Positions 1 through 64,000 of a DNA stretch of 64,000 nucleotides are shown in pieces. The stretch spans positions 1 through 64,000 of the forward strand of contig CAIVZZ010000031.1 in the NCBI GenBank assembly GCA_903910555.1. The letters are read 5' to 3'. A program made the translations under genes and the position numbers. Position 1 is the stretch's first letter. Every line of letters begins with the position of its first letter. The notes under the pieces are model-generated. The model saw only the letters and a program-made list of their open reading frames with translations, made no database searches and was not told the origin of the DNA. This DNA is from an uncultured Gemmatimonadota bacterium (lineage in GTDB: Bacteria > Gemmatimonadota > Gemmatimonadetes > Gemmatimonadales > Gemmatimonadaceae).

Positions 1-969
1 CGCCGCGACCCGAAGATCCTCATGTTCGGCGAGGACGTCGCGGACGTTTCGCGCGAGGAGCACCTTGGCAAGGTCAAGGGCAAGGGCGGCGTGTTCAAGG
101 TGACGTGGGGACTGCAGAAGGAGTTCGGCGGCGCCCGCGTGTACAACACGCCGCTCGCGGAGGCGACGATCGTCGGGCGGGCGATCGGGCTCGCGGCGCG
201 CGGATTCAAGCCTGTCGTCGAGGTGCAGTTCTTCGACTACATCTGGCCCGCGTACATGCAAATCCGCGACGAGCTCGCGACGATGCGCTGGCGTTCGAAC
301 AATGACTTCTCGACCGCGGTGGTGATCCGCACGACGTACGGCGGATATATCCGCGGCGCGATCTATCACTCGCAAACAGGCGCCTCGCTCTTTACGCATT
401 GCCCGGGACTTCGAGTTGTGTGCCCGGCTACTGCGCTCGACGCCAACGGCCTGCTCCGCACCGCGATCCGCTGCGACGATCCGGTGATTTTCCTCGAGCA
501 CAAGCACTTGTACCGCCAGACGTACAACAAGTCGGCGTATCCCGGCCCGAACTTCATGATTCCGTTCGGGAAGGCGAAGGTTGTGAAGGAAGGCGCGCAG
601 GTGACGGTCGTGACGTACGGGGCGACGGTTCAGCGCGCGCTCGTTGCGGCGCGCGAAGTTGCTGAGCGTGGCATTGACGTAGAAGTGATCGACCTGCGCA
701 CGCTGTCGCCTTGGGATCGTGAGACGGTGTTCGCAAGCGTCAAGAAAACAGGTCGCGTGATCGTGGCGTACGAGGATTCGCTGTCTTGGGGCTATGGATC
801 AGAGATTTCCGCGTCCATCGCCGACGAATGCTTTGCGTGGCTCGACGCGCCGGTTCGACGGGTGGCGTCGACGGATACGTTCGTCGGATATGCGCCGCAA
901 CTCGAAGATGCGATTTTGCCGCAGGTTTCGACCTTTGTGGCGGCGTACGAGGAAATTGCGGCGTTCTAA
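1..969 (+). CDS. 2-oxo-acid dehydrogenase E1 component, beta (transketolase C-terminal) part, 5' truncated
   Basis: The reading frame is open from base 1 (RRDPKIL precedes the first Met at 22), so the gene starts outside the window; about 322 residues are visible. The product is the beta half of a thiamine-diphosphate E1 (pyruvate or branched-chain 2-oxo-acid dehydrogenase), which decarboxylates the 2-oxo acid and acylates the E2 lipoyl arm. Visible family marks are LMFGEDV near the start, [15 protein letters not shown] (its Glu, about residue 54, normally contacts the cofactor), the FFDYIWPA segment, and the C-terminal transketolase domain with DLRTLSPWD. In some phyla alpha and beta are fused; the upstream part is not visible, so this cannot be decided. 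Substrate is unresolved between pyruvate and branched-chain acids. Confidence 0.9.
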
Positions 970-1001
970 CTGATTGCTGAACGACGCGTTTTCGGTACCG
1001 G

Positions 1002-1156
1002 GTTTTCGCAACAAAAGGGATGCGTTAACGGTCGTTGGGCATTGGTAGCGAACTAACGGCGACGGGACAGGTCGAGCATGAGCCGACCGGTCCCGTCGCT
1101 TTTAGTTCGATACCCGTCACCAACGACCGTTAACGCACACCTTTTGTTGTCAAAAC
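1002..1156. repeat. Long imperfect inverted repeat (67-bp arms) between convergent genes
   Basis: Arms 1002-1068 and 1090-1156 are reverse complements with about a dozen mismatches, including perfect blocks such as ccaacgaccgttaacg at the right arm. The 21-base loop contains a further ggtcg/cgacc pair, so the folded stem would be over 70 bp. It fills the gap between the converging E1 gene and the GGDEF/EAL gene. It could act as a two-way terminator, but it is far longer than a normal terminator stem and resembles a small non-autonomous palindromic element. No clear target-site duplication is seen. The rest of the 970-1175 gap holds nothing else recognisable. Confidence 0.85.
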
Positions 1157-1175
1157 TCAAAACCGCAGCAGTTGG

Positions 1176-3116
1176 TCAACGCGAAGTCGCCGACTCCACC
1201 GCCCGATTCGTCACCATCAATCGCTCAGCCGCGTCCGCATCCAACGGCGGAGAGAGCAAATATCCCTGAACAAGCTCGCACCCGAGTGACTGCAGCACCT
1301 CGCGCTGGGCCGAGTTCTCAACCCCCTCGGCCACAACATCCATCGAAAGACTCCGCGACAGATTGAGAATCGTCCGCACAATCTCAAGACACTCGCTGTT
1401 CGAATCGATCCGCCCCACAAAATACCGGTCGATTTTGATCGTCGAGATCGGCAGCCGGTGCAGATAACTCAGCGACGCATGCCCGGTTCCGAAATCGTCC
1501 ATCAGCAAATGAATCCCGAGCGCCTTTAGCTGCTCGAGCGCGCCGACCGCGGCCACCGCGTCGGCCATGATCATCGATTCCGTAATCTCCAGCTTCAGCT
1601 TCGACGCCGTGATCCCGGTCTCGGCGATCGTATTCTTCACGATCTCCACCAGCCCCGGATGCGTCAGCTGACGAGCGGCCACGTTCACGCTCATCCAGAC
1701 CGGATCGTCGGCAACGACCTTGGTATTCCAGTGCGACAGCCGCTGCGCCGCCTGACGCAGGACCCATTCGCCCAGCTGCAGAATCAGCCCGGTCTCTTCC
1801 GCTATTGGAATAAAGTCCGCCGGCTGCATCGCGCCGTGCGTCGGATGATCCCAGCGGACGAGCGCTTCGAACCCGACAATCCGCCCCGTCGCCAGCGACC
1901 AGATCGGCTGATACATCACTCGCAGCTCTCCACGATCCATGGAGTGCCTTAAATCATTCTCGAGTGACATCTGCAGCACCGCGCCCGCGCGCATATCCGC
2001 GTGGAACACCTCGTGCCGCGCACGGCCGCGCAGTTTGGCGCGGTACATCGCAAGATCGGCGTCGCGCAAATAATCCTCAGGGCGCTCGACACCGGGCTGG
2101 CTCATCGCGATGCCGACGCTGACCGACATGAACAGCTCGCGGCCGTCCAGATAAAACGGCTGCGCGAGCGAATGCTGAATGCGCTCGGCCACCGAAATGG
2201 CTTCGGCCTCGTCTTTCACACCTTCGAGGATCACGACGAACTCGTCGCCGCCGAGTCGCGCGACGACGTCGCCGGGTCGTACACAGCCGTTCAGGCGGCC
2301 CGCAACGAGGCGAAGCAGCGAGTCACCCGCGTGATGCCCGAGCGAATCGTTGACGACTTTGAAGCGGTCGCAATCGAGGAAGAGCACGCCGAACTGTTGC
2401 TCTTTGTTTCGTTTCGCGCGCGCGATGGCGCGGCGGAGCAAGTCTGTCGCGTAGCTGCGGTTGGGCAGCGTAGTGAGGGAATCGAACTGCGCCTCGCGGC
2501 GCAGACGTTCCTCCAGATCTTTGCGCGCCGTGATATCCGTCATCGAGCCGGCGATGCGCAGCGCGCGTCCTTCGCTGTCGCGCACGACGATGCCGCGGCA
2601 GAGCACCCAAATGAAAAAGCCTTCGCTGTGACGAAGGCGGTGTTCGCTATGAAAGTGTGACCGTGATCCGGCGGCCTGTGCCGCGATGTCGACTTTAAGC
2701 TGGGGGAGATCGCTCAGGTGCACGCGGCTGAACCATTCCTCGGGGCTCATCGAGAGTGCGCGGTCCACGACGCCGACCATCTCGCGCCAGCGCTCCGAGA
2801 GATAGACCTCGCCGGCGACGAGATTCCAGTCCCAGAGTCCGTCGTTGGCGCCGCGTGCCGCGAGCGCATAGCGCTCTTCGCTTTCGCGCAGCGCATGCTC
2901 GACCTTGCGACGTTCTTCGATCTCGCGCTCGAGATGCTCGTTGGCATCTTCGAGTTCCACCGTGCGCTCGAGAAGGCTGGCCTGCAGTTCTTCGAGCTTT
3001 CTTCGTGCTTCGGCTTCTTCTGCAATGCGCGCGCGAAGGTGCGCACGCGACCTGAGCACCCACCAGCCCACGGCGGCGCCCGCGAGCAGCACGAGGACGA
3101 GCGGTATCAACCGCAA
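1176..3116 (-). CDS. Membrane-anchored PAS-GGDEF-EAL c-di-GMP turnover protein
   Basis: The 646-residue protein has an N-terminal membrane helix (about 3-20), a coiled coil (22-75), a PAS/PAC sensor domain (about 78-200), GGDEF (about 205-370) and EAL (about 385-635). The cyclase signature GGDEF at 289-293 is intact and is preceded by an RxxD inhibitory site (R280-D283). EAL residues are also intact: EAL at 417-419, SVN, EITES, DDFGTG at 540-545, KID, AEGVE and QGYL. Both diguanylate cyclase and c-di-GMP phosphodiesterase activity are therefore possible; which dominates cannot be told. The start is a TTG with GGAG about nine bases upstream. Two small genes lie upstream on the same strand. Confidence 0.93.
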   Translation of the reverse strand: MRLIPLVLVLLAGAAVGWWVLRSRAHLRARIAEEAEARRKLEELQASLLERTVELEDANEHLEREIEERRKVEHALRESEERYALAARGANDGLWDWNLVAGEVYLSERWREMVGVVDRALSMSPEEWFSRVHLSDLPQLKVDIAAQAAGSRSHFHSEHRLRHSEGFFIWVLCRGIVVRDSEGRALRIAGSMTDITARKDLEERLRREAQFDSLTTLPNRSYATDLLRRAIARAKRNKEQQFGVLFLDCDRFKVVNDSLGHHAGDSLLRLVAGRLNGCVRPGDVVARLGGDEFVVILEGVKDEAEAISVAERIQHSLAQPFYLDGRELFMSVSVGIAMSQPGVERPEDYLRDADLAMYRAKLRGRARHEVFHADMRAGAVLQMSLENDLRHSMDRGELRVMYQPIWSLATGRIVGFEALVRWDHPTHGAMQPADFIPIAEETGLILQLGEWVLRQAAQRLSHWNTKVVADDPVWMSVNVAARQLTHPGLVEIVKNTIAETGITASKLKLEITESMIMADAVAAVGALEQLKALGIHLLMDDFGTGHASLSYLHRLPISTIKIDRYFVGRIDSNSECLEIVRTILNLSRSLSMDVVAEGVENSAQREVLQSLGCELVQGYLLSPPLDADAAERLMVTNRAVESATSR

Positions 3117-3149
3117 GTCAGCGCGCTCCGGCGGGCGGTGGAGATCACC

Positions 3150-3329
3150 CTATTGCCGTTCGACCGCGTCGCGCACGTCCAGCAGGATTTCGAAATAGAG
3201 CTGTTCGCGGCGATATGCAAAATCGAGCTGCGCCATCTGCGCGTCGTCGCCGGTGGCCTTGGAGCGCTCGAACGCTTCGCGGTACATCTCGTCGAGATTG
3301 GCGAGAATACGATCACGTGAACGGGACAT
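3150..3329 (-). CDS. Hypothetical small protein (59 aa)
   Basis: I do not recognise the family. The ATG at 3329 is preceded by a good ribosome binding site (ggagaagag, about nine bases away), which favours this start. The same frame extends up to 3590 with earlier possible starts at 3449 (99 aa) that lack a binding site and run toward the upstream gene. The product is charged and predicted mostly helical (ILANLDEMYREAFERSK and YRREQLYFEILLDVRDAVE). It ends 33 bases before the TTG of the GGDEF/EAL gene, so the two are probably co-transcribed. Confidence 0.6.
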   Translation of the reverse strand: MSRSRDRILANLDEMYREAFERSKATGDDAQMAQLDFAYRREQLYFEILLDVRDAVERQ

Positions 3330-3489
3330 ACGGCTCTTCTCCAGAATATTTGCAGTGAGTCGGGGCGGCTCGAAGCGGGCGGCGGGAGCCTGACCGGCTT
3401 TCGGAGCGGGTGAATCGAGAAGCAGTTTCTTGGCGGCGCCGAGCATCATGCGCCGCGGATTGATCGGACCGGTCAACTGAAAAACAACA

Positions 3490-3759
3490 TCAGCGCACGC
3501 CGCGCTGCGCGAGAAGCCGCGCAACCGACGCGTCGTCCTGAACAAACGGAAGGAGCGATGCCACGACATCCGTTTCGCTTTCACCTTCAACCGCCATCAG
3601 CGCCGGCGGATTGCCGCCGCCGCCGGACGTGCGCGGGCTCCCGGCACGGCGATCGATTTCGATCACCGCCCGCATGGGTGCGGTGCCATCCGGCGTCAGC
3701 CGCCGGATTCGTACCACGTGCCCCTGAGGCATCGTTCGTTCGTACAGTATTTCCGACAT
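3490..3759 (-). CDS. Hypothetical protein (89 aa)
   Basis: No family is recognised. The ATG at 3759 has gggaa six bases upstream. The product begins MSEILYERTMPQGHVVRIRR, carries a glycine-rich stretch (SGGGGNPPAL, about 45-54) and ends in a helical acidic segment. It leads a likely operon with the 59-residue protein and the GGDEF/EAL protein. From 3330 to 3489 only in-frame extension of the next gene is visible. It could be a small regulator of the c-di-GMP protein, but there is no direct evidence for that. Confidence 0.55.
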   Translation of the reverse strand: MSEILYERTMPQGHVVRIRRLTPDGTAPMRAVIEIDRRAGSPRTSGGGGNPPALMAVEGESETDVVASLLPFVQDDASVARLLAQRGVR

Positions 3760-3835
3760 CGGATTTCCCGGTTTCCGCAGTTCGCGGTCAGTCAGCGAAA
3801 TTCACGCCCGCAACCGTCCTGCGCAAGACAGGAAG

Positions 3836-4183
3836 TTAGCCGTTCAGCCGGTGAAAAACCGCCTCCTCGACGACTTTTCCCCCTCGAAGGTGTTCAACCA
3901 CAATGCGTTCGAGGAGCGTGGGGGTTACTCCCGAGTACCAGATCCCCTCGGGATAGACTGCCACGATAGGCCCCGAACCACACACCCCGAGGCAGGGTGC
4001 TTCGGACCGTTTTACGCGGGTAGGACCGAACAGCAGCCCTTCGCGTTCCAGCAATTGAGCCAGGTGGCTGTAAAGTGCACGGCCCTGACGGTTGGGCGAG
4101 CAGAATCCGCCCGTGCAAACCAGCACGTGGCGTGAATACGGCTCCATTTCCGGTGGCGGGGGTGCGGCGGCTTCAGGGCACAC
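3836..4183 (-). CDS. Thioredoxin-like [2Fe-2S] ferredoxin
   Basis: The 115-residue protein has the four-cysteine pattern of thioredoxin-fold 2Fe-2S ferredoxins (the NuoE/Shethna-type fold): CTGGFC near the N-terminus, then about 40 residues later CLGVCGSGP, followed by VYPEGIWYSGVTP. It is a soluble single-electron carrier; its partner is not evident from the neighbours. The start chosen is GTG 4183, with a TAGGTT hexamer five bases upstream; ATG 4147 (103 aa, MEPYSRHVLVC) is the alternative and would still keep every cysteine. It is divergent from the M16 peptidase gene. Confidence 0.85.
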   Translation of the reverse strand: MCPEAAAPPPPEMEPYSRHVLVCTGGFCSPNRQGRALYSHLAQLLEREGLLFGPTRVKRSEAPCLGVCGSGPIVAVYPEGIWYSGVTPTLLERIVVEHLRGGKVVEEAVFHRLNG

Positions 4184-4188
4184 CCCTC

Positions 4189-4194
4189 AACCTA
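4189..4194 (-). promoter_or_regulatory. Candidate -10 hexamer immediately upstream of a GTG start
   Basis: TAGGTT on the minus strand ends five bases before the GTG at 4183. This spacing would put the transcript start at or next to the start codon. No convincing -35 is seen. It is one of several such sites in the window. Confidence 0.35.
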
Positions 4195-4246
4195 GCAGAA
4201 GCAACTACTTTCACACATCTCCCGGTTTCTCCTTCGCAACGTCATC

Positions 4247-7078
4247 ATGCGCCGATATCCCGTAGTTCTCGCAATCGCAGTCCTTGCCTTCCTCGCCGCC
4301 ACCGCAAGCGCGCAGGATCTTGCGGCGCGGCTCCCAGCCGACGCGCATGTGGTCCGGGGGCAGCTTCCGAACGGCCTCCACTACATCATCCGCCGCAACA
4401 AGAAGCCAGATAACCGCGCGGAACTGCGGCTCGTCGTGAACGCGGGATCGATTCTCGAGGACGACGACCAGCGCGGGCTCGCGCATTTCGTCGAGCACAT
4501 GATGTTCGACGGCACAAAACGATTCCCGAAAAAGGAAATCGTGAATTACCTGGAACGCGTCGGGATGCGATTTGGCGCCGATCTCAACGCGTACACGTCG
4601 TTCGACGAAACCGTCTACATGCTGCAGATCCCGACGGACACCGTGCGCCTCGTGAACACGGCACTCGACATCCTTCAGGATTGGGCAAGCGGTGGCACGA
4701 CGTTTGACGCCGCCGAAATGAAAAAGGAGCGCGGCGTCGTCATCGAAGAATGGCGCACCGGACGGGATGCATCGGCGCGCGTGCAAAACCGCCAGTTCCC
4801 GGTGATGCTCCAGGGATCGAAATACGCGCTGCGCGTGCCGATCGGAACCAAGGAAAATCTCGAGACATTCGCAGACAGTCTCGCCGTGAAGTTCTATCAC
4901 GACTGGTACCGGCCGGATCTTATGACGGTCATTGCCGTCGGCGATTTCGATCCGGTACAAATGGAAGCATCGATCCGCCAGCGTTTCGCGGCCATTCCAA
5001 TGCCGGCGTCGCCGCGCAAGCGTGAGTACGCCGCCGTTCCAGATCACGATCAAACGCTGGTCTCGATCGAGACGGACAAGGAATATCCGCAGGCGTCGGT
5101 GGCTCTGCTCTGGTTCAAGCCGCGCGACAGCGTCCGTACGATCGCCGATTTTCGCCGCACGCTCGTGTCGTCATTCTACGACAACATGGTCAACGGTCGC
5201 CTCGCGGAGATCACGCAGCATGCCGACGCGCCATTCGTCTATGCAGGCGGCGGTCGCGGCGCGTTCGTGCGCACGAAGGACGTCTACCAGCTCTCCGCTG
5301 GCGTGAAAGAGAGTGGCTTCGAGAAAGCAGCACAGGCGCTGCTCGCGGAAGCCGAGCGCATTGTCCGCTATGGCTTCACGCAAACCGAGCTCGACCGCCA
5401 GCGCACGAATCTTCTGCGCTCGATGGAACAGCAGTACGCCGAGCGCGACAAGACCGTCTCGTCGCGGTTCGTCGAGGAATACACAAGCAGCTCGCTCTGG
5501 GATACGCCGATCGTTGGAATCGAACAGGAGCAGCCGCTGGTGAAGTCGCTGGCGCCGACGATCACTGTCGCCGAGGTGAATGCGCTTTCGAAGAGCTCGT
5601 TTGGCGATAAAGACCGCGTCGTGCTCGTCGCCGCGCCGGAGAAGCCGGAGATTCACATGCCGACCGCCGCCGCGATGCTCAGCGTGTTCGACGCTGCGAA
5701 GGTGGCCGTGCTTTCGGCGTATGTGGATTCAACGTCAGAGGCCGCGCTCGTGCCGGACCGGCCGGCGCCGGGAAAGATCGTCGCGGAACGGACGCTCCCT
5801 GAGACCGGCATTCTGGAATGGACGCTTTCCAACGGCGCCCGGGTTCTCCTGAAGCCAACCGATTTCAAAGCCGACGAACTGCTCTTTGCCGGACGGTCGC
5901 CCGGCGGTGAATCACTGATCTCTGACGCTGATGTCCTGAACGCCGATCTCAGCTCGGTGATGATGTCGCGCAGCGGCGTCGGCTCATTCAACGCGATCGC
6001 GCTCGGGAAGAAGCTCGCTGGCAAAAAAGTGAACGTCGCCGCCGGGATCGATGGCAGTGGCGAAGGCGTGCGCGGAACGGCGTCGGTGCAGGATGCGGAG
6101 ACGCTGTTCCAGCTCGCGTGGCTGCGCATGACGGCGCCGCGTGTGGATACGGGCGCGTTTCTCGCGTTCAAAGAACAGATGCGCGCCGCTCTCGCGAACC
6201 AAAAGAACGATCCTGAATCCGTGTTCGGCGACACCGTCGAAGCGACGATGTCGCAGCACAATCCGCGCGTCCATCTGCTCTCCGCCGAACTGCTCGACTC
6301 GGTGAGCATTGGCAAGGCATTCGCGATTTATCGCGATCGCTTTGCCGACGCGAGCGGATTCACCTTTTTCATCGTGGGCAGCTTCAAGCCTGATTCAATG
6401 CGGCCGCTGGTCGAGCAGTATCTGGCGTCGCTGCCGTCGCTCGGGCGGCACGAGAAGGTGAAGGACAATGGCATCCGCCCACCAACCGGAGTCGTGACGC
6501 GCATCGTGCGGAAAGGCGTCGAGCCGAAAGCGGAGACGTCGCTGATTTTCACGGGGCCGTGCACGTACAGCATGGCGAACCGCTATGCGCTCGACGCGCT
6601 CACCGAGCTGCTGAACATTCGTTTGCGCGAGGTGCTGCGCGAGGAAAAAGGCGGCACGTACGGCGCGAGCGCCGGCGGTACCTGCAGCAGTATTCCATAC
6701 GAGCACTACAATCTGAGTGTCGATTTCGGCTCGGCGCCGGAACGCGTCGATGAACTCGTTACGGCCGTGTTCAAAGTGTTCGACGAGATCAAGGCCGGCA
6801 CCGTGAGCGATTCAAATCTCACGAAGATCCGTGAGATCGAGCTGCGCGAGCACGAGACGGGGCTCAAGCAGAATGCGTCGTGGCTGAACGCGATGTCGGA
6901 TGCCGATGAAGATCACCGCGATCAGCGCGACTATTTGCGCTATCCGGAACTCGTGAAGGGACTCACGCGCGAGATGATTCGCGACGCGGCAAAATTGTAT
7001 TTGCGTCCGGAGCAGTACGCGAAGTTCACGCTGATGCCTGAAGCCGCGCCGAAGCCGCCGGCGATCAAGCCGGAGTGA
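4247..7078 (+). CDS. Exported M16-family zinc metallopeptidase (two-lobed)
   Basis: The 943-residue protein has a signal peptide (MRRYPVVLAIAVLAFLAATA, then SAQ). The inverted zinc motif HxxEH is intact at H80-E83-H84 (LAHFVEHMMF), and the downstream third zinc ligand lies in the VVIEEWR segment (about residue 160). The second half (from about 505) repeats the M16 fold without the zinc motif and carries the R/Y-type ending EEKGGTYGASAGG. The whole corresponds to a full-length PqqL/insulysin-like periplasmic peptidase that degrades peptides. csaA follows after three bases, so they are probably co-transcribed. Confidence 0.94.
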   Translation: MRRYPVVLAIAVLAFLAATASAQDLAARLPADAHVVRGQLPNGLHYIIRRNKKPDNRAELRLVVNAGSILEDDDQRGLAHFVEHMMFDGTKRFPKKEIVNYLERVGMRFGADLNAYTSFDETVYMLQIPTDTVRLVNTALDILQDWASGGTTFDAAEMKKERGVVIEEWRTGRDASARVQNRQFPVMLQGSKYALRVPIGTKENLETFADSLAVKFYHDWYRPDLMTVIAVGDFDPVQMEASIRQRFAAIPMPASPRKREYAAVPDHDQTLVSIETDKEYPQASVALLWFKPRDSVRTIADFRRTLVSSFYDNMVNGRLAEITQHADAPFVYAGGGRGAFVRTKDVYQLSAGVKESGFEKAAQALLAEAERIVRYGFTQTELDRQRTNLLRSMEQQYAERDKTVSSRFVEEYTSSSLWDTPIVGIEQEQPLVKSLAPTITVAEVNALSKSSFGDKDRVVLVAAPEKPEIHMPTAAAMLSVFDAAKVAVLSAYVDSTSEAALVPDRPAPGKIVAERTLPETGILEWTLSNGARVLLKPTDFKADELLFAGRSPGGESLISDADVLNADLSSVMMSRSGVGSFNAIALGKKLAGKKVNVAAGIDGSGEGVRGTASVQDAETLFQLAWLRMTAPRVDTGAFLAFKEQMRAALANQKNDPESVFGDTVEATMSQHNPRVHLLSAELLDSVSIGKAFAIYRDRFADASGFTFFIVGSFKPDSMRPLVEQYLASLPSLGRHEKVKDNGIRPPTGVVTRIVRKGVEPKAETSLIFTGPCTYSMANRYALDALTELLNIRLREVLREEKGGTYGASAGGTCSSIPYEHYNLSVDFGSAPERVDELVTAVFKVFDEIKAGTVSDSNLTKIREIELREHETGLKQNASWLNAMSDADEDHRDQRDYLRYPELVKGLTREMIRDAAKLYLRPEQYAKFTLMPEAAPKPPAIKPE

Positions 7079-7081
7079 CGC

Positions 7082-7414
7082 GTGCCAGTTCCAGAGGATT
7101 TTTTTGCGATTGATATCCGTGTCGGAACGGTAGTGAGCGCGGTGCCGTTTCCCGAAGCACGGAAACCGTCGATCAAACTGGAAATAGACTTTGGCCCCGA
7201 GCTTGGGGTTCGGCGGTCGAGCGCCCAGATTACGACGCACTACACACCGGACACGCTCACCGGAACGCAGGTCGTTGCGGTGGTGAATATCGGCGAGCGC
7301 CGCATCGCGGGGTTCACGAGTCAGGTGCTCGTGCTCGGCGCGATGCCATCGCCTGTAGAAGTGGTGCTGCTCCGCCCCGGGCATGCGGTGGAAAACGGCA
7401 CGAGAATCGGTTGA
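7082..7414 (+). CDS. csaA: CsaA-like tRNA-binding domain protein
   Basis: The 110-residue protein is a stand-alone OB-fold EMAP/tRNA-binding domain. Diagnostic stretches are DIRVGTVVSAVPFPEARKPS, IDFGPELGVRRSSAQIT and QVVAVVNIGERRIAGFTSQV, all typical of CsaA, which forms dimers and has been described as a secretion-related chaperone and tRNA binder. The start is a GTG three bases after the M16 stop, so translation is likely coupled. Length is normal for the family. Confidence 0.93.
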   Translation: MPVPEDFFAIDIRVGTVVSAVPFPEARKPSIKLEIDFGPELGVRRSSAQITTHYTPDTLTGTQVVAVVNIGERRIAGFTSQVLVLGAMPSPVEVVLLRPGHAVENGTRIG

Positions 7415-7447
7415 TCGCAACATCCATCAAGAAACTGAGGACTGACG

Positions 7448-8335
7448 ATGCGTTACCGGACACTGGGCGAGATCAAGAAAAAGGGATACGTGCGCGGAGA
7501 CCGGCTGGTCACGACCGAGTGGCTCGCGAAAAATCTGAAAGACCCGGCGCTGCGAATTCTCGAGAGCGATGAAGATGTTCTGCTCTACGACATGGGCCAC
7601 ATTCCGGGCGCGCAGAAAATCGACTGGCACGCCGACCTGAACGATCAGGTACTGCGCGATTATGTGTCGTCGGAGCGCTTTCAGGAACTGATGCGCGCGC
7701 GCGGCATCGACGAATCGACGCCGGTGATCCTGTACGGTGACAAAAACAATTGGTGGGCAACGTACGCGCTGTGGGTATTCGAGCTGTTCGGATTTCAGAA
7801 TGCGCGCATTCTCGACGGCGGCCGCATGAAGTGGGAATCCGAAGGACGCGAGATGGTGACGGACGTCCCGAAGTTTCCGCCGACGAGCTACGTCGCGCCG
7901 GAACGGAACGACAAGAAGATCCGGGCGTTTATGAAGCAGGTGCAGACGCACGTCGAGAAAGGCGGCAAGCTCGTCGATGTGCGTTCACCTCAGGAATACA
8001 GCGGCGAGCGTACGCATATGCCCGAATATCCGCAGGAAGGCACGTTGCGCGGCGGCCACATCAAGACCGCGCGCAGCATTCCGTGGGCGCGCGCGGCGAA
8101 CGCGGACGGGTCGTTCAAGAACGCCGATGAACTGCGCGCGATCTACGAAGCGGAGAACGGACTCGCAAAAACCGACGACGTGATCGCGTACTGCCGCATC
8201 GGTGAACGCTCGTCGCACACCTGGTTCGTGCTGACGTATTTGCTCGGCTTCAAAAAAGTCCGCAACTACGACGGCAGCTGGACCGAGTGGGGGAACGCGG
8301 TGCGGGCGCCAATCGCCGTTGGCACGAATCCGTGA
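7448..8335 (+). CDS. Thiosulfate/3-mercaptopyruvate sulfurtransferase (two rhodanese domains)
   Basis: The protein has 295 residues and two rhodanese domains. The N-terminal one (about 15-140) lacks a catalytic cysteine; the C-terminal one (about 155-290) carries the active loop CRIGERS with C249. The CRxGxR-type loop favours thiosulfate as sulfur donor. It transfers sulfane sulfur to an acceptor such as cyanide or thiols. The OsmC gene overlaps it by four bases (GTGA), which suggests that the two handle sulfur or peroxide chemistry together. Confidence 0.93.
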
Positions 8336-8772
8336 AATACGATCGCGCCGGAACGCCGGATGAAGTGCGCGCCGACCTGACCGTCGGCGCGCAGTGGAAA
8401 GGGGGGTGGACGTTCGACGCAGGCAAGCCGGGTGCGCCGACTGTTCGCATCGACGGGAAATCACTCGAGGGCCCCAGCCCGCCGGAGGTTCTGCTGGTGG
8501 CGCTCGCGACGTGCACGGCGATCGATGTCGTCGAGATGCTCTCCAAGCGGCGCACGCCGCCAACGACGCTCGATGTCACGACAACGGCCGAACGCAAAGC
8601 CGACACGCCCCGCCGCATCACGCGCGCACATCTCGCGTACAAAATCACCGGCGAAGGAATCGATCATACGCAGACGATGCGGGCGATCGAGCTCGCGGTG
8701 ACTCGCTATTGCACCGTGCGCGACACGATGGATCCGGAGATGGCGATCACCTGGTCGCTGGAGCTGGGTTGA
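8332..8772 (+). CDS. OsmC/Ohr-family peroxide-detoxifying protein
   Basis: The start GTG at 8332 overlaps the stop of the sulfurtransferase gene, giving 146 residues, close to the usual length. Both redox cysteines of the family are present: C61 in [13 protein letters not shown] and C127 in [10 protein letters not shown]. OsmC proteins reduce organic hydroperoxides using thiol donors in the cytoplasm. An upstream ATG at 8287 would extend it by 15 residues inside the preceding gene and is less likely. It converges with moaB, seven bases away. Confidence 0.9.
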
Positions 8773-8779
8773 TCCTCAG

Positions 8780-9304
8780 CTAACGGCGCAGCTCGCGGAT
8801 CGCGTGACGCAGCTCGGGAAGAATTATTCGCGTAAGCGCGAGTTCAACCGCGGCCTTTGAGCCGGGCATCGAGACCACGAACTTTCCGTTTGCAGATCCC
8901 GCGACGGCGCGTGAGAGGATTGCCGCCGCGCCGATCTGCTCCTGAAAAGAGAGCACGCGAAAGATTTCGCCGAAACCAGGAAGCTCTTTGTCGAGCAATT
9001 CGCGCACGGCTTCAACGGTGCGGTCTTTGCTGCCGAGTCCGGTGCCACCGGTGATGAGCACGGCGTCGACGTCGGTGCGAGCTACCAGACCGCGGACGTG
9101 GCCACGGACTCTGGCCTCGTTGTTCGGAAGCAGCGTGTAGTCCGCGAGCGCGAATCCCGCACCGTCGATCAGCTGCTTGATCAGCGCGCCCGATTCGTCC
9201 GTTTCGACCGTCCGCGAGTCGGTCACCGTTACAACCGCGCAGCGCACGGGTGCGAGCGCGTCGCCTTCTGCGCGGTGTGTGGCGGTTCCAGTTAGAATTG
9301 TCAT
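8780..9304 (-). CDS. moaB: Molybdenum cofactor biosynthesis protein MoaB/MogA family
   Basis: The 174-residue protein shows the MoCF_biosynth fold: VVTVTDSR near residue 25, the TGGTGLGSKD loop at 85-94 and SMPGSKAAVELALTRIILPEL near the C-terminus. The family adenylylates molybdopterin before metal insertion. This fits with the molybdenum hydroxylase encoded at 37-45 kb. It is divergent from pdxH across a 48-base gap that has an inverted repeat containing both putative -10 boxes. Confidence 0.92.
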   Translation of the reverse strand: MTILTGTATHRAEGDALAPVRCAVVTVTDSRTVETDESGALIKQLIDGAGFALADYTLLPNNEARVRGHVRGLVARTDVDAVLITGGTGLGSKDRTVEAVRELLDKELPGFGEIFRVLSFQEQIGAAAILSRAVAGSANGKFVVSMPGSKAAVELALTRIILPELRHAIRELRR

Positions 9305-9313
9305 CTCCCTGGG

Positions 9314-9346
9314 AACTTAGCGTGGCTTCGCGATGACGGCTAAGTT
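9314..9346. promoter_or_regulatory. Divergent promoter with symmetrical TAAGTT boxes
   Basis: AACTTAGC at 9314-9321 and GCTAAGTT at 9339-9346 form an inverted repeat. Read outward, each arm supplies a TAAGTT hexamer: nine bases before the moaB ATG and six bases before the pdxH ATG. The spacing leaves essentially no 5' untranslated region. No clear -35 is visible. Confidence 0.45.
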
Positions 9347-9352
9347 TCGGAT

Positions 9353-9985
9353 ATGGACCTCGCCGACCTTCGACGCGACTACGCCCTCGAATCGCTCACC
9401 GAGCGCGACGTGGACGCCGATCCCATCCGGCAGTTCGAGAAGTGGTTCGGGCAGGCGATGCGCTCTGGAATGGTCGAGCCAAATGCGATGACCCTCGCGA
9501 CGAGCACGCGCGACGGTCATCCGTCGGCGCGAATCGTTCTCCTCAAGAGCGTCGACGCCAATGGATTCGTGTTTTTCACCGACTACCGGAGCCGGAAGGG
9601 CTCGGAGCTCGATACGAACCCGCACGTGTCGCTCTGTTTTTGGTGGAGCGATCTTCAGCGTCAGGTGCGTGTGACGGGAACCGTCGCTCGTGCGACGCGG
9701 GAAGAGTCGGAGGCGTATTTTCGCACGCGGCCGCATGGGAGCCGGATCGGCGCATGGGCGTCGCGTCAGAGCGCATCGCTCGATTCGCGCGAGACGCTGG
9801 AGAAAGAAGTCGAGCGCCTTGAGCTCGCGCATCCCGGCGACGTGCCGCTCCCGCCGCACTGGGGCGGCTATCGCGTGACGCCGGACTCGCTCGAGTTCTG
9901 GCAGGGCCGGCCAAGCCGGCTGCACGACCGCATTGTGTACACTCGCGGCGGTGGCGCGTGGAAGATCGGACGCCTCTCGCCCTGA
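9353..9985 (+). CDS. pdxH: Pyridoxamine 5'-phosphate oxidase
   Basis: The 210-residue length is normal. Family landmarks are MDLADLRRDY, NAMTLATSTRDGHPSARIVL, GFVFFTDYRSRKGSEL, CFWWSDLQRQVRVTG, FRTRPHGSRIGAWASRQS, and the C-terminal FWQGRPSRLHDRIVY with the FMN and PLP ligands. It oxidises pyridoxamine/pyridoxine phosphate to PLP with FMN and oxygen, consistent with an aerobic lifestyle. The gene stands alone, divergent from moaB and convergent with the TPR gene; the gap at 9986-10041 holds only a weak short hairpin. Confidence 0.97.
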   Translation: MDLADLRRDYALESLTERDVDADPIRQFEKWFGQAMRSGMVEPNAMTLATSTRDGHPSARIVLLKSVDANGFVFFTDYRSRKGSELDTNPHVSLCFWWSDLQRQVRVTGTVARATREESEAYFRTRPHGSRIGAWASRQSASLDSRETLEKEVERLELAHPGDVPLPPHWGGYRVTPDSLEFWQGRPSRLHDRIVYTRGGGAWKIGRLSP

Positions 9986-10041
9986 TGCAGTTGCACGCAG
10001 CAGTGAAGTGTCCGGTTTTGAGTTCGCCGGAGGGAGGGTGA

Positions 10042-10944
10042 CTATAAAACCTTCAACGCCTTCCTCGCCGGCTCATACCTCGCGTTCAATTCAAGCGTCT
10101 TCTCATACTCTCTCCTCGCACCAACTCTGTCTCCGCGCTTGGCAAGAATATCCCCGAGCCTGAAATGCACCGTGAACGGCGCCGGCTGATTCGCGGCGCC
10201 GCCGAGGTTCGGCGTCGCAAGCACCTCACGCAGCGCTTTCTCGCCACGCTCGAGCTGCAGCCCGGTCATCGCGGCAAGCCGCCCGACCCAAAAAGTCGCG
10301 AGCACATCGCCCGGATGCCGCGCAAGATATTTGTCGATCAGCGCAAACGCTTCATCGCTATGATCGCTACTCGCCAGATAATTCGCGAACGTGCTCGTCG
10401 CGACCAGACTGTCGGGGTTCTCTGCGACCGCGGCGCGGAACTCACGATCGACCGCCGCCATGTCTTTCTGATTGCCGGCGATGACGGCGCGCGAGAAATG
10501 GCCGCGCATCGCATTGATCTTCGCAATCGCCTCGGCTTGCTCACGCGCTTTCGGAATGCTGCCGCCCATCACGCCAGGCGCTTGCACGTAGAACGTCACC
10601 AGTCCCTCCCGCGCGCCGACGCTCGCGGGATCGAGCTGAACCGCACGCTCGAATTCCGCCTTTACGCGTCTCGCGAGAAAAGGCTGACGAAGCACGCTCG
10701 CGTTTCTCGCTTCGGTTCCGACCGCATTACCAAGCCAGAGATGGTATTCGGAGTTCTTGTCATCAAGCGCAACAGCCTTCTCGAACGCTTTCACCGCCGC
10801 GTCGGCCTTATTGGAGTCCATTAGCGCACGGCCGGCTTTGAATTGCTCGGCGGCGCTTTGCGCACTCAGCATCATGGGCGAGGCAATGAATCCAGCGACC
10901 AACGGCATCAGCGCCGCGACCACGCGCAGCCTCCGGTTCACCAT
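10042..10944 (-). CDS. Exported TPR-repeat protein
   Basis: The 300-residue protein starts at ATG 10944 (MVNRRLRVVAALMP), overlapping the rsgA stop by seven bases. It has a signal peptide ending near LSAQS, then tetratricopeptide repeats: AGRALMDSNKADAAVKAFEK (about 36-55), FERAVQLDPASVGAREGL, FRAAVAENPDSLVATSTFA and, at the end, YEKTLELNARYEPARKAL. It probably acts as a periplasmic scaffold; no enzymatic domain is seen. It is the last gene of the PRODH-hypothetical-rsgA-TPR run. A much longer in-frame upstream extension lies inside rsgA and is not credible. Confidence 0.85.
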   Translation of the reverse strand: MVNRRLRVVAALMPLVAGFIASPMMLSAQSAAEQFKAGRALMDSNKADAAVKAFEKAVALDDKNSEYHLWLGNAVGTEARNASVLRQPFLARRVKAEFERAVQLDPASVGAREGLVTFYVQAPGVMGGSIPKAREQAEAIAKINAMRGHFSRAVIAGNQKDMAAVDREFRAAVAENPDSLVATSTFANYLASSDHSDEAFALIDKYLARHPGDVLATFWVGRLAAMTGLQLERGEKALREVLATPNLGGAANQPAPFTVHFRLGDILAKRGDRVGARREYEKTLELNARYEPARKALKVL

Positions 10945-11870
10945 GTATGCTCCGCCTCGGAGAGCTCCTCCCGCAGCTTGCTGTAGCTCTCGTAACGCTC
11001 GCGGGAGATCTGTCCCGATTCGACAGCGGCGCGGACCGCACAGTGTGGTTCGTGCTGATGCGAACAATCCTGAAATTTGCAGAGCCCCAAAAACGGCCTG
11101 AATTCCGGGAAGCAATGTGCGAGATCAACACTCGGCAGTCCCCACATTCCGACCTCGCGCAGCCCCGGCGTGTCGACGACGAATCCGCCGAGCGCATCGG
11201 GAATCGGCACGAGCAGCGCGCCGACGGTTGTATGCCGGCCCTTGTTCACCGATTCGCTGATCTCGGCGGTGCGCAGATCAAGACCGGGAAAGAGCGCATT
11301 GCAGAGCGAAGATTTGCCAACTCCCGAAGGACCCGTGAGCGCCGATGTTTTGCCCGCGAGCACATCGTGAAGTTCGGTGAGACCAATCTGCGCTTTCACG
11401 CTCGTGCGATGGACATCGTATCCCGCGCGTTCGTAATCGCGCGCGATCGCGTCGACTCCCGACGGTCCGCCGACGAGCTCGACCTTGTTGAAGATGATCC
11501 GGGCCGGGATGCCGTTCCCTTCTGCAATAACAAGAAAGCGATCGAGCATTCGCACATGCGGTTCCGGTTTCGCCGCCGCGAACACCACCAGCACCTGATC
11601 GACATTCGCGGCGACAATACGTTCGCCGCGTGCTTTTCCCGGTGAGCGGCGTGCGAGGATCCCGCGCCGTGGATGGATCTCTGCAATCGCCCACGCCCCT
11701 TCGCTGCCGTCCTGCACGATCGTGACTTCATCGCCGACGGCGAGCTTCATCGTCGCGTTCTCCTGCTTCAGCCGGCCGCGCAGCGATGCGTCGACTGTCG
11801 CGCCTTCGGATGTGCGAACGGCCCAGATGCCGCCCGTGCCGTTGAGAACTGTGCCGCGAGCCTCCGTCAC
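10938..11870 (-). CDS. rsgA: Small-ribosomal-subunit biogenesis GTPase RsgA
   Basis: The start GTG 11870 overlaps the upstream stop (GTGA), giving 310 residues. There is an N-terminal OB domain (GTVLNGTGGIWAVRT), then the circularly permuted GTPase with motifs in the order G4 (FNKVEL), G1 (GPSGVGKSSLCNAL) and G3 (DTPGL), and a C-terminal zinc site (CKFQDCSHQHEPHC). RsgA checks late 30S maturation near the decoding site. It sits in a run with a proline dehydrogenase and a TPR protein, an unusual partner set. Confidence 0.95.
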   Translation of the reverse strand: MTEARGTVLNGTGGIWAVRTSEGATVDASLRGRLKQENATMKLAVGDEVTIVQDGSEGAWAIAEIHPRRGILARRSPGKARGERIVAANVDQVLVVFAAAKPEPHVRMLDRFLVIAEGNGIPARIIFNKVELVGGPSGVDAIARDYERAGYDVHRTSVKAQIGLTELHDVLAGKTSALTGPSGVGKSSLCNALFPGLDLRTAEISESVNKGRHTTVGALLVPIPDALGGFVVDTPGLREVGMWGLPSVDLAHCFPEFRPFLGLCKFQDCSHQHEPHCAVRAAVESGQISRERYESYSKLREELSEAEHTW

Positions 11871-12268
11871 TCGGCTCCGTCGTCTTCGCGCATCACATCC
11901 CACCACCGGCGCGTCGAACCGCCGTCGCGCGCCGCGACGAGCGCGTCGAGCGCCCGCTGCGCGTCAGTCAGTGTCATCGATCCCAGCGCGCGTTCGGCGT
12001 CATCGGCGGTGCTCCCCCATGCAAGAAAATCGGTTTCGAGATGTCCTTCGGCCTTCTGCGCGCCAACCCGCGCCCATTGAACAAAGATCAGGTACGCGCC
12101 AAACGGACGTGCCGCTTCGCCGGTCGAATCGCTGAGCAAGTCGAGACTGTACGACATGCCATCGCGCCCTTCGAGCGCGGCCGGACGAGAATGCACCGCC
12201 GCGTAGCCGCCGACGGTCGTCTCGTCGCCCTTCTCGTATTCCGGCGGAAGATGCTGCCCCGGCGTCAC
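11867..12268 (-). CDS. Hypothetical protein (133 aa) between PRODH and rsgA
   Basis: No family is recognised. The GTG at 12268 overlaps the PRODH stop (GTGA), and its own stop overlaps the rsgA start, so it is translationally coupled on both sides. The product is acidic, with YLIFVQWARVGAQKAEGHLE, FLAWGSTADDAERALGSM and a C-terminal tryptophan pair (RRWWDVM). No signal peptide, membrane helix or metal motif is visible. Its tight coupling supports a real gene rather than a chance frame. Confidence 0.7.
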   Translation of the reverse strand: MTPGQHLPPEYEKGDETTVGGYAAVHSRPAALEGRDGMSYSLDLLSDSTGEAARPFGAYLIFVQWARVGAQKAEGHLETDFLAWGSTADDAERALGSMTLTDAQRALDALVAARDGGSTRRWWDVMREDDGAE

Positions 12269-13221
12269 GCGCTGCGCGGCCCCGATTTACGCCGCCCGCC
12301 GGCAAACTCCCGCACGATGCTTCCCGTGATAAACGCGAGGTTCGCCGGACGTTCTGCGAGACGACGCATCAAATACGGATACCATTGCGTCCCGAACGGA
12401 ACGTACACGCGCAGCCTGTAGCCATCCCGCGCGAGCTGTTCCTGCATGTCGCGCCGTACTCCATACAACATTTGAAATTCGAAACGGGATCGCTCGATGC
12501 CGTTCTGCGCCGCGTACGCTTTCGCGAGTGATACGATTTCGGGATCGTGGGTCGCGAGTCCGGGGTAGCGGCCGCGTTCCATCAGCGCCTGCATGCATGT
12601 GACGTAGTTGCGATCCACGTCGGCTTTCTCCGGAAAGGCAACGGTTGCCGGCTCCAGATACGCGCCTTTGCACAGCCGAACACGGCAGTTCAGTGCGATG
12701 GCGCGTTCGACATCGGTCCATGTGCGGCGAAGCGCGCTCTGCAGCACGATGCCGACGTTGTCGGGATACCGCGGATACAAGCGCCGTTCGAAGAAATCGA
12801 GCGTCCGCGTTGTGTAGGAACTCCCTTCCATGTCCAGCCGGACAAAGCTGCCGTGCTGATGCGCGCGATCCAGAATTGTGCGCATGATCGATTCGCACAC
12901 ATCATCGCTGATATCCTGTCCCATCGCGGTCAGCTTCACTGAGACGTTCGCGTCGAGTTTGTTTTGCGCGATCGCGTCGATCAGCCGCACGTATTCTTCG
13001 CCCGCCGCGCGAGCTTCGGCCTCGTTCGTCACGCTCTCGCCGAGCAAGTCGAGCGATGCGCTGATCCCCAGCGCGTTCAGCCGCTGCACCGCAGCGACCG
13101 CCGTAGCGACGGTTTCACCGGCGACGAACCGCGACGCCATCGCCTGCGCAAACGAGTTTTTCCTGACGAAACGGAAGAGCTGTGGCTGGCGCGAAAGGTA
13201 CAGAAGCGAGTTACGGAGCAT
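12265..13221 (-). CDS. Proline dehydrogenase (monofunctional PRODH)
   Basis: The 318-residue protein matches the single-domain bacterial PRODH TIM barrel. Landmarks are SASLDLLGESV, NVSVKLTAMGQ, FVRLDMEGSSYTTRTLDFF, LCKGAYLEP, ATHDP, FEFQMLYGVRRDMQ and YVPFGTQWYPYLMRRLAERP. It oxidises proline to pyrroline-5-carboxylate with FAD and feeds electrons to the quinone pool. No P5C dehydrogenase is present in the window. It lies four bases after the M14 peptidase stop, so peptide breakdown and proline use may be expressed together. Confidence 0.95.
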   Translation of the reverse strand: MLRNSLLYLSRQPQLFRFVRKNSFAQAMASRFVAGETVATAVAAVQRLNALGISASLDLLGESVTNEAEARAAGEEYVRLIDAIAQNKLDANVSVKLTAMGQDISDDVCESIMRTILDRAHQHGSFVRLDMEGSSYTTRTLDFFERRLYPRYPDNVGIVLQSALRRTWTDVERAIALNCRVRLCKGAYLEPATVAFPEKADVDRNYVTCMQALMERGRYPGLATHDPEIVSLAKAYAAQNGIERSRFEFQMLYGVRRDMQEQLARDGYRLRVYVPFGTQWYPYLMRRLAERPANLAFITGSIVREFAGGRRKSGPRSA

Positions 13222-13225
13222 TCCC

Positions 13226-15016
13226 TTACGGTATGATGCGAGTCGTGACGGCGATCGGAGCGTTGATGCGTGCGACGGGGAACGTATGATCCGCCGATTT
13301 CATGAGAGGATCCAGCGCCGCGTCGAAATAATTCCACGCGGCGAGCCCGTCGTCGCACATCGGTTCGAGCAGGATGACCGAGAGCACGCCGAGCGGCTGC
13401 GCACCGCGCACGATGTAGTCGCCGGGCTCGCCAACAACGTGATCGCTCATGCTCCAGGTTCCAGTAACGCGGATATCACTGTGTCCGTCGCCCGGTGGAA
13501 GCTTCGTGACTGAGTCAACGGCGAACTGTTCGCCGCGCGCATCGAGGCGCGAGGTCAGGCGCTCGACGACCACACCGTGCAAACGCAGCTGCGCGATGAG
13601 CGAGTCCTGTCCCGGCATTTTGCGGAGCAGATACGCGACCGGAAGTTTCGCGGTGAGCGTCGCGTCGAACCGATCGCGCACCAGCATCTTCTGATTCACA
13701 AACTTTCCGGTACGCACCATACCGCAGCGCATTCCCGCCTGCGTCAGCGGCCATGCGCACGCGGCCGGACCGCCGCGACCGCCCGCACCGCCGCCGCCAC
13801 GACCACCACGCCCGCCGCCGTTTGCACGCGCGGCCGCCGCAGCGGCGGCCTGCGCGCGAAGCGCCTCGCGCGCTTCGGGAATCGTGTCGAGCATTTCTTC
13901 GACTACGATCTGCGTCGACGGATGTGCCATCGTCCCCGCGCGGATCGGAACGTCAAACGACTTGCCGGACTCGAGCCCGGCGTCTGAACCGCGGCTGATC
14001 GCAAGCACTGACTTCGAGCGTTCGGCCGTGAACGACAACAGTTCATGCACGAACGCGTACGTCGATTTGACGCGGCGCTCGAATGGATCGTGTGAGAATG
14101 CCTCGCTCAATACCGAGATGCGGCCGCGAAGCGCGTAATAGTTCGTACCATAGCGCGGCGTGTGCGAATACGTCGACCAGCTGCGCGCCTCGCCCGGCCC
14201 GGCACGCGGGCCTTCGTCACCGGAGAAATTGCCGTAGTCGAAAATCGCAAAGTTGTCGCGCGCCTTCATGCGGGCACGCAGCACCGGCAGCATCGAATCG
14301 CGCGCGTACGCGCCGCCGAACGTCGCGCCGGCGATCGCCGCGGCCGGATGCAGCGACGGTGCGTAAGTGAGCGCATAACCGTGGTAGCTTCCATCAGTCG
14401 TGTGCAAGTCGACGAACACATCGGGATCCCACGCATTGAACATCGCGAGCGATCCCTTCGATTCAGGTGTCTCCGCCCGGATGTAATCCCGGTTCAGATT
14501 AATTCCCTGCGCATTCGGGCGCGTCCCGACCATCTCCGGACCGTTCTGCGCACCGCGATTACGCAGCTGTGCCGCGAGCGCCTCGTTGCCATCGGCGTTG
14601 TAGTCGGGAACGACGATCAGGACGATCGAATCGAGCACGTTCTTCCTGGGATCGAGCGTGAGATCGCGCAGCATCGCGAGCATCGCTTCTTTCCCCTCGA
14701 CTTCGCCGGAATGGATGTTGCCCTGCACGTACACGATCGGGCGCCCAAGCCGCTTGGCCTCGAGCGGCGTCGTCACGAGCGGGCGCGAAGCGATCACATA
14801 CGGAACGTCGCGCCCCTGCATCGTGCGGCCAATGAAGCCGACATGGATTTTCGCGCCGCGTTCCTGGAGCGAATCCAGGAATGAAATCACGTCCGTGTAG
14901 AGCGACGTCTCGGCGTATTTCGTCCGCTCGGCGCGCGTCTGCTGGGCGCTCGCGCCCGGAACGAACACCAATGACGCTGCCGCGAAAATCGTCGCGCGAC
15001 GGAAAATCCTGTTCAT
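13226..15016 (-). CDS. Exported M14-family zinc carboxypeptidase with Gly/Arg-rich insertion
   Basis: The 596-residue protein has a signal peptide (MNRIFRRATIFAAASLVFVP, then GASAQ). Zinc ligands are visible as HSGE in NIHSGEVEGKEA (about residue 100) and H in VDLHTTDG (about 205); LSEAFSHDPF (about 310) supplies a candidate catalytic Glu region. After an alanine run near residue 395 there is a glycine/arginine-rich stretch (GGGRGGRGGGGAGGRGG), which is not part of the usual M14 fold. The ATG has gagga six bases upstream. It probably removes C-terminal residues from peptides in the periplasm or outside the cell. Confidence 0.92.
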   Translation of the reverse strand: MNRIFRRATIFAAASLVFVPGASAQQTRAERTKYAETSLYTDVISFLDSLQERGAKIHVGFIGRTMQGRDVPYVIASRPLVTTPLEAKRLGRPIVYVQGNIHSGEVEGKEAMLAMLRDLTLDPRKNVLDSIVLIVVPDYNADGNEALAAQLRNRGAQNGPEMVGTRPNAQGINLNRDYIRAETPESKGSLAMFNAWDPDVFVDLHTTDGSYHGYALTYAPSLHPAAAIAGATFGGAYARDSMLPVLRARMKARDNFAIFDYGNFSGDEGPRAGPGEARSWSTYSHTPRYGTNYYALRGRISVLSEAFSHDPFERRVKSTYAFVHELLSFTAERSKSVLAISRGSDAGLESGKSFDVPIRAGTMAHPSTQIVVEEMLDTIPEAREALRAQAAAAAAARANGGGRGGRGGGGAGGRGGPAACAWPLTQAGMRCGMVRTGKFVNQKMLVRDRFDATLTAKLPVAYLLRKMPGQDSLIAQLRLHGVVVERLTSRLDARGEQFAVDSVTKLPPGDGHSDIRVTGTWSMSDHVVGEPGDYIVRGAQPLGVLSVILLEPMCDDGLAAWNYFDAALDPLMKSADHTFPVARINAPIAVTTRIIP

Positions 15017-15041
15017 GTCAATTCCTCATTCAGTGATTGGC

Positions 15042-17192
15042 TCAAACCGGCTTTCCTGTTGCCGGATAAAAACGTTTCCCTTCGCGCGCCATGCTCACGA
15101 GCAGCGCGCTCGGCACGAAACGTCCGGGGTGTTTGACGTTCATTGCTTCAAGCTGCCGCACGATTTCCGCGGCTCCAACGAAATCGATGCACCGGAACGG
15201 TCCGCCGCGGAACGGCGGGAAGCCGATGCCGAACACTGCACCGATGTCCCCGTCGCGCGGCGAGCGGATGATATTTTCTTCGAGACAGCGCACCGCCTCG
15301 TTCACCATCGCGAGCGGACAGCGGTGCCGCATCTCGTCGGCGGAGAGTGCTGTGCGGCGTGCGCCGGTCGGCAGAAGCGCATACACCGACTCGTCCACAC
15401 CGCCTTTCTTCCCCGCTTCGTCGTAAAGATAAAAACCTTTCTTCGATTTCCGTCCGAGGCGGCCCGACGCCAGCACCTGGCCGAGCGACGCCGACGGCTT
15501 CAGGCGATCTCCAAACGCCTTTGACAAGATCGCGCCGGATTTTCCGGCGATGTCCAAACCGACTTCGTCAAGCAGCGTGATCGGTCCCACTGGAAATCCA
15601 TAGTCGAGCATCGCGCGGTCAATCGCCTCGATGGCGACGCCTTCGTCGAGCATGCGGCCCGCTTCGTTGATATACGGCGCGAGAATGCGATTCACGTAGA
15701 ATCCAGGCGCGTCGTTCACCACGATCACTGTTTTGCCGAGTTTACGGCCGACCGCGACCGTCGTCGCGATCACCTCCGGCGCCGTGCGCGGCGTGACGAT
15801 CACCTCGAGCAGCGGCATCTTCTGCACCGGCGAGAAGAAATGCATGCCGATCACGTTCTCGGGGTATGGCGCGCCCTCCGCGACCTGTGCAATCGGGATC
15901 GTACTCGTGTTGCTCGCGAAGATCGCCGTGCGCGGAAGCACCTTCTCGATCTCCGCGAGCACCTGATGCTTCACCGCGAGATCTTCGAACACGGCCTCGA
16001 TCACGAGCGGCACATTTCCGAACCCGGTGTACTCGATGGTGCCCGACACCAGCGAGAGCTGATCGTCGAACTGCTGACGCGAGATCTGTTTCTTCGTGAG
16101 GCGCTCTTGGAGCACCGCCCGGACGGCCGCCAGCCCTCGCCCAACCTGCTCGTGCTTCATGTCTTTGAACCGCACCGGGATCCCCTGCATCGCCGCAATC
16201 GCGGCAATTCCTGCGCCCATGAATCCCGTGCCCAACACGCCTATTTGCGTCACCGGGAGCGCTGCCGGCGATGCGCCCGTCACCCCACTGTCTTTCTTGA
16301 GCGATGTTGTCGCAAAGAAGAGAAAAATGAGTTCACGCGAAGCAGCCGTCGCCGCCATCTCGCCGAACAGGCGCGCTTCGGTCGCATAACCAAGCGCAGC
16401 CGTCCCGCGATATCCGGCTTCCACCGCATCAATGGCGGCGGGCAGCGCGGGGTACGAGCCGCGCGTTTTCTTGAGCGTCATCTTGCGAGCCTGACGGAAC
16501 ACGATCGCGCGCCCAAGCGGATTTCCCTCAAGCAGCGACGCCAGCGCGCCGGGCTTCTTGCGGTTGTGACCGCGCAGCGATCCCGCGGCGAGCGCCTTCG
16601 CCCGTTGAATCGCGATGTCGCGGAGAATCGCGGGGTGAACGAGTTCGTCTATGAGCCCGCTCTGCAGCGCCTTCTTCGCGCGCACGTTTTTCGCCGTGAG
16701 AATCATGTCGAGCGCCGCCTGCAGTCCAATCACCTTCGGCAGCCGCTGCGTGCCGCCCGCACCCGGGATCAATCCGAGTTGCGTCTCCGGCAGCGCGAGC
16801 ACGGTCTTCGGATGATCGGTCGCAATGCGATACGCGCACGCGAGCGACATCTCGAGTCCGGCGCCCAGACACGCGCCATGAATCGCCGCCACGACCGGCA
16901 CGCGCGATTTCTCCAGCCGCGACATCATGCGATGCCCCGACGCACTTGCCGCCTCGGCGTCCGCCGCCGATTTGAATTCGAGGAACGCGTCTATATCTGC
17001 GCCCGCGATAAACACGTCGGGCTTGCCGCTGATCAGCACCGCCGCCTTCACCGCGCCGTTCCCTTCGATCTGTGTCAGCATCGCGTCGAACTCCGCGATC
17101 ACTGATGCCGAGAATTTATTCACGGGCTCGTTCGGCAGATCGATCGTGATGATCGCGATGCCGTCGCTCACAGTCAGCGAGAGCGCGTTCAT
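15042..17192 (-). CDS. fadJ: Fatty-acid oxidation complex alpha subunit (enoyl-CoA hydratase / 3-hydroxyacyl-CoA dehydrogenase)
   Basis: Start ATG 17192 overlaps the fadI stop (ATGA), giving 716 residues. The N-terminal crotonase part (about 1-190) shows GADIDAFLEF, GACLGAGLEMSLAC and LGLIPGAGGTQRLP. The NAD-binding part begins at GVLGTGFMGAGIAAIAAMQG (about 317), followed by GMHFFSPVQKMPLLE and NDAPGFYVNRILAPYINEA, and a C-terminal 3HCDH repeat. It carries out hydration and NAD-dependent oxidation in beta-oxidation and works with the FadI thiolase encoded just upstream. Confidence 0.95.
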   Translation of the reverse strand: MNALSLTVSDGIAIITIDLPNEPVNKFSASVIAEFDAMLTQIEGNGAVKAAVLISGKPDVFIAGADIDAFLEFKSAADAEAASASGHRMMSRLEKSRVPVVAAIHGACLGAGLEMSLACAYRIATDHPKTVLALPETQLGLIPGAGGTQRLPKVIGLQAALDMILTAKNVRAKKALQSGLIDELVHPAILRDIAIQRAKALAAGSLRGHNRKKPGALASLLEGNPLGRAIVFRQARKMTLKKTRGSYPALPAAIDAVEAGYRGTAALGYATEARLFGEMAATAASRELIFLFFATTSLKKDSGVTGASPAALPVTQIGVLGTGFMGAGIAAIAAMQGIPVRFKDMKHEQVGRGLAAVRAVLQERLTKKQISRQQFDDQLSLVSGTIEYTGFGNVPLVIEAVFEDLAVKHQVLAEIEKVLPRTAIFASNTSTIPIAQVAEGAPYPENVIGMHFFSPVQKMPLLEVIVTPRTAPEVIATTVAVGRKLGKTVIVVNDAPGFYVNRILAPYINEAGRMLDEGVAIEAIDRAMLDYGFPVGPITLLDEVGLDIAGKSGAILSKAFGDRLKPSASLGQVLASGRLGRKSKKGFYLYDEAGKKGGVDESVYALLPTGARRTALSADEMRHRCPLAMVNEAVRCLEENIIRSPRDGDIGAVFGIGFPPFRGGPFRCIDFVGAAEIVRQLEAMNVKHPGRFVPSALLVSMAREGKRFYPATGKPV

Positions 17193-18484
17193 ACCCGCTC
17201 CACCACCATCGCGAACCCCAGCCCGCCGGCCGCGCATACGGTCATGAGGCCGAACTGTCCGCCGCGACGTGCAAGTTCGTTCACGAGCGTGGTGGTGATG
17301 CGCGCACCCGTGGCGCCGAACGGATGCCCGATGGAAATAGACCCGCCCATGACATTGAGGCGCGTCCGGTCCACCACACCAACCGGCTTGGAGAATCCGC
17401 CGCGCTCAGCCCAGTACTGCGACTCAAATCCCTGAAGATTCGAGAGCACCTGTGCGGCGAACGCCTCGTGCATTTCCACCAGGTCGATATCGGCCAGCGA
17501 GAGACCGGCCCGCTTCAGCGCCATCGGCGCGGCGAAGACCGGCGCCTGGAGCAGCTGCTCGCCGGGATCGATCGCGGCGTATGCATAGCTCCGGATGTAC
17601 GCGATCGGAGTGAACCCGAGTGCTTTCGCGCGCTCTTCGCTCATCAGCAGAACCGCTGCGCCGCCGTCGGTGAGCGGCGACGCGTTTCCGGCGGTGACGG
17701 TTCCGTACTTGCGATCGAACACCGGCTTCAGCTTTGCGAGCTGCTCGATGCTCGTGTCGCTGCGAATTCCGTTGTCAGATAGCAGCGTCCGCTCGTATTT
17801 CGGCGGGAGGTACGCCGGCGTGATTTCCGCGGTGAGGCGACCGTCCTTTGTCCCTGCGGCAGCGTTCAAGTGCGACGCGAGCGCGAGCTCGTCCTGTGCG
17901 GCGCGCGCGATGTGATTCAGCTTTGCCATCTTGTCCGCCGACTGGCCCATCGTCTCGCCCGTGGTCGGCTCCGCGATCGCCGGCGTGATCGGGATAAAAT
18001 CGCGCGGCCGGATTTTCGACAGCGCACCGAGCCGTTGCCCCAATGATTTCGCCTTGCTCGCGGCGACGAGCACATCGCTCATGCCGCGTGAGTGCAGGAT
18101 CGGCACATTCGAAAGCGACTCGGCTCCACCGGCGATCGCGATATCCGCCTGGCCGAGCATGATCTGATCGGCTGCGTCCGTGATCGCCTGATTGGCAGAT
18201 GCGCACGCACGGCTCACAGTCCAAGCCTGAAGATTTTTCGGAAAGAGCGGCATCAGGGCGACTTCGCGCGCGATGTTCGGCGCGAGCACACTCTGCACGA
18301 CCGTTCCGAACACGAGCAGATCGACAGTGCTCGGATCCACACCAGACCGATGGACGAGCTCGCTCACCGCCATTTTGCCGAGCTCTATCGCGCTGAAGCG
18401 CTTGAGATCGCTCCCCGCCTTTGCAAACGGCGTGCGAACGCCCGCGATGATCGCGACACGGCGGCTGCTTCCGGAAGTCCCCAT
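17189..18484 (-). CDS. fadI: Acetyl-CoA acyltransferase (beta-oxidation thiolase)
   Basis: ATG 18484 (MGTSGSSRRVAIIAGVRTPF) gives 431 residues, the usual length for FadI. The nucleophile lies in SRACASANQAI, the catalytic histidines in MHEAFAAQ and GHPFGATG, and the second cysteine in VCAAGGLG. It cleaves 3-oxoacyl-CoA and is paired with the alpha subunit downstream. An upstream extension of the frame reaches into glpD and is not coding. Only 31 bases separate its start from glpD. Confidence 0.95.
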   Translation of the reverse strand: MGTSGSSRRVAIIAGVRTPFAKAGSDLKRFSAIELGKMAVSELVHRSGVDPSTVDLLVFGTVVQSVLAPNIAREVALMPLFPKNLQAWTVSRACASANQAITDAADQIMLGQADIAIAGGAESLSNVPILHSRGMSDVLVAASKAKSLGQRLGALSKIRPRDFIPITPAIAEPTTGETMGQSADKMAKLNHIARAAQDELALASHLNAAAGTKDGRLTAEITPAYLPPKYERTLLSDNGIRSDTSIEQLAKLKPVFDRKYGTVTAGNASPLTDGGAAVLLMSEERAKALGFTPIAYIRSYAYAAIDPGEQLLQAPVFAAPMALKRAGLSLADIDLVEMHEAFAAQVLSNLQGFESQYWAERGGFSKPVGVVDRTRLNVMGGSISIGHPFGATGARITTTLVNELARRGGQFGLMTVCAAGGLGFAMVVERV

Positions 18485-18492
18485 ATCAATGA

Positions 18493-18507
18493 AAGCTAGG
18501 CTATGTT
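18493..18507. promoter_or_regulatory. Two outward-facing TANNNT boxes in the 31-base fadI-glpD gap
   Basis: TAGCTT reads on the minus strand (18498-18493) eight bases before the fadI ATG, and TATGTT on the plus strand (18502-18507) eight bases before the glpD ATG. The two boxes are separated by three bases, so each -35 region would have to lie across or beyond the other promoter. There is no room for ordinary leaders. Confidence 0.45.
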
Positions 18508-18515
18508 GTTCGTCG

Positions 18516-20081
18516 ATGGGAAACCCCTCTGGAAGCTCTGCTCCCGGCCCGGCGCTTTCCTGGCGAGACCACGCTCGCCAGCGCCTCACGCGCGACCATT
18601 TTGACCTCCTGATCATCGGCGGCGGAATTAATGGCGCGGGGATCGCACGCGACGCGGCGCTGCGCGGACTGTCGGTCGCACTCCTTGAGCGGGATGACTT
18701 CGCGAGCGGCACCTCGAGCCGGTCGTCGCGGCTGGTGCATGGCGGTGTGCGCTATCTCGAGCACGGGTTTTTTCATCTCGTGTTTGAATCGAGCCGCGAG
18801 CGCCGGATCCTCCTCGAAATTGCGCCCCATCTTGTCCGGCCGCTCCAGTTCACCTGGCCCGTGTACAAGGGCGCGCGCATTCCAAAGTGGAAACTGAACG
18901 CCGGCCTCTGGCTCTACGATTTGCTCGCGGCATTTCGAAATGTTGCGCGGCACAGGTCGTTGAACACGGCGCAGGTGCTTGCGACCGAACCAAAACTCAA
19001 ACGCGACGGACTCAAGGGCGGCGCGACCTACTACGACGCCGCGACGAACGACGCGCGGCTCACGATCGCAAATGTCGTCGATGCCGTTTCCGCAGGCGCC
19101 GCCGCGCTCAACTACGCGGAAGTGACTTCGCTCCTCTTTGAGCGAGGCCGCGTGTCAGGTGCGTCCGCGCGCGATCGCTTTTCGCAGGCGGTGTTCGAAG
19201 TCCGTGCGAAATCCGTCGTGAATGCGACCGGCCCGTGGACCGATGCGATCAGCAGAATCGAGAGCCCGTCATCACGCGCTGCAGTGCTTGGAACAAAGGG
19301 TGTACACATCGCCGTTCCCGCGGAGCGCGTCGGCAACCGGGCGGCGATCACGATGCTCGCGCACGCAGATCAACGCGTGATGTTCGTGCTGCCCGGCGCA
19401 ACGCACACGATCATCGGCACGACAGACACGCACACCGATGAACGCCCGGATCAAGTGCGCGCCACGCGCGCCGATGTTACGTACCTGCTCGACGCGGCAA
19501 ATGCCTACTTCCCCGAGGCGAAGCTCACGAGCGATGACGTCGTCTGCGCATGGGCGGGAATCCGTCCGCTCATCGCGAGCGGCAACTCCGGCGATCCCGC
19601 CGGCGCGAGCCGCGAGCACGCGATCACGGTTGGTGCACGCGGTGTGATCGCCGTTACGGGTGGCAAGCTCACGACGTATCGCTCGATGTCGGAAGAAGTC
19701 GTCGATCGCGTCCAGAGCTATCTCGCGGTGCCGCGCACGCTCTCGAATACCGCTGCGCGCCCGCTTCCCGGCTCGGCGGTGCGTCCGGCATCAATCGACT
19801 GGAGGAGTCAGCTGCTCGTCGCCGGGCTGTCGTACACGACTGCCGATGTGTCGGATGCGGCTGATCACGAGTTCGCGTGCACGATCGCCGATGTTCTCGT
19901 CCGGCGCACACATCTCGCGTTCGAAACGCGCGACCACGGTGTCGAAATCGCACCGCGCGTGGCCGAATGGCTCGCGCCGCGATTGGGCTGGTCGGCCGCT
20001 GACATCAGCCGCGAACTCGACGACTATCGCGCTGAAGTCGCGCGGCTATTCACGATCGACGAGGCCGAACCGCGAGTTTAG
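18516..20081 (+). CDS. glpD: FAD-dependent glycerol-3-phosphate dehydrogenase
   Basis: The chosen ATG 18516 gives 521 residues (normal). The dinucleotide-binding motif GGGINGAGIARDAALRGL is at about 35-52, then SSRSSRLVHGGVRYLEHG, FVLPGATHTIIGTTDT and TGGKLTTYRSMSEEVVD. It oxidises glycerol-3-phosphate to dihydroxyacetone phosphate at the inner membrane face, reducing quinone. No glpF or glpK is nearby; its partner is the divergent beta-oxidation pair, which suggests joint use of lipid-derived glycerol and fatty acids. An in-frame ATG at 18489 is possible but would intrude on the shared promoter. Confidence 0.95.
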   Translation: MGNPSGSSAPGPALSWRDHARQRLTRDHFDLLIIGGGINGAGIARDAALRGLSVALLERDDFASGTSSRSSRLVHGGVRYLEHGFFHLVFESSRERRILLEIAPHLVRPLQFTWPVYKGARIPKWKLNAGLWLYDLLAAFRNVARHRSLNTAQVLATEPKLKRDGLKGGATYYDAATNDARLTIANVVDAVSAGAAALNYAEVTSLLFERGRVSGASARDRFSQAVFEVRAKSVVNATGPWTDAISRIESPSSRAAVLGTKGVHIAVPAERVGNRAAITMLAHADQRVMFVLPGATHTIIGTTDTHTDERPDQVRATRADVTYLLDAANAYFPEAKLTSDDVVCAWAGIRPLIASGNSGDPAGASREHAITVGARGVIAVTGGKLTTYRSMSEEVVDRVQSYLAVPRTLSNTAARPLPGSAVRPASIDWRSQLLVAGLSYTTADVSDAADHEFACTIADVLVRRTHLAFETRDHGVEIAPRVAEWLAPRLGWSAADISRELDDYRAEVARLFTIDEAEPRV

Positions 20082-20563
20082 CCCGCGTCCTCGGGCTTCA
20101 TCTCGTGGATCGTCACGATCTCCGTGATCAGCAGTTTGCGGATGCTCGTCGGAAGTTTGAGCACGACGACCTCGCCCTTCTGTTTGTTCAGCATCACGCG
20201 GCCGATCGGCGATGACATCGTCACCTGCCCTTCGTCGAACTCGACGGAATCACCAAAGATCAGGTGATACGTCTCTTTCTTCTTCGACTCCTGATCGACG
20301 ACCGTGATCTTGGAGCCGAGGCCGACGCGGTCTGTTGGAATCTGGGTAATGTCGATCTGGGAGAGTTTGCTGAGACGCATCGTGAGCTGACCGAGGCGCG
20401 CCTGCACCAGCCGCTGACGTTCGAGCGCCGCCTTATACTCGGAGTTCTCACGCAGGTCGCCCATTTCCACGGCACGCGCGATCTCCGCGGGCAGCGTGAC
20501 GTTCAGCTCGATGCGGAGCTTCTCTACTTCGTCGCCGAGCTTCTTTTTGAGGGCTTCGATCAT
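20078..20563 (-). CDS. greA: Transcription elongation factor GreA
   Basis: ATG 20563 (MIEALKKKLGDEVEKLRIEL) gives 161 residues. There is an N-terminal coiled coil with the acidic tip MGDLRENSEYKAA (the residues that act in the RNA polymerase channel), and a C-terminal FKBP-like domain with GSKITVVD and SPIGRVMLNKQKGEVVV. It rescues stalled transcription complexes by stimulating transcript cleavage. Its stop overlaps the glpD stop by four bases. A hairpin with a T-tract lies 33 bases upstream of the start, inside the expected leader. Confidence 0.95.
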   Translation of the reverse strand: MIEALKKKLGDEVEKLRIELNVTLPAEIARAVEMGDLRENSEYKAALERQRLVQARLGQLTMRLSKLSQIDITQIPTDRVGLGSKITVVDQESKKKETYHLIFGDSVEFDEGQVTMSSPIGRVMLNKQKGEVVVLKLPTSIRKLLITEIVTIHEMKPEDAG

Positions 20564-20595
20564 GATGCGCTGCGCTGGATTCGGAGAGATGCGAC

Positions 20596-20640
20596 AATAA
20601 AAACGCCAGCGCCCGGCCGCGATTGTCATGGCCGGGCGCT
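20596..20640 (-). terminator. Intrinsic-terminator-like hairpin in the greA leader
   Basis: Perfect 11-bp arms at 20608-20618 and 20630-20640 (agcgcccggcc / ggccgggcgct, 11-base loop) are followed on the minus strand by ggcg and then the T-rich run at 20603-20596. Reading toward greA, this would stop transcripts before the coding region. Nothing else on the minus strand lies just upstream, so it looks like leader attenuation or the end of a short leader RNA. Confidence 0.6.
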
Positions 20641-20686
20641 GTTGCTCATTCAAGACTAGCACTCGCGACGGTGCCGTGCAATCACC

Positions 20687-20692
20687 TAACGT
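20687..20692 (+). promoter_or_regulatory. Candidate -10 box of the MBL-fold hydrolase gene
   Basis: TAACGT ends five bases before ATG 20698 and no ribosome binding site lies between. The -35 is not evident. Confidence 0.3.
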
Positions 20693-20697
20693 TCGTA

Positions 20698-21498
20698 ATG
20701 CTCCGTGTTGAACGGCATGACGATGTCATGCAACTGACGTTAGAGTCGGGGTGGAGCCGTTCGATGGGCTTCCGCGTCAACGTGTACGCAGTCCGTGGTG
20801 TGCTGATCGATACGGCGTTCCATGACGTGCGTGCGGAACTCGCGGCGTGGCTCGATGCAAACCGCCCCGACGGCGCGATCGTCACGCATTACCACGAAGA
20901 TCACGCGGGCAACGTCGAGCTGCTCGCCGCGCGCGGGATGCCGATGTGGATCGCACCGGCGACGCTCACCAAGGTGCGCACTCCGGACAGCATTCTGTGG
21001 TATCGCCGTTGGTGCTGGGGTGCGCAGGCGCCGCTCGTGTCACCGGTGCAGCAGTTCGCGCATCCTTCGCTCGAAGCGATTCACACGCCGGGACATTCGA
21101 GCGAACATCACGTTGTGTGGGACGCCGAGCGTGAAACCGTTTTCGGCGGCGACCTCTTTCTCGGCGTCAAAGTGCGCGTCACGCATCCGTGGCCGCGCGA
21201 AGACGTGCGCGCGCAGATCGCATCGATTCGCAAAGTCATCGCGCTCAATCCAAAGCGGTACTTTGATGGACATCGCGGACTCGTGCGTGATCCGGTCCCG
21301 CAGCTCATCGCAAAGGCAGACTGGACGGAAGAGACTGTCGGGCGTATTGATGCCCTGGTGGACCGCGGGCTGAGCGACCGTGAAATCGTGCGATCAATCT
21401 TCGACGGAGAAGACAAGTGGAGCATCGTCACCCAGTACGATTACTCGCGGCGAAACTACGTCGCGTCGGTGCGGGCAACTCACGCCGCCGGTCTCTGA
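20698..21498 (+). CDS. Metallo-beta-lactamase-fold hydrolase
   Basis: ATG 20698 (MLRVERHDDVMQLTLES) gives 266 residues. The zinc motif HxHxDH is intact in THYHEDHAGN (about residue 64-71), with further ligands in HTPGHSSEHHVVW and the GGDLFLGVKVR segment, and DGHRGLVRDP near the end. The substrate cannot be named; this subgroup is usually annotated only as MBL-fold hydrolase. The next gene overlaps its 3' end by about 82 bases. Confidence 0.88.
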   Translation: MLRVERHDDVMQLTLESGWSRSMGFRVNVYAVRGVLIDTAFHDVRAELAAWLDANRPDGAIVTHYHEDHAGNVELLAARGMPMWIAPATLTKVRTPDSILWYRRWCWGAQAPLVSPVQQFAHPSLEAIHTPGHSSEHHVVWDAERETVFGGDLFLGVKVRVTHPWPREDVRAQIASIRKVIALNPKRYFDGHRGLVRDPVPQLIAKADWTEETVGRIDALVDRGLSDREIVRSIFDGEDKWSIVTQYDYSRRNYVASVRATHAAGL

Positions 21499-22292
21499 GC
21501 GGGAGCGTCATCGCGGCGCTTGCGGCAGTGCTCATTGTCGCCGGCGTTGCCGCTGCGCACGACACCTGGCTCATTCCGGATTCCAGTGAGGTCGCGGTCG
21601 GTCAGGCGGTGAAGCTCAGCCTCACCAGCGGCGACGGCTTTCCGCTCGACGATGTTTCGATCGATCCAACGCGAGTCGTTCGCGCAACCGCGCGATTCCG
21701 CGGCGCCGACATTCCGCTGCCGAAACCCGTTCGCGCGTCGCAGGCCCTCCGCTACGAATGGACTCCGGCCGCCGAAGGGATCGCGACGCTCGGGATCGAG
21801 CTCGCACCGAAGACGCTCGTGCTCGCGCCCGAAAAAATTGCGGAGTACCTCGGCGAAATCGACGCCACGCCGAAATTGCGCGCGGAATGGAAAGCGCTCG
21901 ACGGGAAACTCAAATGGATCGAGTCGTATTCAAAGCACGCAAAAACATTCGTTCGCGTCGGACACCCTGCGAACGATTCTTCATGGGCGCGACCGCTGGG
22001 ACTCGGCTTGGAGTTAATTCCCGAACGCGATCCTACCGCGCTCCACGCCGGCGACGCACTCGGAATTCTCGTCCTGCGAAACGGTCAGCCGCTGGCGGAT
22101 TTCGCCGTCGGCGCGATCCGTGAAGGAGTCGACACCGCCGTGTTCTCACGCACCGACGCGAAGGGCCGCGCGCACGTCGCACTGAAGCTCGCCGGGAAGT
22201 GGCTGCTCAATGGGACGCTCATCCGCCGATCGAGCGATCCGAAGCACACGTGGGAGAGTGATTTTACGACGATCACCGTCCGCGTGCGCTAA
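21417..22292 (+). CDS. DUF4198-family exported protein
   Basis: The 291-residue protein has an N-terminal hydrophobic segment ([17 protein letters not shown]), then [19 protein letters not shown] typical of DUF4198, and a C-terminal beta-rich domain ending [12 protein letters not shown] and WESDFTT. Relatives are periplasmic and often near metal transport genes; their function is poorly known. Apart from CTG 21495, the only in-frame start before the signal sequence is GTG 21417, so the gene overlaps the MBL gene by 82 bases. The n-region contains [10 protein letters not shown], reminiscent of a twin-arginine signal but not a perfect match. Confidence 0.75.
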
Positions 22293-23470
22293 CGCGTCTT
22301 TTCGAACTCCGCCTTAAGCCGCTGCATCAGCGGGCCACGCTGGTCGTACAAACGCCGGAGCTTCCGCTTCTTGCGTTTCGCGAGCGCGTAGCTCGTCATG
22401 AGCGGAAGCGCGATCGTTGAGTCGAGGTAGCACACGACCGCATCGGGCAGACGATCGGGATCGATCTTCCCCCAGCTCACGGCCTCGGCGGGCGTGGCGC
22501 CGCTCAATCCGCCCGTATCAGGGCGCGCATCGGTGACCTGCAAAAAGAAATCGTGTCCTTTTTCGTCGATGCCGAGCACTTCTTGAATCTGCGGTTCCGT
22601 TTGCAGCGCGAAGTTCTTCGGGCTGCCGCCGCCCATGATGACGATCGCACTCTTGCCGCCGCCGCGCTTCGCGCCGAGCACAATGCTCGCGGTCTCGTTC
22701 ACATCCTGATTGGGATCGATGGTGCACGAGTATCCCTCGAGCGCGAGCGCCGCGACGTTCATGCCGATCGAGCTGTCGCCGGGGCTCGACGTGTAGACCG
22801 GCACACCGCAGCTGTACGCCGCGCTGAGCAGCGACTTGCTCTTGAGCCCGAGGACTTTCTCGCGCGCCGCGACGTACTTGCCGCACAGCCAGTGGAACTC
22901 CGCGCTCGACATTGCCCGCTGAAACTCGGGCGCGCGCATGATTTTCCTGAAGAACGCGTCAGTCGAAAGGAGCACGTCGTAGTCGAAGAACACGTCGTAG
23001 ATGCGCACGACTCCTTCTTCGCGGAGTACGACGTCGCTTTCTGTCGGATTCCCTCTGTGCATCGAGAGACCGAGTCCGAAATGCGTGTCGTGATAAAGGT
23101 TCGCGCCCGTGGAAATAATCCAGTCCACGAACCCCGCCTCGATCAACGGAATGAGACAGCTCATTCCAAGTCCGGCCGGCGTCAGCGCTCCAGTGAGCGT
23201 GAGGCCAACGGTCACATTCTTCTCGAGGATCTTCTCCGCGTACAGCTGGCACGCCTCACGAAGCCGGCCGGAGTTGTACGCCTGAAAAGTCCCCTCGATC
23301 AACTCGACGACACTTTCGCTGCCGTCGATGCGGCGCGGATCAATTTTCTTGCCGCGCAGAAAACGGCTCGCCGCCGCGGGCGCGTGCTTCTTCCCCGCCG
23401 CTTCGCGCGCTTCGGCGGCTTTCTTCTGCTTGGCTTTCGGCCCGGCGGCCGTCGACGGTCTCTTGCTCAT
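22289..23470 (-). CDS. Deoxyhypusine-synthase-family enzyme (bacterial, probably polyamine-related)
   Basis: The 393-residue protein has a lysine/alanine-rich leader (1-45) before the deoxyhypusine synthase fold. Family features are [48 protein letters not shown], and the catalytic-lysine loop MGGGSPKNF with K285. Bacterial members act on small polyamines (homospermidine-type chemistry, SpeY-like) rather than on eIF5A, which bacteria lack; that assignment is inferred. Its start overlaps the LOG gene stop (ATGA), so the two are coupled. It converges on the DUF4198 gene with a four-base stop overlap. Confidence 0.88.
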
Positions 23471-24369
23471 GCCTTCATCCGCTCCTGCTCTGTTTTCATC
23501 TGCGCCTTGTAGGCCGCGGCGACGATTTTCACGACTTCCTTCGGATCATCCGTCACCTGCATCAGGTCGAGATCGCCATCGGATATCTTCTGCTCGCCGA
23601 GCACGCGCGATTGCATCCAGCGCAAGAGGCCGGCCCAGTAGTGCGTCCCAAAGAGTATCACGGGGAACTGTGAAATTTTCCCGGTCTGCACGAGCGTGAT
23701 CGCCTCGAATAGTTCATCGAGCGTTCCAAACCCGCCGGGGAAAACGACGAACGCAACGCTGTATTTGATGAACATCGTTTTCCGCACGAAGAAGTAGCGG
23801 AAGTTCACGACCGTATCGACGTAGGGATTCGCTCCCTGTTCGAACGGAAGTTCGATATTGCAGCCAACGCTGCGGCCACCCGCGAGCTTCGCGCCTTTGT
23901 TCGCGGCTTCCATGATTCCCGGGCCCGATCCGGTAATCGTCGCGAACCCGGCTTCGGCGAGAAGTTTGCCGACTTCCTGCGCTCCGGCATACTGAGGGTC
24001 GTCAGGATGCGTCCGCGCGGACCCGAACACCGTGACGGCTTTGCCGACGTTCGCGAGTTTGTCAAATCCTTCGATGAACTCGCCCATGATCCGCAGCACG
24101 CGCCAGGTATCGCTGCGCGTAAAATCGTCCGGATGCGGAAGCGCCTGGAGGAGTTTCTCGTCCTCGGTGGTGTACGCCTCGTACTGATCGCGGATCGAGT
24201 CGTCGACGCGGCGCATCGGCTTTGACTTTCGCGGAGCCGGAATGCTCTTCCCCGCAGACTTCGCGGCTGGCTGCGATTCGAGCTTCGGCGAGTGCTTCGG
24301 CATACGCGCCTGCACCGTCTCTTTCGTGCCGCGGGCGCTCTTGCTCTTTGCATCTGTTCTTCGTGGCAT
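23467..24369 (-). CDS. LOG-family nucleoside-5'-monophosphate phosphoribohydrolase-like protein
   Basis: The 300-residue protein has a basic, disordered N-terminal extension (about 1-55) then the LOG Rossmann fold: [25 protein letters not shown] (147-160) and PGGFGTLDE (211-219). LOG proteins were long called lysine decarboxylases but cleave N6-modified AMP to the base and ribose phosphate. The first motif is GSGPGIME rather than GGGxxGLMG, as in the long TIGR00730-type subgroup. It leads a two-gene operon with the deoxyhypusine-synthase-like gene. Confidence 0.9.
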
Positions 24370-24379
24370 CCGAGCAGTT

Positions 24380-24385
24380 TACTTT
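24380..24385 (+). promoter_or_regulatory. Candidate -10 box before a GTG start
   Basis: TACTTT ends five bases before GTG 24391, within the 21-base gap to the divergent LOG gene. It supports the GTG as the true start. No -35 consensus is visible. Confidence 0.35.
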
Positions 24386-24390
24386 CCCGC

Positions 24391-25821
24391 GTGACTTCCC
24401 GCGAGATGGCGCGCTCGAGTGTGGTGATCCTCGTGGCCGATGGCATACGACCCGATACACTCGCCGCCGCCATGACCGCGGGCGAAGTGCCGGCGCTCGC
24501 ACAGCTTAGCGCCGACGGCGGGATGCACGTCGTCAGCTCCGTATTCCCGTCGGTCACCGGCCCCGCGTACACGCCATTCATCATGGGCCGATACCCCGGC
24601 CCGGTCGGGCTGCCGGGAATCCGGTGGTATGATCGAGCCGCCAGCGCGACCGCACGGCTCCCGCGCGCGCGCAGCTACGTCGGCAGCGAATTCCGGAAAA
24701 TAGACCGCGATCTCGATCCGCTCGCGCCGACTCTCTTCGAACTCTCCGACTCCAATCTCGCCGCGCTCAGCGTCATCGGCCGCGGACTCAAGCCGCGTGA
24801 CCGCGAAGGACACACGATCGCGTTCGGCCTGCGCGCCGCGCGCGTCCATTTCAGCGGCAATGTGCGCGGCTGGCTCGCGATCGACCGCGACATCGGCGCG
24901 CTCATCGCGCGACGCATTCGCGGCGAGCGCCCGCGCGTCGCATTCTGCGCGCTGACAGGAATCGACAAGACATCACACGCCGAAGGGCACGACGCGCCCG
25001 TCGTACGCGATGCGCTGCGCACGGTGGACGAGACCGCCGCGCAGATTCGCGCAGACGCCGAGCGCGATGGTCGCTGGGATGCGATGCATCTCTGGATCGT
25101 GAGCGACCACGGTCACTCGCCGGTGCGCTTTCACGAAGACCTGGCCGGCCTCATCCAATCATGGAAGCTCGGCGTGATCGCCCATCCATGGATCTATGGA
25201 CCGGGCCGCGACGTCGCGGTGATGGTGAGCGGCAACGCGATGGCCCACCTGTATCTCGAACTCGGCAGCCGGTCCCCCACGCGCGCACCATGGAGCGCGC
25301 ACGAGAAGAAGTGGGCGTGGCTGCCGGAGCGGCTCCTCGAGCGCGAGTCGGTCGATCTCGTGCTGCTGCCGCTCGAGGGAAACAGCTGCGAAGTGCGCGG
25401 CCGTGGACGCGGAACGGCACACGTCACGATGCAAAACGGCCGCTACACTTATCGCCCGGTCACCGGCGATCCGCTCGCGCTCGGCGCGCACGAATCGCTC
25501 TCACACGATGATGCCTACGATGCAACGATGGCATCGGACTATCCTGACGCCATCGTGCAGATCGCGCATCTCGCCGGGAGCGCGCGCGTGGGCGAGATCA
25601 TGCTCTCGGCATCGCGGAACTGGGATTACCGCGCGAAGTGGGAGCCGATTCCGCACGTGTCGTCGCATGGAGCTCTGCACCGCGAGCACATGCAGGTCCC
25701 GCTGCTGCTAAATCGGCCGGCGAGCGGCGTGCCGCGCAGGACTGCGGATGTGATGCCGAGTGCGTTGAGTGCGCTCGGAGTTGCGGTCCCCGCTGGATTG
25801 GATGGGCGATCCTTCCTCTGA
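24391..25821 (+). CDS. Alkaline-phosphatase-superfamily phosphodiesterase/pyrophosphatase-like protein
   Basis: GTG 24391 gives 476 residues; ATG 24406 is the alternative. Superfamily metal sites are visible: VVILVADGIRPDTL (D17), the nucleophile region SVTGPAYTPFIMG, FCALTGIDKTSHAEGHD and VSDHGHSPVRFHEDL. The order and spacing resemble the nucleotide pyrophosphatase/phosphodiesterase (type I) group. No clear signal peptide follows the chosen start, so it may be cytoplasmic. The substrate is unknown. It reads divergently from LOG and converges with the acyltransferase gene. Confidence 0.85.
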   Translation: MTSREMARSSVVILVADGIRPDTLAAAMTAGEVPALAQLSADGGMHVVSSVFPSVTGPAYTPFIMGRYPGPVGLPGIRWYDRAASATARLPRARSYVGSEFRKIDRDLDPLAPTLFELSDSNLAALSVIGRGLKPRDREGHTIAFGLRAARVHFSGNVRGWLAIDRDIGALIARRIRGERPRVAFCALTGIDKTSHAEGHDAPVVRDALRTVDETAAQIRADAERDGRWDAMHLWIVSDHGHSPVRFHEDLAGLIQSWKLGVIAHPWIYGPGRDVAVMVSGNAMAHLYLELGSRSPTRAPWSAHEKKWAWLPERLLERESVDLVLLPLEGNSCEVRGRGRGTAHVTMQNGRYTYRPVTGDPLALGAHESLSHDDAYDATMASDYPDAIVQIAHLAGSARVGEIMLSASRNWDYRAKWEPIPHVSSHGALHREHMQVPLLLNRPASGVPRRTADVMPSALSALGVAVPAGLDGRSFL

Positions 25822-25853
25822 GCGCGAGCGGGTATGCTGCGATCGGTCCTCGG

Positions 25854-27176
25854 CTATTGGTTCTCGGAAGTCTGTTCGTAGAGTCGACTGAGCTGCTCGG
25901 CGAGCGCGTGCTGGCGGGCGCGCAGTGCGGCGACGCGGTCGCGCTGACTGCGCAGCACGAAGAACCGCTTTAGGGCGTCCCAGGTAAGGCGGCGCGATTC
26001 GCCGGCGGCGAGCGTGCTCATCGCGATGAACGGGAAAGCGAGAAAAAGAATCACGCCGCCCCATGCGCCGATGAAAAACGATGCGGCGATTGCGAGCAGC
26101 AGGAACCAGCCGCCGAAGAATAGGAAGCCCGCCAGCACGCGGTAGGTTGGCACGGCGTCTTCGCCTTCCGCCCGCGCGAGTTTCTCAGCCACCGCGCCGG
26201 TGATCTCGCGCGGAATCCAGAAGAGCACATATCCCAGCGCCGCGAGAGGCACGAAGGCGATCTGCGGTATCCTGCTCAGCGTCCAGCGCAGCGCGGCATC
26301 GGAAGTCACCCGCTCTTTGAGCGTGCGCGGCGTCAGCCCCATGCGGTTGAGCATGCGGTCGTGGGCGCGCAGCGCGCGCGCGACGGGGCGCCACCGCGCT
26401 TCTTCGCCGAGGCGCAGCTGCGCGAGCGCGTTGGTCGCCGCGCGGAGCCGCGTCATCTCATCCCGCGCGTCGGCCGAAACGTCGAACTCGGCGCGCCATA
26501 CGCGTTCTGCACAGCGCACGAGCTGTTCATCGCTCCAGTCGTGCAGGTTCAAAGTCACCGACCGCATCGACGTTTCGATCCGGCGTGTCAGTTCACGCAC
26601 CGCCTCTTTGTCGTTCGGCCCGCGCAGCGCGATATCGTCCCACGCGAATGCATCGCCCACGATCACATGTGCGGCGCTGCGAAACGTCCGGCGATCGCGA
26701 AACACGATGCCCATCGGCACGATCGGAAACGCGTTGCCAATCTTGTGTGCCGCGGCGAGCGCGATGCGCGCGGCGCCGGTCTTGAGCGGCTGCAGCCTGG
26801 AGGCGCTGTGGCTGATGCCCTCCGGGAAGATGCCGAGCGCGTGCCCTTCGGCGAGCGCTGTGCTCACATCGCGAAACGAGTCGAAGTTCTGCGACACGGC
26901 TTTCCGGTCGTCTTGCTGTCTGTAGACGGGCACGGAGCCGACGGCCTTCACCAGCCACGAAATACCCGGGTGCGTAAAGAGCGTCGATTTCGCCATGAAG
27001 CGCACATTCCGCTGGGCCGCCACGACCACGAGCGGGGGATCCATCAGCGAGTTCGTGTGATTCGCGACGAGCAGCACGGGGCCGTCGGATGCGACACGCG
27101 CGCCGCCCACCGTCAACCGATAATAGACGCGGCAGACGAGACTGCTGATTGCGGGCATGGCGGAGTAGAGCCACAT
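25854..27176 (-). CDS. PlsC-type lysophospholipid acyltransferase with membrane C-terminus
   Basis: The 440-residue protein has the glycerolphosphate acyltransferase domain in its first half: the HX4D motif in NHTNSLMDPP (about 36-43) and FPEGISHSASRLQPLKTGAAR. The second half adds a helical linker and hydrophobic segments (VPLAALGYVLFWIP; LAGFLFFGGWFLLLAIAASF; VILFLAFPFIAMSTL). This is longer than a simple PlsC (about 240 aa), and it may acylate a specialised membrane lipid. It probably stands alone; a TAGTTT box lies six bases before the start. Confidence 0.88.
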   Translation of the reverse strand: MWLYSAMPAISSLVCRVYYRLTVGGARVASDGPVLLVANHTNSLMDPPLVVVAAQRNVRFMAKSTLFTHPGISWLVKAVGSVPVYRQQDDRKAVSQNFDSFRDVSTALAEGHALGIFPEGISHSASRLQPLKTGAARIALAAAHKIGNAFPIVPMGIVFRDRRTFRSAAHVIVGDAFAWDDIALRGPNDKEAVRELTRRIETSMRSVTLNLHDWSDEQLVRCAERVWRAEFDVSADARDEMTRLRAATNALAQLRLGEEARWRPVARALRAHDRMLNRMGLTPRTLKERVTSDAALRWTLSRIPQIAFVPLAALGYVLFWIPREITGAVAEKLARAEGEDAVPTYRVLAGFLFFGGWFLLLAIAASFFIGAWGGVILFLAFPFIAMSTLAAGESRRLTWDALKRFFVLRSQRDRVAALRARQHALAEQLSRLYEQTSENQ

Positions 27177-27182
27177 ACGCTG

Positions 27183-27188
27183 AAACTA
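27183..27188 (-). promoter_or_regulatory. Candidate -10 box of the acyltransferase gene
   Basis: TAGTTT on the minus strand ends six bases before ATG 27176. No ribosome binding site lies in between. It is part of the window-wide leaderless pattern. Confidence 0.35.
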
Positions 27189-27257
27189 GTCCGTCTGCAC
27201 CGGGAACAGTGAAGTTCGAGTTGATGGAACCCTCGCGCCCCGCGATCTTCCGAACAG

Positions 27258-27506
27258 ATGAAGTGGCTCACACTCTCCCTCTCGCTCGCACTGCGCGCGC
27301 TTGTGAATCCCGCCGTCGCGCTGGATCTGCTGACAGTCGCATGGCGATTCCGCCGTCGCGACTGGTATGCGCGTGTGCCGTTCCTGCCGGTGCCGGCGCG
27401 CGAGTACGTCGCATGGCGGATGTACACCGCGTTCGGCGACCCGCACGCGGTGCCGACCGTGCACGACGTGATTCGCTACGCGCGCTGGGCGCGCCGCGGA
27501 GCGTGA
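27258..27506 (+). CDS. Hypothetical protein (82 aa)
   Basis: A small basic protein with no recognised family: MKWLTLSLSLALRALVNPA, RFRRRDWYARVPFLPVPA, WRMYTAFGDP and VIRYARWARRGA. The N-terminus is mildly hydrophobic. It lies seven bases before queG on the same strand, which suggests one transcript. Codon use looks like its neighbours. It is supported only by position and composition. Confidence 0.6.
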   Translation: MKWLTLSLSLALRALVNPAVALDLLTVAWRFRRRDWYARVPFLPVPAREYVAWRMYTAFGDPHAVPTVHDVIRYARWARRGA

Positions 27507-27513
27507 GACCCGC

Positions 27514-28533
27514 GTGACGCAGGACCCGGGCGGCGAGCAGATCAAAGCGCAGGCATTCGGACTCGGCTTCGATCTCGTCGGCATCACCACACTCGGCGCA
27601 CCGGACACGACCCCTGCGTTCGACGCGTGGATCGCGAACGGCTACCAGGGCGAGATGCAATATCTCGAGCGCGGCGCAGATCTTCGCCGTGACGCACGCC
27701 GTCCGGAACCCGGCATGCGCTCGGCGATTGTCGTCGCGATGAACTACGGCGGCACGCAGCCGTCGGGCCCGATCGCGCGCTACGCCCGCGGTGATGACTA
27801 CCACGGCGTGATGCGCGACAAACTGCACGAGCTCGGCCGCTGGTTCACCGCCGCAACCGGCGGAACAGCGCGCACTCGTCCGTACGTCGATTCGGGTCCG
27901 GTACTCGAGCGCGACCTGGCGCGGCGTGCCGGACTCGGCTGGTTCGGCAAGAATACGAACCTGATCAATCCGGCGCTCGGCTCGTTCTTTTTTATCGGCG
28001 CGCTTTTCACCGATGCCGATCTCGAACCCGACGCACCATTCGAGGCCGACCGCTGCGGCAGCTGCACACGCTGCCTCGACGCCTGTCCCACCGATGCGTT
28101 CACCGCGCCGCGCACGCTCGACGCCACGCGGTGCATCGCGTACCTCACCATCGAACTCAAAGGCGAGATCCCGCTCGAGTTCCGGCCTGCGATCGGCGAG
28201 CTCCTGTACGGCTGCGATATCTGCCAGGACGTGTGTCCGTGGAACGTGAAGTTCGCGCGCGACGTAACCGAGCCGGCGCTCCAGCCGCGCGCCGAGAGCA
28301 TCAATCCCGACGCCGCAGAACTTCTCGCGCTGACCGAACACGAATGGCGCGCGCGATTCGGAACGAGCGCGATGACGCGCGCCAAACGCCGCGGCCTCGC
28401 GCGCAACGCGGCAGTCGCGCTCGGGAATCGCCGCGATCCTGCGACGATTCCCGCGCTCGAAGCAGCGGCGCAGAGTGATCCCGAGGCCGTGGTTCGCAGC
28501 CACGCCGCGTGGGCGCTGGAGCAGTTCAAGTGA
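27514..28533 (+). CDS. queG: Epoxyqueuosine reductase
   Basis: The GTG start gives 339 residues. Landmarks are YVDSGPVLERDLARRAGLGWFGKN with the catalytic Asp, the two 4Fe-4S cysteine sets CGSCTRCLDACPT and CDICQDVCPWN, and C-terminal HEAT-like repeats (IPALEAAAQSDPEAVVRSHA). QueG is a cobalamin-dependent enzyme that completes queuosine at the tRNA wobble position. No other queuosine genes are in the window. The next gene overlaps by four bases (GTGA). Confidence 0.96.
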   Translation: MTQDPGGEQIKAQAFGLGFDLVGITTLGAPDTTPAFDAWIANGYQGEMQYLERGADLRRDARRPEPGMRSAIVVAMNYGGTQPSGPIARYARGDDYHGVMRDKLHELGRWFTAATGGTARTRPYVDSGPVLERDLARRAGLGWFGKNTNLINPALGSFFFIGALFTDADLEPDAPFEADRCGSCTRCLDACPTDAFTAPRTLDATRCIAYLTIELKGEIPLEFRPAIGELLYGCDICQDVCPWNVKFARDVTEPALQPRAESINPDAAELLALTEHEWRARFGTSAMTRAKRRGLARNAAVALGNRRDPATIPALEAAAQSDPEAVVRSHAAWALEQFK

Positions 28534-29450
28534 GCCTGTCCGCGCGTGATCGCCTGATGGCGTTCAGGCGGTCGCAGCCACGCGCGCCGCGTCTCACGCG
28601 ACGAACCGTCGAGGCGCGCGGTCTCTCCTTCGCGGTGTTTTTCTCCCCCGAAGTTCCGGGGACGCTTCCGCTGGTGTGCATCAACGGCGGAATGCTCTAC
28701 TCGCACGCGCTGCTCTGGCCCGCGCTCGCGCCGCTCGCCGCGAGTCGCCAGTTGATTCTGTACGACCAGCGCGGCCGTGGTGCGAGCAGCGCGCCGCCCG
28801 CGGTTCGAAATTCGCGCATCGAATACGATGCCGGTGATGCCGTGGCGATTCGCGAGACACTGGGAATCGCCCGATGGGATATGCTTGGCCATTCATGGGG
28901 CGGCGGCATCTCGATGCTCGCGGCGGCACGCGATCCGATCGGTGTGCGCCGTCTCGTTGTAGTCGACGCTGTTGGCGCCACCAGTTCGTGGATTCCATCG
29001 CTGCACCCGGATGGCGTGGGGCGATTGTCCGGTGCTGAGCGCGAAGCGCTGGCGGCGATCGACCCGCGTTTGCTCCAAGCCGACGATCCGGGCGTGCACG
29101 GCGAGTTTAGCCGCGCGATTTATCCGGCATACTTCGCCGACCACGATTTCGCCGCGCTCTTCCGTCCGCCGCACGAAGCAAGCGCGACGGGCGCCGCCGT
29201 GGCCTCGAGACTTCGCCGGGAGGGGTACGATTGGCGTGAGATTGTAAGAACGATCGCAGCGCGCACGCTGATCATTCACGGCGCTCAGGATGTGATTCCA
29301 TCGCGGCTCGCGGATGAGACCGCCGCATTGGTGCCGCGCGCGCAAAAGCTGATCATCGAAAATGCCGGCCACATGCCATTCTTTGAGCGGCCGGAAGAGT
29401 TTTTCAGCGCGGTGCTCGCGTTTCTCGACGCGCCGGACGCGGGATGGTGA
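28530..29450 (+). CDS. Alpha/beta hydrolase (proline-iminopeptidase-like)
   Basis: GTG 28530 overlaps the queG stop; 306 residues. The nucleophile elbow GHSWGGG, the oxyanion segment INGGMLYSHALLWPAL, YDQRGRGASS, and the late Asp/His regions IHGAQDVIPS and NAGHMPFFERPEEF are all present. This fits a cytoplasmic esterase or aminopeptidase of the AB-hydrolase superfamily. The substrate is unknown. The matrixin gene starts at its stop (overlap of seven bases). Confidence 0.88.
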   Translation: MSLSARDRLMAFRRSQPRAPRLTRRTVEARGLSFAVFFSPEVPGTLPLVCINGGMLYSHALLWPALAPLAASRQLILYDQRGRGASSAPPAVRNSRIEYDAGDAVAIRETLGIARWDMLGHSWGGGISMLAAARDPIGVRRLVVVDAVGATSSWIPSLHPDGVGRLSGAEREALAAIDPRLLQADDPGVHGEFSRAIYPAYFADHDFAALFRPPHEASATGAAVASRLRREGYDWREIVRTIAARTLIIHGAQDVIPSRLADETAALVPRAQKLIIENAGHMPFFERPEEFFSAVLAFLDAPDAGW

Positions 29451-30235
29451 CGCGGTCGGACACACGGATCTTTGCGTTGCTTTTCGCCGTGCTTCTCGCG
29501 GCGGCGGGATTCGTCGGCGTCCAGATGTGGCGTGCGCCGCAGCGCGCACAGACGGCCATGGCCGCTCCCGCCGATTCTGCCGGGACCGCAGACGCCGGCA
29601 ACGCACTCAGCTCCGTGCGCAAATCGGCGCTGCCACCGCCTCCGCCGCCCGACTTCGCGGAGACCTCGCGCCTGCTCGTTGACGCGCGCAGCGTGACGTA
29701 CATGGACGCGATTCTCGCGGCACGCCAGGGAAACGTCGCGCGATGGGTTGAGCGGCGGAGTGAGCCCGTCACCGTGTGGATCCAGCCGACGACAACACTC
29801 AAGGACTTCTGGCCCGACTTCCGCGATCGCACGCGCGATGCGTTCTATACTTGGGCGGCGTCCGGCGTTCCGATGCGTTTCCTGTTCATTGACGATTCGT
29901 CGAAAGCCGAAGTGCACGTCGTGTGGGTCGATCGCTTCGACGATTCGGCAGCCGGAAAAACCTTCTGGGCGCGCGACCGGTACTGGTGGATCGTCGGCGC
30001 TGATATCCAGATCGCACTTCACCGGCCCACCGGCGAAGCGTACGATCAGCAGATGATCCGCACGATCGCACTGCACGAGGTCGGCCATCTTATCGGGCTC
30101 GACCACAGCCCGAATCCGGACGACATCATGGCGCCGAAGGTGCACGTCACGATGCTCTCCGCCGCGGACCTGCGCACGGCGGCACTCATCTACAAGCTGC
30201 CGCCCGGGCCCGTCACCAAACCGCGGTCGCCGTAG
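29444..30235 (+). CDS. Matrixin-like exported zinc metalloprotease
   Basis: The 263-residue protein has one N-terminal hydrophobic segment (IFALLFAVLLAAAGFVGVQM, about 9-28) that serves as a signal anchor, then a Pro/Ala-rich linker and a catalytic domain with the complete HExGHxxGxxH motif (LHEVGHLIGLDHS, about 209-221) and a following MAPKVHVT that may be the met-turn. It should cleave proteins outside the cytoplasm. It closes a run with queG and the hydrolase, and converges with the PDZ gene. Confidence 0.9.
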   Translation: MVTRSDTRIFALLFAVLLAAAGFVGVQMWRAPQRAQTAMAAPADSAGTADAGNALSSVRKSALPPPPPPDFAETSRLLVDARSVTYMDAILAARQGNVARWVERRSEPVTVWIQPTTTLKDFWPDFRDRTRDAFYTWAASGVPMRFLFIDDSSKAEVHVVWVDRFDDSAAGKTFWARDRYWWIVGADIQIALHRPTGEAYDQQMIRTIALHEVGHLIGLDHSPNPDDIMAPKVHVTMLSAADLRTAALIYKLPPGPVTKPRSP

Positions 30236-30253
30236 CGAATCGTCCGGTGATTC

Positions 30254-31450
30254 TTACGGCGACTCCTGCTGCCAGCGCAGCATGATCACCTGCTGCTTGC
30301 CCGCGCGAATCACCTGCAGCTTCACCGAATTCGATTTCGCATTGCTCACGATGCGCGTGAGCGCCCGCACCGACGCGACCGACTGGCCGTCCGCCGCGGT
30401 GATCACGTCTCCATCGCGAAGCCCGGAATCTTTCGCCGGCGTTCCGGGGAGCACTTTCGTCACGAGCACACCGTTGTCGACGCCGAGCGTCGCGCGCCAA
30501 TCGTCGCTCAGCGGCATGAGCGTTGCACCTGCAATCGCGGAGTTGGTGGTCGTTGCAAATCCGTACATGTAGCCGGCAACCGGCGGCATCGCAGGCGGCA
30601 TCGGCGGCATAGGCGCATCGGGTGTTACCGCCGGCGTCTGGCCGCGCAGGATGATCGACGGCGCCCCGGGCGCACGTGCGCCACTCGGCGAGCGCATGAA
30701 AATCATCGGCTGGTCAAATTCCGGCGAGATGAACTGATCGAGGTTCGAGCATTCAGAGTTGAAGTCTGACGGCCGCTTCTCGACGATGATGGTGATGTCC
30801 TTTGTCGAACCGTCGCGCTGCACGCGAATTGGGAGCTTCATCGACGGCCTGAGCAGCTTGTCGAGCGACACCGGACGCCGCGCATCCTGGCCGCCAATCA
30901 TGAGGACGACATCTCCGCGATGCACTCCCGCTTTGCTCGCCGGCGAACCGGCGTAGACCGAATCGATCCGCGGATATTCACGGAGCGGCATCGTAGCCGG
31001 CGCGTCTTCACCCATCACCGTCTGCAGCTCGCTGAACTGCACGCCGATGTATCCGGCGGGCTGGCGATCGCCAGCGCACGACATCTCGATCGTCGTGATC
31101 AGCGACGCGTTTTTCTGCGCAATGCGACCGAGTTCTTCGGAAAGCTCGCGCATTCTCTTCGGATCGGCTGCCTGCCCCGCCGCCTCGCGCAGCGACTGCC
31201 CGATCGTCTGCTCCATCGCCCTCGACGCCATGAGATCGTGGATGAGCTGCTCGATGCGATCCGTATTCACGGTCACGCGGAGCATCGTCGCCGTATCACG
31301 CGTCGTATCGGCGCGCGACATTCTGATGCGTTTTGCGGCCGGCGGCGGTGAATCCTGCCGCGACGCCGCATGGACAGCGGCGGGCATCATCATGCCGCCC
31401 AGCAACGACGCCGGCAGCAGTGCGCGCACTACGAAACTGTGGACTCTCAT
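30254..31450 (-). CDS. Exported double-PDZ-domain protein without protease domain
   Basis: The 398-residue protein has a signal peptide (MRVHSFVVRALLPASLLGGM, ending near VHAAS). A helical region (about 55-120) follows, then PDZ1 (YIGVQFSELQTV, AGSPASKAGVHRGDVVLMIGG; about 130-215) and PDZ2 (LGVDNGVLVTKVLPGTPAKD, GLRDGDVITAADGQ; about 315-395). No trypsin-like catalytic domain is present. It follows the ECF sigma and anti-sigma genes, so it probably senses or scaffolds envelope proteins in the same response. Confidence 0.85.
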   Translation of the reverse strand: MRVHSFVVRALLPASLLGGMMMPAAVHAASRQDSPPPAAKRIRMSRADTTRDTATMLRVTVNTDRIEQLIHDLMASRAMEQTIGQSLREAAGQAADPKRMRELSEELGRIAQKNASLITTIEMSCAGDRQPAGYIGVQFSELQTVMGEDAPATMPLREYPRIDSVYAGSPASKAGVHRGDVVLMIGGQDARRPVSLDKLLRPSMKLPIRVQRDGSTKDITIIVEKRPSDFNSECSNLDQFISPEFDQPMIFMRSPSGARAPGAPSIILRGQTPAVTPDAPMPPMPPAMPPVAGYMYGFATTTNSAIAGATLMPLSDDWRATLGVDNGVLVTKVLPGTPAKDSGLRDGDVITAADGQSVASVRALTRIVSNAKSNSVKLQVIRAGKQQVIMLRWQQESP

Positions 31451-32151
31451 CAGTAACTCCCCTTCCGCGCTGCCACCGGCATCACACCGCGCAGCTGCAC
31501 GAGTGTCGCCTGGCGCGCACTGAGCGTGCCCTGGTAATACTGATTGAGAACGGGATCCTGCGGCGCCTGATAGAGTGCCGCACGCGTCGCCGCGAGAATG
31601 TCATCGAGCGCGGTGAGACGCGTGCGATACGTATTTTCGTTGAGTCCGATGAAGTGCGATGTGGTGTCCTGCGCCGCGAGATACGCCGCCGCACTCTGAT
31701 ACGTCTGCTGCGACGTCGAGAGCGCCTTCACCGCGTCGTCCGGTGTGCGGAACGACGAGACCGGCTGCGCGCCCGCGACCAGCGATGCGCTCGACGCATC
31801 GACGCCCTGCGAAACGCCCACGGTTGGCGATTGCATCGACATCCGCCCCGCCACCACGCCGCCGGCAACGAGCACGAACGATGCGACCGCACGCATCGTC
31901 CACTTAATCGTCATCGCGCGGCGATCCGGAGCCGCGATCAAACCTTCAGCCTTAAGCCTCGGCAGGAGCGCGTTGAAATTCGAAGAAGGACCATCGGTCA
32001 GCGGTCCGGCCGCGGCAGCCATGCGCGCCAGTTTTCGCTGCGCGGTGAGTTCCGCCGTGCATGCATCGCACGTGGTGATATGAGCCGACTCGATCGGCGT
32101 CGGCGTGTCATCGGACAGCGCCGCGAGACGTTCAGGATTGAGATGCGACAT
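31450..32151 (-). CDS. Membrane anti-sigma factor with ZAS-type zinc motif
   Basis: The 233-residue protein has an N-terminal domain with HITTCDAC, the H-x3-C-x2-C zinc site of anti-sigma factors, a membrane helix near 85-105 (AVASFVLVAGGVVAGRM) and a periplasmic helical domain with Gln/Tyr-rich repeats (TSQQTYQSAAAYLAAQ). It would hold the co-encoded sigma factor at the membrane. Its start overlaps the sigma gene by 20 bases, and it shares one base with the PDZ gene start. Confidence 0.88.
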   Translation of the reverse strand: MSHLNPERLAALSDDTPTPIESAHITTCDACTAELTAQRKLARMAAAAGPLTDGPSSNFNALLPRLKAEGLIAAPDRRAMTIKWTMRAVASFVLVAGGVVAGRMSMQSPTVGVSQGVDASSASLVAGAQPVSSFRTPDDAVKALSTSQQTYQSAAAYLAAQDTTSHFIGLNENTYRTRLTALDDILAATRAALYQAPQDPVLNQYYQGTLSARQATLVQLRGVMPVAARKGSY

Positions 32152-32713
32152 CGTTTGCTTCTTCCTTCGCCGGCATGGATTCGTCCATCAACGGTGCGAG
32201 CAGCCGGCGTAGCTTGGCCCGCGCCTTGAACAACTGTGATTTCGACCCGCCCGACGTGATGCCGAGCTCGGTCGCGATTTCTTCGTGTGTGTAACCCTCC
32301 ACGTCGTGCAGCACGAACACATGCCGCGCACCGGGAGATAATTTTTGAACTGCTTCATCGATCGTCTGCGCCAGCATGGAACGATCGCCGTCGTGCTCAA
32401 CTGAAAAAGAATCGTCTTCGATATCGACTTCGATTTTCGAAACCCGCCGGATCGAGCGCAACGCGTTCAGCGTGCGGTTCACCGCGATCCGATGCGCCCA
32501 GGTCGAGAATTGCGAATCTCCGCGATATCCCGGCAGTGCGCGAAAAATCTGAATCCACACTTCCTGCGCCACATCTGCGGCCTGATCAGGATCGCCAACG
32601 AGACGGCGCACGAGCGCGTCGATCCTCGGGGCGTGCTGCGTCCAAATCGCTCGCAGCGCGCTCTCGTCGCCGTTGACTGCACGGCGGATCGTGATCTGGT
32701 CGGTAGGGGGCAT
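32132..32713 (-). CDS. ECF-type RNA polymerase sigma factor
   Basis: The 193-residue protein has sigma region 2 (about 20-95: QAADVAQEVWIQIFRALPGYRG, FSTWAHRIAVNRTLNALR) and region 4 (about 125-180: LSPGARHVFVLHDVEGYTHEEIA, helix-turn-helix). It directs RNA polymerase to a small regulon, kept inactive by the anti-sigma factor encoded next. The upstream gap 32714-32907 is shared with the divergent serine hydrolase gene. Confidence 0.95.
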   Translation of the reverse strand: MPPTDQITIRRAVNGDESALRAIWTQHAPRIDALVRRLVGDPDQAADVAQEVWIQIFRALPGYRGDSQFSTWAHRIAVNRTLNALRSIRRVSKIEVDIEDDSFSVEHDGDRSMLAQTIDEAVQKLSPGARHVFVLHDVEGYTHEEIATELGITSGGSKSQLFKARAKLRRLLAPLMDESMPAKEEANDVASQS

Positions 32714-32815
32714 ATCTGTTCGCTCTTTCAGTCACGCCGGCCGCCCAAAAGGTTTCCCGCGGCCATCACAAACCCGGCCGACCAGATTTGTGACACTTCC
32801 CCTCTGTAGATCGTC

Positions 32816-32844
32816 TTGACGTACGGGACCCCGTGTCGTAGGTC
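32816..32844 (+). promoter_or_regulatory. Candidate sigma-70-like promoter in the 32714-32907 gap
   Basis: TTGACG (32816-32821), a 17-base spacer, then TAGGTC (32839-32844). It would drive the serine hydrolase with a leader of about 55 bases. The rest of this 194-base gap holds nothing recognisable. Confidence 0.45.
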
Positions 32845-32907
32845 TGGGGTCTAACTAAGCGTAGGTCGCGTTCGTACTTCGCGACACCCCTTTCGCAGTC
32901 GGCCCCT

Positions 32908-34326
32908 GTGTTCTTCGCGTTTCTCCTAGCTGCCATCACCACGCTTCCCGGCGACGGGCTGCCCATCAAGGCGCCTACGGCCGTCGGCATGAGTGCGGAG
33001 CGGTTGGAGACCATCGACAGAGTCGTACAGCGCGGACTCGACGCCGGCGGCTATCCCGGCGCCGCGGTGGTCGTCGGCCGCAAAGGCGCCACCGTCTGGC
33101 AGAAAGGCTTCGGGCACCTCGGCTGGACCGCCGGCAGTCCGGCAGTCGACCCCGATCAAAGCATCTACGATCTCGCATCGCTCACGAAGGTCATCGGCAC
33201 GACCACGGCCGCGATGATTCTGTTCGACGAGGGCAAGCTCGTCCTCGATGAACACGTTTCGCATTACCTGCCGAACTTCACCGGCGGCGAAAAAGATCAG
33301 ATCACCGTGCGCATGCTCCTCGAACATCGCAGCGGGCTCCCCGCCGGCCGCGATCTCTGGCGCCACGCGCACACGCCCGAAGAAGCGCGGCAACTCGTGC
33401 TCGATACACCGCTCGAGTATCGCCCCGACCACGGGCAGATCTACTCGGACTTGGGCGCCGATATCCTCGGCTGGGTCGTCGAAGCCGCTGCGGGCAAGCC
33501 GCTCGACCGGTTCCTCGCCGAGCGCGTGTTCACGCCGCTCGGAATGCACGACACGGGATTCCGCCCGTCGGATTCTCTCGTCTACCGGATCGCGCCAACG
33601 GAAGTCTCGCCGCCGCGCGGATATCCCGTCCGCGGCGAAGTGCACGATGAAAATGCGTTTGCGCTGGGTGGCGTCGCCGGTCACGCCGGCCTTTTCGGCA
33701 CGGCGAATGACCTTGCCGTGTTCGCGCAGATGATGCTGAACGGCGGCACGTATGAAGGGACCCGAATCATCAGCGATTCCACGGTGCACCTGTTCACCGC
33801 GCGCGCGTCCGGTGATCGCGCGCTGGGCTGGGAAGTCGCCGACGGCACGCACGGCGCCGGCAGCTACCTGAGCGGGAGCGCATACGGTCACACGGGCTTT
33901 ACGGGCACCTCGATCTGGATCGATCCTGAGCGCGAGATGTTCGTGATCCTGCTGACGAACCGCGTGCACGCCGCGCGGGCCAAGCGCCCGGCGAAAGTTA
34001 TCGCTGACGTTCGCGCCGATCTCGCCGATGCCGCCGCACTCGCCGTGACCGATGCGAATCTCGCGGTCGCTGAAATGCCGACTTCGTTCCGCGCCGATCG
34101 CGAAGTCGGCTGGAACCGCGCAGTGCGCGTCGCCCGCGCCGTGCGTCACAAGGTTAGTGTTAACGTGAAGAGAGCGGTTGCCAGCGTGAAGACAACTGCG
34201 AAGAAAACAGTCGCAGCCGTGAAAAAGACGGCGAAAAAAGTTGTCGCGAAGCTGCCCGCAAAAAAGAAGGTCGTCGCACAAACAGCCGCGGCGAACAAGC
34301 CCAAGGATTCGAGCCAGAACAAATGA
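32908..34326 (+). CDS. Exported class C-like serine hydrolase with Lys/Ala-rich C-terminal tail
   Basis: The 472-residue protein (GTG start) has a short signal peptide (FFAFLLAAITTLPG), then a penicillin-binding-protein/beta-lactamase class C fold. Catalytic motifs: SxxK as SLTK (91-94), YSD (near 181) in the place of YxN, and HTG (near 331). From about residue 412 the chain becomes lysine/alanine/valine-rich (KKTVAAVKKTAKK and similar), like histone H1 tails. Such a tail is not part of the esterase family. It probably hydrolyses peptides or esters at the envelope. Its stop overlaps the next start. Confidence 0.87.
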   Translation: MFFAFLLAAITTLPGDGLPIKAPTAVGMSAERLETIDRVVQRGLDAGGYPGAAVVVGRKGATVWQKGFGHLGWTAGSPAVDPDQSIYDLASLTKVIGTTTAAMILFDEGKLVLDEHVSHYLPNFTGGEKDQITVRMLLEHRSGLPAGRDLWRHAHTPEEARQLVLDTPLEYRPDHGQIYSDLGADILGWVVEAAAGKPLDRFLAERVFTPLGMHDTGFRPSDSLVYRIAPTEVSPPRGYPVRGEVHDENAFALGGVAGHAGLFGTANDLAVFAQMMLNGGTYEGTRIISDSTVHLFTARASGDRALGWEVADGTHGAGSYLSGSAYGHTGFTGTSIWIDPEREMFVILLTNRVHAARAKRPAKVIADVRADLADAAALAVTDANLAVAEMPTSFRADREVGWNRAVRVARAVRHKVSVNVKRAVASVKTTAKKTVAAVKKTAKKVVAKLPAKKKVVAQTAAANKPKDSSQNK

Positions 34327-34661
34327 CGCAGATCGCCGATGGCGAGGCGCTTCCCTCGCCCGGCCAGCTCACCGAAGATCAGGTCCGTCTCGCGCTCCGC
34401 CGCGTGAAGGATCCAGAGCTAAACCTCAACATCATCGACTTGGGCCTCGTCTACGAGATTCGCGTGGACGGCAACAATGTCGCTATTGATATGAGTCTCA
34501 CGTCGCCGGGTTGCCCGTCGGGACCGGAGATTATGGGTGACGCCGAGAATCAGTTGAAGGCGATCGACGGTGTGGGAACGACGTCCGTCAATCTTGTTTG
34601 GTCGCCGATGTGGAATCCGGATAGAATCGAGCCGCGCGTGCGCGCCTACCTCGGCTTCTAG
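34323..34661 (+). CDS. MIP18/SufT-like iron-sulfur assembly factor (DUF59)
   Basis: The 112-residue protein has LTEDQVRLALRRVKDPELN, IDLGLVYEIRV, MSLTSPGCPSG (the conserved reactive Cys) and VNLVWSPMWNPDRI, the DUF59/MIP18 pattern shared by SufT and PaaD. It helps Fe-S cluster insertion into target proteins and probably works with the SUF system encoded at 46 kb, although it lies 12 kb away. ATG overlaps the stop of the serine hydrolase (ATGA). Confidence 0.88.
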   Translation: MTQIADGEALPSPGQLTEDQVRLALRRVKDPELNLNIIDLGLVYEIRVDGNNVAIDMSLTSPGCPSGPEIMGDAENQLKAIDGVGTTSVNLVWSPMWNPDRIEPRVRAYLGF

Positions 34662-35824
34662 CCCTCGGCGTAGGGCGAGTCCTTCTGCGGCTTCGGCGCT
34701 TTGAACTCAGCCAGCGCCGCAACAAACTGATCGCCCATCTCCGCGATCTGCCACTTTCTCAGCCCCGGAATCGCGACGAGTGCGTCAGTTGCGCGCGGAA
34801 GTGTGCGTGCGATCGTCTCCATTCGTTCACGTGAGCAGAGCACTCCCGGATCCAGCTCGAGACGCTTGGCTGCATCATCGCGGACGCTCTTGAGCTTTGA
34901 GACTTTCGCGTCGAAATCCGGATCCTTGTCCCAGCGCGCTGACCGCGGAAACTTCGGCAGCTGCGCATCGGGAACGGCGAGTCCGCGCTTCACCGCCTCA
35001 AGCGCATCGCGGCCGCCGCGTTCAACCATCCCACGCGGCATTCCCTTGATCGCGCCGAGCGTTTCGAGATTGGCCGGAGCGGTCCGCGCGATCTCGAGCA
35101 GCACGTCATTCGCCACCACGCGAAATGTGGCGCGGTCGAGCTGCAGCGCGATCGCATCGCGCCACGCGACGAGCTCGCGGAGCAGCGCCAGTTCGCGCCG
35201 CGTGAGATCACGCGCACCCTTCACCTTGAGAAACGACGTGCCGGGCTCGTCAGGCTGCCAGCGAGTTCCTTCGAGGCGCTGAAACTCTTCCTGCGCCCAC
35301 GACCACCGTCCCTTCTTCTCGAGCTCGGCCTTCAACTGATCGCGCAGCCCAAGCAGATGCAGCGTATCCTGCGCGGCGTAATCGAGCATCCCCGCGGTCA
35401 GCGGACGCATCGACCAATCGGCGCGCTGATGTTTTTTGTCGAGCTTCAGGCCGAACGCGCGTTCGAGCATCGCGCCCAGTCCGAACGCGGCGATTCCCAG
35501 GAGCTGCGCGGAGACGCGCGTGTCGAAGATGTTCGTGACGTGCCACCCGTAGTCCTGATGCAGGAGGCGGAGGTCGTAATCGGCATCGTGAAAGACAACT
35601 TCGACATTCGGATCTTCCAGCAACGATCCCAGCGCGGCAGGAGCCGCGATCGGCAGGGGATCGATGATCGCGTGCCTATCCCGTGTCGATAACTGAATGA
35701 GATAGATGCGGTCGATAAAGCGGTGGAAACTCGCGCCTTCGGTGTCGATCGCGAGTTCGCGCGGACGACCAATTTCCCCGAGGAAACGCGCGACGTCGGC
35801 GTCCGTGTCGAGGTATGAAACCAT
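34658..35824 (-). CDS. rnd: Ribonuclease D
   Basis: ATG 35824 gives 388 residues; a TTG at 35857 with gggaa upstream is the alternative. DEDDy exonuclease motifs: AIDTEGASFH (DTE), FHDADYDLRLLHQD, and YAAQDTLHLL near residue 175. An HRDC domain follows (about 205-285: RRELALLRELVAWRDAIALQ, NDVLLEIART). It trims 3' ends of structured RNAs such as tRNA precursors. It converges with the SufT-like gene by a four-base stop overlap. Confidence 0.94.
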   Translation of the reverse strand: MVSYLDTDADVARFLGEIGRPRELAIDTEGASFHRFIDRIYLIQLSTRDRHAIIDPLPIAAPAALGSLLEDPNVEVVFHDADYDLRLLHQDYGWHVTNIFDTRVSAQLLGIAAFGLGAMLERAFGLKLDKKHQRADWSMRPLTAGMLDYAAQDTLHLLGLRDQLKAELEKKGRWSWAQEEFQRLEGTRWQPDEPGTSFLKVKGARDLTRRELALLRELVAWRDAIALQLDRATFRVVANDVLLEIARTAPANLETLGAIKGMPRGMVERGGRDALEAVKRGLAVPDAQLPKFPRSARWDKDPDFDAKVSKLKSVRDDAAKRLELDPGVLCSRERMETIARTLPRATDALVAIPGLRKWQIAEMGDQFVAALAEFKAPKPQKDSPYAEG

Positions 35825-35939
35825 GGCTGATGTCGCCGCTGAGCTGTCCTGGGCCAATCGCGTTCCCGGTAAGCGAACGAAGGCTCGTCGTGAACTCGAA
35901 AGCTAGCGACGGGGCCGCGTGAACGTTTTGGTGGTTACG

Positions 35940-35961
35940 CACGTCTAGAAGGGCAGACGTG
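35940..35961. other. Short hairpin in the rnd / methyltransferase gap
   Basis: CACGTCT and AGACGTG pair perfectly around an eight-base loop. No T-tract follows on either strand, so its role is open. The rest of the 35858-36094 gap has no gene I can support, apart from a possible N-terminal extension of the next gene from TTG 36008. Confidence 0.4.
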
Positions 35962-36094
35962 ATGACAACACGGCGCGAGTTCCGGACGAAACCCTAATCG
36001 TCCAACGTTGACAACGGTCAGTGCCGGCGCAGGCCACGTCTCGAACGCCGATCGTCTTTCGGCGGCGATCCTGCACCGATGGGCACGCACTCGA

Positions 36095-36715
36095 ATGACC
36101 TCCATTTCGCCGACCGCGACGTCGCCGGCGTGTGCGGCCGAGTTTGCACTGTCTGCACGGCTGGGCGGGTGGCTCTTCCGCAACCGTGGATTCCTGCCCG
36201 TTCCGTTTATTGTCGTGCCGTTCATCTGGCACGGCACGATGGCAGCCGCTTCGTGGGCGTTCGGCGCGCTGTTCGTCGCGTTCGGCGAATCGGTGCGATT
36301 GTGGGGTGTTGCCGCGGCCGGACCGGAAACCCGGAGACGCTCGCGCAAGGTCACGCGGCTCGTGACGTACGGGCCGTTCGCATGGATGCGAAACCCGCTT
36401 TACTTCGGAAATTTTTTCATCTGGACCGGCTTCAGCGTGATCGCAGGACTCCAATGGTTCCTGCCAATCGCGGTCGCGGTGTTTGCGCTGGAATACTCGC
36501 CAATCGTGCGCTTTGAAGAGGCGGTTCTCGAGAGCACGTTCGGCGACGAATACCTGCGGTACAAGGCGCGCACATCGCGCTGGTTTCCTGTGGCACCCGC
36601 GCGGGAACCGGCGGGTACGCTATGCTGGAGAACCGCCTGGAAAAGCGAGCGCAGTACGCTGATTCAGTTCGCCGTGCTGGCGGGGATTCTGGCCTTCGTT
36701 CAGATCACGCATTAG
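36095..36715 (+). CDS. Isoprenylcysteine carboxylmethyltransferase-family membrane protein
   Basis: ATG 36095 gives 206 residues; an in-frame TTG at 36008 would add 29. Several membrane segments surround the ICMT/phospholipid-methyltransferase signature: VTYGPFAWMRNPLYFGNFF, then FEEAVLESTFGDEYLRYKA. It is expected to methylate a lipid or prenyl substrate with S-adenosylmethionine. Bacterial members are poorly characterised. It converges with the ferredoxin gene. Confidence 0.82.
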   Translation: MTSISPTATSPACAAEFALSARLGGWLFRNRGFLPVPFIVVPFIWHGTMAAASWAFGALFVAFGESVRLWGVAAAGPETRRRSRKVTRLVTYGPFAWMRNPLYFGNFFIWTGFSVIAGLQWFLPIAVAVFALEYSPIVRFEEAVLESTFGDEYLRYKARTSRWFPVAPAREPAGTLCWRTAWKSERSTLIQFAVLAGILAFVQITH

Positions 36716-36739
36716 CGAGCGCGAATCGCGACTGCGGTC

Positions 36740-36759
36740 TTACCGGGTGTTACCGGGTC
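36740..36759. repeat. Ten-base direct repeat at the end of the ferredoxin gene
   Basis: Two copies of a ten-base unit (ttaccgggtg, ttaccgggtc) overlap the ferredoxin stop codon. A further cgggtcgg pair follows at 36754-36770. It is short and may be chance. Confidence 0.35.
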
Positions 36760-37013
36760 GGACGGGTCGGCGGGGTTGGGCCCTTGAACACTTCGCGGTT
36801 GATCTGGACGTACTGCACCTGATTCGAGGGCACGTCTTCCTCGGGAAAGATCGCCGTCACCGGGCACTCAGGCTCGCAGGCACCACAATCGATGCACTCA
36901 TCCGGGTGGATATAGAGCATGTCGGGCCCCTCGTAGATGCAATCCACGGGGCAGACATCCACACAGGACTTGTCTTTGGTGTCCTTGCAGGCTTCGGTGA
37001 TCACGTACGGCAT
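36750..37013 (-). CDS. fdxA: Seven-iron ferredoxin (FdxA type)
   Basis: The 87-residue protein has cysteines C9, C17, C21, C25 and C40, C43, C46, C50. The C-x7-C-x3-C-P arrangement in the first set is that of a 3Fe-4S cluster and [12 protein letters not shown] binds a 4Fe-4S cluster, as in Azotobacter-type Fdx[21 protein letters not shown] is strongly conserved. It is an electron carrier in the cytoplasm. A good binding site (agagg) precedes the ATG. It is divergent from the molybdenum hydroxylase genes. Confidence 0.95.
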
Positions 37014-37109
37014 CGGTCAATCCTCTCGAAAACTCGGTGTCGCTGATAGGGAGGGAAGATTATCGCCCGCGCCAGCCCACTACAAGCCGTTACAAGTACG
37101 GAGTGGCCT

Positions 37110-37139
37110 TTGACAGGTAGGGGAACTCCCTACTACTTC
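37110..37139 (+). promoter_or_regulatory. Promoter with operator-like palindrome before the Mo-hydroxylase genes
   Basis: A perfect TTGACA (37110-37115) is followed 18 bases later by TACTTC (37134-37139), which ends five bases before ATG 37145. The spacer holds the inverted repeat GTAGGG-gaact-CCCTAC (37117-37133), placed where a bound regulator would block polymerase. A transcript would begin at the start codon itself. Confidence 0.5.
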
Positions 37140-37144
37140 CAGCG

Positions 37145-37645
37145 ATGCGTCTCACTGTAAACGGCCGCCACCACGATCTGCCGCCCTCACCGGCGGTCAC
37201 CCTGCTGGAACTTCTCCGCGACCGGCTCTCGCTCACCGGCACGAAGCTCGTCTGTGACCGTGGCGAATGCGGCGCATGCACCGTACAGCTCGATGGCGAG
37301 ATCGTCTACTCGTGCCTGACGCTCGCTGAAGCATGCGACGGCTCAAGTGTGCTGACGGTCGAGGGGCTGTCATCAGGCGGCGCAGATTCTGCGCTCTCGC
37401 CACTCCAGCGCGCCTTCATCGCAAAAGACGCCGCGCAGTGCGGATTCTGCACCCCGGGTCAGCTCATCGCCGCACACACGCTGCTCGCAAACAATCCTGC
37501 CCCGACTGACGAAGAAATCCGCGCCGGCATGAGCGGAAATCTCTGCCGCTGCGGCACATACCCGAATATTCTTGCGGCGATCCGCGCGGTAGCCGAAGGT
37601 GAGTTCGAAGCGGCGCCCGCGGCCGGAGCAACTCGTGCCTCGTAA
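37145..37645 (+). CDS. Molybdenum hydroxylase [2Fe-2S] subunit (XdhC/CoxS/YagT family)
   Basis: The 166-residue protein has the plant-type 2Fe-2S site CDRGECGACTV with a following SCLTLAEAC, and the helical 2Fe-2S domain with CGFCTPGQ and CRCGTYPN. It passes electrons from the molybdenum centre to the FAD subunit. Unlike E. coli PaoA it has no signal sequence, so the complex is probably cytoplasmic. The Mo subunit gene starts inside its last codons. The matching FAD subunit gene is about 6 kb away. Confidence 0.95.
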   Translation: MRLTVNGRHHDLPPSPAVTLLELLRDRLSLTGTKLVCDRGECGACTVQLDGEIVYSCLTLAEACDGSSVLTVEGLSSGGADSALSPLQRAFIAKDAAQCGFCTPGQLIAAHTLLANNPAPTDEEIRAGMSGNLCRCGTYPNILAAIRAVAEGEFEAAPAAGATRAS

Positions 37646-39947
37646 GTCGAAGACCGCTGCAAAGCCCGGCGGGTTCGTTTCGACAACGGTCGAAATCGAA
37701 GGGCGCACCGAAACGCGCATCGTTGAAATGCCGGCTTTCGAGCCGGCCGCGTGGGGCGACGACGCAGAGCTCGGTATCGTCGGCTCACGCGTGCCCCGTA
37801 TGGACGCGCCGGAACGTGTCACCGGCCGCGCACGCTACACCGCGGATATCACGCGCCCGGGAATGCTCTACGCGTTCATTCTCCGGTCTACGATTCCGCG
37901 CGGCACGATTCGCTCGATCGATCTCACGCGCGCATCCAAAATGCCGGGCGTGTTCGACGTACTAGGCCCCGGCGACGCACCCGCCGGCACGCGACTGTTC
38001 AACCGCGAGATTTTCTACGCGGGACAGCCGGTTGCCGCGGTCTGCGCGGAAAACGAAAACGCCGCACGCAATGCGGCGCATGCGATCGCCGTCGAGTACG
38101 ACGCCCTACCCTTCGCCGTCACCTTCGAAGACGCATCAGCGAAGAACGCGCCAAGAGTGCGCGCGAAAGGCAACGTGATGGAGAATGCGCCGCTCGTGAT
38201 GTCGCGCGGCGATATCGACGACGGTATCAAAGCCGCCGACGTGATCGTGCGCCGCGAATATCGCACACCGGTGCAGCTGCACACGGCGCTGGAGCCACAT
38301 GGAGCGGCCGCCGAGTGGGAAGGCGATCGGCTCACGGTTTGGGAATCGACCCAGGGCATTTTCCGCGTGCGCGGCGACATCGCGAAGGCGCTCGACATCG
38401 CGCTCTCGAAAGTCCGCGTCATCAAGGACTATATGGGCGGCGGGTTCGGCGCGAAGAACAGCGCCGGTCCGCACACGTACGTCGCCGCGATATTCGCAAA
38501 GCGTCAGGGCCGCGCCGTGCGCTGCATCAACGACCGCGAAGCCGAGCAGCTCGACAGCGGCAACCGTCCGTCATCCACGCAGCGCGTGACGATCGGTGCG
38601 AAAAAAGACGGCACGCTGACCGTCATCTTCGCGAGCATCGATGTCCCGCTTGGAATTAGCGGCTACGAAGGCGGCCCCGGCCAGATCTTTCACGAGATGT
38701 ACGCGTGCCCGAATGTCCGCACCGAAGAAACTTTTGCGTATGTGAACGCCAGCGGCATGGCAGCGTTCCGCGGCCCGGGATACGTGGAAGGCGCTTTTGG
38801 TCTCGAGTGCGCGATGAACACGCTCGCAAAGGGATTGAAACTCGATCCTATCGCCCTGCGAAAAAAGAATTTCACCAAACGCGAGCCAAGACAGGATCGC
38901 CCCTACTCCGGCAACAATCTCCTCGCCTGCTACAAGGAAGGCGCCGAAGCTTTTGGGTGGTTAACGGAAAACAGAAAACCGACGACAGAAAACAGTAAAC
39001 GCGTTGGCAAAGGCGTCGCCGCCCAAGTCTGGCCGACCGGCGGCGGACCTCCCGCTTACGCTCTGCTCAGAATTAATCCCGACGGCACCATCGACGTTCT
39101 GGCCGGAACCCAGGACCTCGGCACCGGCGCGCGTACCGTCCTCAGTCAGATCGCCGCCGAATCCATCGGCGCGAAACTGTCCGACGTCCGCGCGATTATT
39201 GGAGACACGGAGTCGCTGCCCTACACCGGCAACTCCTGGGGCTCGATGACAACCGCGTCGGTCGGCCCCGCGGTGCGCATGGCCGCCGAAGATGCGCAGC
39301 ATCAACTGTTCGAAGCTGCGGCGGCAATGCTCGATTCGAGTCCAAGCAGTCTTGAGGCGCGCGACTCGCGCATCATCGTCCGCGACACCGATCGCTCGAT
39401 GACGTTCGCCGAAGTCACCAAGAAACTCGGCAACGTCATGATCATGGGCAAAGGATCGCGCGGTCCGAATCCGGCCGACACCGCGATCATGACATTCGGC
39501 GCACAGTTCGCCGAGGTCGAAGTGGATATCGACACCGGAATTGTGCGCGTGCTGCGCTTCACTGCGGCGCACGATGCGGGCCGGATTATTAATCCGACCC
39601 TCGCAGAGAGTCAGCTCGAAGGCGGCATCATCCAGGGAATCGGCTACGCGCTGTTCGAAGAACGCATCCTCGATCGCAAGCGCGGCCTCGTGATGAATCC
39701 CACGATGCACGATTACAAAATTCCGACGATGGCGGACATTCCGGTCATCGACGCGTTTTTTGTTTCGGGCGCCGATCCCGTTGCGAATCACACCGGTGCG
39801 CGCGGAATCGCCGAACCGCCCATCATCCCAACCGCGCCGGCAATCGCCGCCGCGGTGAGTGACGCGATCGGCGTGGAGATGACTGAGATTCCGCTGACAC
39901 CGTGGCGTGTGCTCGCCGCATTGAAAAAAGCGCGCGCCGGTCGCTGA
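37635..39947 (+). CDS. Molybdenum hydroxylase molybdopterin-binding subunit (xanthine dehydrogenase family)
   Basis: GTG 37635 overlaps the preceding stop and gives 770 residues. Cofactor motifs include YMGGGFGAKN, AAFRGPGYVEGAF, TQDLGTGARTVLSQIAAE, and the catalytic glutamate in GARGIAEPPIIPTAP near the C-terminus. It hydroxylates an aldehyde or N-heterocycle. The YagR-like sequence and the 4Fe-4S type of its FAD partner favour aldehydes. Residues about 444-455 (LTENRKPTTENSKR region) are encoded by an AT-rich period-7 repeat that looks inserted between conserved blocks. Confidence 0.94.
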   Translation: MPRKSKTAAKPGGFVSTTVEIEGRTETRIVEMPAFEPAAWGDDAELGIVGSRVPRMDAPERVTGRARYTADITRPGMLYAFILRSTIPRGTIRSIDLTRASKMPGVFDVLGPGDAPAGTRLFNREIFYAGQPVAAVCAENENAARNAAHAIAVEYDALPFAVTFEDASAKNAPRVRAKGNVMENAPLVMSRGDIDDGIKAADVIVRREYRTPVQLHTALEPHGAAAEWEGDRLTVWESTQGIFRVRGDIAKALDIALSKVRVIKDYMGGGFGAKNSAGPHTYVAAIFAKRQGRAVRCINDREAEQLDSGNRPSSTQRVTIGAKKDGTLTVIFASIDVPLGISGYEGGPGQIFHEMYACPNVRTEETFAYVNASGMAAFRGPGYVEGAFGLECAMNTLAKGLKLDPIALRKKNFTKREPRQDRPYSGNNLLACYKEGAEAFGWLTENRKPTTENSKRVGKGVAAQVWPTGGGPPAYALLRINPDGTIDVLAGTQDLGTGARTVLSQIAAESIGAKLSDVRAIIGDTESLPYTGNSWGSMTTASVGPAVRMAAEDAQHQLFEAAAAMLDSSPSSLEARDSRIIVRDTDRSMTFAEVTKKLGNVMIMGKGSRGPNPADTAIMTFGAQFAEVEVDIDTGIVRVLRFTAAHDAGRIINPTLAESQLEGGIIQGIGYALFEERILDRKRGLVMNPTMHDYKIPTMADIPVIDAFFVSGADPVANHTGARGIAEPPIIPTAPAIAAAVSDAIGVEMTEIPLTPWRVLAALKKARAGR
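38964..38998 (+). repeat. Period-7 tandem repeat inside the Mo-subunit gene
   Basis: Five seven-base units follow each other: acggaaa, acagaaa, accgacg, acagaaa, acagtaa. They are A-rich in a GC-rich gene and encode a polar loop, with the reading frame kept. Confidence 0.7.
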
Positions 39948-39955
39948 GCCGCAGG

Positions 39956-41170
39956 CTACCCGGCTTTTACTTTCCCCGCGAGCGCGTCGTGCCTGAACGC
40001 GCGCCACTCGGCGAGCGTGCCATCGGCAACACGTCGCGCCATCGCGAGTACGCCGCGCTTCCACCCGCGCTCGCCGGCGAACGCAATGAGATCGTCTGCG
40101 ATCGCCGACCCCTGACGGCCCGACGCACGCAGCGCGCCCCATGCCGTGACGCGTCCCATTGTCGTCATCGCGTCGCAGAGATTGTCGATGTCGCCGCCCC
40201 ACGCTTCCATGCGCATCCGGTCCTGCAGCGGCTGGAGTTCGCGGAGCACGAATCCTTCGCCATTCATTTTGACTGACGTCAGCAGCGCCGGGCTCACCGC
40301 CTGCACGCGCCGCTGTACCGCGACGATTCGCTCGGCGTCCGTCTTCCACTTCGGCTGTTTGTATGGCGAGCGGCCGGTTGACGCCGGCTCGCGCGCTTCT
40401 TTGAGATCGAGCAGATAGTTCCCGCGCGATGTTCCCTTCCCTTCCACGAGCACGATCCAGCGCGAAAGTCCGAGACTGCCGCAGCCGGCGACGCGCCGCG
40501 CAACATCGAGTACCCGATAGAATTTCTTTTTGCCGAGCTGCGCGCCGAGACGCTCGACGACTTTCGTAACGCGCGCGATGTCGCCGCTCGGCGAGGCGAG
40601 CGCCTTCACGCCATCCACACGAATGCGCCGGCGTCCGCCTTTTTCTTTGGTGCGCTCGCCGAGCAATGTTTTCCGTTTGCGTTCGCGGACAACATCGAGC
40701 AGCTCTCGCGCCATTCCTGTCGCGGTCTCGCGCTCGACCCAGCGCGCCTTCCCCCATGCGAGTGCCGCGGCAAACGAGTCGAGATAGAGATTCGCGAGCG
40801 TCGTCGCATCGCCGGCACTCACGCGCAGCGACGGCGCGCCGACGAACACACTCGCTGTGAAACGCACGAGGTCCCACGACACGGGGAGCAGCGCAGCTTC
40901 GTCGAAATCGTTCAGGTCGAAATAGACGAGGCGGTTGTCGCCCTTGTAGCAGCCGAGGTTTTCAAAATGCAGATCGCCGCACGACCAGATCGCGGGCGCG
41001 TCGTTCAGCGGCGTGCGCGAAGGCCACGCGTCGGTGAACAACTGGCAGCTGCCGCGATAGAACGCGAACGGACTCGCCGCCATGGCGGCGTATTTCAGTG
41101 CGAGCAGATCGGGCGCGCGCCCCTCGTGGTAGCGGGTGATGCGCGCCGTAACCGGGGTCAGACCACCCAC
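39956..41170 (-). CDS. DUF2252-family protein (kinase-like fold)
   Basis: The 404-residue protein starts at GTG 41170 and overlaps yhbY by 13 bases. DUF2252 marks: LKYAAMAASPFAFYRGSCQLF, WSCGDLHFENLGCYKG (a GDxHxxN motif like those of aminoglycoside phosphotransferase folds), YFDLNDFDEA and VLRELQPLQDRM. The family is uncharacterised, and phosphotransfer is suggested only by the fold-like motifs. It ends a minus-strand run with the Fic-like, M23 and YhbY genes. Confidence 0.9.
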   Translation of the reverse strand: MGGLTPVTARITRYHEGRAPDLLALKYAAMAASPFAFYRGSCQLFTDAWPSRTPLNDAPAIWSCGDLHFENLGCYKGDNRLVYFDLNDFDEAALLPVSWDLVRFTASVFVGAPSLRVSAGDATTLANLYLDSFAAALAWGKARWVERETATGMARELLDVVRERKRKTLLGERTKEKGGRRRIRVDGVKALASPSGDIARVTKVVERLGAQLGKKKFYRVLDVARRVAGCGSLGLSRWIVLVEGKGTSRGNYLLDLKEAREPASTGRSPYKQPKWKTDAERIVAVQRRVQAVSPALLTSVKMNGEGFVLRELQPLQDRMRMEAWGGDIDNLCDAMTTMGRVTAWGALRASGRQGSAIADDLIAFAGERGWKRGVLAMARRVADGTLAEWRAFRHDALAGKVKAG

Positions 41171-41469
41171 GGTGGAGCGTCGCCGCGCTTGCGTTCGATC
41201 TGCGGATTGTGGCGGTAGACCGTCACGGTCTTGCCGATCACCTGGATCACTTCGGCGTTCACGGCACCGGCGAGTTGACCGGCTGCCTCTTTCGCGCTCA
41301 GCTCGCCCTGCTTTCCGAGTACGACTTTCACGAGCTCGCGCGTACGCAGCGCGTCGTCGAGCGAATGAAAGAGCGCGCCCGTGAGTCCGTGCTGGCCGGC
41401 GTGCACCGTCGCCGTGAGGCGGTTTGCATGAGCGCGAAGTTCGGCGCGCTCCTTTCCTGTCATCGTCAT
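41158..41469 (-). CDS. yhbY: YhbY-type CRM-domain RNA-binding protein
   Basis: The 103-residue protein has the CRM fold signature: LTGKERAELRAHAN-like start, VHAGQHGLTGALFHSLDDAL (a GxxGx loop variant) and ELVKVVLG, ending IGKTVTVYRHNP. YhbY binds pre-50S ribosomal particles. Its start overlaps the M23 gene stop (ATGA), and its own stop lies inside the DUF2252 gene start. Confidence 0.92.
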   Translation of the reverse strand: MTMTGKERAELRAHANRLTATVHAGQHGLTGALFHSLDDALRTRELVKVVLGKQGELSAKEAAGQLAGAVNAEVIQVIGKTVTVYRHNPQIERKRGDAPPWVV

Positions 41470-42104
41470 CGCGTGATTCCCATCTGTGTGAAGAGCGGAA
41501 GCGGATTGACCGGCGGTCCGTCCGAGTAGCGTTTTCCCGATACGATTCGCACTACCTGAAAATGGAGGTGCGGCGTGTCTTTCGGCGCGTTCCCCGTCGT
41601 GCCCACATACCCGAGCACATCGCCGCGCGCGATCTGCTGACCGTCGTGCAATCCTTTGGCGTAGTGGTCGAGGTGCGCATAATAAAACGCGAAGCGCCGT
41701 GATGGATCGGTGGTCCAGATGACGTTGCCGCCGAGCGTGTTCTTGCCGACGTGAATAATGGAGCCATCGTCAGCCGCGAGAACCGGTGTGCCGCGCTTCG
41801 CGAGAATGTCCTGCGCGTTGTGCACGCGGGCGCCATCGCGCGGCGCATCGTATGTGTCGGGAATCTGGGACGCGAAAATCCCCTTCACCGGCACGAGCAA
41901 GCCGCGCTCGCGAAGTAACTCGAGTGCGGGGTCGCGCGCAGGTGGTTCGGCAATCCGATCGCCCGAGGGTGCCGGTGTGTTGACCGGGCCCGGCGATTCC
42001 GACGGCGGCTCCGGCAACGGCGCCATCGGCGGAAGCGGCTTGAGCGCCGGTCCGCACGAAACCACCACCAGCAGGAATGGGAGAGCCAGCGTTCGTCGGA
42101 TCAT
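41466..42104 (-). CDS. M23-family peptidoglycan endopeptidase lipoprotein
   Basis: The 212-residue protein has a lipoprotein signal (RTLALPFLLVVVSC) with Cys at about 17, a Pro-rich linker (about 20-60), and a LytM/M23 domain with HNAQD, DGSIIHVGKNTLGG, FYYAHLDHYAKGL and HLHFQVV. The zinc ligands appear complete. It is likely to cut peptidoglycan crosslinks or to act as an activator in the periplasm. It overlaps yhbY by four bases. Confidence 0.92.
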   Translation of the reverse strand: MIRRTLALPFLLVVVSCGPALKPLPPMAPLPEPPSESPGPVNTPAPSGDRIAEPPARDPALELLRERGLLVPVKGIFASQIPDTYDAPRDGARVHNAQDILAKRGTPVLAADDGSIIHVGKNTLGGNVIWTTDPSRRFAFYYAHLDHYAKGLHDGQQIARGDVLGYVGTTGNAPKDTPHLHFQVVRIVSGKRYSDGPPVNPLPLFTQMGITR

Positions 42105-42140
42105 TCATTGGCTACACGATGACCCGGGCGGCCGCGTCAC

Positions 42141-42170
42141 TGACGGTTACTGGTGGTAACTGGTGGAAAC
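42141..42170. repeat. Three-copy ten-base repeat upstream of the M23 gene
   Basis: Units tgacggttac, tggtggtaac and tggtggaaac lie in tandem in the gap 42105-42185 between the M23 and Fic-like genes. No promoter is obvious here. It could be an operator or a chance repeat. Confidence 0.45.
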
Positions 42171-42185
42171 CCCCTGCTCGGCGTG

Positions 42186-43103
42186 CTACGCGCGCTCGGC
42201 GGGTGCCAGCGCCTTCACGATCCCCTCGTACGCGAACGCGCGTGACCGGGCGCGACCGGTAACCTCGCGAGCGATGCCGAGTTCAACCAAGCGCGCGACT
42301 GCGGCGCCGGCGGTGGGTGGCGTGGCGCCGAGCTTGCGCGCTGCGTCAGGCACCGTGATGACGATTTCATCGCGCAGGAGCGCAAGCAGGTCGAGCGCGG
42401 AGTACGCCGCTCGGCCGAGTGCTTCGCGGACGCGGGATTCGTCGGCATCGCAGATATCACGTGCCGCGGCGAGGCCGCGTTCAGCGGATCGTGCTTCTCG
42501 CGCGAAGGTGGCGAAGATGCCGTGTAAGGTGAGGTCGGCGCCGGACGGCGCGGGTGGGAGCGTGAGCCAGGCGTCAGAGGTCGCGCCGCCAACGCAGAGG
42601 ACCAGCGCGACGACCAGAGCGGAAAGCGTTTCGCTCTGCGCGTCAGCGGGCTCGCCCGGAGAAACGCTGCGTGCGGCACGCAATCCAAGCGCCGCGAGTG
42701 CGGCCTTGAGCACCGGCGGCGTGCGCTCGTGCACGTCGCGCAGGAGGTCATCGATCGGCCCCGCGGGCATTCCCGCGCCGGGGAGGCGCAGCAGGTCGTG
42801 GAGGTACGCAACGGACGGAAGCGCGCCACCCCGTGCCCGGGCAGCACCCTCGCGCAGCGCAGCCGCATAGCTGCGATGTGACGCAGGCCCCTCGCCATCG
42901 GCGCGCACCAGCGCAATCATTCCGGAGTGGGTCGTACCGACGGCGGTTGCGATGCACCGGACGACGAGCAGCTCGCGGAGTCCGGCCGGCGCGAGACATC
43001 CGGCCGCATTGAGCCGGCCGACCGCCGACGATGCGTCTTCGTATGTTCGGATCGCGTCAACGCCGCCAGTCGTGAGTGCGGTGGAGTCTAGCATGGGCAG
43101 CAT
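42186..43103 (-). CDS. Fic-derived protein lacking the Fic catalytic motif, with winged-helix C-terminus
   Basis: The 305-residue protein has the outline of a Fic-family protein: an N-terminal helical part (EDASSAVGRLNAAG, ASHRSYAAALREG, LPSVAYLHDLL) and a C-terminal winged helix (VPDAARKLGATPPTAGAAVA, RLVELGIAREVTGRARSR, about 245-295) almost identical in pattern to Fic C-termini. The place where HPFxDGNGR should lie reads SVSPGEPADAQSETLSALVV, so AMP-transfer activity is not expected. A DNA-binding role is inferred. It leads the minus-strand run and is divergent from the lipoprotein-FAD subunit operon. ATG 43094 is an alternative start. Confidence 0.65.
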   Translation of the reverse strand: MLPMLDSTALTTGGVDAIRTYEDASSAVGRLNAAGCLAPAGLRELLVVRCIATAVGTTHSGMIALVRADGEGPASHRSYAAALREGAARARGGALPSVAYLHDLLRLPGAGMPAGPIDDLLRDVHERTPPVLKAALAALGLRAARSVSPGEPADAQSETLSALVVALVLCVGGATSDAWLTLPPAPSGADLTLHGIFATFAREARSAERGLAAARDICDADESRVREALGRAAYSALDLLALLRDEIVITVPDAARKLGATPPTAGAAVARLVELGIAREVTGRARSRAFAYEGIVKALAPAERA

Positions 43104-43131
43104 GTTCAGTTCAAGATGACTACTACGTAAA

Positions 43132-43142
43132 AATAGACTATT
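43132..43142. promoter_or_regulatory. AATAG-a-CTATT palindrome in an AT-rich divergent promoter region
   Basis: This 11-base hyphenated palindrome lies 29 bases upstream of the Fic-like gene inside the gap 43104-43213, which is strikingly AT-rich. It is a candidate operator for the winged-helix protein encoded next to it. Confidence 0.35.
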
Positions 43143-43203
43143 ATTTCTTCTTTACAAGCTATTCATTCCGCCTGATTCGAACAGTAAAGTAAAATTCATA
43201 GCC

Positions 43204-43209
43204 TATAAT
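43204..43209 (+). promoter_or_regulatory. Consensus TATAAT box four bases before a GTG start
   Basis: TATAAT at 43204-43209 is a perfect -10 sequence. The GTG of the lipoprotein gene is at 43214, so transcription would begin at or just within the start codon. No other in-frame start follows before the signal peptide. Confidence 0.5.
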
Positions 43210-43213
43210 ATAC

Positions 43214-43597
43214 GTGCAGACTCGCAGATCGCTAATCTTTGCATTCTTGGCAATCGTTGCCGCAACCGCGTGCAGCGGTGGCGGCGGCACATCAACTGAG
43301 GTCGGCGGCGGCACTGTTGTCGTTAGCGCATCGGCCGGCACCACCCCCACCTATAGCTGGACCGGCCCGACGGCCGTCACGATCACGGTCGCCCGAGCCG
43401 CCGCGCCATCTACGGCAGTGTGGGGAATCTCATGCCCCATCAATCGGGACATACCGTCTGGCTCCAAACACGGAGTCGTCCCGTCCGACGCAACCGTGAC
43501 CGCTACCGCCGAGCCAGTGCTTACCGCTGGCGTGAAGTACCGGGTGACCGTCGCCCTCATCGACGGAACCTCCGGGTCAGTAGACTTCACTCCATAA
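43214..43597 (+). CDS. Small hypothetical lipoprotein
   Basis: The 127-residue protein (GTG start) has a lipoprotein signal (SLIFAFLAIVAATAC; Cys about 20), a glycine/serine-threonine linker (SGGGGTSTEVGGG), and a beta-rich domain of about 90 residues with two cysteines or fewer (GISCPIN). It ends with a fibronectin-like TAGVKYRVTVALIDGT. No family is recognised. The FAD-subunit gene starts on its stop codon (TAATG), so the two are co-translated. Its role with a molybdenum enzyme is unclear. Confidence 0.75.
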   Translation: MQTRRSLIFAFLAIVAATACSGGGGTSTEVGGGTVVVSASAGTTPTYSWTGPTAVTITVARAAAPSTAVWGISCPINRDIPSGSKHGVVPSDATVTATAEPVLTAGVKYRVTVALIDGTSGSVDFTP

Positions 43598-44565
43598 TGA
43601 AGCCGTTCGACTACCACCGCCCTGATACTTCCGCCGACGCGCTTGCCGCGCTTGGCGTGCCGGAGTCGGTTGCACTCGGCGGCGGCACTGATCTGCTCGT
43701 GACGATGAAAGAAGGACTCATCGACCCGGCTCACCTCGTCGATGTGCGGCATCTGAAAGGCGCGCGCGACATCACGCTGCGTGCCGACGGATCCGCGCGG
43801 CTTGGTGGCGCGGTGCGCATCGCCGATCTCGCGACGCACGCGGTGATTCGCGAGCGTTTTGCGGCACTCGCGGAAGCCGCGCGACTCGTCGGAACGCCGG
43901 CGCTGCGCAATATGGGAACCATCGCGGGAAATATTTGCCAACGTCCGCGCTGCTGGTACTTTCGCCGCGGCGTGCCCTGCCTGAAAAACGGCGGAAGCGG
44001 CTGCGCGGCCGTCGACGGTGAGAATCAGTATCACGCGATCATGGGCGGCGGACCCTGTCACGCCGTGCATCCATCTGATCCTGCCGTTGCGCTCACCGCG
44101 CTCGACGCTAGCGTCGAAATCGTCGGCGCGCGGGATGCGCGGCGCAGCGTGCCGATCGCGCTCTTCTTTGCGAACGCCGAATCGAATCCGCTGGGTGAAA
44201 CCGTGCTCGCGCACGGCGAGATCATTGAAGCGATTGAGATTCCTGCGCACTCCGCCGGCGGAACGCAGCACTATGAAAAGTTGATGCAGCGCGGAGCGTG
44301 GGATTTCGCGCTCGTGTCGCTCGCGGGAATCAAGAGAGCCGACGGCGAAGTGCGACTCGTGCTCGGCGGTGTCGCGCCGGCGCCGCAGCGAGTGAATCCG
44401 TCAGTCGAGGAAGACGTGGCGAGCGGCGCGCTCGATGACGAGAGCGCTGATGCGCTTGCGGAGCGGGCGCTGTACGATGCGGCGCCGCTTTCGAAGAATG
44501 AATACAAAGTCACGCAGGCGGCGGCGCTGCTGAAGCGCGCGATGCTTGAGCTCTCGCGTGCGTGA
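43597..44565 (+). CDS. Molybdenum hydroxylase FAD subunit with 4Fe-4S insertion (YagS/PaoB type)
   Basis: ATG 43597 (MKPFDYHRPDTSADALAALG) gives 322 residues. FAD-binding signatures: VALGGGTDLLVTMKEG and LRNMGTIAGNICQRPRCWYF. The cysteines in NICQRPRCWYF, GVPCLKN, GSGCAAV and GGPCHAV match the extra 4Fe-4S cluster known in E. coli PaoB. It takes electrons from the 2Fe-2S subunit. The other two subunits are at 37.1-39.9 kb, separated by four opposite-strand genes. Confidence 0.93.
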   Translation: MKPFDYHRPDTSADALAALGVPESVALGGGTDLLVTMKEGLIDPAHLVDVRHLKGARDITLRADGSARLGGAVRIADLATHAVIRERFAALAEAARLVGTPALRNMGTIAGNICQRPRCWYFRRGVPCLKNGGSGCAAVDGENQYHAIMGGGPCHAVHPSDPAVALTALDASVEIVGARDARRSVPIALFFANAESNPLGETVLAHGEIIEAIEIPAHSAGGTQHYEKLMQRGAWDFALVSLAGIKRADGEVRLVLGGVAPAPQRVNPSVEEDVASGALDDESADALAERALYDAAPLSKNEYKVTQAAALLKRAMLELSRA

Positions 44566-44583
44566 AATGATCGCGAGCGCCGC

Positions 44584-45162
44584 GTGAGCGATCGCCCAGA
44601 TCCGGTTGGCGTGGTGATCATCGGCGCCGGCGCGGGAACGCGGTTCGGTGGACCGAAAGCCGAAGCAACGCTCGCTGACGGACGCCGATTTCTCGACGCG
44701 ATCGTCGAGACGGCAAAGAGCGCCGGACTCGATCCGATTATTGCGGTGCTGCCACCCGGTGTCGTTGCGCCTGCCGGTGTGCGAGTCGTGGTGAACTCGA
44801 ATCCGAAATCAGAACAGATTGTGAGCGCGCGGCTTGGCCTCGCGCAGCTGACGAACGCGCCGCTGACATCGGCTATGCTGTGGCCGGTCGATCATCCGTT
44901 CGTCACTCTGGCGAGTGTGCTCGCGATCCTCGATACGGCGCGGACTTCGGGCGCGCACATCGTCGTGCCGGTGCACGAATCACACCGCGGCCACCCCACC
45001 TGGTTTCATCGAGATACGTGGCGTGAGCTCATGACCACTCCGGACGGCGGCGCGCGCGCGGTGATTCGCGGCGATCCATCGCGCGTGCGTGAAGTCCCGG
45101 TGAATGATCACGGCGTGCTGCGCGACATCGACACGCGCGCGGATCTCGAGAGCGCTGGCTAG
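44584..45162 (+). CDS. MocA-like molybdenum cofactor nucleotidyltransferase
   Basis: The 192-residue protein (GTG start) has the MobA/MocA signature VIIGAGAGTRFGGPKAEATL, WPVDHPFVTLASV and HRGHPTWFHRDTWRELM. MocA attaches CMP to molybdopterin, giving the MCD cofactor used by PaoABC-type hydroxylases. Position directly after the FAD subunit gene supports this over the GMP-adding MobA. Length is normal. Confidence 0.88.
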   Translation: MSDRPDPVGVVIIGAGAGTRFGGPKAEATLADGRRFLDAIVETAKSAGLDPIIAVLPPGVVAPAGVRVVVNSNPKSEQIVSARLGLAQLTNAPLTSAMLWPVDHPFVTLASVLAILDTARTSGAHIVVPVHESHRGHPTWFHRDTWRELMTTPDGGARAVIRGDPSRVREVPVNDHGVLRDIDTRADLESAG

Positions 45163-45201
45163 GTAGTTCCGAGCGTCAGCGTCGTTCTGGCTGCGACGTG
45201 C

Positions 45202-45759
45202 CTACTGCGGCCAGAACCAACCGAAAACGGCACCGGTCGTCAGGCCGCATGCGAGACCATCGGCACACTGCAGCACCCAGCTCTTCCACGGACGACTGAA
45301 CCAAATGGATAAGGGCGCGGCGCCGAGCATGAGCGGCATTGTCGCGACGATCGAGACAACGCGGAAGACTTTTATGAATGGTGCGCCGTCTTTGAGTCCC
45401 GAGATCGTTGCGATGTATGCCGCGAGCGTCGCGATGATCGCGAAGAAGATGAAATGTTGCACAAGCGGAAGCGTGAGTCGTGGCGCGCCGGTTTTTCCGA
45501 TCACGACGTAGCCGACGGGACCGCGCGCGAGTTGCGCGGCGACGTCGGCACGCGCGGTGAGCGCGCCGCGAGGACCGCGATATGGAAACGAGTAAATCCC
45601 TGGCGGCGGCGGATCGCGCCGCAGCGCGGCGAGAAGATCCGGCTCGGTCGAGAGCCGACGATGTTCGCGCGAATGGAACGGGAGCACTCCCCACACCAGG
45701 ACGGAGATCAGGAGGCACGCTGCGCTCGAGATCAAAGTCGGCAACCAGAGTTCTTTCAT
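45202..45759 (-). CDS. Hypothetical four-helix membrane protein
   Basis: ATG 45759 (MKELWLPTLISSAACLLISV) gives 185 residues; a TTG at 45798 would extend it into the repeat-bearing promoter region. Hydrophobic segments lie at about 5-25, 105-125, 135-155 and 165-180. Between the first two is a soluble loop with RRDPPPPGIYSFPYRG and GPVGYVVIGKTGAPRLT. No family is recognised with certainty. It stands alone and is divergent from the suf operon. Confidence 0.72.
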   Translation of the reverse strand: MKELWLPTLISSAACLLISVLVWGVLPFHSREHRRLSTEPDLLAALRRDPPPPGIYSFPYRGPRGALTARADVAAQLARGPVGYVVIGKTGAPRLTLPLVQHFIFFAIIATLAAYIATISGLKDGAPFIKVFRVVSIVATMPLMLGAAPLSIWFSRPWKSWVLQCADGLACGLTTGAVFGWFWPQ

Positions 45760-45794
45760 ATGGTGTAGGACGACCAACGGCTGCAAAGGACTCA

Positions 45795-45851
45795 GCAAAC
45801 ATATAACTCATTATGTAGCAATGTTTACGTACAGATTGCAAACATATGTTT
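45795..45851. promoter_or_regulatory. Repeated gcaaacatat element with a 12-bp palindrome
   Basis: GCAAACATAT occurs at 45795-45804 and again at 45838-45847, 43 bases apart (about four helix turns). The second copy is part of the perfect palindrome AAACATATGTTT (45840-45851). The whole stretch is AT-rich and lies between the membrane protein and sufB. This arrangement is typical of an operator pair. Confidence 0.5.
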
Positions 45852-45936
45852 CTTACAGTTTTGCGCCATTCCAAGCCATTCCACCTTCAGCTCTGCCCGC
45901 GCACCACTTTCCCCCGCACAAATGCCGGGAATTTCG

Positions 45937-45995
45937 TTGACGATTCATTTAAGTCGAGTAGTTTTATCAACATAAGACTCGCATGCGTCCGAGTC
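45937..45995 (+). promoter_or_regulatory. Candidate suf promoter and leader hairpin
   Basis: TTGACG (45937-45942) is followed 16 bases later by TAGTTT (45959-45964). Downstream, GACTCG (45976-45981) and CGAGTC (45990-45995) form an inverted repeat about 20 bases before the sufB ATG. It may be a regulator site or a leader hairpin. The remaining part of the 45760-46016 gap shows nothing else. Confidence 0.4.
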
Positions 45996-46016
45996 GGCTT
46001 TTAAAGAGAGAGCAGT

Positions 46017-47450
<1,434 letters not shown>

Positions 47451-47470
47451 TGAGTTGGTTTCTGTAAAAA

Positions 47471-47512
47471 CTCAGCACTCACCACTGGCCACTCACAACT
47501 CACAACTGGTTT
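47471..47512 (+). repeat. Period-7 tandem repeat between sufB and sufC
   Basis: Six seven-base units: ctcagca, ctcacca, ctggcca, ctcacaa, ctcacaa, ctggttt. It fills most of the intergenic spacer of an otherwise tightly packed operon. An agttggt pair (47441-47447, 47453-47459) lies just before it. Confidence 0.75.
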
Positions 47513-47522
47513 TAGCTTTTAT

Positions 47523-48269
47523 ATGCTGACGATCGATAATCTCCACGCCACGGCCGGCGACAAAGAAATCCTCAAGGGAATTTCACTCACCGTAAACGCC
47601 GGCGAAGTCCACGCCATCATGGGTCCGAACGGCTCGGGAAAGAGCACGCTCGCGCAAATCATCGCCGGCCACCCGGGCTACACGGTGACTTCGGGCTCGG
47701 TGACATACGAAGGAAGAGATCTGCTCGCACTCCAGGCCGAAGAGCGCGCGCAGGCCGGCGTCTTTCTCGCCTTTCAGTATCCGATCGAAATTCCCGGCGT
47801 GACCAACGCCTATTTCTTCCGCACGGCATACAACGAAGTCCGTAAAGCGAACGGCAAAGAAGAGCTCGATCCGATCGAGTTCCTCGATCTCATGGAGACG
47901 AAGCTCAAACTCGTCGAGATGGATCCCGCGATGCTCCACCGCTCGGTGAACGCCGGTTTCTCGGGCGGCGAAAAAAAGCGCAACGAGATTTTACAGATGG
48001 CAGTCCTCGAGCCGAAACTCGCGATTCTCGATGAAACAGACTCGGGGCTCGACATCGACGCGCTGCGCGTCGTCGCCGGCGGCGTGAACGCACTGCGCCG
48101 CCCGGACAACGCTGCGATCGTCGTCACGCACTATCAGCGCCTGCTGAACTACATCGTACCCGACTTCGTGCACGTCCTCGCCAACGGAAGGATCGTGAAA
48201 TCCGGCGGCAAGGAACTGGCGCTCGAACTTGAAGCGCGCGGATACGATTGGGTGTTGGAAGCGGCATGA
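47523..48269 (+). CDS. sufC: Fe-S assembly ATPase SufC
   Basis: The 248-residue ABC-type ATPase has Walker [10 protein letters not shown] (34-42), the signature [12 protein letters not shown], Walker [13 protein letters not shown] and the switch His in VVTHYQRLL. It has the SufC-specific [10 protein letters not shown] segment. It powers SufBC2D. SufD begins at its stop codon (ATGA). Confidence 0.98.
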
Positions 48270-49603
48270 CCTCGGCAACTAAAGCGACAAGCGACGGATA
48301 CGAACAGGCATTCTCCGCGCTGCGCAGCAGCGGCGGGCCGTCATGGCTTCCAGCGCTGCGCCGCGAAGCGATGGACAGGTTCAACGCGCTCGGATTTCCT
48401 ACCACTCGAAACGAAGACTGGCATTTCACGAGCGTAACGCCGATTGCGGAGCGCGTGTTCAAGATCGCACCCACGCGCAGCGGTCCGGCCACTCTGAGCC
48501 CGGCGGATGTCGCGACGGCGGCGATAGGCGACCCGGACTGGCATCGCCTCGTGTTCGTGAATGGACGGTTCGAAGCATCGCTTTCCGCGTTCGCCGGGCT
48601 TCCCGCAGAAGTGCGCGTAACCACGCTCGCCGACGCGCTGAAAGAGACGCCGGAGTTTGTGGCGGAGCACCTGGGCAAGCTCGCAAAGAGTGAAGGGCAG
48701 ACGTTCACCGCGTTCAACACGGCATTCGCACAGGACGGCGTGGTGATTCACGTTCCCGGCGGAGAAGTGGTCGAAGCGCCGGTGCACATCGTGCACATCG
48801 CCGACGTTCACGCCGCAGGCGCCGGGATCCATCCGCGTCTGCTCGTAGTCGCGGAACCGCTGTCGCAGCTGACGATCGTCGAGAGCTTCGTGTGCACAGG
48901 TTCGCCCGGGGCCGCGTATCTCACCAACGCCGTCGCAGAAATCGAAGTCGGAAACGGTGCGCGAGTCAATCATTACAAGATCCAGCGTGAGAGCACCGAC
49001 GCATATCATGTCGGCACCACGCAGGTCAGGCAGGGTCGCGACTCGATGTATCACTCGTTCGCGTATGCATCTGGCGCCGCAATTTCGCGGACGAATATCT
49101 ACACGCAGCTCGCCGGCGAGAACGCGGAGACGCGGCTCAACGGTTTGTATCTGATCGACGGCACGCAGCACGCGGATCACCAGACGTTTGTCGAGCATCT
49201 CGCGCCGGCATGTGCGAGCCGCGAACTGTACAAGGGAATCCTCGACGGCAGTTCGCACGGCGTCTTCAATGGCAAAGTGTATGTCGACCCGATCGCGCAG
49301 AAGACCGACGGCAAGCAGACCAATCACGCGCTGCTGCTGTCGGATCAGGCGCGCGTCGATACCAAGCCGCAGCTCGAAATTTTCGCAGACGACGTGAAGT
49401 GCACGCATGGCGCGACCGTCGGCAGGCTCGACGAGGCAGCGCTCTTCTACATGAAGAGCCGCGGCTTGGGCGCGGACGGCGCGCGCGCCTTGCTCACCTA
49501 TGCGTTCGCGGCCGAGGTACTCGAAACGATCGAAGTCGATCAGCTCCGAGAGGGGCTCGAGGCACTCGCCTTTGCGCGATTTACGCACGGCGAGCAGCGC
49601 TAA
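48266..49603 (+). CDS. sufD: Fe-S assembly scaffold subunit SufD
   Basis: ATG 48266 overlaps the sufC stop, giving 445 residues. SufD marks: [14 protein letters not shown] at the N-terminus, [17 protein letters not shown], and near the C-terminus [20 protein letters not shown] with the conserved His, then FYMKSRGLG and [15 protein letters not shown]. It pairs with SufB in the scaffold. Confidence 0.96.
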
Positions 49604-49619
49604 CGTGGTACAGGCTCCG

Positions 49620-50048
49620 ATGAGCAGCGAGCTGGAAGAGCTCTATCAGAGCATTATTCTCGATCACAATCGCAGGCCGCAGAATTTTCGCGTGATGGCC
49701 GAGTCGAGCGCGCATGCGGAAGGCGTGAACCCGATGTGCGGCGATCAGCTGACCGTGTGGCTCAAGATGAACGGCGATGTTGTCGAGGACGTTTCGTTTC
49801 AGGGATCCGGATGTGCGATCTCGAAGGCGAGCGCGAGCCTGATGACGCAGAGCGTGAAGGGAAAGAGCCGTGCGGAAGCCGAGAAGATATTTGATGCGTT
49901 TCACGGCCTCGTTACGGGCCACGGCGGCGGCGAGGAACTCGGCAAGTTGAAAGCGTTCTCCGGCGTGGCGCGATTTCCGCTGCGCGTGAAGTGCGCGACG
50001 CTGGCGTGGCATGCGATGAAGTCGGCGCTTGCGACGCGTGAAGGTTGA
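49620..50048 (+). CDS. sufU: SufU zinc-dependent sulfurtransferase
   Basis: ATG 49620 gives 142 residues. SufU/IscU-like residues are present: LYQSIILDHNRRPQNF, NPMCGDQLTVW (Cys and Asp ligands), GSGCAISKASASLM and RVKCATLAWHAM. SufU accepts sulfur from SufS. Order here is B-C-D-U-Rieske-S. Confidence 0.94.
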   Translation: MSSELEELYQSIILDHNRRPQNFRVMAESSAHAEGVNPMCGDQLTVWLKMNGDVVEDVSFQGSGCAISKASASLMTQSVKGKSRAEAEKIFDAFHGLVTGHGGGEELGKLKAFSGVARFPLRVKCATLAWHAMKSALATREG

Positions 50049-50064
50049 GGAGCCTTCCGTCTCG

Positions 50065-50391
50065 ATGCAAAAGTTTGAGCGCCTGACCGACGCCACGCTC
50101 GCATCGGGCGAACTGCGCGCCGAGCGGCTGTCCGATGGAACTCCGATATGTGTTGGCAACGCCGACGGCCAGCTGTTTGCGGTCCGCAATGAATGCCCGC
50201 ACTCGGCGTTCCCGCTTTCCAGTGGAACGCTGCTGCCCGGAGCGCGGCTTGAGTGTGGCTGGCATGGTGCGCAATTCGATTGCCGCACAGGTGCGGTGCT
50301 CGAGGGGCCGGCCGACGACCCGCTTATTCGCTATGACGTTCATGTCGCAGACGGCGGCGTCTTTGTAAGCACCGAGACGATTAGCGGATGA
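50065..50391 (+). CDS. Rieske-type [2Fe-2S] ferredoxin in the suf operon
   Basis: ATG 50065 gives 108 residues. Rieske ligands: ECPHSAFPL (Cys, His) and ECGWHGAQFDCRTG (Cys, His). It resembles the ferredoxin components of non-haem oxygenases and the Rieske proteins found in some suf operons. It may deliver electrons during cluster assembly. It overlaps sufS by four bases. An earlier GTG (50038) inside sufU is possible. Confidence 0.92.
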   Translation: MQKFERLTDATLASGELRAERLSDGTPICVGNADGQLFAVRNECPHSAFPLSSGTLLPGARLECGWHGAQFDCRTGAVLEGPADDPLIRYDVHVADGGVFVSTETISG

Positions 50392-51611
50392 ATATCAAAG
50401 CGCTGGCGCCGCGTTCCGATTTTCCGCTGCTCGCGGGTGATCCGGCGCTTCGCTACCTCGACTCTGCGGCAACCACACAGAAGCCACAGTCCGTCCTCGA
50501 CGCGATCGGCGGATACTACAAGCGTGAGAATGCCAATCCGCACCGCGGTGCGTACGCGCTTTCGGGTGCGGCGACGGAGGCGTATCAAGGCGCCCGTGAT
50601 TCCATCGCGCGATTTCTGGGCGCGAGCGACCCCGACACGCTGATCTTCACACGCGGGACCACGGAGTCGCTCAATCTGCTTGCGGCCGCGTGGGGCCGGG
50701 CGAATGTGAAGAAGGGCGATCGCATCGTTGTCACCCGGCTCGAACATCACGCGAACTTCGTGCCGTGGCAGCAGCTCGCGGTCGCGGTCGGCGCGGAATT
50801 CAAGATCTGCGAACTCACCTCTGCAGGCGAGATCGATCTCGCGAACCTGAACGAGCTCGTGACGCCGAACACGAAAGTCGTCGCGTTCGGTCATGTCTCG
50901 AACGCGATCGGCACCGTGAATCCCGTTGCGGATATTGTCGCAATCGCGCATCGCGCCGGCGCACTCGCGCTGTGCGATGGCGCGCAGGGCGCGCCGCATA
51001 TCACGGTTGGATTCGATTCACTCGGAGTGGACGCGTACGCATTCAGCGGGCACAAAATGCTTGGGCCGATGGGAATCGGCGGCTTGATCGCGAAGCGCGA
51101 TCTGCTCGAAGACATGCCGCCGTATCAGATGGGCGGCGACATGATCGCGCTTGTTGGAGACAACGCGACGACCTGGAATGTGCTGCCGCACAAGTTCGAG
51201 GCCGGCACGCCGAACGTCGAAGGCGCGGTCGGGCTCGCCGCCGGTGTCGCATATCTCGAGGCGCTCGGAATGGATCGCGTGTACGCGCATGAAAGTGCGC
51301 TCGTGCAGTACGCCACGGAACAGTTCGCGTCGATCGAGGATGTCGTTGTGTTGGGACCGCCGCCGGAGCGCCGCGGCGGCGTGGTGAGTTTCACGCTTCG
51401 CGATGTGCATCCGCATGATCTCTCGCAGCTGCTCGATGCCGAACACATCGCCGTCCGCGCCGGACATCACTGCGCGCAGCCGCTCATGCGCTCGCTCGGC
51501 GTGAATGCAACGACGCGCGCGAGCTTTTATGTGTACAACGATTCGAGCGATGTTGACGCGCTGGTGGGCGCCGTCGCTCGAGTCAGGGAAAGGTTTGCCG
51601 TAGCACTGTAG
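50388..51611 (+). CDS. sufS: Cysteine desulfurase SufS
   Basis: The 407-residue PLP enzyme has DSAATTQKP, RGTTESLNLLA, CDGAQGAPH, the PLP lysine in FSGHKMLGPMGIGG and the active-site cysteine in VRAGHHCAQPLMRSLG. It releases sulfur from cysteine to SufU. It closes the suf operon. Confidence 0.97.
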   Translation: MNIKALAPRSDFPLLAGDPALRYLDSAATTQKPQSVLDAIGGYYKRENANPHRGAYALSGAATEAYQGARDSIARFLGASDPDTLIFTRGTTESLNLLAAAWGRANVKKGDRIVVTRLEHHANFVPWQQLAVAVGAEFKICELTSAGEIDLANLNELVTPNTKVVAFGHVSNAIGTVNPVADIVAIAHRAGALALCDGAQGAPHITVGFDSLGVDAYAFSGHKMLGPMGIGGLIAKRDLLEDMPPYQMGGDMIALVGDNATTWNVLPHKFEAGTPNVEGAVGLAAGVAYLEALGMDRVYAHESALVQYATEQFASIEDVVVLGPPPERRGGVVSFTLRDVHPHDLSQLLDAEHIAVRAGHHCAQPLMRSLGVNATTRASFYVYNDSSDVDALVGAVARVRERFAVAL

Positions 51612-51651
51612 GAATTTTGCAGCGATCACTATTTGTCTCGCACTCATCACC

Positions 51652-52113
51652 ATGACTGCCACTGACGATCTGATCCGCGAACTCGAACGCACCCGCGACG
51701 AGACCATTCGCTATTTCGACCTCGCCGACACCGATCTGGCGCGCCCGTACGCGCCCGGCAAATGGTCGGTGCGATTTCTGCTCAACCATCTGACCGACGC
51801 CGAGATCGTTCTCAACGAACGCCTCCGCCGGGCAATCAGCGAACCCGGGACGGTGATCTGGTTTTTCGATCAGGACCATTGGGCAAAGGCGCTCGACTAT
51901 CGGACGCGTTCGCTCGAAACACTGAAGCCGGTGTTCACCGCGCTGCGTGCCTCGATGATCGATCTCGTGCGGCGGCACTACGAGAGCGATGGCGCGCGCG
52001 AGTTCGTACATAGCAGGAGCGGACTAAACACGATCAAGAGTGAGTTTGACCACGTGGCGTCACACAACGAGGGCCATCTCGCGCAGATCCGGAAGGCGCT
52101 CGAAACTACTTGA
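51652..52113 (+). CDS. DinB-family four-helix-bundle protein
   Basis: The 153-residue protein has metal-ligand histidines typical of DinB/YfiT proteins: LLNHLTDAE, then EFDHVASHNEGHLAQI. KWSVRFLLNHLTDAEI is characteristic. Members are often thiol transferases that use bacillithiol or mycothiol; substrate unknown here. It is separated from sufS by 40 bases and may be read from the same transcript. Confidence 0.88.
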   Translation: MTATDDLIRELERTRDETIRYFDLADTDLARPYAPGKWSVRFLLNHLTDAEIVLNERLRRAISEPGTVIWFFDQDHWAKALDYRTRSLETLKPVFTALRASMIDLVRRHYESDGAREFVHSRSGLNTIKSEFDHVASHNEGHLAQIRKALETT

Positions 52114-52173
52114 GCACCGCGATCAGCTTTCTTCAATGACCGAGTGGCACGACGACTGCGATCGTGAATTTGA

Positions 52174-52213
52174 GACAAAGGCGACGTGACAGATCTGTCA
52201 CGTCGCCTTTGTC
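52174..52213. terminator. Perfect 40-bp palindrome between convergent genes
   Basis: Arms 52174-52193 and 52194-52213 are exact reverse complements without a loop, centred on agatct. The outer ends read gacaaagg and cctttgtc. It lies between dinB and the M28 gene, so a two-way terminator is the plain reading, although the T-tracts are broken. The rest of the 52114-52273 gap holds nothing else. Confidence 0.6.
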
Positions 52214-52273
52214 TTGCCGCTTGAGCTTACAGCTATCGTCTGACGTCGGGCAGTTTCAAAGCTTCCAACTCAT

Positions 52274-54076
52274 CTACTGCTGACAGCGAGCAAACGGACT
52301 ATCCGGCTTCGCCTTGTCGACCAGCACGCGATGATCGAGGTTCCCGACCTTCATCGCGATATCGAACACCAGCTTGTCGACGCGTGCCATGTGCTCGTAC
52401 TGGATGTACTCCGCCTCGTCCGTCACCTGGTGATAATCAGCGTGCCCGCCCGTCGTGAAGAAAATCACCGGAATTCCGTAGCGCGCGTAGTTCGCATGAT
52501 CGCTGCGGCAATAGATATTCTGCACGTGCCCGTTCGCATCCATCGAATAATCGAACTTGAACGGCATTGGCTGCGCGGCACTGACCTGCTCCGCGATATC
52601 GCCGAGTTCAGTCGAGAGGCGGCGCGATCCGACGAGCTGGAGATAATTCTCCGCGCCAAACAACTCGACGTCTTCCTTGTTCTTGCCGGTCACGTCCGTA
52701 GCCGCACCGCGACCGACCATATCGAGGTTGAGATCCGCGACGACAGATCCGAGCGGCACCGTCGGATGATTCGTCCAAAACTGCGACCCCCACAGTCCCT
52801 TCTCTTCACCAGTCTGCCAGATGAAAATCAGCGACCGCTTCGGCTTCACCGGTCCCTTCGCGAACGCTTCGGCAATCTCGAGAATCGAAACCGATCCTGT
52901 GCCGTCGTCATCGGCGCCGTTGCTGATCGAATCCAGTCGCGCCGGATAAATCTTGCGCAGCGAATCCTTCAGCGCGTTGATGCGCACCCACTGCTCCGGT
53001 GTCGGCGGCAGCGCGCCGCGCGAGTCCGCGCCCTCTACGCGCGCCACAATATTGTACGCCTTCAGTGAGTCGTGCTCGACCGGCGGATTCGCATTCGCCA
53101 TTCCGATATGATCGGAATGCGCGCCGATCACGATGTATTCGTTCTTGAGCTTCGGATCGGTGCCCGGCAGAATCGCGACGACGCTGCGTGTGGGCTCCGC
53201 GATATTTTCCGTCTTCACATCGATCGTCACTGAACCGCCCTTCTCGCCGCGCATGGCGCTCGCGACCGGCTTGCCCAACATTGCTGTCGCGACGGCAGGC
53301 GAAACTGTGACTGCCAGCGGAGCTGCTCCACCTGCGCCACCACGTCCGCCGGCCGCGCCTGCGGGCGCCGGGTTCGCCGCGGCGTACGCGGTGCGTCCGT
53401 CATTCTGAACGGTGTCGTTGAGCACATACTGCAAACGCGGAGCCGTGATCGTCGCACTCACGGTCACGATCGCCGCTGCGCCCGCGAGCGGATTGTTCGC
53501 CGCGCCACCGCGACCACCACCGAATCCGCCGCGACCACCACCGCCCGCGCCGGCCATCATCACGACGATCTTGCCGCGCGCATCATCCGCGCTCAGTGCG
53601 TTGACCGTATCACCGAGCGTACCGCCAAAAACCACGTCGCCCGTCGCGTTACGATCCGCCGCGCCGGCGGCGCTGAAGTCTGCGCCGAGATGGAAGGTCT
53701 TTCCACCAGCGGTGATCGTCGATGTCGCCAGCGCAACACGCGCGGTGACTGGCATCGACTGGAAATAACTCCCCTTGTCACCGGCTGGAATGAGACCAAG
53801 CCGCTTCACCTCGCGCTCGATGTACGAAGTCGCGCGAATCAAATCGGGCGTGCCGGCTTCGCGGCCGCGCATCGAATCGGCGGCGTAGATGTAGAGCCGC
53901 GTCATGAGGTCACACGCCGTGATCGCGGCGACCGTCGGACCGCCCTGATATGTGAGCGGCATCGTCGCGCCCGGTGTCGTAGCGGGACACTTCTGCTGCG
54001 CGGAAAGCACCGGCGCGGCGAACGGAAATGCAAGCGCGGCGAAAATGCCGGCGCGGAAGATGGATTGCTTTGTCAT
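52274..54076 (-). CDS. Exported M28-family zinc aminopeptidase with PA domain and Gly-rich inserts
   Basis: The 600-residue protein has a signal peptide (IFRAGIFAALAFPFAAP, ending VLSAQ). Zinc ligands: IGAHSDHIG, GADDDGTGSVSILEIAEAF, GEEKGLWGSQF, NLDMVGRG and GGHADYHQVTDE. A protease-associated domain (about 130-270) is interrupted by glycine-rich stretches (GAGGGGRGGFGGGRGG, about 175-190, and AGGRGGAGG, about 242-250). It is expected to release N-terminal residues from peptides outside the cytoplasm. Confidence 0.93.
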   Translation of the reverse strand: MTKQSIFRAGIFAALAFPFAAPVLSAQQKCPATTPGATMPLTYQGGPTVAAITACDLMTRLYIYAADSMRGREAGTPDLIRATSYIEREVKRLGLIPAGDKGSYFQSMPVTARVALATSTITAGGKTFHLGADFSAAGAADRNATGDVVFGGTLGDTVNALSADDARGKIVVMMAGAGGGGRGGFGGGRGGAANNPLAGAAAIVTVSATITAPRLQYVLNDTVQNDGRTAYAAANPAPAGAAGGRGGAGGAAPLAVTVSPAVATAMLGKPVASAMRGEKGGSVTIDVKTENIAEPTRSVVAILPGTDPKLKNEYIVIGAHSDHIGMANANPPVEHDSLKAYNIVARVEGADSRGALPPTPEQWVRINALKDSLRKIYPARLDSISNGADDDGTGSVSILEIAEAFAKGPVKPKRSLIFIWQTGEEKGLWGSQFWTNHPTVPLGSVVADLNLDMVGRGAATDVTGKNKEDVELFGAENYLQLVGSRRLSTELGDIAEQVSAAQPMPFKFDYSMDANGHVQNIYCRSDHANYARYGIPVIFFTTGGHADYHQVTDEAEYIQYEHMARVDKLVFDIAMKVGNLDHRVLVDKAKPDSPFARCQQ

Positions 54077-54109
54077 TTGGATCTCAACCTCAGGTACGTG
54101 AAATAGTTC

Positions 54110-55294
54110 TCAACTCGAGTAATACGCCGCGTTCTCTTCTATATATCCGCTCGTCAGATCACATCCGTACGCTGTCGCCGACGCGCTTCCCGATCCGAGC
54201 GACACGACCAGATCGACGACTTCATCCTTCAATGCCGTGCGCAGCGCCGGCTCGTCGAAATCCAAACGCTCGCCTCCCTTCACCACCGCATGCCCGTTAA
54301 TCCACGCGTCGGTCGTCGTCGCGTTGACGTTCACGTCGAACACTTTCCCTACCGCCATCAACAGTCGCCCGACATTTGGATCCGCGCCGTGCACCATGGT
54401 CTTTACCAGCGGCGAGTTCACCAGCGATTTCGCCACACGGCGCGCGTCGTCTTCACTCGCGGCGCCCTTCACGGTGGTGCGCAACAAATGCTTCGCGCCC
54501 TCGCCGTCGCGCGCGAGTGTCTCGGTCATCTTGATGCAGCCCGCGGTGAGCGTATCGAGAAACGCCTTCTCATCCACGCGCCCGGCAAGGCCATTCGCCA
54601 TGATCGCGCATGTGTCGCTCGTGCTCGTGTCGGTATCGACGCTCAGCATATTGAACGAAACGTGCACCGCCGCGCGAAGCATCCGGTCGAGCGTCGCAGC
54701 ATCGAAGTCGGCGTCGGTGAAGATGTACGCGAGCATCGTCGCCATGTTCGGCTCGATCATCCCCGAACCTTTCGCGACCCAGGTAATGGTCGCATCTCCA
54801 ACACGCGCCGACAGCGCCTTCGCAAAGGTGTCGGTCGTCATGATTCCTTCTGCGCCGACCATCGGATCGGACTGGAGCTGCGCAGCCAGACCGACAATCC
54901 CGCGCTCGATCTTCTCAATCGGCAGCTGCACGCCGATCACACCGGTCGAACTCACCAGCACGCGATCGGCGGTCGAGCCGATTTCTTTCGCCGCGCCCGC
55001 CGCCATACGGCGTGCGTTCGCCAGGCCCGTCGCACCGGTCGCGACGTTGCTGCATTTACTATTTGCGACGATCGCGCGCAGCGTACCGCCCTTGATCGTC
55101 TCACGCCCGAGTACCACAGGCGCGCCCGGGAAATGGTTTCTGGTGAAAACCGCGGCGGCCGCAGCATCTCGCTCGCTCACAAACAACGCGAGATCTTTCG
55201 CGTTCGGCTTCAAACCGCAGTTCGTACTCGTGCAGCGGAATCCGCGCGGGAAAACGGGCGGATTGTCGAATTTCATAGGGGCAGTGTTGGCCAT
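54110..55294 (-). CDS. argJ: Glutamate N-acetyltransferase / amino-acid acetyltransferase ArgJ
   Basis: ATG 55294 gives 394 residues. Marks: STGVIGVQLP (116-125), GSGMIEPNMATMLAY with the self-cleavage/nucleophile Thr186, DTDTSTSDTCAIMANG and GADPNVGRLLMAVG. It moves acetyl from acetylornithine to glutamate in arginine synthesis. No other arginine genes are adjacent. It is divergent from the M42-like gene across 77 bases. Confidence 0.97.
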   Translation of the reverse strand: MANTAPMKFDNPPVFPRGFRCTSTNCGLKPNAKDLALFVSERDAAAAAVFTRNHFPGAPVVLGRETIKGGTLRAIVANSKCSNVATGATGLANARRMAAGAAKEIGSTADRVLVSSTGVIGVQLPIEKIERGIVGLAAQLQSDPMVGAEGIMTTDTFAKALSARVGDATITWVAKGSGMIEPNMATMLAYIFTDADFDAATLDRMLRAAVHVSFNMLSVDTDTSTSDTCAIMANGLAGRVDEKAFLDTLTAGCIKMTETLARDGEGAKHLLRTTVKGAASEDDARRVAKSLVNSPLVKTMVHGADPNVGRLLMAVGKVFDVNVNATTTDAWINGHAVVKGGERLDFDEPALRTALKDEVVDLVVSLGSGSASATAYGCDLTSGYIEENAAYYSS

Positions 55295-55335
55295 TGAGAT
55301 GAGCAAGATACCTTTCGGCTCGCGCCTCGCGCTAC

Positions 55336-55364
55336 TCGACACCTTCGCCAGCGCCCCATATCGT
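55336..55364 (+). promoter_or_regulatory. Well-formed promoter ending seven bases before the M42-like ATG
   Basis: TCGACA (55336-55341, five of six to TTGACA), a 17-base spacer, then TATCGT (55359-55364). The ATG is at 55372, so transcription should begin on or beside the start codon. It is the best single case of the leaderless pattern. Confidence 0.55.
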
Positions 55365-55371
55365 CCTCCCT

Positions 55372-57390
55372 ATGAAAAACAGCTCATTCTTCGCCGCCGC
55401 GCTGCTGGTCGCGCTTGCCTCAAACGCCTCCGCGCAGGGCAACGCTGCCGATAACCAACTCGCCGAGACCATCTCGCGGTGGATTACGCTCCCCGCACCC
55501 GCCGGCGCCGAGGAAATCGCGGCAGGTCGCCTCTCAGCCGCGCTCCCGGGATTCACCCGCGACGCCGTCGGCAACCTCATCAGGCATGTCGGGTCGGGTT
55601 CGCCGCGGCGCGTCATCGCCTGCGCGCTCGATGTTTCGTCGTATTCCGTCAGCGAGATCACCGACGACGGTTATATCCGCCTGCACCGCGCGGGCGGAAA
55701 CCCCGCGTTCCCGCTCTGGGATCAGGCGCTCGAAGCGCAACGAGTCCGGATTTACACGGCACGCGGCGGTGAAAACGGTGTGCTCGGCGTCGGCGCGATC
55801 TTCAACGGCCACTTCGCACAGCAGCACCGCGGCGATACGACCGTCGTTGGTGTCGACCAGCTCTGGATCGACGTCGGCGCGTCATCGCGGGCGGATGCGG
55901 AAAAGCTCGGCATTGCTCTGCTCGATCCGGTTATTGCCGATCGTCCGGCGTGGACCTACGAAGGCTACGCCGCCGGTCCAGCCGCTGGTGCGCGCGCAGG
56001 ATGCGCCGCCGTTGCGACCGCATCGCAAGGGACGGTTACGAGCGGCGAAACGGTATTCATTCTCGCAGCACAGCACGTCATGAATTGGTCGGGATTGAGC
56101 GGAGCGCTCGCCCGCCTCGGTCACTACGATGACCTGACACTCATTGGCGAAGCGCGCGGCGGGCGCGGTGCGGCGCCGATGAAGTCCATTGTGCCACGCA
56201 CGCGCTTCACAGGGTCGCTCGTTGAATCGATCAGCGCTGCGGAAGCACGCGATCTACTCGCGAAAACGGCCACCGCCGCCGGCGTGACGTTCGCATCGGC
56301 GCCGGTGTGGATCATGCCCGCCGAACCGAAGCATGCGTCAGTTGCGGCACGCACTGACAGCTACGCCGCCGCCGAGAAACAGGTCACCGCGCTGCTAGAC
56401 ATTGCCGGCGTTCATCCGCACGAATGGCGCGTATCCGATGCAGTGCGTGCCGCACTTCCCGCGTGGGCGCGCGCAAAAGCGACGACCGATTCCGCCGGCA
56501 ATATCATCGTAGAAGCCGGCCCGGACAAAGATCCCGTCGCGTTCGTCGCGCACGTCGACGAAGTCGGTTACACACTCGATCAGATTCTCCCCGATGGCCG
56601 CGTGACCCTTCGTGTGATTGGCGGTTCAGTATCGTCCGCGTGGGAAGGCGAAGTGGCGCAGCTCTATTTCGATAAAGGCACAAGCGGCGCGGCACCCGAC
56701 CCGCTGCGCGGCGTCTTCGTCCCGCGCGATACCGCACGAGTGAAAGCGCCGCGCAACATGACCGCGTGGTTCGGACTCGACTCGGCCGCACTCGTCGCAC
56801 GCGGCGTGCGCACCGGCGCGATGATCATCGGCTACAAACACGCCGAACGTCTCGGCGCACTGCGTCTGACCGGCCGCTCGAGCGACGACCGCACCGGGTC
56901 GGCCGCGCTGCTCCTGGCTGTGCACAGCATCGACCCCGCAACGCTTCCGCGGAAGACGTATTTCATTTGGGACGTCGGCGAGGAAGCCGGCCTGCTCGGC
57001 GCGCAAGCGTTCGCGAAAACACACGGCACTGCACTCACGCGCACCTACGCCATTGATACGTTCGTGTCTTCCGACACACCACTCGAGCTGCCGACCTTCG
57101 CACTCGCACCGCTCGGCAAGGGTCCTGTGCTGCGCGGGCTCGATAACAGCACCGTCGTTTCGCGCGCCGAACGTGAGCGCGTGATCAAAGCGGCGAAAGC
57201 AGCGATGATTCCGCTGCAGTTCGGCGCAACGCAGGGATCAACGGATGGCTCCGCAATCGGTGCGTATGGATCGCCGAACATCGGGCTCTCGTGGCCGGGT
57301 CGCTACTCGCACACGCCGGGCGAAGTGCTTGATCTGCGCGATCTCGACGCGCTGAGCAAACTCGTCAAGGCGCTCGCCGTCGCACCGTAG
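55372..57390 (+). CDS. Exported M42-like peptidase with a duplicated, inactive N-terminal domain
   Basis: The 672-residue protein has a signal peptide (FFAAALLVALASNASAQ). The C-terminal half (about 340-672) is an M42/M20-type aminopeptidase with zinc ligands in FVAHVDEVGY, RSSDDRTGSAALL, DVGEEAGLLGAQ, YAIDTFVSSD and GRYSHTPGEV. The N-terminal half (about 25-335) repeats the same layout (RDAVGNLIR, RVIACALDVSSYSVSEITDD) but the zinc His and acidic residues are replaced. Such a tandem pseudo-enzyme arrangement is not usual for M42 peptidases of about 350 residues. Confidence 0.85.
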   Translation: MKNSSFFAAALLVALASNASAQGNAADNQLAETISRWITLPAPAGAEEIAAGRLSAALPGFTRDAVGNLIRHVGSGSPRRVIACALDVSSYSVSEITDDGYIRLHRAGGNPAFPLWDQALEAQRVRIYTARGGENGVLGVGAIFNGHFAQQHRGDTTVVGVDQLWIDVGASSRADAEKLGIALLDPVIADRPAWTYEGYAAGPAAGARAGCAAVATASQGTVTSGETVFILAAQHVMNWSGLSGALARLGHYDDLTLIGEARGGRGAAPMKSIVPRTRFTGSLVESISAAEARDLLAKTATAAGVTFASAPVWIMPAEPKHASVAARTDSYAAAEKQVTALLDIAGVHPHEWRVSDAVRAALPAWARAKATTDSAGNIIVEAGPDKDPVAFVAHVDEVGYTLDQILPDGRVTLRVIGGSVSSAWEGEVAQLYFDKGTSGAAPDPLRGVFVPRDTARVKAPRNMTAWFGLDSAALVARGVRTGAMIIGYKHAERLGALRLTGRSSDDRTGSAALLLAVHSIDPATLPRKTYFIWDVGEEAGLLGAQAFAKTHGTALTRTYAIDTFVSSDTPLELPTFALAPLGKGPVLRGLDNSTVVSRAERERVIKAAKAAMIPLQFGATQGSTDGSAIGAYGSPNIGLSWPGRYSHTPGEVLDLRDLDALSKLVKALAVAP

Positions 57391-57394
57391 CAAT

Positions 57395-58627
57395 ATGACG
57401 ACATCTCCCAGCGCGCCGGCACCGGCGCGGCAGGCGGCTGTGACCTTCATCTTCATCACGGTCGTGCTCGACGTGCTGGCGATGGGGATCATCATCCCGA
57501 TTCTGCCGCGGCTCATCGAAGATTTTCTCCATGGCGACACTGCGCGCGCCGCAGAGATGTTCGGCGTCTTCGCAACGGTCTGGGCCTTGATGCAGTTCTT
57601 CTGCTCGCCGATCATCGGCATGCTCTCCGATCGCTTCGGTCGGCGTCGCGTCATCCTGCTCTCGAACTTCGGGCTCGGACTCGACTACATCGTCATGGCG
57701 CTCGCGCCGACGATCGGCTGGTTGTTTCTCGGCCGCGTAATTTCTGGAATCACCGGCGCGAGCTTCACCACCGCGTACGCATACATCGCCGACGTTACGC
57801 CGCCGGAGAAGCGTTCCGCGAACTACGGACTCGTCGGCGCCGCGTGGGGTCTCGGCTTCATTCTCGGCCCCGCACTCGGTGGAGTGCTCGGCGACGTCAA
57901 TCCGCGGCTCCCGTTCTGGGTCGCGGCGGCGATGACACTGCTCAACGCAGTGTACGGTCTTTTTGTGCTTCCCGAATCGCTGCCGCCGGAAAAGCGCACG
58001 GCAAAGTTTGAATGGGCGCGTGCCAATCCACTCGGATCGCTAAAACTGCTCCGCTCACATCACGAGCTGTTCGGCCTCGCGACCGTGAATTTCCTGTACT
58101 ACGTATCGCACCAGGTGCTGCAGAGCGTGTTCGTGTTGTACGTCGGATATCGCTACAACTGGGACGCGCGCGCGGTCGGACTGTCGCTCGCACTCGTCGG
58201 CATCGGAAGCGTGATCGTGCAGGGCGGACTCGTGAAGCCTGTCGTCGCGAAGATCGGCGATCGCCGCGCGCTGCTGCTCGGATTGGTGTCCGGGACGATC
58301 GGCTTCGTCTGCTGGGGTCTCGCGCCAACCGGACTGCTCTTTCTCGCGGCCATTCCGTTTGGATCACTGATGGGATTCTACGGGCCGGCTGCGCAGGGGC
58401 TGATGACGCATCGCGTGAGCCCTTCGGAACAGGGGCAGCTTCAGGGCGCAAACAGCAGCGTGATGGGAATCGCCGGCCTTATCGGGCCGGGACTTTTCAC
58501 GTGGACCTTTGCCTATTTCATTCGCGAAGGACGCGGATGGCAGCTGCCAGGCGCGCCTTTCTTGCTTGGTGCGCTGCTGCTGATGATCGCGTTCGTTGTC
58601 GCGTTCCGCGTTACACGCGACCGCTAA
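57395..58627 (+). CDS. Major facilitator superfamily exporter, TetA-like
   Basis: The 410-residue protein is predicted to have twelve membrane helices. MFS motifs: DVLAMGIIIPILPRLIEDF, the motif A loop GMLSDRFGRRRVIL, and ITGASFTTAYAYIADVTPPE typical of the TCR1 (tetracycline-type) exporter group. The substrate is unknown; resistance cannot be claimed from sequence alone. It starts five bases after the M42-like gene. Confidence 0.92.
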   Translation: MTTSPSAPAPARQAAVTFIFITVVLDVLAMGIIIPILPRLIEDFLHGDTARAAEMFGVFATVWALMQFFCSPIIGMLSDRFGRRRVILLSNFGLGLDYIVMALAPTIGWLFLGRVISGITGASFTTAYAYIADVTPPEKRSANYGLVGAAWGLGFILGPALGGVLGDVNPRLPFWVAAAMTLLNAVYGLFVLPESLPPEKRTAKFEWARANPLGSLKLLRSHHELFGLATVNFLYYVSHQVLQSVFVLYVGYRYNWDARAVGLSLALVGIGSVIVQGGLVKPVVAKIGDRRALLLGLVSGTIGFVCWGLAPTGLLFLAAIPFGSLMGFYGPAAQGLMTHRVSPSEQGQLQGANSSVMGIAGLIGPGLFTWTFAYFIREGRGWQLPGAPFLLGALLLMIAFVVAFRVTRDR

Positions 58628-60069
58628 CCCGCACTCACCACCCGCTGCATCTCCTTCCATAGCGCTTCGACATGCGCGCGCTCAGTCTGCTCTCCGCCGA
58701 TTGAAACGCGCACCATCCATCGGCCATCGAGAATCGCGGGCGTTGCATATGCAGCGCCTCCGCGATTCAGTCGCTCGGCCCAGCGCTGTGTGTGTGCGTC
58801 GAGGTCGTCGCCCGACACGCCTGCGGGCTCGTGCCGGACGCAGATCGTCTGAAGCGGCACCGGCGCGAGCACGCGCCATTCCGGAGCCGCGCGAAGCTGC
58901 GCTTCAAACCAGCGCGCGTTTTCCAGGTCGCGCCGGAGGCGGCCCTGCAGCCCTGCGATTCCCTGCTCGCGAATCAGCATCCAAAGCTTGAGCGCGCGAA
59001 AACGGCGCCCGAGCGGCAGTCCCCAATCGCGGAAATTCTTCACCGCGCCATCTGCTGAGTTGCGCAGATAGCTCGGGTTGGTGGACATCACGCGAATGAG
59101 ATGGTCCGGATCGCGCACGTAATACAGAGAGCAGTCGAATGCGGCACCGAGCCATTTATGCGCATTCACCACCAGCGAGTCCGCGCCCTCAACGCCCTCC
59201 CACATCCAGCGGCATTCGGGGAGAATCATCGCCGAGCCGGCCATCGCCGCGTCAACGTGCAGCCATATGCCAAATCGCTTCGCGACATCGGCTATCGCGC
59301 CGATAGGATCGATCGCCGTGGCAGTCGTTGTGCCGGTGGTCGCGACAACGGCACACGGGACATTCCCCGCGCGCAAATCCGTCTCGATGAGTTTCGCGAG
59401 TTCGTCGGCGCGCATTGCGTTTTTTTCGTCGCACGGCACGAGTGGCATGTTGTCGCGGCCAAATCCTGCCAGCAGTGCGGCTTTATCGACCGAGCTGTGC
59501 GCGTGCATGGAGGCATACACAATCAGCGGACGATCTTCACCCTGCAGCCCGCCGCGGCTGAGCGCGAACCCCGACGCCCGTTCGCGCGCGCAGATCAGCG
59601 CGACGAGCGTGTTGGTGGATGCCGTATCATGGATGACGCCACTCCACGCGTCCGACAGGCCAAGCATCTGGCGCACCCAATCGCAAACTACTTCTTCGAG
59701 TTCAGTGAGCGCGGGGCATGCCTGCCAGGAGAGCCCGATTACGCCGAGGCCCGTACTGATGAAATCGCCGAGTACGCTTGCCGGAAGACCGTTCGACGGG
59801 AAGTAGCCAAAGAATGACGGGTGCTGCCAATGCGAGACGCCCGGCATGATCACGCTGTCGAGGTCGCGCATGATATCCGCGAACGATTCGGGCTGATCGG
59901 GCGCGCTGCCGGGGAGTGCGCGGCGAATGTCGCCGGGCTCGGTACGAGCCATAACCGGAAACTTGGCGACATCGCGGCGGTAGTCGGCGATCCAGTCGAC
60001 TATGGCATGGCCCTGCTTGCGAAACTCTTCGGGCGTCAAATGAGACCTCAAAGCTGCGGGTAATCCCAC
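58624..60069 (-). CDS. Group II PLP-dependent amino-acid decarboxylase (aromatic type)
   Basis: The 481-residue protein (GTG start) has the layout of aromatic L-amino acid decarboxylases: PGVSHWQHPSFFGYFPSN, GVIHDTASTNTLVAL, SMHAHSSVDKAALL (His stacking on PLP), HVDAAMAG (Asp273) and the PLP lysine K305 in NAHKWLG. It should form an aromatic amine such as tyramine, tryptamine or dopamine. The exact substrate is undecided. It converges on the MFS gene with a four-base stop overlap, so MFS-amine export is a possible but unproven link. Confidence 0.93.
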   Translation of the reverse strand: MGLPAALRSHLTPEEFRKQGHAIVDWIADYRRDVAKFPVMARTEPGDIRRALPGSAPDQPESFADIMRDLDSVIMPGVSHWQHPSFFGYFPSNGLPASVLGDFISTGLGVIGLSWQACPALTELEEVVCDWVRQMLGLSDAWSGVIHDTASTNTLVALICARERASGFALSRGGLQGEDRPLIVYASMHAHSSVDKAALLAGFGRDNMPLVPCDEKNAMRADELAKLIETDLRAGNVPCAVVATTGTTTATAIDPIGAIADVAKRFGIWLHVDAAMAGSAMILPECRWMWEGVEGADSLVVNAHKWLGAAFDCSLYYVRDPDHLIRVMSTNPSYLRNSADGAVKNFRDWGLPLGRRFRALKLWMLIREQGIAGLQGRLRRDLENARWFEAQLRAAPEWRVLAPVPLQTICVRHEPAGVSGDDLDAHTQRWAERLNRGGAAYATPAILDGRWMVRVSIGGEQTERAHVEALWKEMQRVVSAG

Positions 60070-60102
60070 CTATGATAACTGCGCGGCGGAGCCGACGACG
60101 TT

Positions 60103-61044
60103 ATGTTCTTGCCCATGCGCCTGATCTCGGTCATGACCCCCTGCTTCAACGAAGAGGGGAACGCTCGCGAGATGTACGAAGCCGTGAAGGCGATCTTCGC
60201 GAAGCTGCCGCAGTACCGTTACGAGCACATTTTCATCGACAACGGGTCAAAGGACCGGACCGCGATCATTCTGCGCGAGCTGGCGGCGCAGGACAAGAAC
60301 GTGAAGGTGATTCTGAACACGCGGAACTTCGGACATGTACGGTCCGGTTACCACGCGCTGCTTCAGGCCCGCGGCGATGCCGCGGTCGTGCTGGCGTGCG
60401 ATTTTCAGGATCCGCCCGAATTCATTCCGGAATTCCTGCGCCGCTGGGAAGACGGATCGAAGATCGTGCTCGGCGTGAAGGAATCCGCCGAAGAGAGCGG
60501 ATTCTTCTACGCGCTTCGCGGTCGATACTACAAGACGCTCGCGCGCATCGCGGACATCGAGCTTGTGCAGCAGGTCACCGGCTTCGGCTTGTACGACCAG
60601 GCAGTGCTGGAAGCGCTGCGGAAGATCGACGACCCGTATCCATATTTTCGCGGGCTCATTGCGGAAATCGGCTATGAGCCGTCACTCGTGCCATTTCGCC
60701 AGGCGGCGCGCAAGCGTGGAATCTCATCGCAGAACTTCTACACGCTCTACGACCTCGCGTTTCTCGGAATCGTAAACCACTCGAAGGTGCCGCTCCGGCT
60801 GGCGACGATGTCCGGCTTCGCGCTCGCAATCGTGAGTCTTCTCGTCGCATTCGGCTATCTCGCTGCGAAACTCCTGTTCTGGAATCAGTTCACGCTCGGG
60901 ATCGCGCCGATTCTGATCGGGTTCTTTTTCCTCACCGCCGTGCAGCTCTTCTTCATCGGCATCGTCGGAGAGTACATCGGCGCGATTTATACGCAGGTGC
61001 GGCACCACCCGCACGTGTTTGAGAAGGACCGGATTAACTTTTGA
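60103..61044 (+). CDS. Family 2 glycosyltransferase, dolichyl/undecaprenyl-phosphate sugar transferase type
   Basis: The 313-residue protein (alternative ATG 60115) has a GT2 domain: VMTPCFNEEGNAREMYEAV, FIDNGSKDRT, NTRNFGHVRSGYHAL and CDFQDPPEFIPEF (DxD-like). Two C-terminal membrane helices follow (MSGFALAIVSLLVAFGYL; IAPILIGFFFLTAVQLFFIG). It should load a sugar on undecaprenyl phosphate. It is the first gene of the surface-glycan cluster. The next start overlaps its stop (TTGA). Confidence 0.93.
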   Translation: MFLPMRLISVMTPCFNEEGNAREMYEAVKAIFAKLPQYRYEHIFIDNGSKDRTAIILRELAAQDKNVKVILNTRNFGHVRSGYHALLQARGDAAVVLACDFQDPPEFIPEFLRRWEDGSKIVLGVKESAEESGFFYALRGRYYKTLARIADIELVQQVTGFGLYDQAVLEALRKIDDPYPYFRGLIAEIGYEPSLVPFRQAARKRGISSQNFYTLYDLAFLGIVNHSKVPLRLATMSGFALAIVSLLVAFGYLAAKLLFWNQFTLGIAPILIGFFFLTAVQLFFIGIVGEYIGAIYTQVRHHPHVFEKDRINF

Positions 61045-62396
61045 TCGATGCGGCGCTCCGCGGTCTCCGGACACTCTTAACGGATGCGGGTGTTCGCGCC
61101 ACGGCCATCAGCCGGCTCATCGCGCTCGGCGGCGCACCGATCACACTATATCTCGCAGCCACCCGACTGCCGGCAAACGAGCAGGGGTGGTATTTCGTCG
61201 CGATCAACATCGTCGCCTTCGCGCAGGTATGTGAGCTCGGGCTCGGCACGATCATCGTCCAGTTCGCGAGCCACGAGTGGCCGCGTTTGCGCTGGGGACG
61301 CGGCGGCGGACTCGAGGGCGATCCGAGCGCGCGCGATTCGATTGCGGCACTGCTGGTCACCGCCGCGCGCTGGTACGGCGCCGCTGCGGTTGCCATTTTT
61401 GCGATCGCTGGAATCGGCGGCGCATTGATCTTCGGAAGCAATCTTGGCGGATCGCGGCTCGGCTTCGTGATCCTCTGGCTTGGATTCGTCGCGGTAACCG
61501 CACTCTATCTGCTCGTGATTCCTTTCATCTGCGTGAGCGAAGGCTGCGGCGACCTGTTGGCCGTGCAGCGCATGCGCGCGTGGCAGGCGGCGGCGATTCT
61601 CGTCGCGCTCTGGACCGGCATATTGGCGTCAGGTCCGCTCACTGCGGCATGGCTCGCCGCCGCGGCACAGTTGCTCGTCGCTGCGGCATGGCTTTTCACC
61701 CGGCATCGCGGATTGCTGCGCGCGCCGCGGAAACTTCCGGCCCTGCTGCTCGATGGAGTGAAGGGACTCGCAAATCGATATCGCGCGGAACAGGTGCGCA
61801 GCGCTCGACTATGGATTGCATTGTGGGTGGCGCCCCAGCTGCTCGCGCCCGTTCTGCTCCGGATGCGCGGCGGCGACGAGGCCGGAAAGATGGGCGTGAC
61901 ACTCGCGGTTGCCTCTGCCCCTCTCACGCTCGCGATCGCATGGCTTCACGGACGTTATCCCTCGTTCGGCGCGATGGTCGCCAGCGGACAAACGCGCGAG
62001 TTCGACGTGCTCGCGCGCCGCGCGGCTCGCGAAGCGGCGAGCGTGTTCGTCGCGGCATGCGTCCCGATCGTGGGCGTCGTGCTGCTGCTGCCATACGTTC
62101 TTCCCGCATTCGCGATGCGCTTCCTTCCGCCGCTCTCGCTGATCGCGCTCATGGCGGGAAACCTCGCGGGACTGTTGCTCCAGGCCATGGCCGGCTGGCT
62201 TCGCGCGTTCCGCGACGAGGGCATCGCGGCTCCGATCGTCGGCGGTGCCGTGGCCGTGGTGGTCGCCAGCGGAGCGGCGGGAGCGGTCGGCGGTGCGCGG
62301 CTCATGGCGGCAGCGTTTGCCGCGGCGAGCCTGCTCATTGCGCTCCCGTTGGCATACGTTCATTTCACACGCGTACGGCGCTCGCGCCTTGCCTAA
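61041..62396 (+). CDS. Multi-pass membrane protein, polysaccharide flippase-like
   Basis: The 451-residue protein (TTG start overlapping the preceding stop) has about twelve hydrophobic segments and an Ala-rich composition, as in Wzx/MATE-like oligosaccharide flippases: LPANEQGWYFVAINIVAFAQ, LGLGTIIVQFASHEW and MAGNLAGLLLQAMAGWLRAF. Position between a GT2 and pseB supports a role in moving a lipid-linked glycan across the membrane. The family assignment is tentative. Confidence 0.72.
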   Translation: MIDAALRGLRTLLTDAGVRATAISRLIALGGAPITLYLAATRLPANEQGWYFVAINIVAFAQVCELGLGTIIVQFASHEWPRLRWGRGGGLEGDPSARDSIAALLVTAARWYGAAAVAIFAIAGIGGALIFGSNLGGSRLGFVILWLGFVAVTALYLLVIPFICVSEGCGDLLAVQRMRAWQAAAILVALWTGILASGPLTAAWLAAAAQLLVAAAWLFTRHRGLLRAPRKLPALLLDGVKGLANRYRAEQVRSARLWIALWVAPQLLAPVLLRMRGGDEAGKMGVTLAVASAPLTLAIAWLHGRYPSFGAMVASGQTREFDVLARRAAREAASVFVAACVPIVGVVLLLPYVLPAFAMRFLPPLSLIALMAGNLAGLLLQAMAGWLRAFRDEGIAAPIVGGAVAVVVASGAAGAVGGARLMAAAFAAASLLIALPLAYVHFTRVRRSRLA

Positions 62397-62417
62397 CTCG
62401 TCTCCATTCTCTAGATA
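62389..62417 (+). promoter_or_regulatory. Candidate promoter of pseB
   Basis: TTGCCT (62389-62394), a 17-base spacer, then TAGATA (62412-62417). ATG 62424 follows six bases later. This could start a separate transcript for the sugar-synthesis genes. Confidence 0.35.
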
Positions 62418-62423
62418 ACGCAA

Positions 62424-63407
62424 ATGTCCACTATGGATGGGAAATCTGTTCTGATAACGGGCGGCACCGGCTCGTTCGGCAAAGCCTTCGTGCGACACCT
62501 CCTGAGCACGACGTCCGTCAGCCGCCTGGTGGTATTCAGCCGCGACGAGTTGAAGCAGTCCGAGATGGCGGCGCAGTACGAGAAAGAACCGCGGATCCGG
62601 TTCTTCATCGGTGATGTGCGCGACTACGGCCGTCTGGAGCGCGCGTTCGACGGCGTCGACATCGTCGTGCACGCGGCCGCACTGAAGCAGGTGCCTGCCG
62701 TAGAGTACAACCCGATCGAGGCGGTTCGCACGAACATTAATGGCGCCGAGAACATCATCAACGCCGCGCTCGACCGCGATGTGAAGCGCGTGATCGCACT
62801 GAGCACAGATAAAGCTTCCAGTCCGATCAACCTCTACGGCGCGACAAAGCTGGTGAGCGACAAGCTGTTCGTGAACGGAAACGCGTACGTTGGCGGGCGC
62901 GTCAGCCGCTTCTCGGTCGTGCGCTATGGGAACGTGATGGGGAGCCGCGGCAGCGTCGTGCCGTTCTTCAAGCGCCTCGTTGCCGAAGGCGCGCGCAAGA
63001 TTCCGATCACCGACGAACGGATGACCAGGTTCTCGATTACGCTCCCGCAGAGCGTGAAGTTCGTCGTCGATTCACTCTCGCGAATGAAAGGCGGCGAGTT
63101 GTTCGTGCCGAAGATTCCGAGCTTGCGCGTCACGGAGCTCGCGCAGGTGATTGCGCCGAATGCCGAGTTCGAACATGTCGGAATCCGTCCCGGTGAGAAA
63201 CTGCACGAGGAGATGATCAGTACCGACGACGCGCGCCGAACGGTGGATATGGGCGATCACTACGTCATCCAGCCGCAAACCGAATGGTGGAATCGACGAG
63301 GCGGCATCGGTGGCTCGCCCGTTGCTTCCGACTTCAGCTACTCGAGCGATAAGAACACGCATTGGCTCTCTCCGGACGAGCTTGCCGTCATGCTGAAGGA
63401 GATGTAA
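62424..63407 (+). CDS. pseB: UDP-GlcNAc 4,6-dehydratase (inverting), pseudaminic-acid type
   Basis: The 327-residue SDR enzyme has TGGTGSFG (12-19), HAAALKQVPAVEYNP, STDKASSPINLYGATK (D129, K130, Y138, K142) and VRYGNVMGSRGSVVP. This is the PseB/FlaA1 group, which inverts C5 and starts pseudaminic acid synthesis. A PseI/NeuB-like gene follows. Pseudaminic acid usually decorates flagellin or surface polysaccharide. Confidence 0.93.
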   Translation: MSTMDGKSVLITGGTGSFGKAFVRHLLSTTSVSRLVVFSRDELKQSEMAAQYEKEPRIRFFIGDVRDYGRLERAFDGVDIVVHAAALKQVPAVEYNPIEAVRTNINGAENIINAALDRDVKRVIALSTDKASSPINLYGATKLVSDKLFVNGNAYVGGRVSRFSVVRYGNVMGSRGSVVPFFKRLVAEGARKIPITDERMTRFSITLPQSVKFVVDSLSRMKGGELFVPKIPSLRVTELAQVIAPNAEFEHVGIRPGEKLHEEMISTDDARRTVDMGDHYVIQPQTEWWNRRGGIGGSPVASDFSYSSDKNTHWLSPDELAVMLKEM

Positions 63408-63415
63408 GAGCGGCC

Positions 63416-64000
63416 ATGACAGCGCCACGCTTTCAGTTGGGCTCCACATGGGTCGGACCGGACGAACCGGTCTACTTCATCGCGGACATCGCGGCGAATC
63501 ACGACGGCGATCTCGTGCGTGCGAAGCGGCTGATCGAAATGGCTCACGAGGCCGGGGCCAACGCAGCGAAGTTCCAGAATTTCCAGGCGTCGAAGATCGT
63601 CTCACGCCGCGGCTTCGAGCGACTCGGATCTCAGCTCGCGCATCAGGCGGCGTGGAAGAAGAGCGTCTACGAAGTGTACGAAGATGCGGCGATCGACAGT
63701 GACTGGACGCCGCTGCTTCGCGAACACTGCGACAAAGTGGGCATCGAGTATTTCACATCGCCATATGACGTTGATGCGATCGATCGCGTGGACCCGTTCG
63801 TCCGGGCGTTCAAGATCGGTTCCGGCGACATCACGTTCACCGACGTGCTGGTTCACATGGCGAAGAAGGGGAAGCCACTGATCCTCGCCACCGGAGCGTC
63901 GACTCTGGAAGACGTGCGCGAGGCCGTCGCTACTCTCCGCGCCGCCGCACCGCCCGGCACGCCGCTGTGCGTGATGCAGTGCAATACGAACTACACCGGC
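63416..64000 (+). CDS. NeuB/PseI-type sialic or pseudaminic acid synthase, 3' truncated by window end
   Basis: 195 codons are visible from ATG 63416 to the last base. NeuB-family marks: FIADIAANHDGDLVRAKRLI, AGANAAKFQNFQASKI, EYFTSPYDVDAID, FKIGSGDITFTDVL, KPLILATGASTLEDVREAV and MQCNTNYTG. It condenses an amino sugar with phosphoenolpyruvate. Next to pseB, pseudaminic acid is likely the product. The C-terminal SAF domain lies beyond the window. Confidence 0.88.
   Translation, partial: MTAPRFQLGSTWVGPDEPVYFIADIAANHDGDLVRAKRLIEMAHEAGANAAKFQNFQASKIVSRRGFERLGSQLAHQAAWKKSVYEVYEDAAIDSDWTPLLREHCDKVGIEYFTSPYDVDAIDRVDPFVRAFKIGSGDITFTDVLVHMAKKGKPLILATGASTLEDVREAVATLRAAAPPGTPLCVMQCNTNYTG

Follow-up and report, generated by a model that had tools for sequence, protein, structure and literature searches.

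A Fic-fold protein family of Gemmatimonadaceae that lacks the catalytic motif and retains a winged helix, predicted to act as a transcription regulator

The pseudo-Fic gene in the window (the whole 64,000-nucleotide stretch of Gemmatimonadaceae DNA analysed here) encodes a full-length Fic homologue, confirmed by the fold and the sequence homology that define the Fic (Fido) fold superfamily, in which the catalytic and inhibitory motifs have been lost and a C-terminal winged helix has been kept (Table 1). A Fic ancestry, a missing catalytic motif and a preserved winged helix, all proposed in a preliminary description made from the sequence, are supported by the present analysis, and descent from a class II Fic that carries its winged helix at the C-terminus is the best explanation for them. 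The same description had suggested that such a protein may have become a transcription regulator, and this switch is the best-supported explanation here, given the inverted conservation and the conserved promoter element described below. The protein is thus probably a regulator with predicted DNA binding, acting on its own gene at a divergent promoter.

With the single protein as query, no match to the Fic domain (PF02661) was found in Pfam, and the Pfam matches obtained were all sub-threshold helix-turn-helix (HTH) domains, namely MarR_2 (E 1e-4; 22.9 bits, below the cut-off of 27) and HTH_13 (E 0.004; 17.6 bits, below the cut-off of 26.1). NCBIfam and PHROGs also gave sub-threshold HTH matches only, with 11.8 bits for NF040876 (RHE_PE00001/DUF1612-HTH_13), whose cut-off is 250 bits, and the Fic chain 7cb8 was a weak match in phmmer (E 0.1). 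Because the single protein gives weak matches only, the Fic assignment needed family evidence. For this, a family profile of the motif-less proteins (A1) was compared with a set of eight active Fics (A2), taken from the weaker search matches, which are ordinary Fic proteins of 380-410 aa with HPFLDGNGR and SSQIEG. The two were aligned by hhalign over 291 columns, from the N-terminal GRLD region to the winged helix (Prob 99.7, E 2.5e-25), which bears out the Fic layout read earlier from the N- and C-terminal parts. The A1 profile also matched 7cb8 over its full length when searched against the PDB sequences (E 1.1e-5), the only chain matched being a Fic, and the orthologues were matched by the active-Fic HMM at E 1e-22 to 4e-9.

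The AlphaFold2 model was built from A1 alone, an alignment that holds no motif-bearing Fic, and reached a pLDDT of 88.8 and a pTM of 0.88. Foldseek returned seven matches at E <= 0.001, all seven of them Fic proteins, with TMq of 0.66-0.74 (0.74 to 3zcn), and VIA-align superposed 287-290 of the 305 residues on 7cb8, 3zcn and 3eqx with Z of 23-24 (for 7cb8, Z 24 and 3.1 Å over 287 residues), the next-ranked and far lower rows being other Fic proteins. The model therefore corresponds to the Fic crystals end to end, being neither an unrelated fold nor a winged helix alone, and the latter candidate is ruled out by the predicted Fic fold along the whole length. The winged helix, earlier described as intact, is present in the model, in addition to the MarR_2 match that stays under the Pfam cut-off. 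Architecture and fold are the same throughout as in the class II Fics with a C-terminal winged helix, such as SO_4266 (PDB 3eqx/3zcn) and the M. marinum Fic (PDB 7cb8).

Unlike these class II Fics, the pseudo-Fic lacks both HPFx(D/E)GNGR and an inhibitory motif in the expected position, is about 60-100 residues shorter and has its conservation moved to the winged helix. The Fic AMPylase motif of PF02661, HPFx(D/E)GN(G/K)R, is absent from 25 of 25 proteins, that is, from the window protein, where the lack of HPFxDGNGR had been noticed beforehand, and from all 24 relatives examined, so that orthologues sharing the loss do exist. At the place of the catalytic loop the window protein has no His and no GNGR, and the stretch aligned to HPFxDGNGR is GLRAARSVSPGEPADAQSETLS; among the orthologues this old active-site region varies in length, and nothing such as a conserved His, Asp or GNG-like loop has taken the place of the motif. 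The inhibitory (S/T)xxxEG, present in 8/8 active relatives, is gone from the aligned place in the window protein, which likewise lacks the N-terminal inhibitory (S/T)xxxE(G/N) helix motif of class II. TQxxEG occurs close to this place in two orthologues (L008 and L011), and further matches are found at other sequence positions. The joint loss of the two motifs fits a protein that has given up catalysis and with it any requirement for a brake. In a tree of 41 proteins, the 24 motif-less ones fall on one side of a 100/100 branch, which is compatible with a single loss, the separating branch being long and the topology no proof. Three arginines of the body (R30, R49 and R231) are invariant.

The gene is under purifying selection, with orthologue dN/dS values of 0.10-0.31, near those of the neighbouring M23 gene (0.16-0.25), and a pseudogene is ruled out by these values and by the open frames. 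The conservation along the protein is inverted with respect to that of the enzymes: in the active Fics the mean pairwise identity is 1.00 in the motif, 0.57 in the core and 0.37 in the winged helix, whereas in the motif-less family it is 0.13 in the old catalytic stretch, 0.30 in the body and 0.54 in the winged helix. The recognition helix and the wing are rich in invariant residues, which include P263, T264, A268, R271, L272, G276, E280, T282, G283 and R288.

Table 1. Coordinates in the window of the pseudo-Fic gene, its parts, the candidate operator copies and the neighbouring genes.
Feature	Position	Strand	Remarks
CRS1/YhbY ribosome-associated RNA-binding protein	41158..41469	-	
M23 peptidase	41466..42104	-	Co-directional, 81 bp downstream of the pseudo-Fic gene
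Pseudo-Fic gene	42186..43103	-	305 aa, ATG start; product a degenerate Fic-fold protein whose C-terminal domain is a winged helix
Winged-helix DNA-binding domain	42216..42365	-	Residues 247-296; best-conserved region of the family
Place of the former HPFLDGNGR catalytic loop	42630..42674	-	About residues 144-158; shows the lowest conservation within the family
Place of the Fic inhibitory helix motif	42921..42962	-	Motif lost, with VRCIATAVGTTHSG instead of the SSQIEG of active relatives
N-terminal helical part of the Fic fold	42936..43064	-	Residues 14-56; conserved GRL and R49
AT-rich divergent intergenic gap	43104..43213	.	Holds the candidate operator
Candidate operator copy adjoining the Fic-like gene	43133..43155	-	TAAAGAAGAAATAATAGTCTAT
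Second candidate operator copy	43184..43206	+	TAAAGTAAAATTCATAGCCTAT; inverted, 28 nt from the first, reads toward the divergent genes; overlaps TATAAT
Lipoprotein-like ORF	43214..43597	+	Small, 127 aa; first of the divergent unit; stop overlaps the next start
Mo-hydroxylase FAD subunit (CoxM/XdhB type)	43597..44565	+	FAD_binding_5, E 1.7e-39
MobA-like NTP transferase	44584..45162	+	

The family is inherited vertically and in synteny in Gemmatimonadaceae. A search of 60 relatives found orthologues in most congeners, and with the profile in 17 of 18, G004 being the sole congener without one. In the contig collection, a scan with the single protein found nothing, and the close named matches of a scan with an eight-row alignment were MAGs of Gemmatimonadetes/Gemmatimonadaceae. 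A second clade (clade 2), motif-less too, comprises seven further loci and G029. No literature on the gemmatimonad pseudo-Fic family was found. Where the flank was long enough, almost every genome shows the gene order Mo-hydroxylase FAD subunit (on the divergent side), Fic-like gene, M23, YhbY and Mo-hydroxylase large subunit. The neighbours evolve more slowly than the Fic-like protein, with identities to G010 of 81% for M23 and 84% for the FAD subunit and of 67% for the Fic-like protein.

The M23 and YhbY genes, which correspond to the cell-wall and ribosome genes of the operon that the preliminary description placed under the pseudo-Fic gene, do lie on its strand, as does a DUF2252 gene. As a general statement the operon headship fails, since a convergent thioredoxin-family gene separates the Fic-like gene from M23 in many relatives, and an M23/YhbY operon led by the pseudo-Fic gene is at most local. 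DUF2252, YhbY and M23 form a tight three-gene unit with successive overlaps (window 39956-41469), and DUF2252 is absent at this locus in several congeners. The Fic-like/M23/YhbY block stands between the small and large subunits of the Mo-hydroxylase (37145-39947) and its FAD subunit with the MobA-like gene (43597-45162), and this split is also found in most relatives seen.

The FAD subunit unit, said to face the pseudo-Fic gene, is indeed on the opposite strand; its first gene is the lipoprotein-like ORF, so that the FAD subunit comes second in the window genome. The direct divergent neighbour is a ChaN-like haem-binding protein gene (PF04187) in 17 loci, and thus in most genomes, and the FAD subunit in a minority, the five congeners G001, G003, G005, G009 and G011. 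ChaN was not detected in the window genome, which rules it out as a fixed target; because ChaN, lipoprotein and FAD subunit are consecutive genes in G002 (C193, L060), the ChaN-like gene has probably been lost here, judging from the compared gene orders. With this apparent loss, the candidate operator now directly faces the lipoprotein/FAD-subunit unit.

An AT-rich element resembling TAAARTAAAAATARNTAT lies just upstream of every orthologue with flank. In 367 kb of fetched DNA, element scores above 14 are confined to these gaps, and loci without the Fic-like gene score at most 6.4, bar one of 11.4 in the other contig of G002. This weaker match (L060, 3538-3559 of C193) is away from the Fic-like gene and is a possible second target. 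When the group of each locus was left out of training, the held-out profile had its top match at the site in 16/16 loci; in the seven clade-2 loci, which had no part in any training, the highest-scoring match fell in the gap or in the first codons beside it, with modest scores of 10-18. The sequence model found ten sites in 37 whole genomes at E <= 10, all at the pseudo-Fic promoter; these are the training sites, and the information lies in the absence of others. With up to one mismatch, the dyad pattern is unique in its own 3.2-Mb genome, where it is the copy adjoining the Fic-like gene. Palindromic character is stronger in the element sites than in shuffled sequences (4.41 vs 3.22 +/- 0.39, 0/300).

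The two copies of the window gap form an inverted repeat with 23-nt arms, 78% complementary, and a 28-nt spacer, and none of 60 shuffles was as good. Among the 13 gaps examined for the long inverted pair, that of the window genome alone has one that beats shuffles; the geometry of the pair is the same in G010 and differs in the others. Helical phasing of paired sites was considered and dropped, register and strand being too variable. The clade-2 copy on the ChaN side overlaps with codons of the ChaN signal peptide. Since every element site is in an orthologous position, common descent accounts for some of the similarity among the sites. Because the element overlaps -10-like hexamers (TATTAT, and TATAAT beside the second copy), operator and core promoter are inseparable by sequence. 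The gene-specificity and the dyad character favour a regulator site, and the element could also be a gene-specific core promoter.

In the proposed mechanism, the Fic helical body would now serve as scaffold and dimeriser, the winged helix would bind the AT-rich element between the divergent genes, and the bound protein would regulate, presumably by repression, its own promoter and that of the gene opposite. The putative targets opposite would be the lipoprotein-FAD subunit-MobA unit here and ChaN or the FAD subunit in the relatives. A wider version, in which an AMPylase became a dedicated transcription factor across the family and the emptied pocket serves as a ligand-sensing or dimerisation module controlling the divergent haem-protein or Mo-enzyme genes, is conceivable and rather doubtful.

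Against a regulator stands the explanation that the protein is a structural or protein-binding remnant and the upstream element its own core promoter, a -10 region with an A-tract, instead of a binding site. It agrees with the element containing TANNNT-like hexamers immediately before the start and keeping to the orthologous position throughout; a generic promoter should, however, recur, and nothing else exceeded 14 in the 367 kb of flanks, nor was there another site in the 37 genomes at E up to 10. With sites more palindromic than all 300 shuffles and the winged helix as the most conserved part, a remnant is unlikely. The three invariant arginines (R30, R49, R231) that remain in the body could instead belong to an enzyme with changed chemistry, its Fido fold transferring another group and its winged helix serving only for DNA placement or autoregulation, as is conceivable from AvrB, which lacks the Fic motif residues and yet is a glycosyltransferase (PMC10866546, PMC2686095). 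Such an enzyme is quite improbable when its would-be active site is the least conserved region (0.13), varies in length among orthologues and offers no conserved His, Asp or GNG-like loop as a replacement. That the protein is the antitoxin-like half or a silenced partner in a Fic toxin system would find some support in G011 and G012, where a Fic protein with its motif intact is encoded as well, yet no PF02661 Fic-domain gene was detected in the window genome and the genes around it belong to metabolism and the cell wall, with no toxin among them, which makes this reading extremely improbable.

For the autoregulator reading, a precedent is CccR, an active Fic with a C-terminal wHTH, which represses its own promoter through AGATAATCAT-N26-ATGATAATCT; the fragment holding the wHTH is enough for binding, dimerisation is required, and regulation and toxicity are independent of each other (PMC9755527). 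The window protein shares with it the Fic body with a wHTH and AT-rich inverted repeats in its own promoter, with a spacer of 26 bp in CccR and 28 nt here, the repeat not being significant in most relatives of the window protein. CccR is, however, an active AMPylase and a secreted effector, whereas the window protein has no FIC motif and no recognisable active site. By analogy, the pseudo-Fic family looks like the regulatory half of CccR kept and the enzymatic half let go. CbFic2, also a Fic body with an HTH, binds DNA through the latter; it is an active enzyme whose catalysis is stimulated by DNA, in contrast to the pseudo-Fic without the catalytic motif (PMC10628234).

The lineage dropped catalysis and autoinhibition together, and its strongest constraint is on the DNA-binding end, at a fixed chromosomal place. 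It makes the change from enzyme to regulator open to test, supplies an exact candidate operator, and suggests that ordinary Fic enzymes may also use their winged helices for autoregulation. Research on Fic proteins has been mostly on catalysis. The family also shows why motif-less Fic-like ORFs escape Pfam and NCBIfam.

Proteins that join a fic-like body to a winged helix and stand outside the catalytic family have been described before, though they are little explored. The DUF1612 proteins, with a remotely fic-like N-terminus and a C-terminal winged helix, were noted by Kinch et al. 2009 (PMC2686095), and one of them, RHE_PE00001, has been proposed to be essential in Rhizobium etli (PMC9022086). 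DUF1612/RHE_PE00001, with HTH_13, resembles the pseudo-Fic in its remote fic-like body and winged helix, and the profile of the pseudo-Fic family matched that of the Rhodobacterales cousins of RHE_PE00001 over nearly the full length (E 2e-9, 271 columns). It differs in lineage and gene context, and the pseudo-Fic is far below its cut-offs (11.8 vs 250 bits); the gemmatimonad family is a separate variant, with stronger evidence for a regulatory role than the RHE_PE00001 kind. The Rhodobacterales HTH_13 proteins, whose Fic origin is a matter of profile support, are possibly a second pseudo-Fic lineage. These relatives of RHE_PE00001 (L106-L110 and L091) carry HTH_13 and are annotated as hypothetical, and several lie beside recombinase genes on plasmids.
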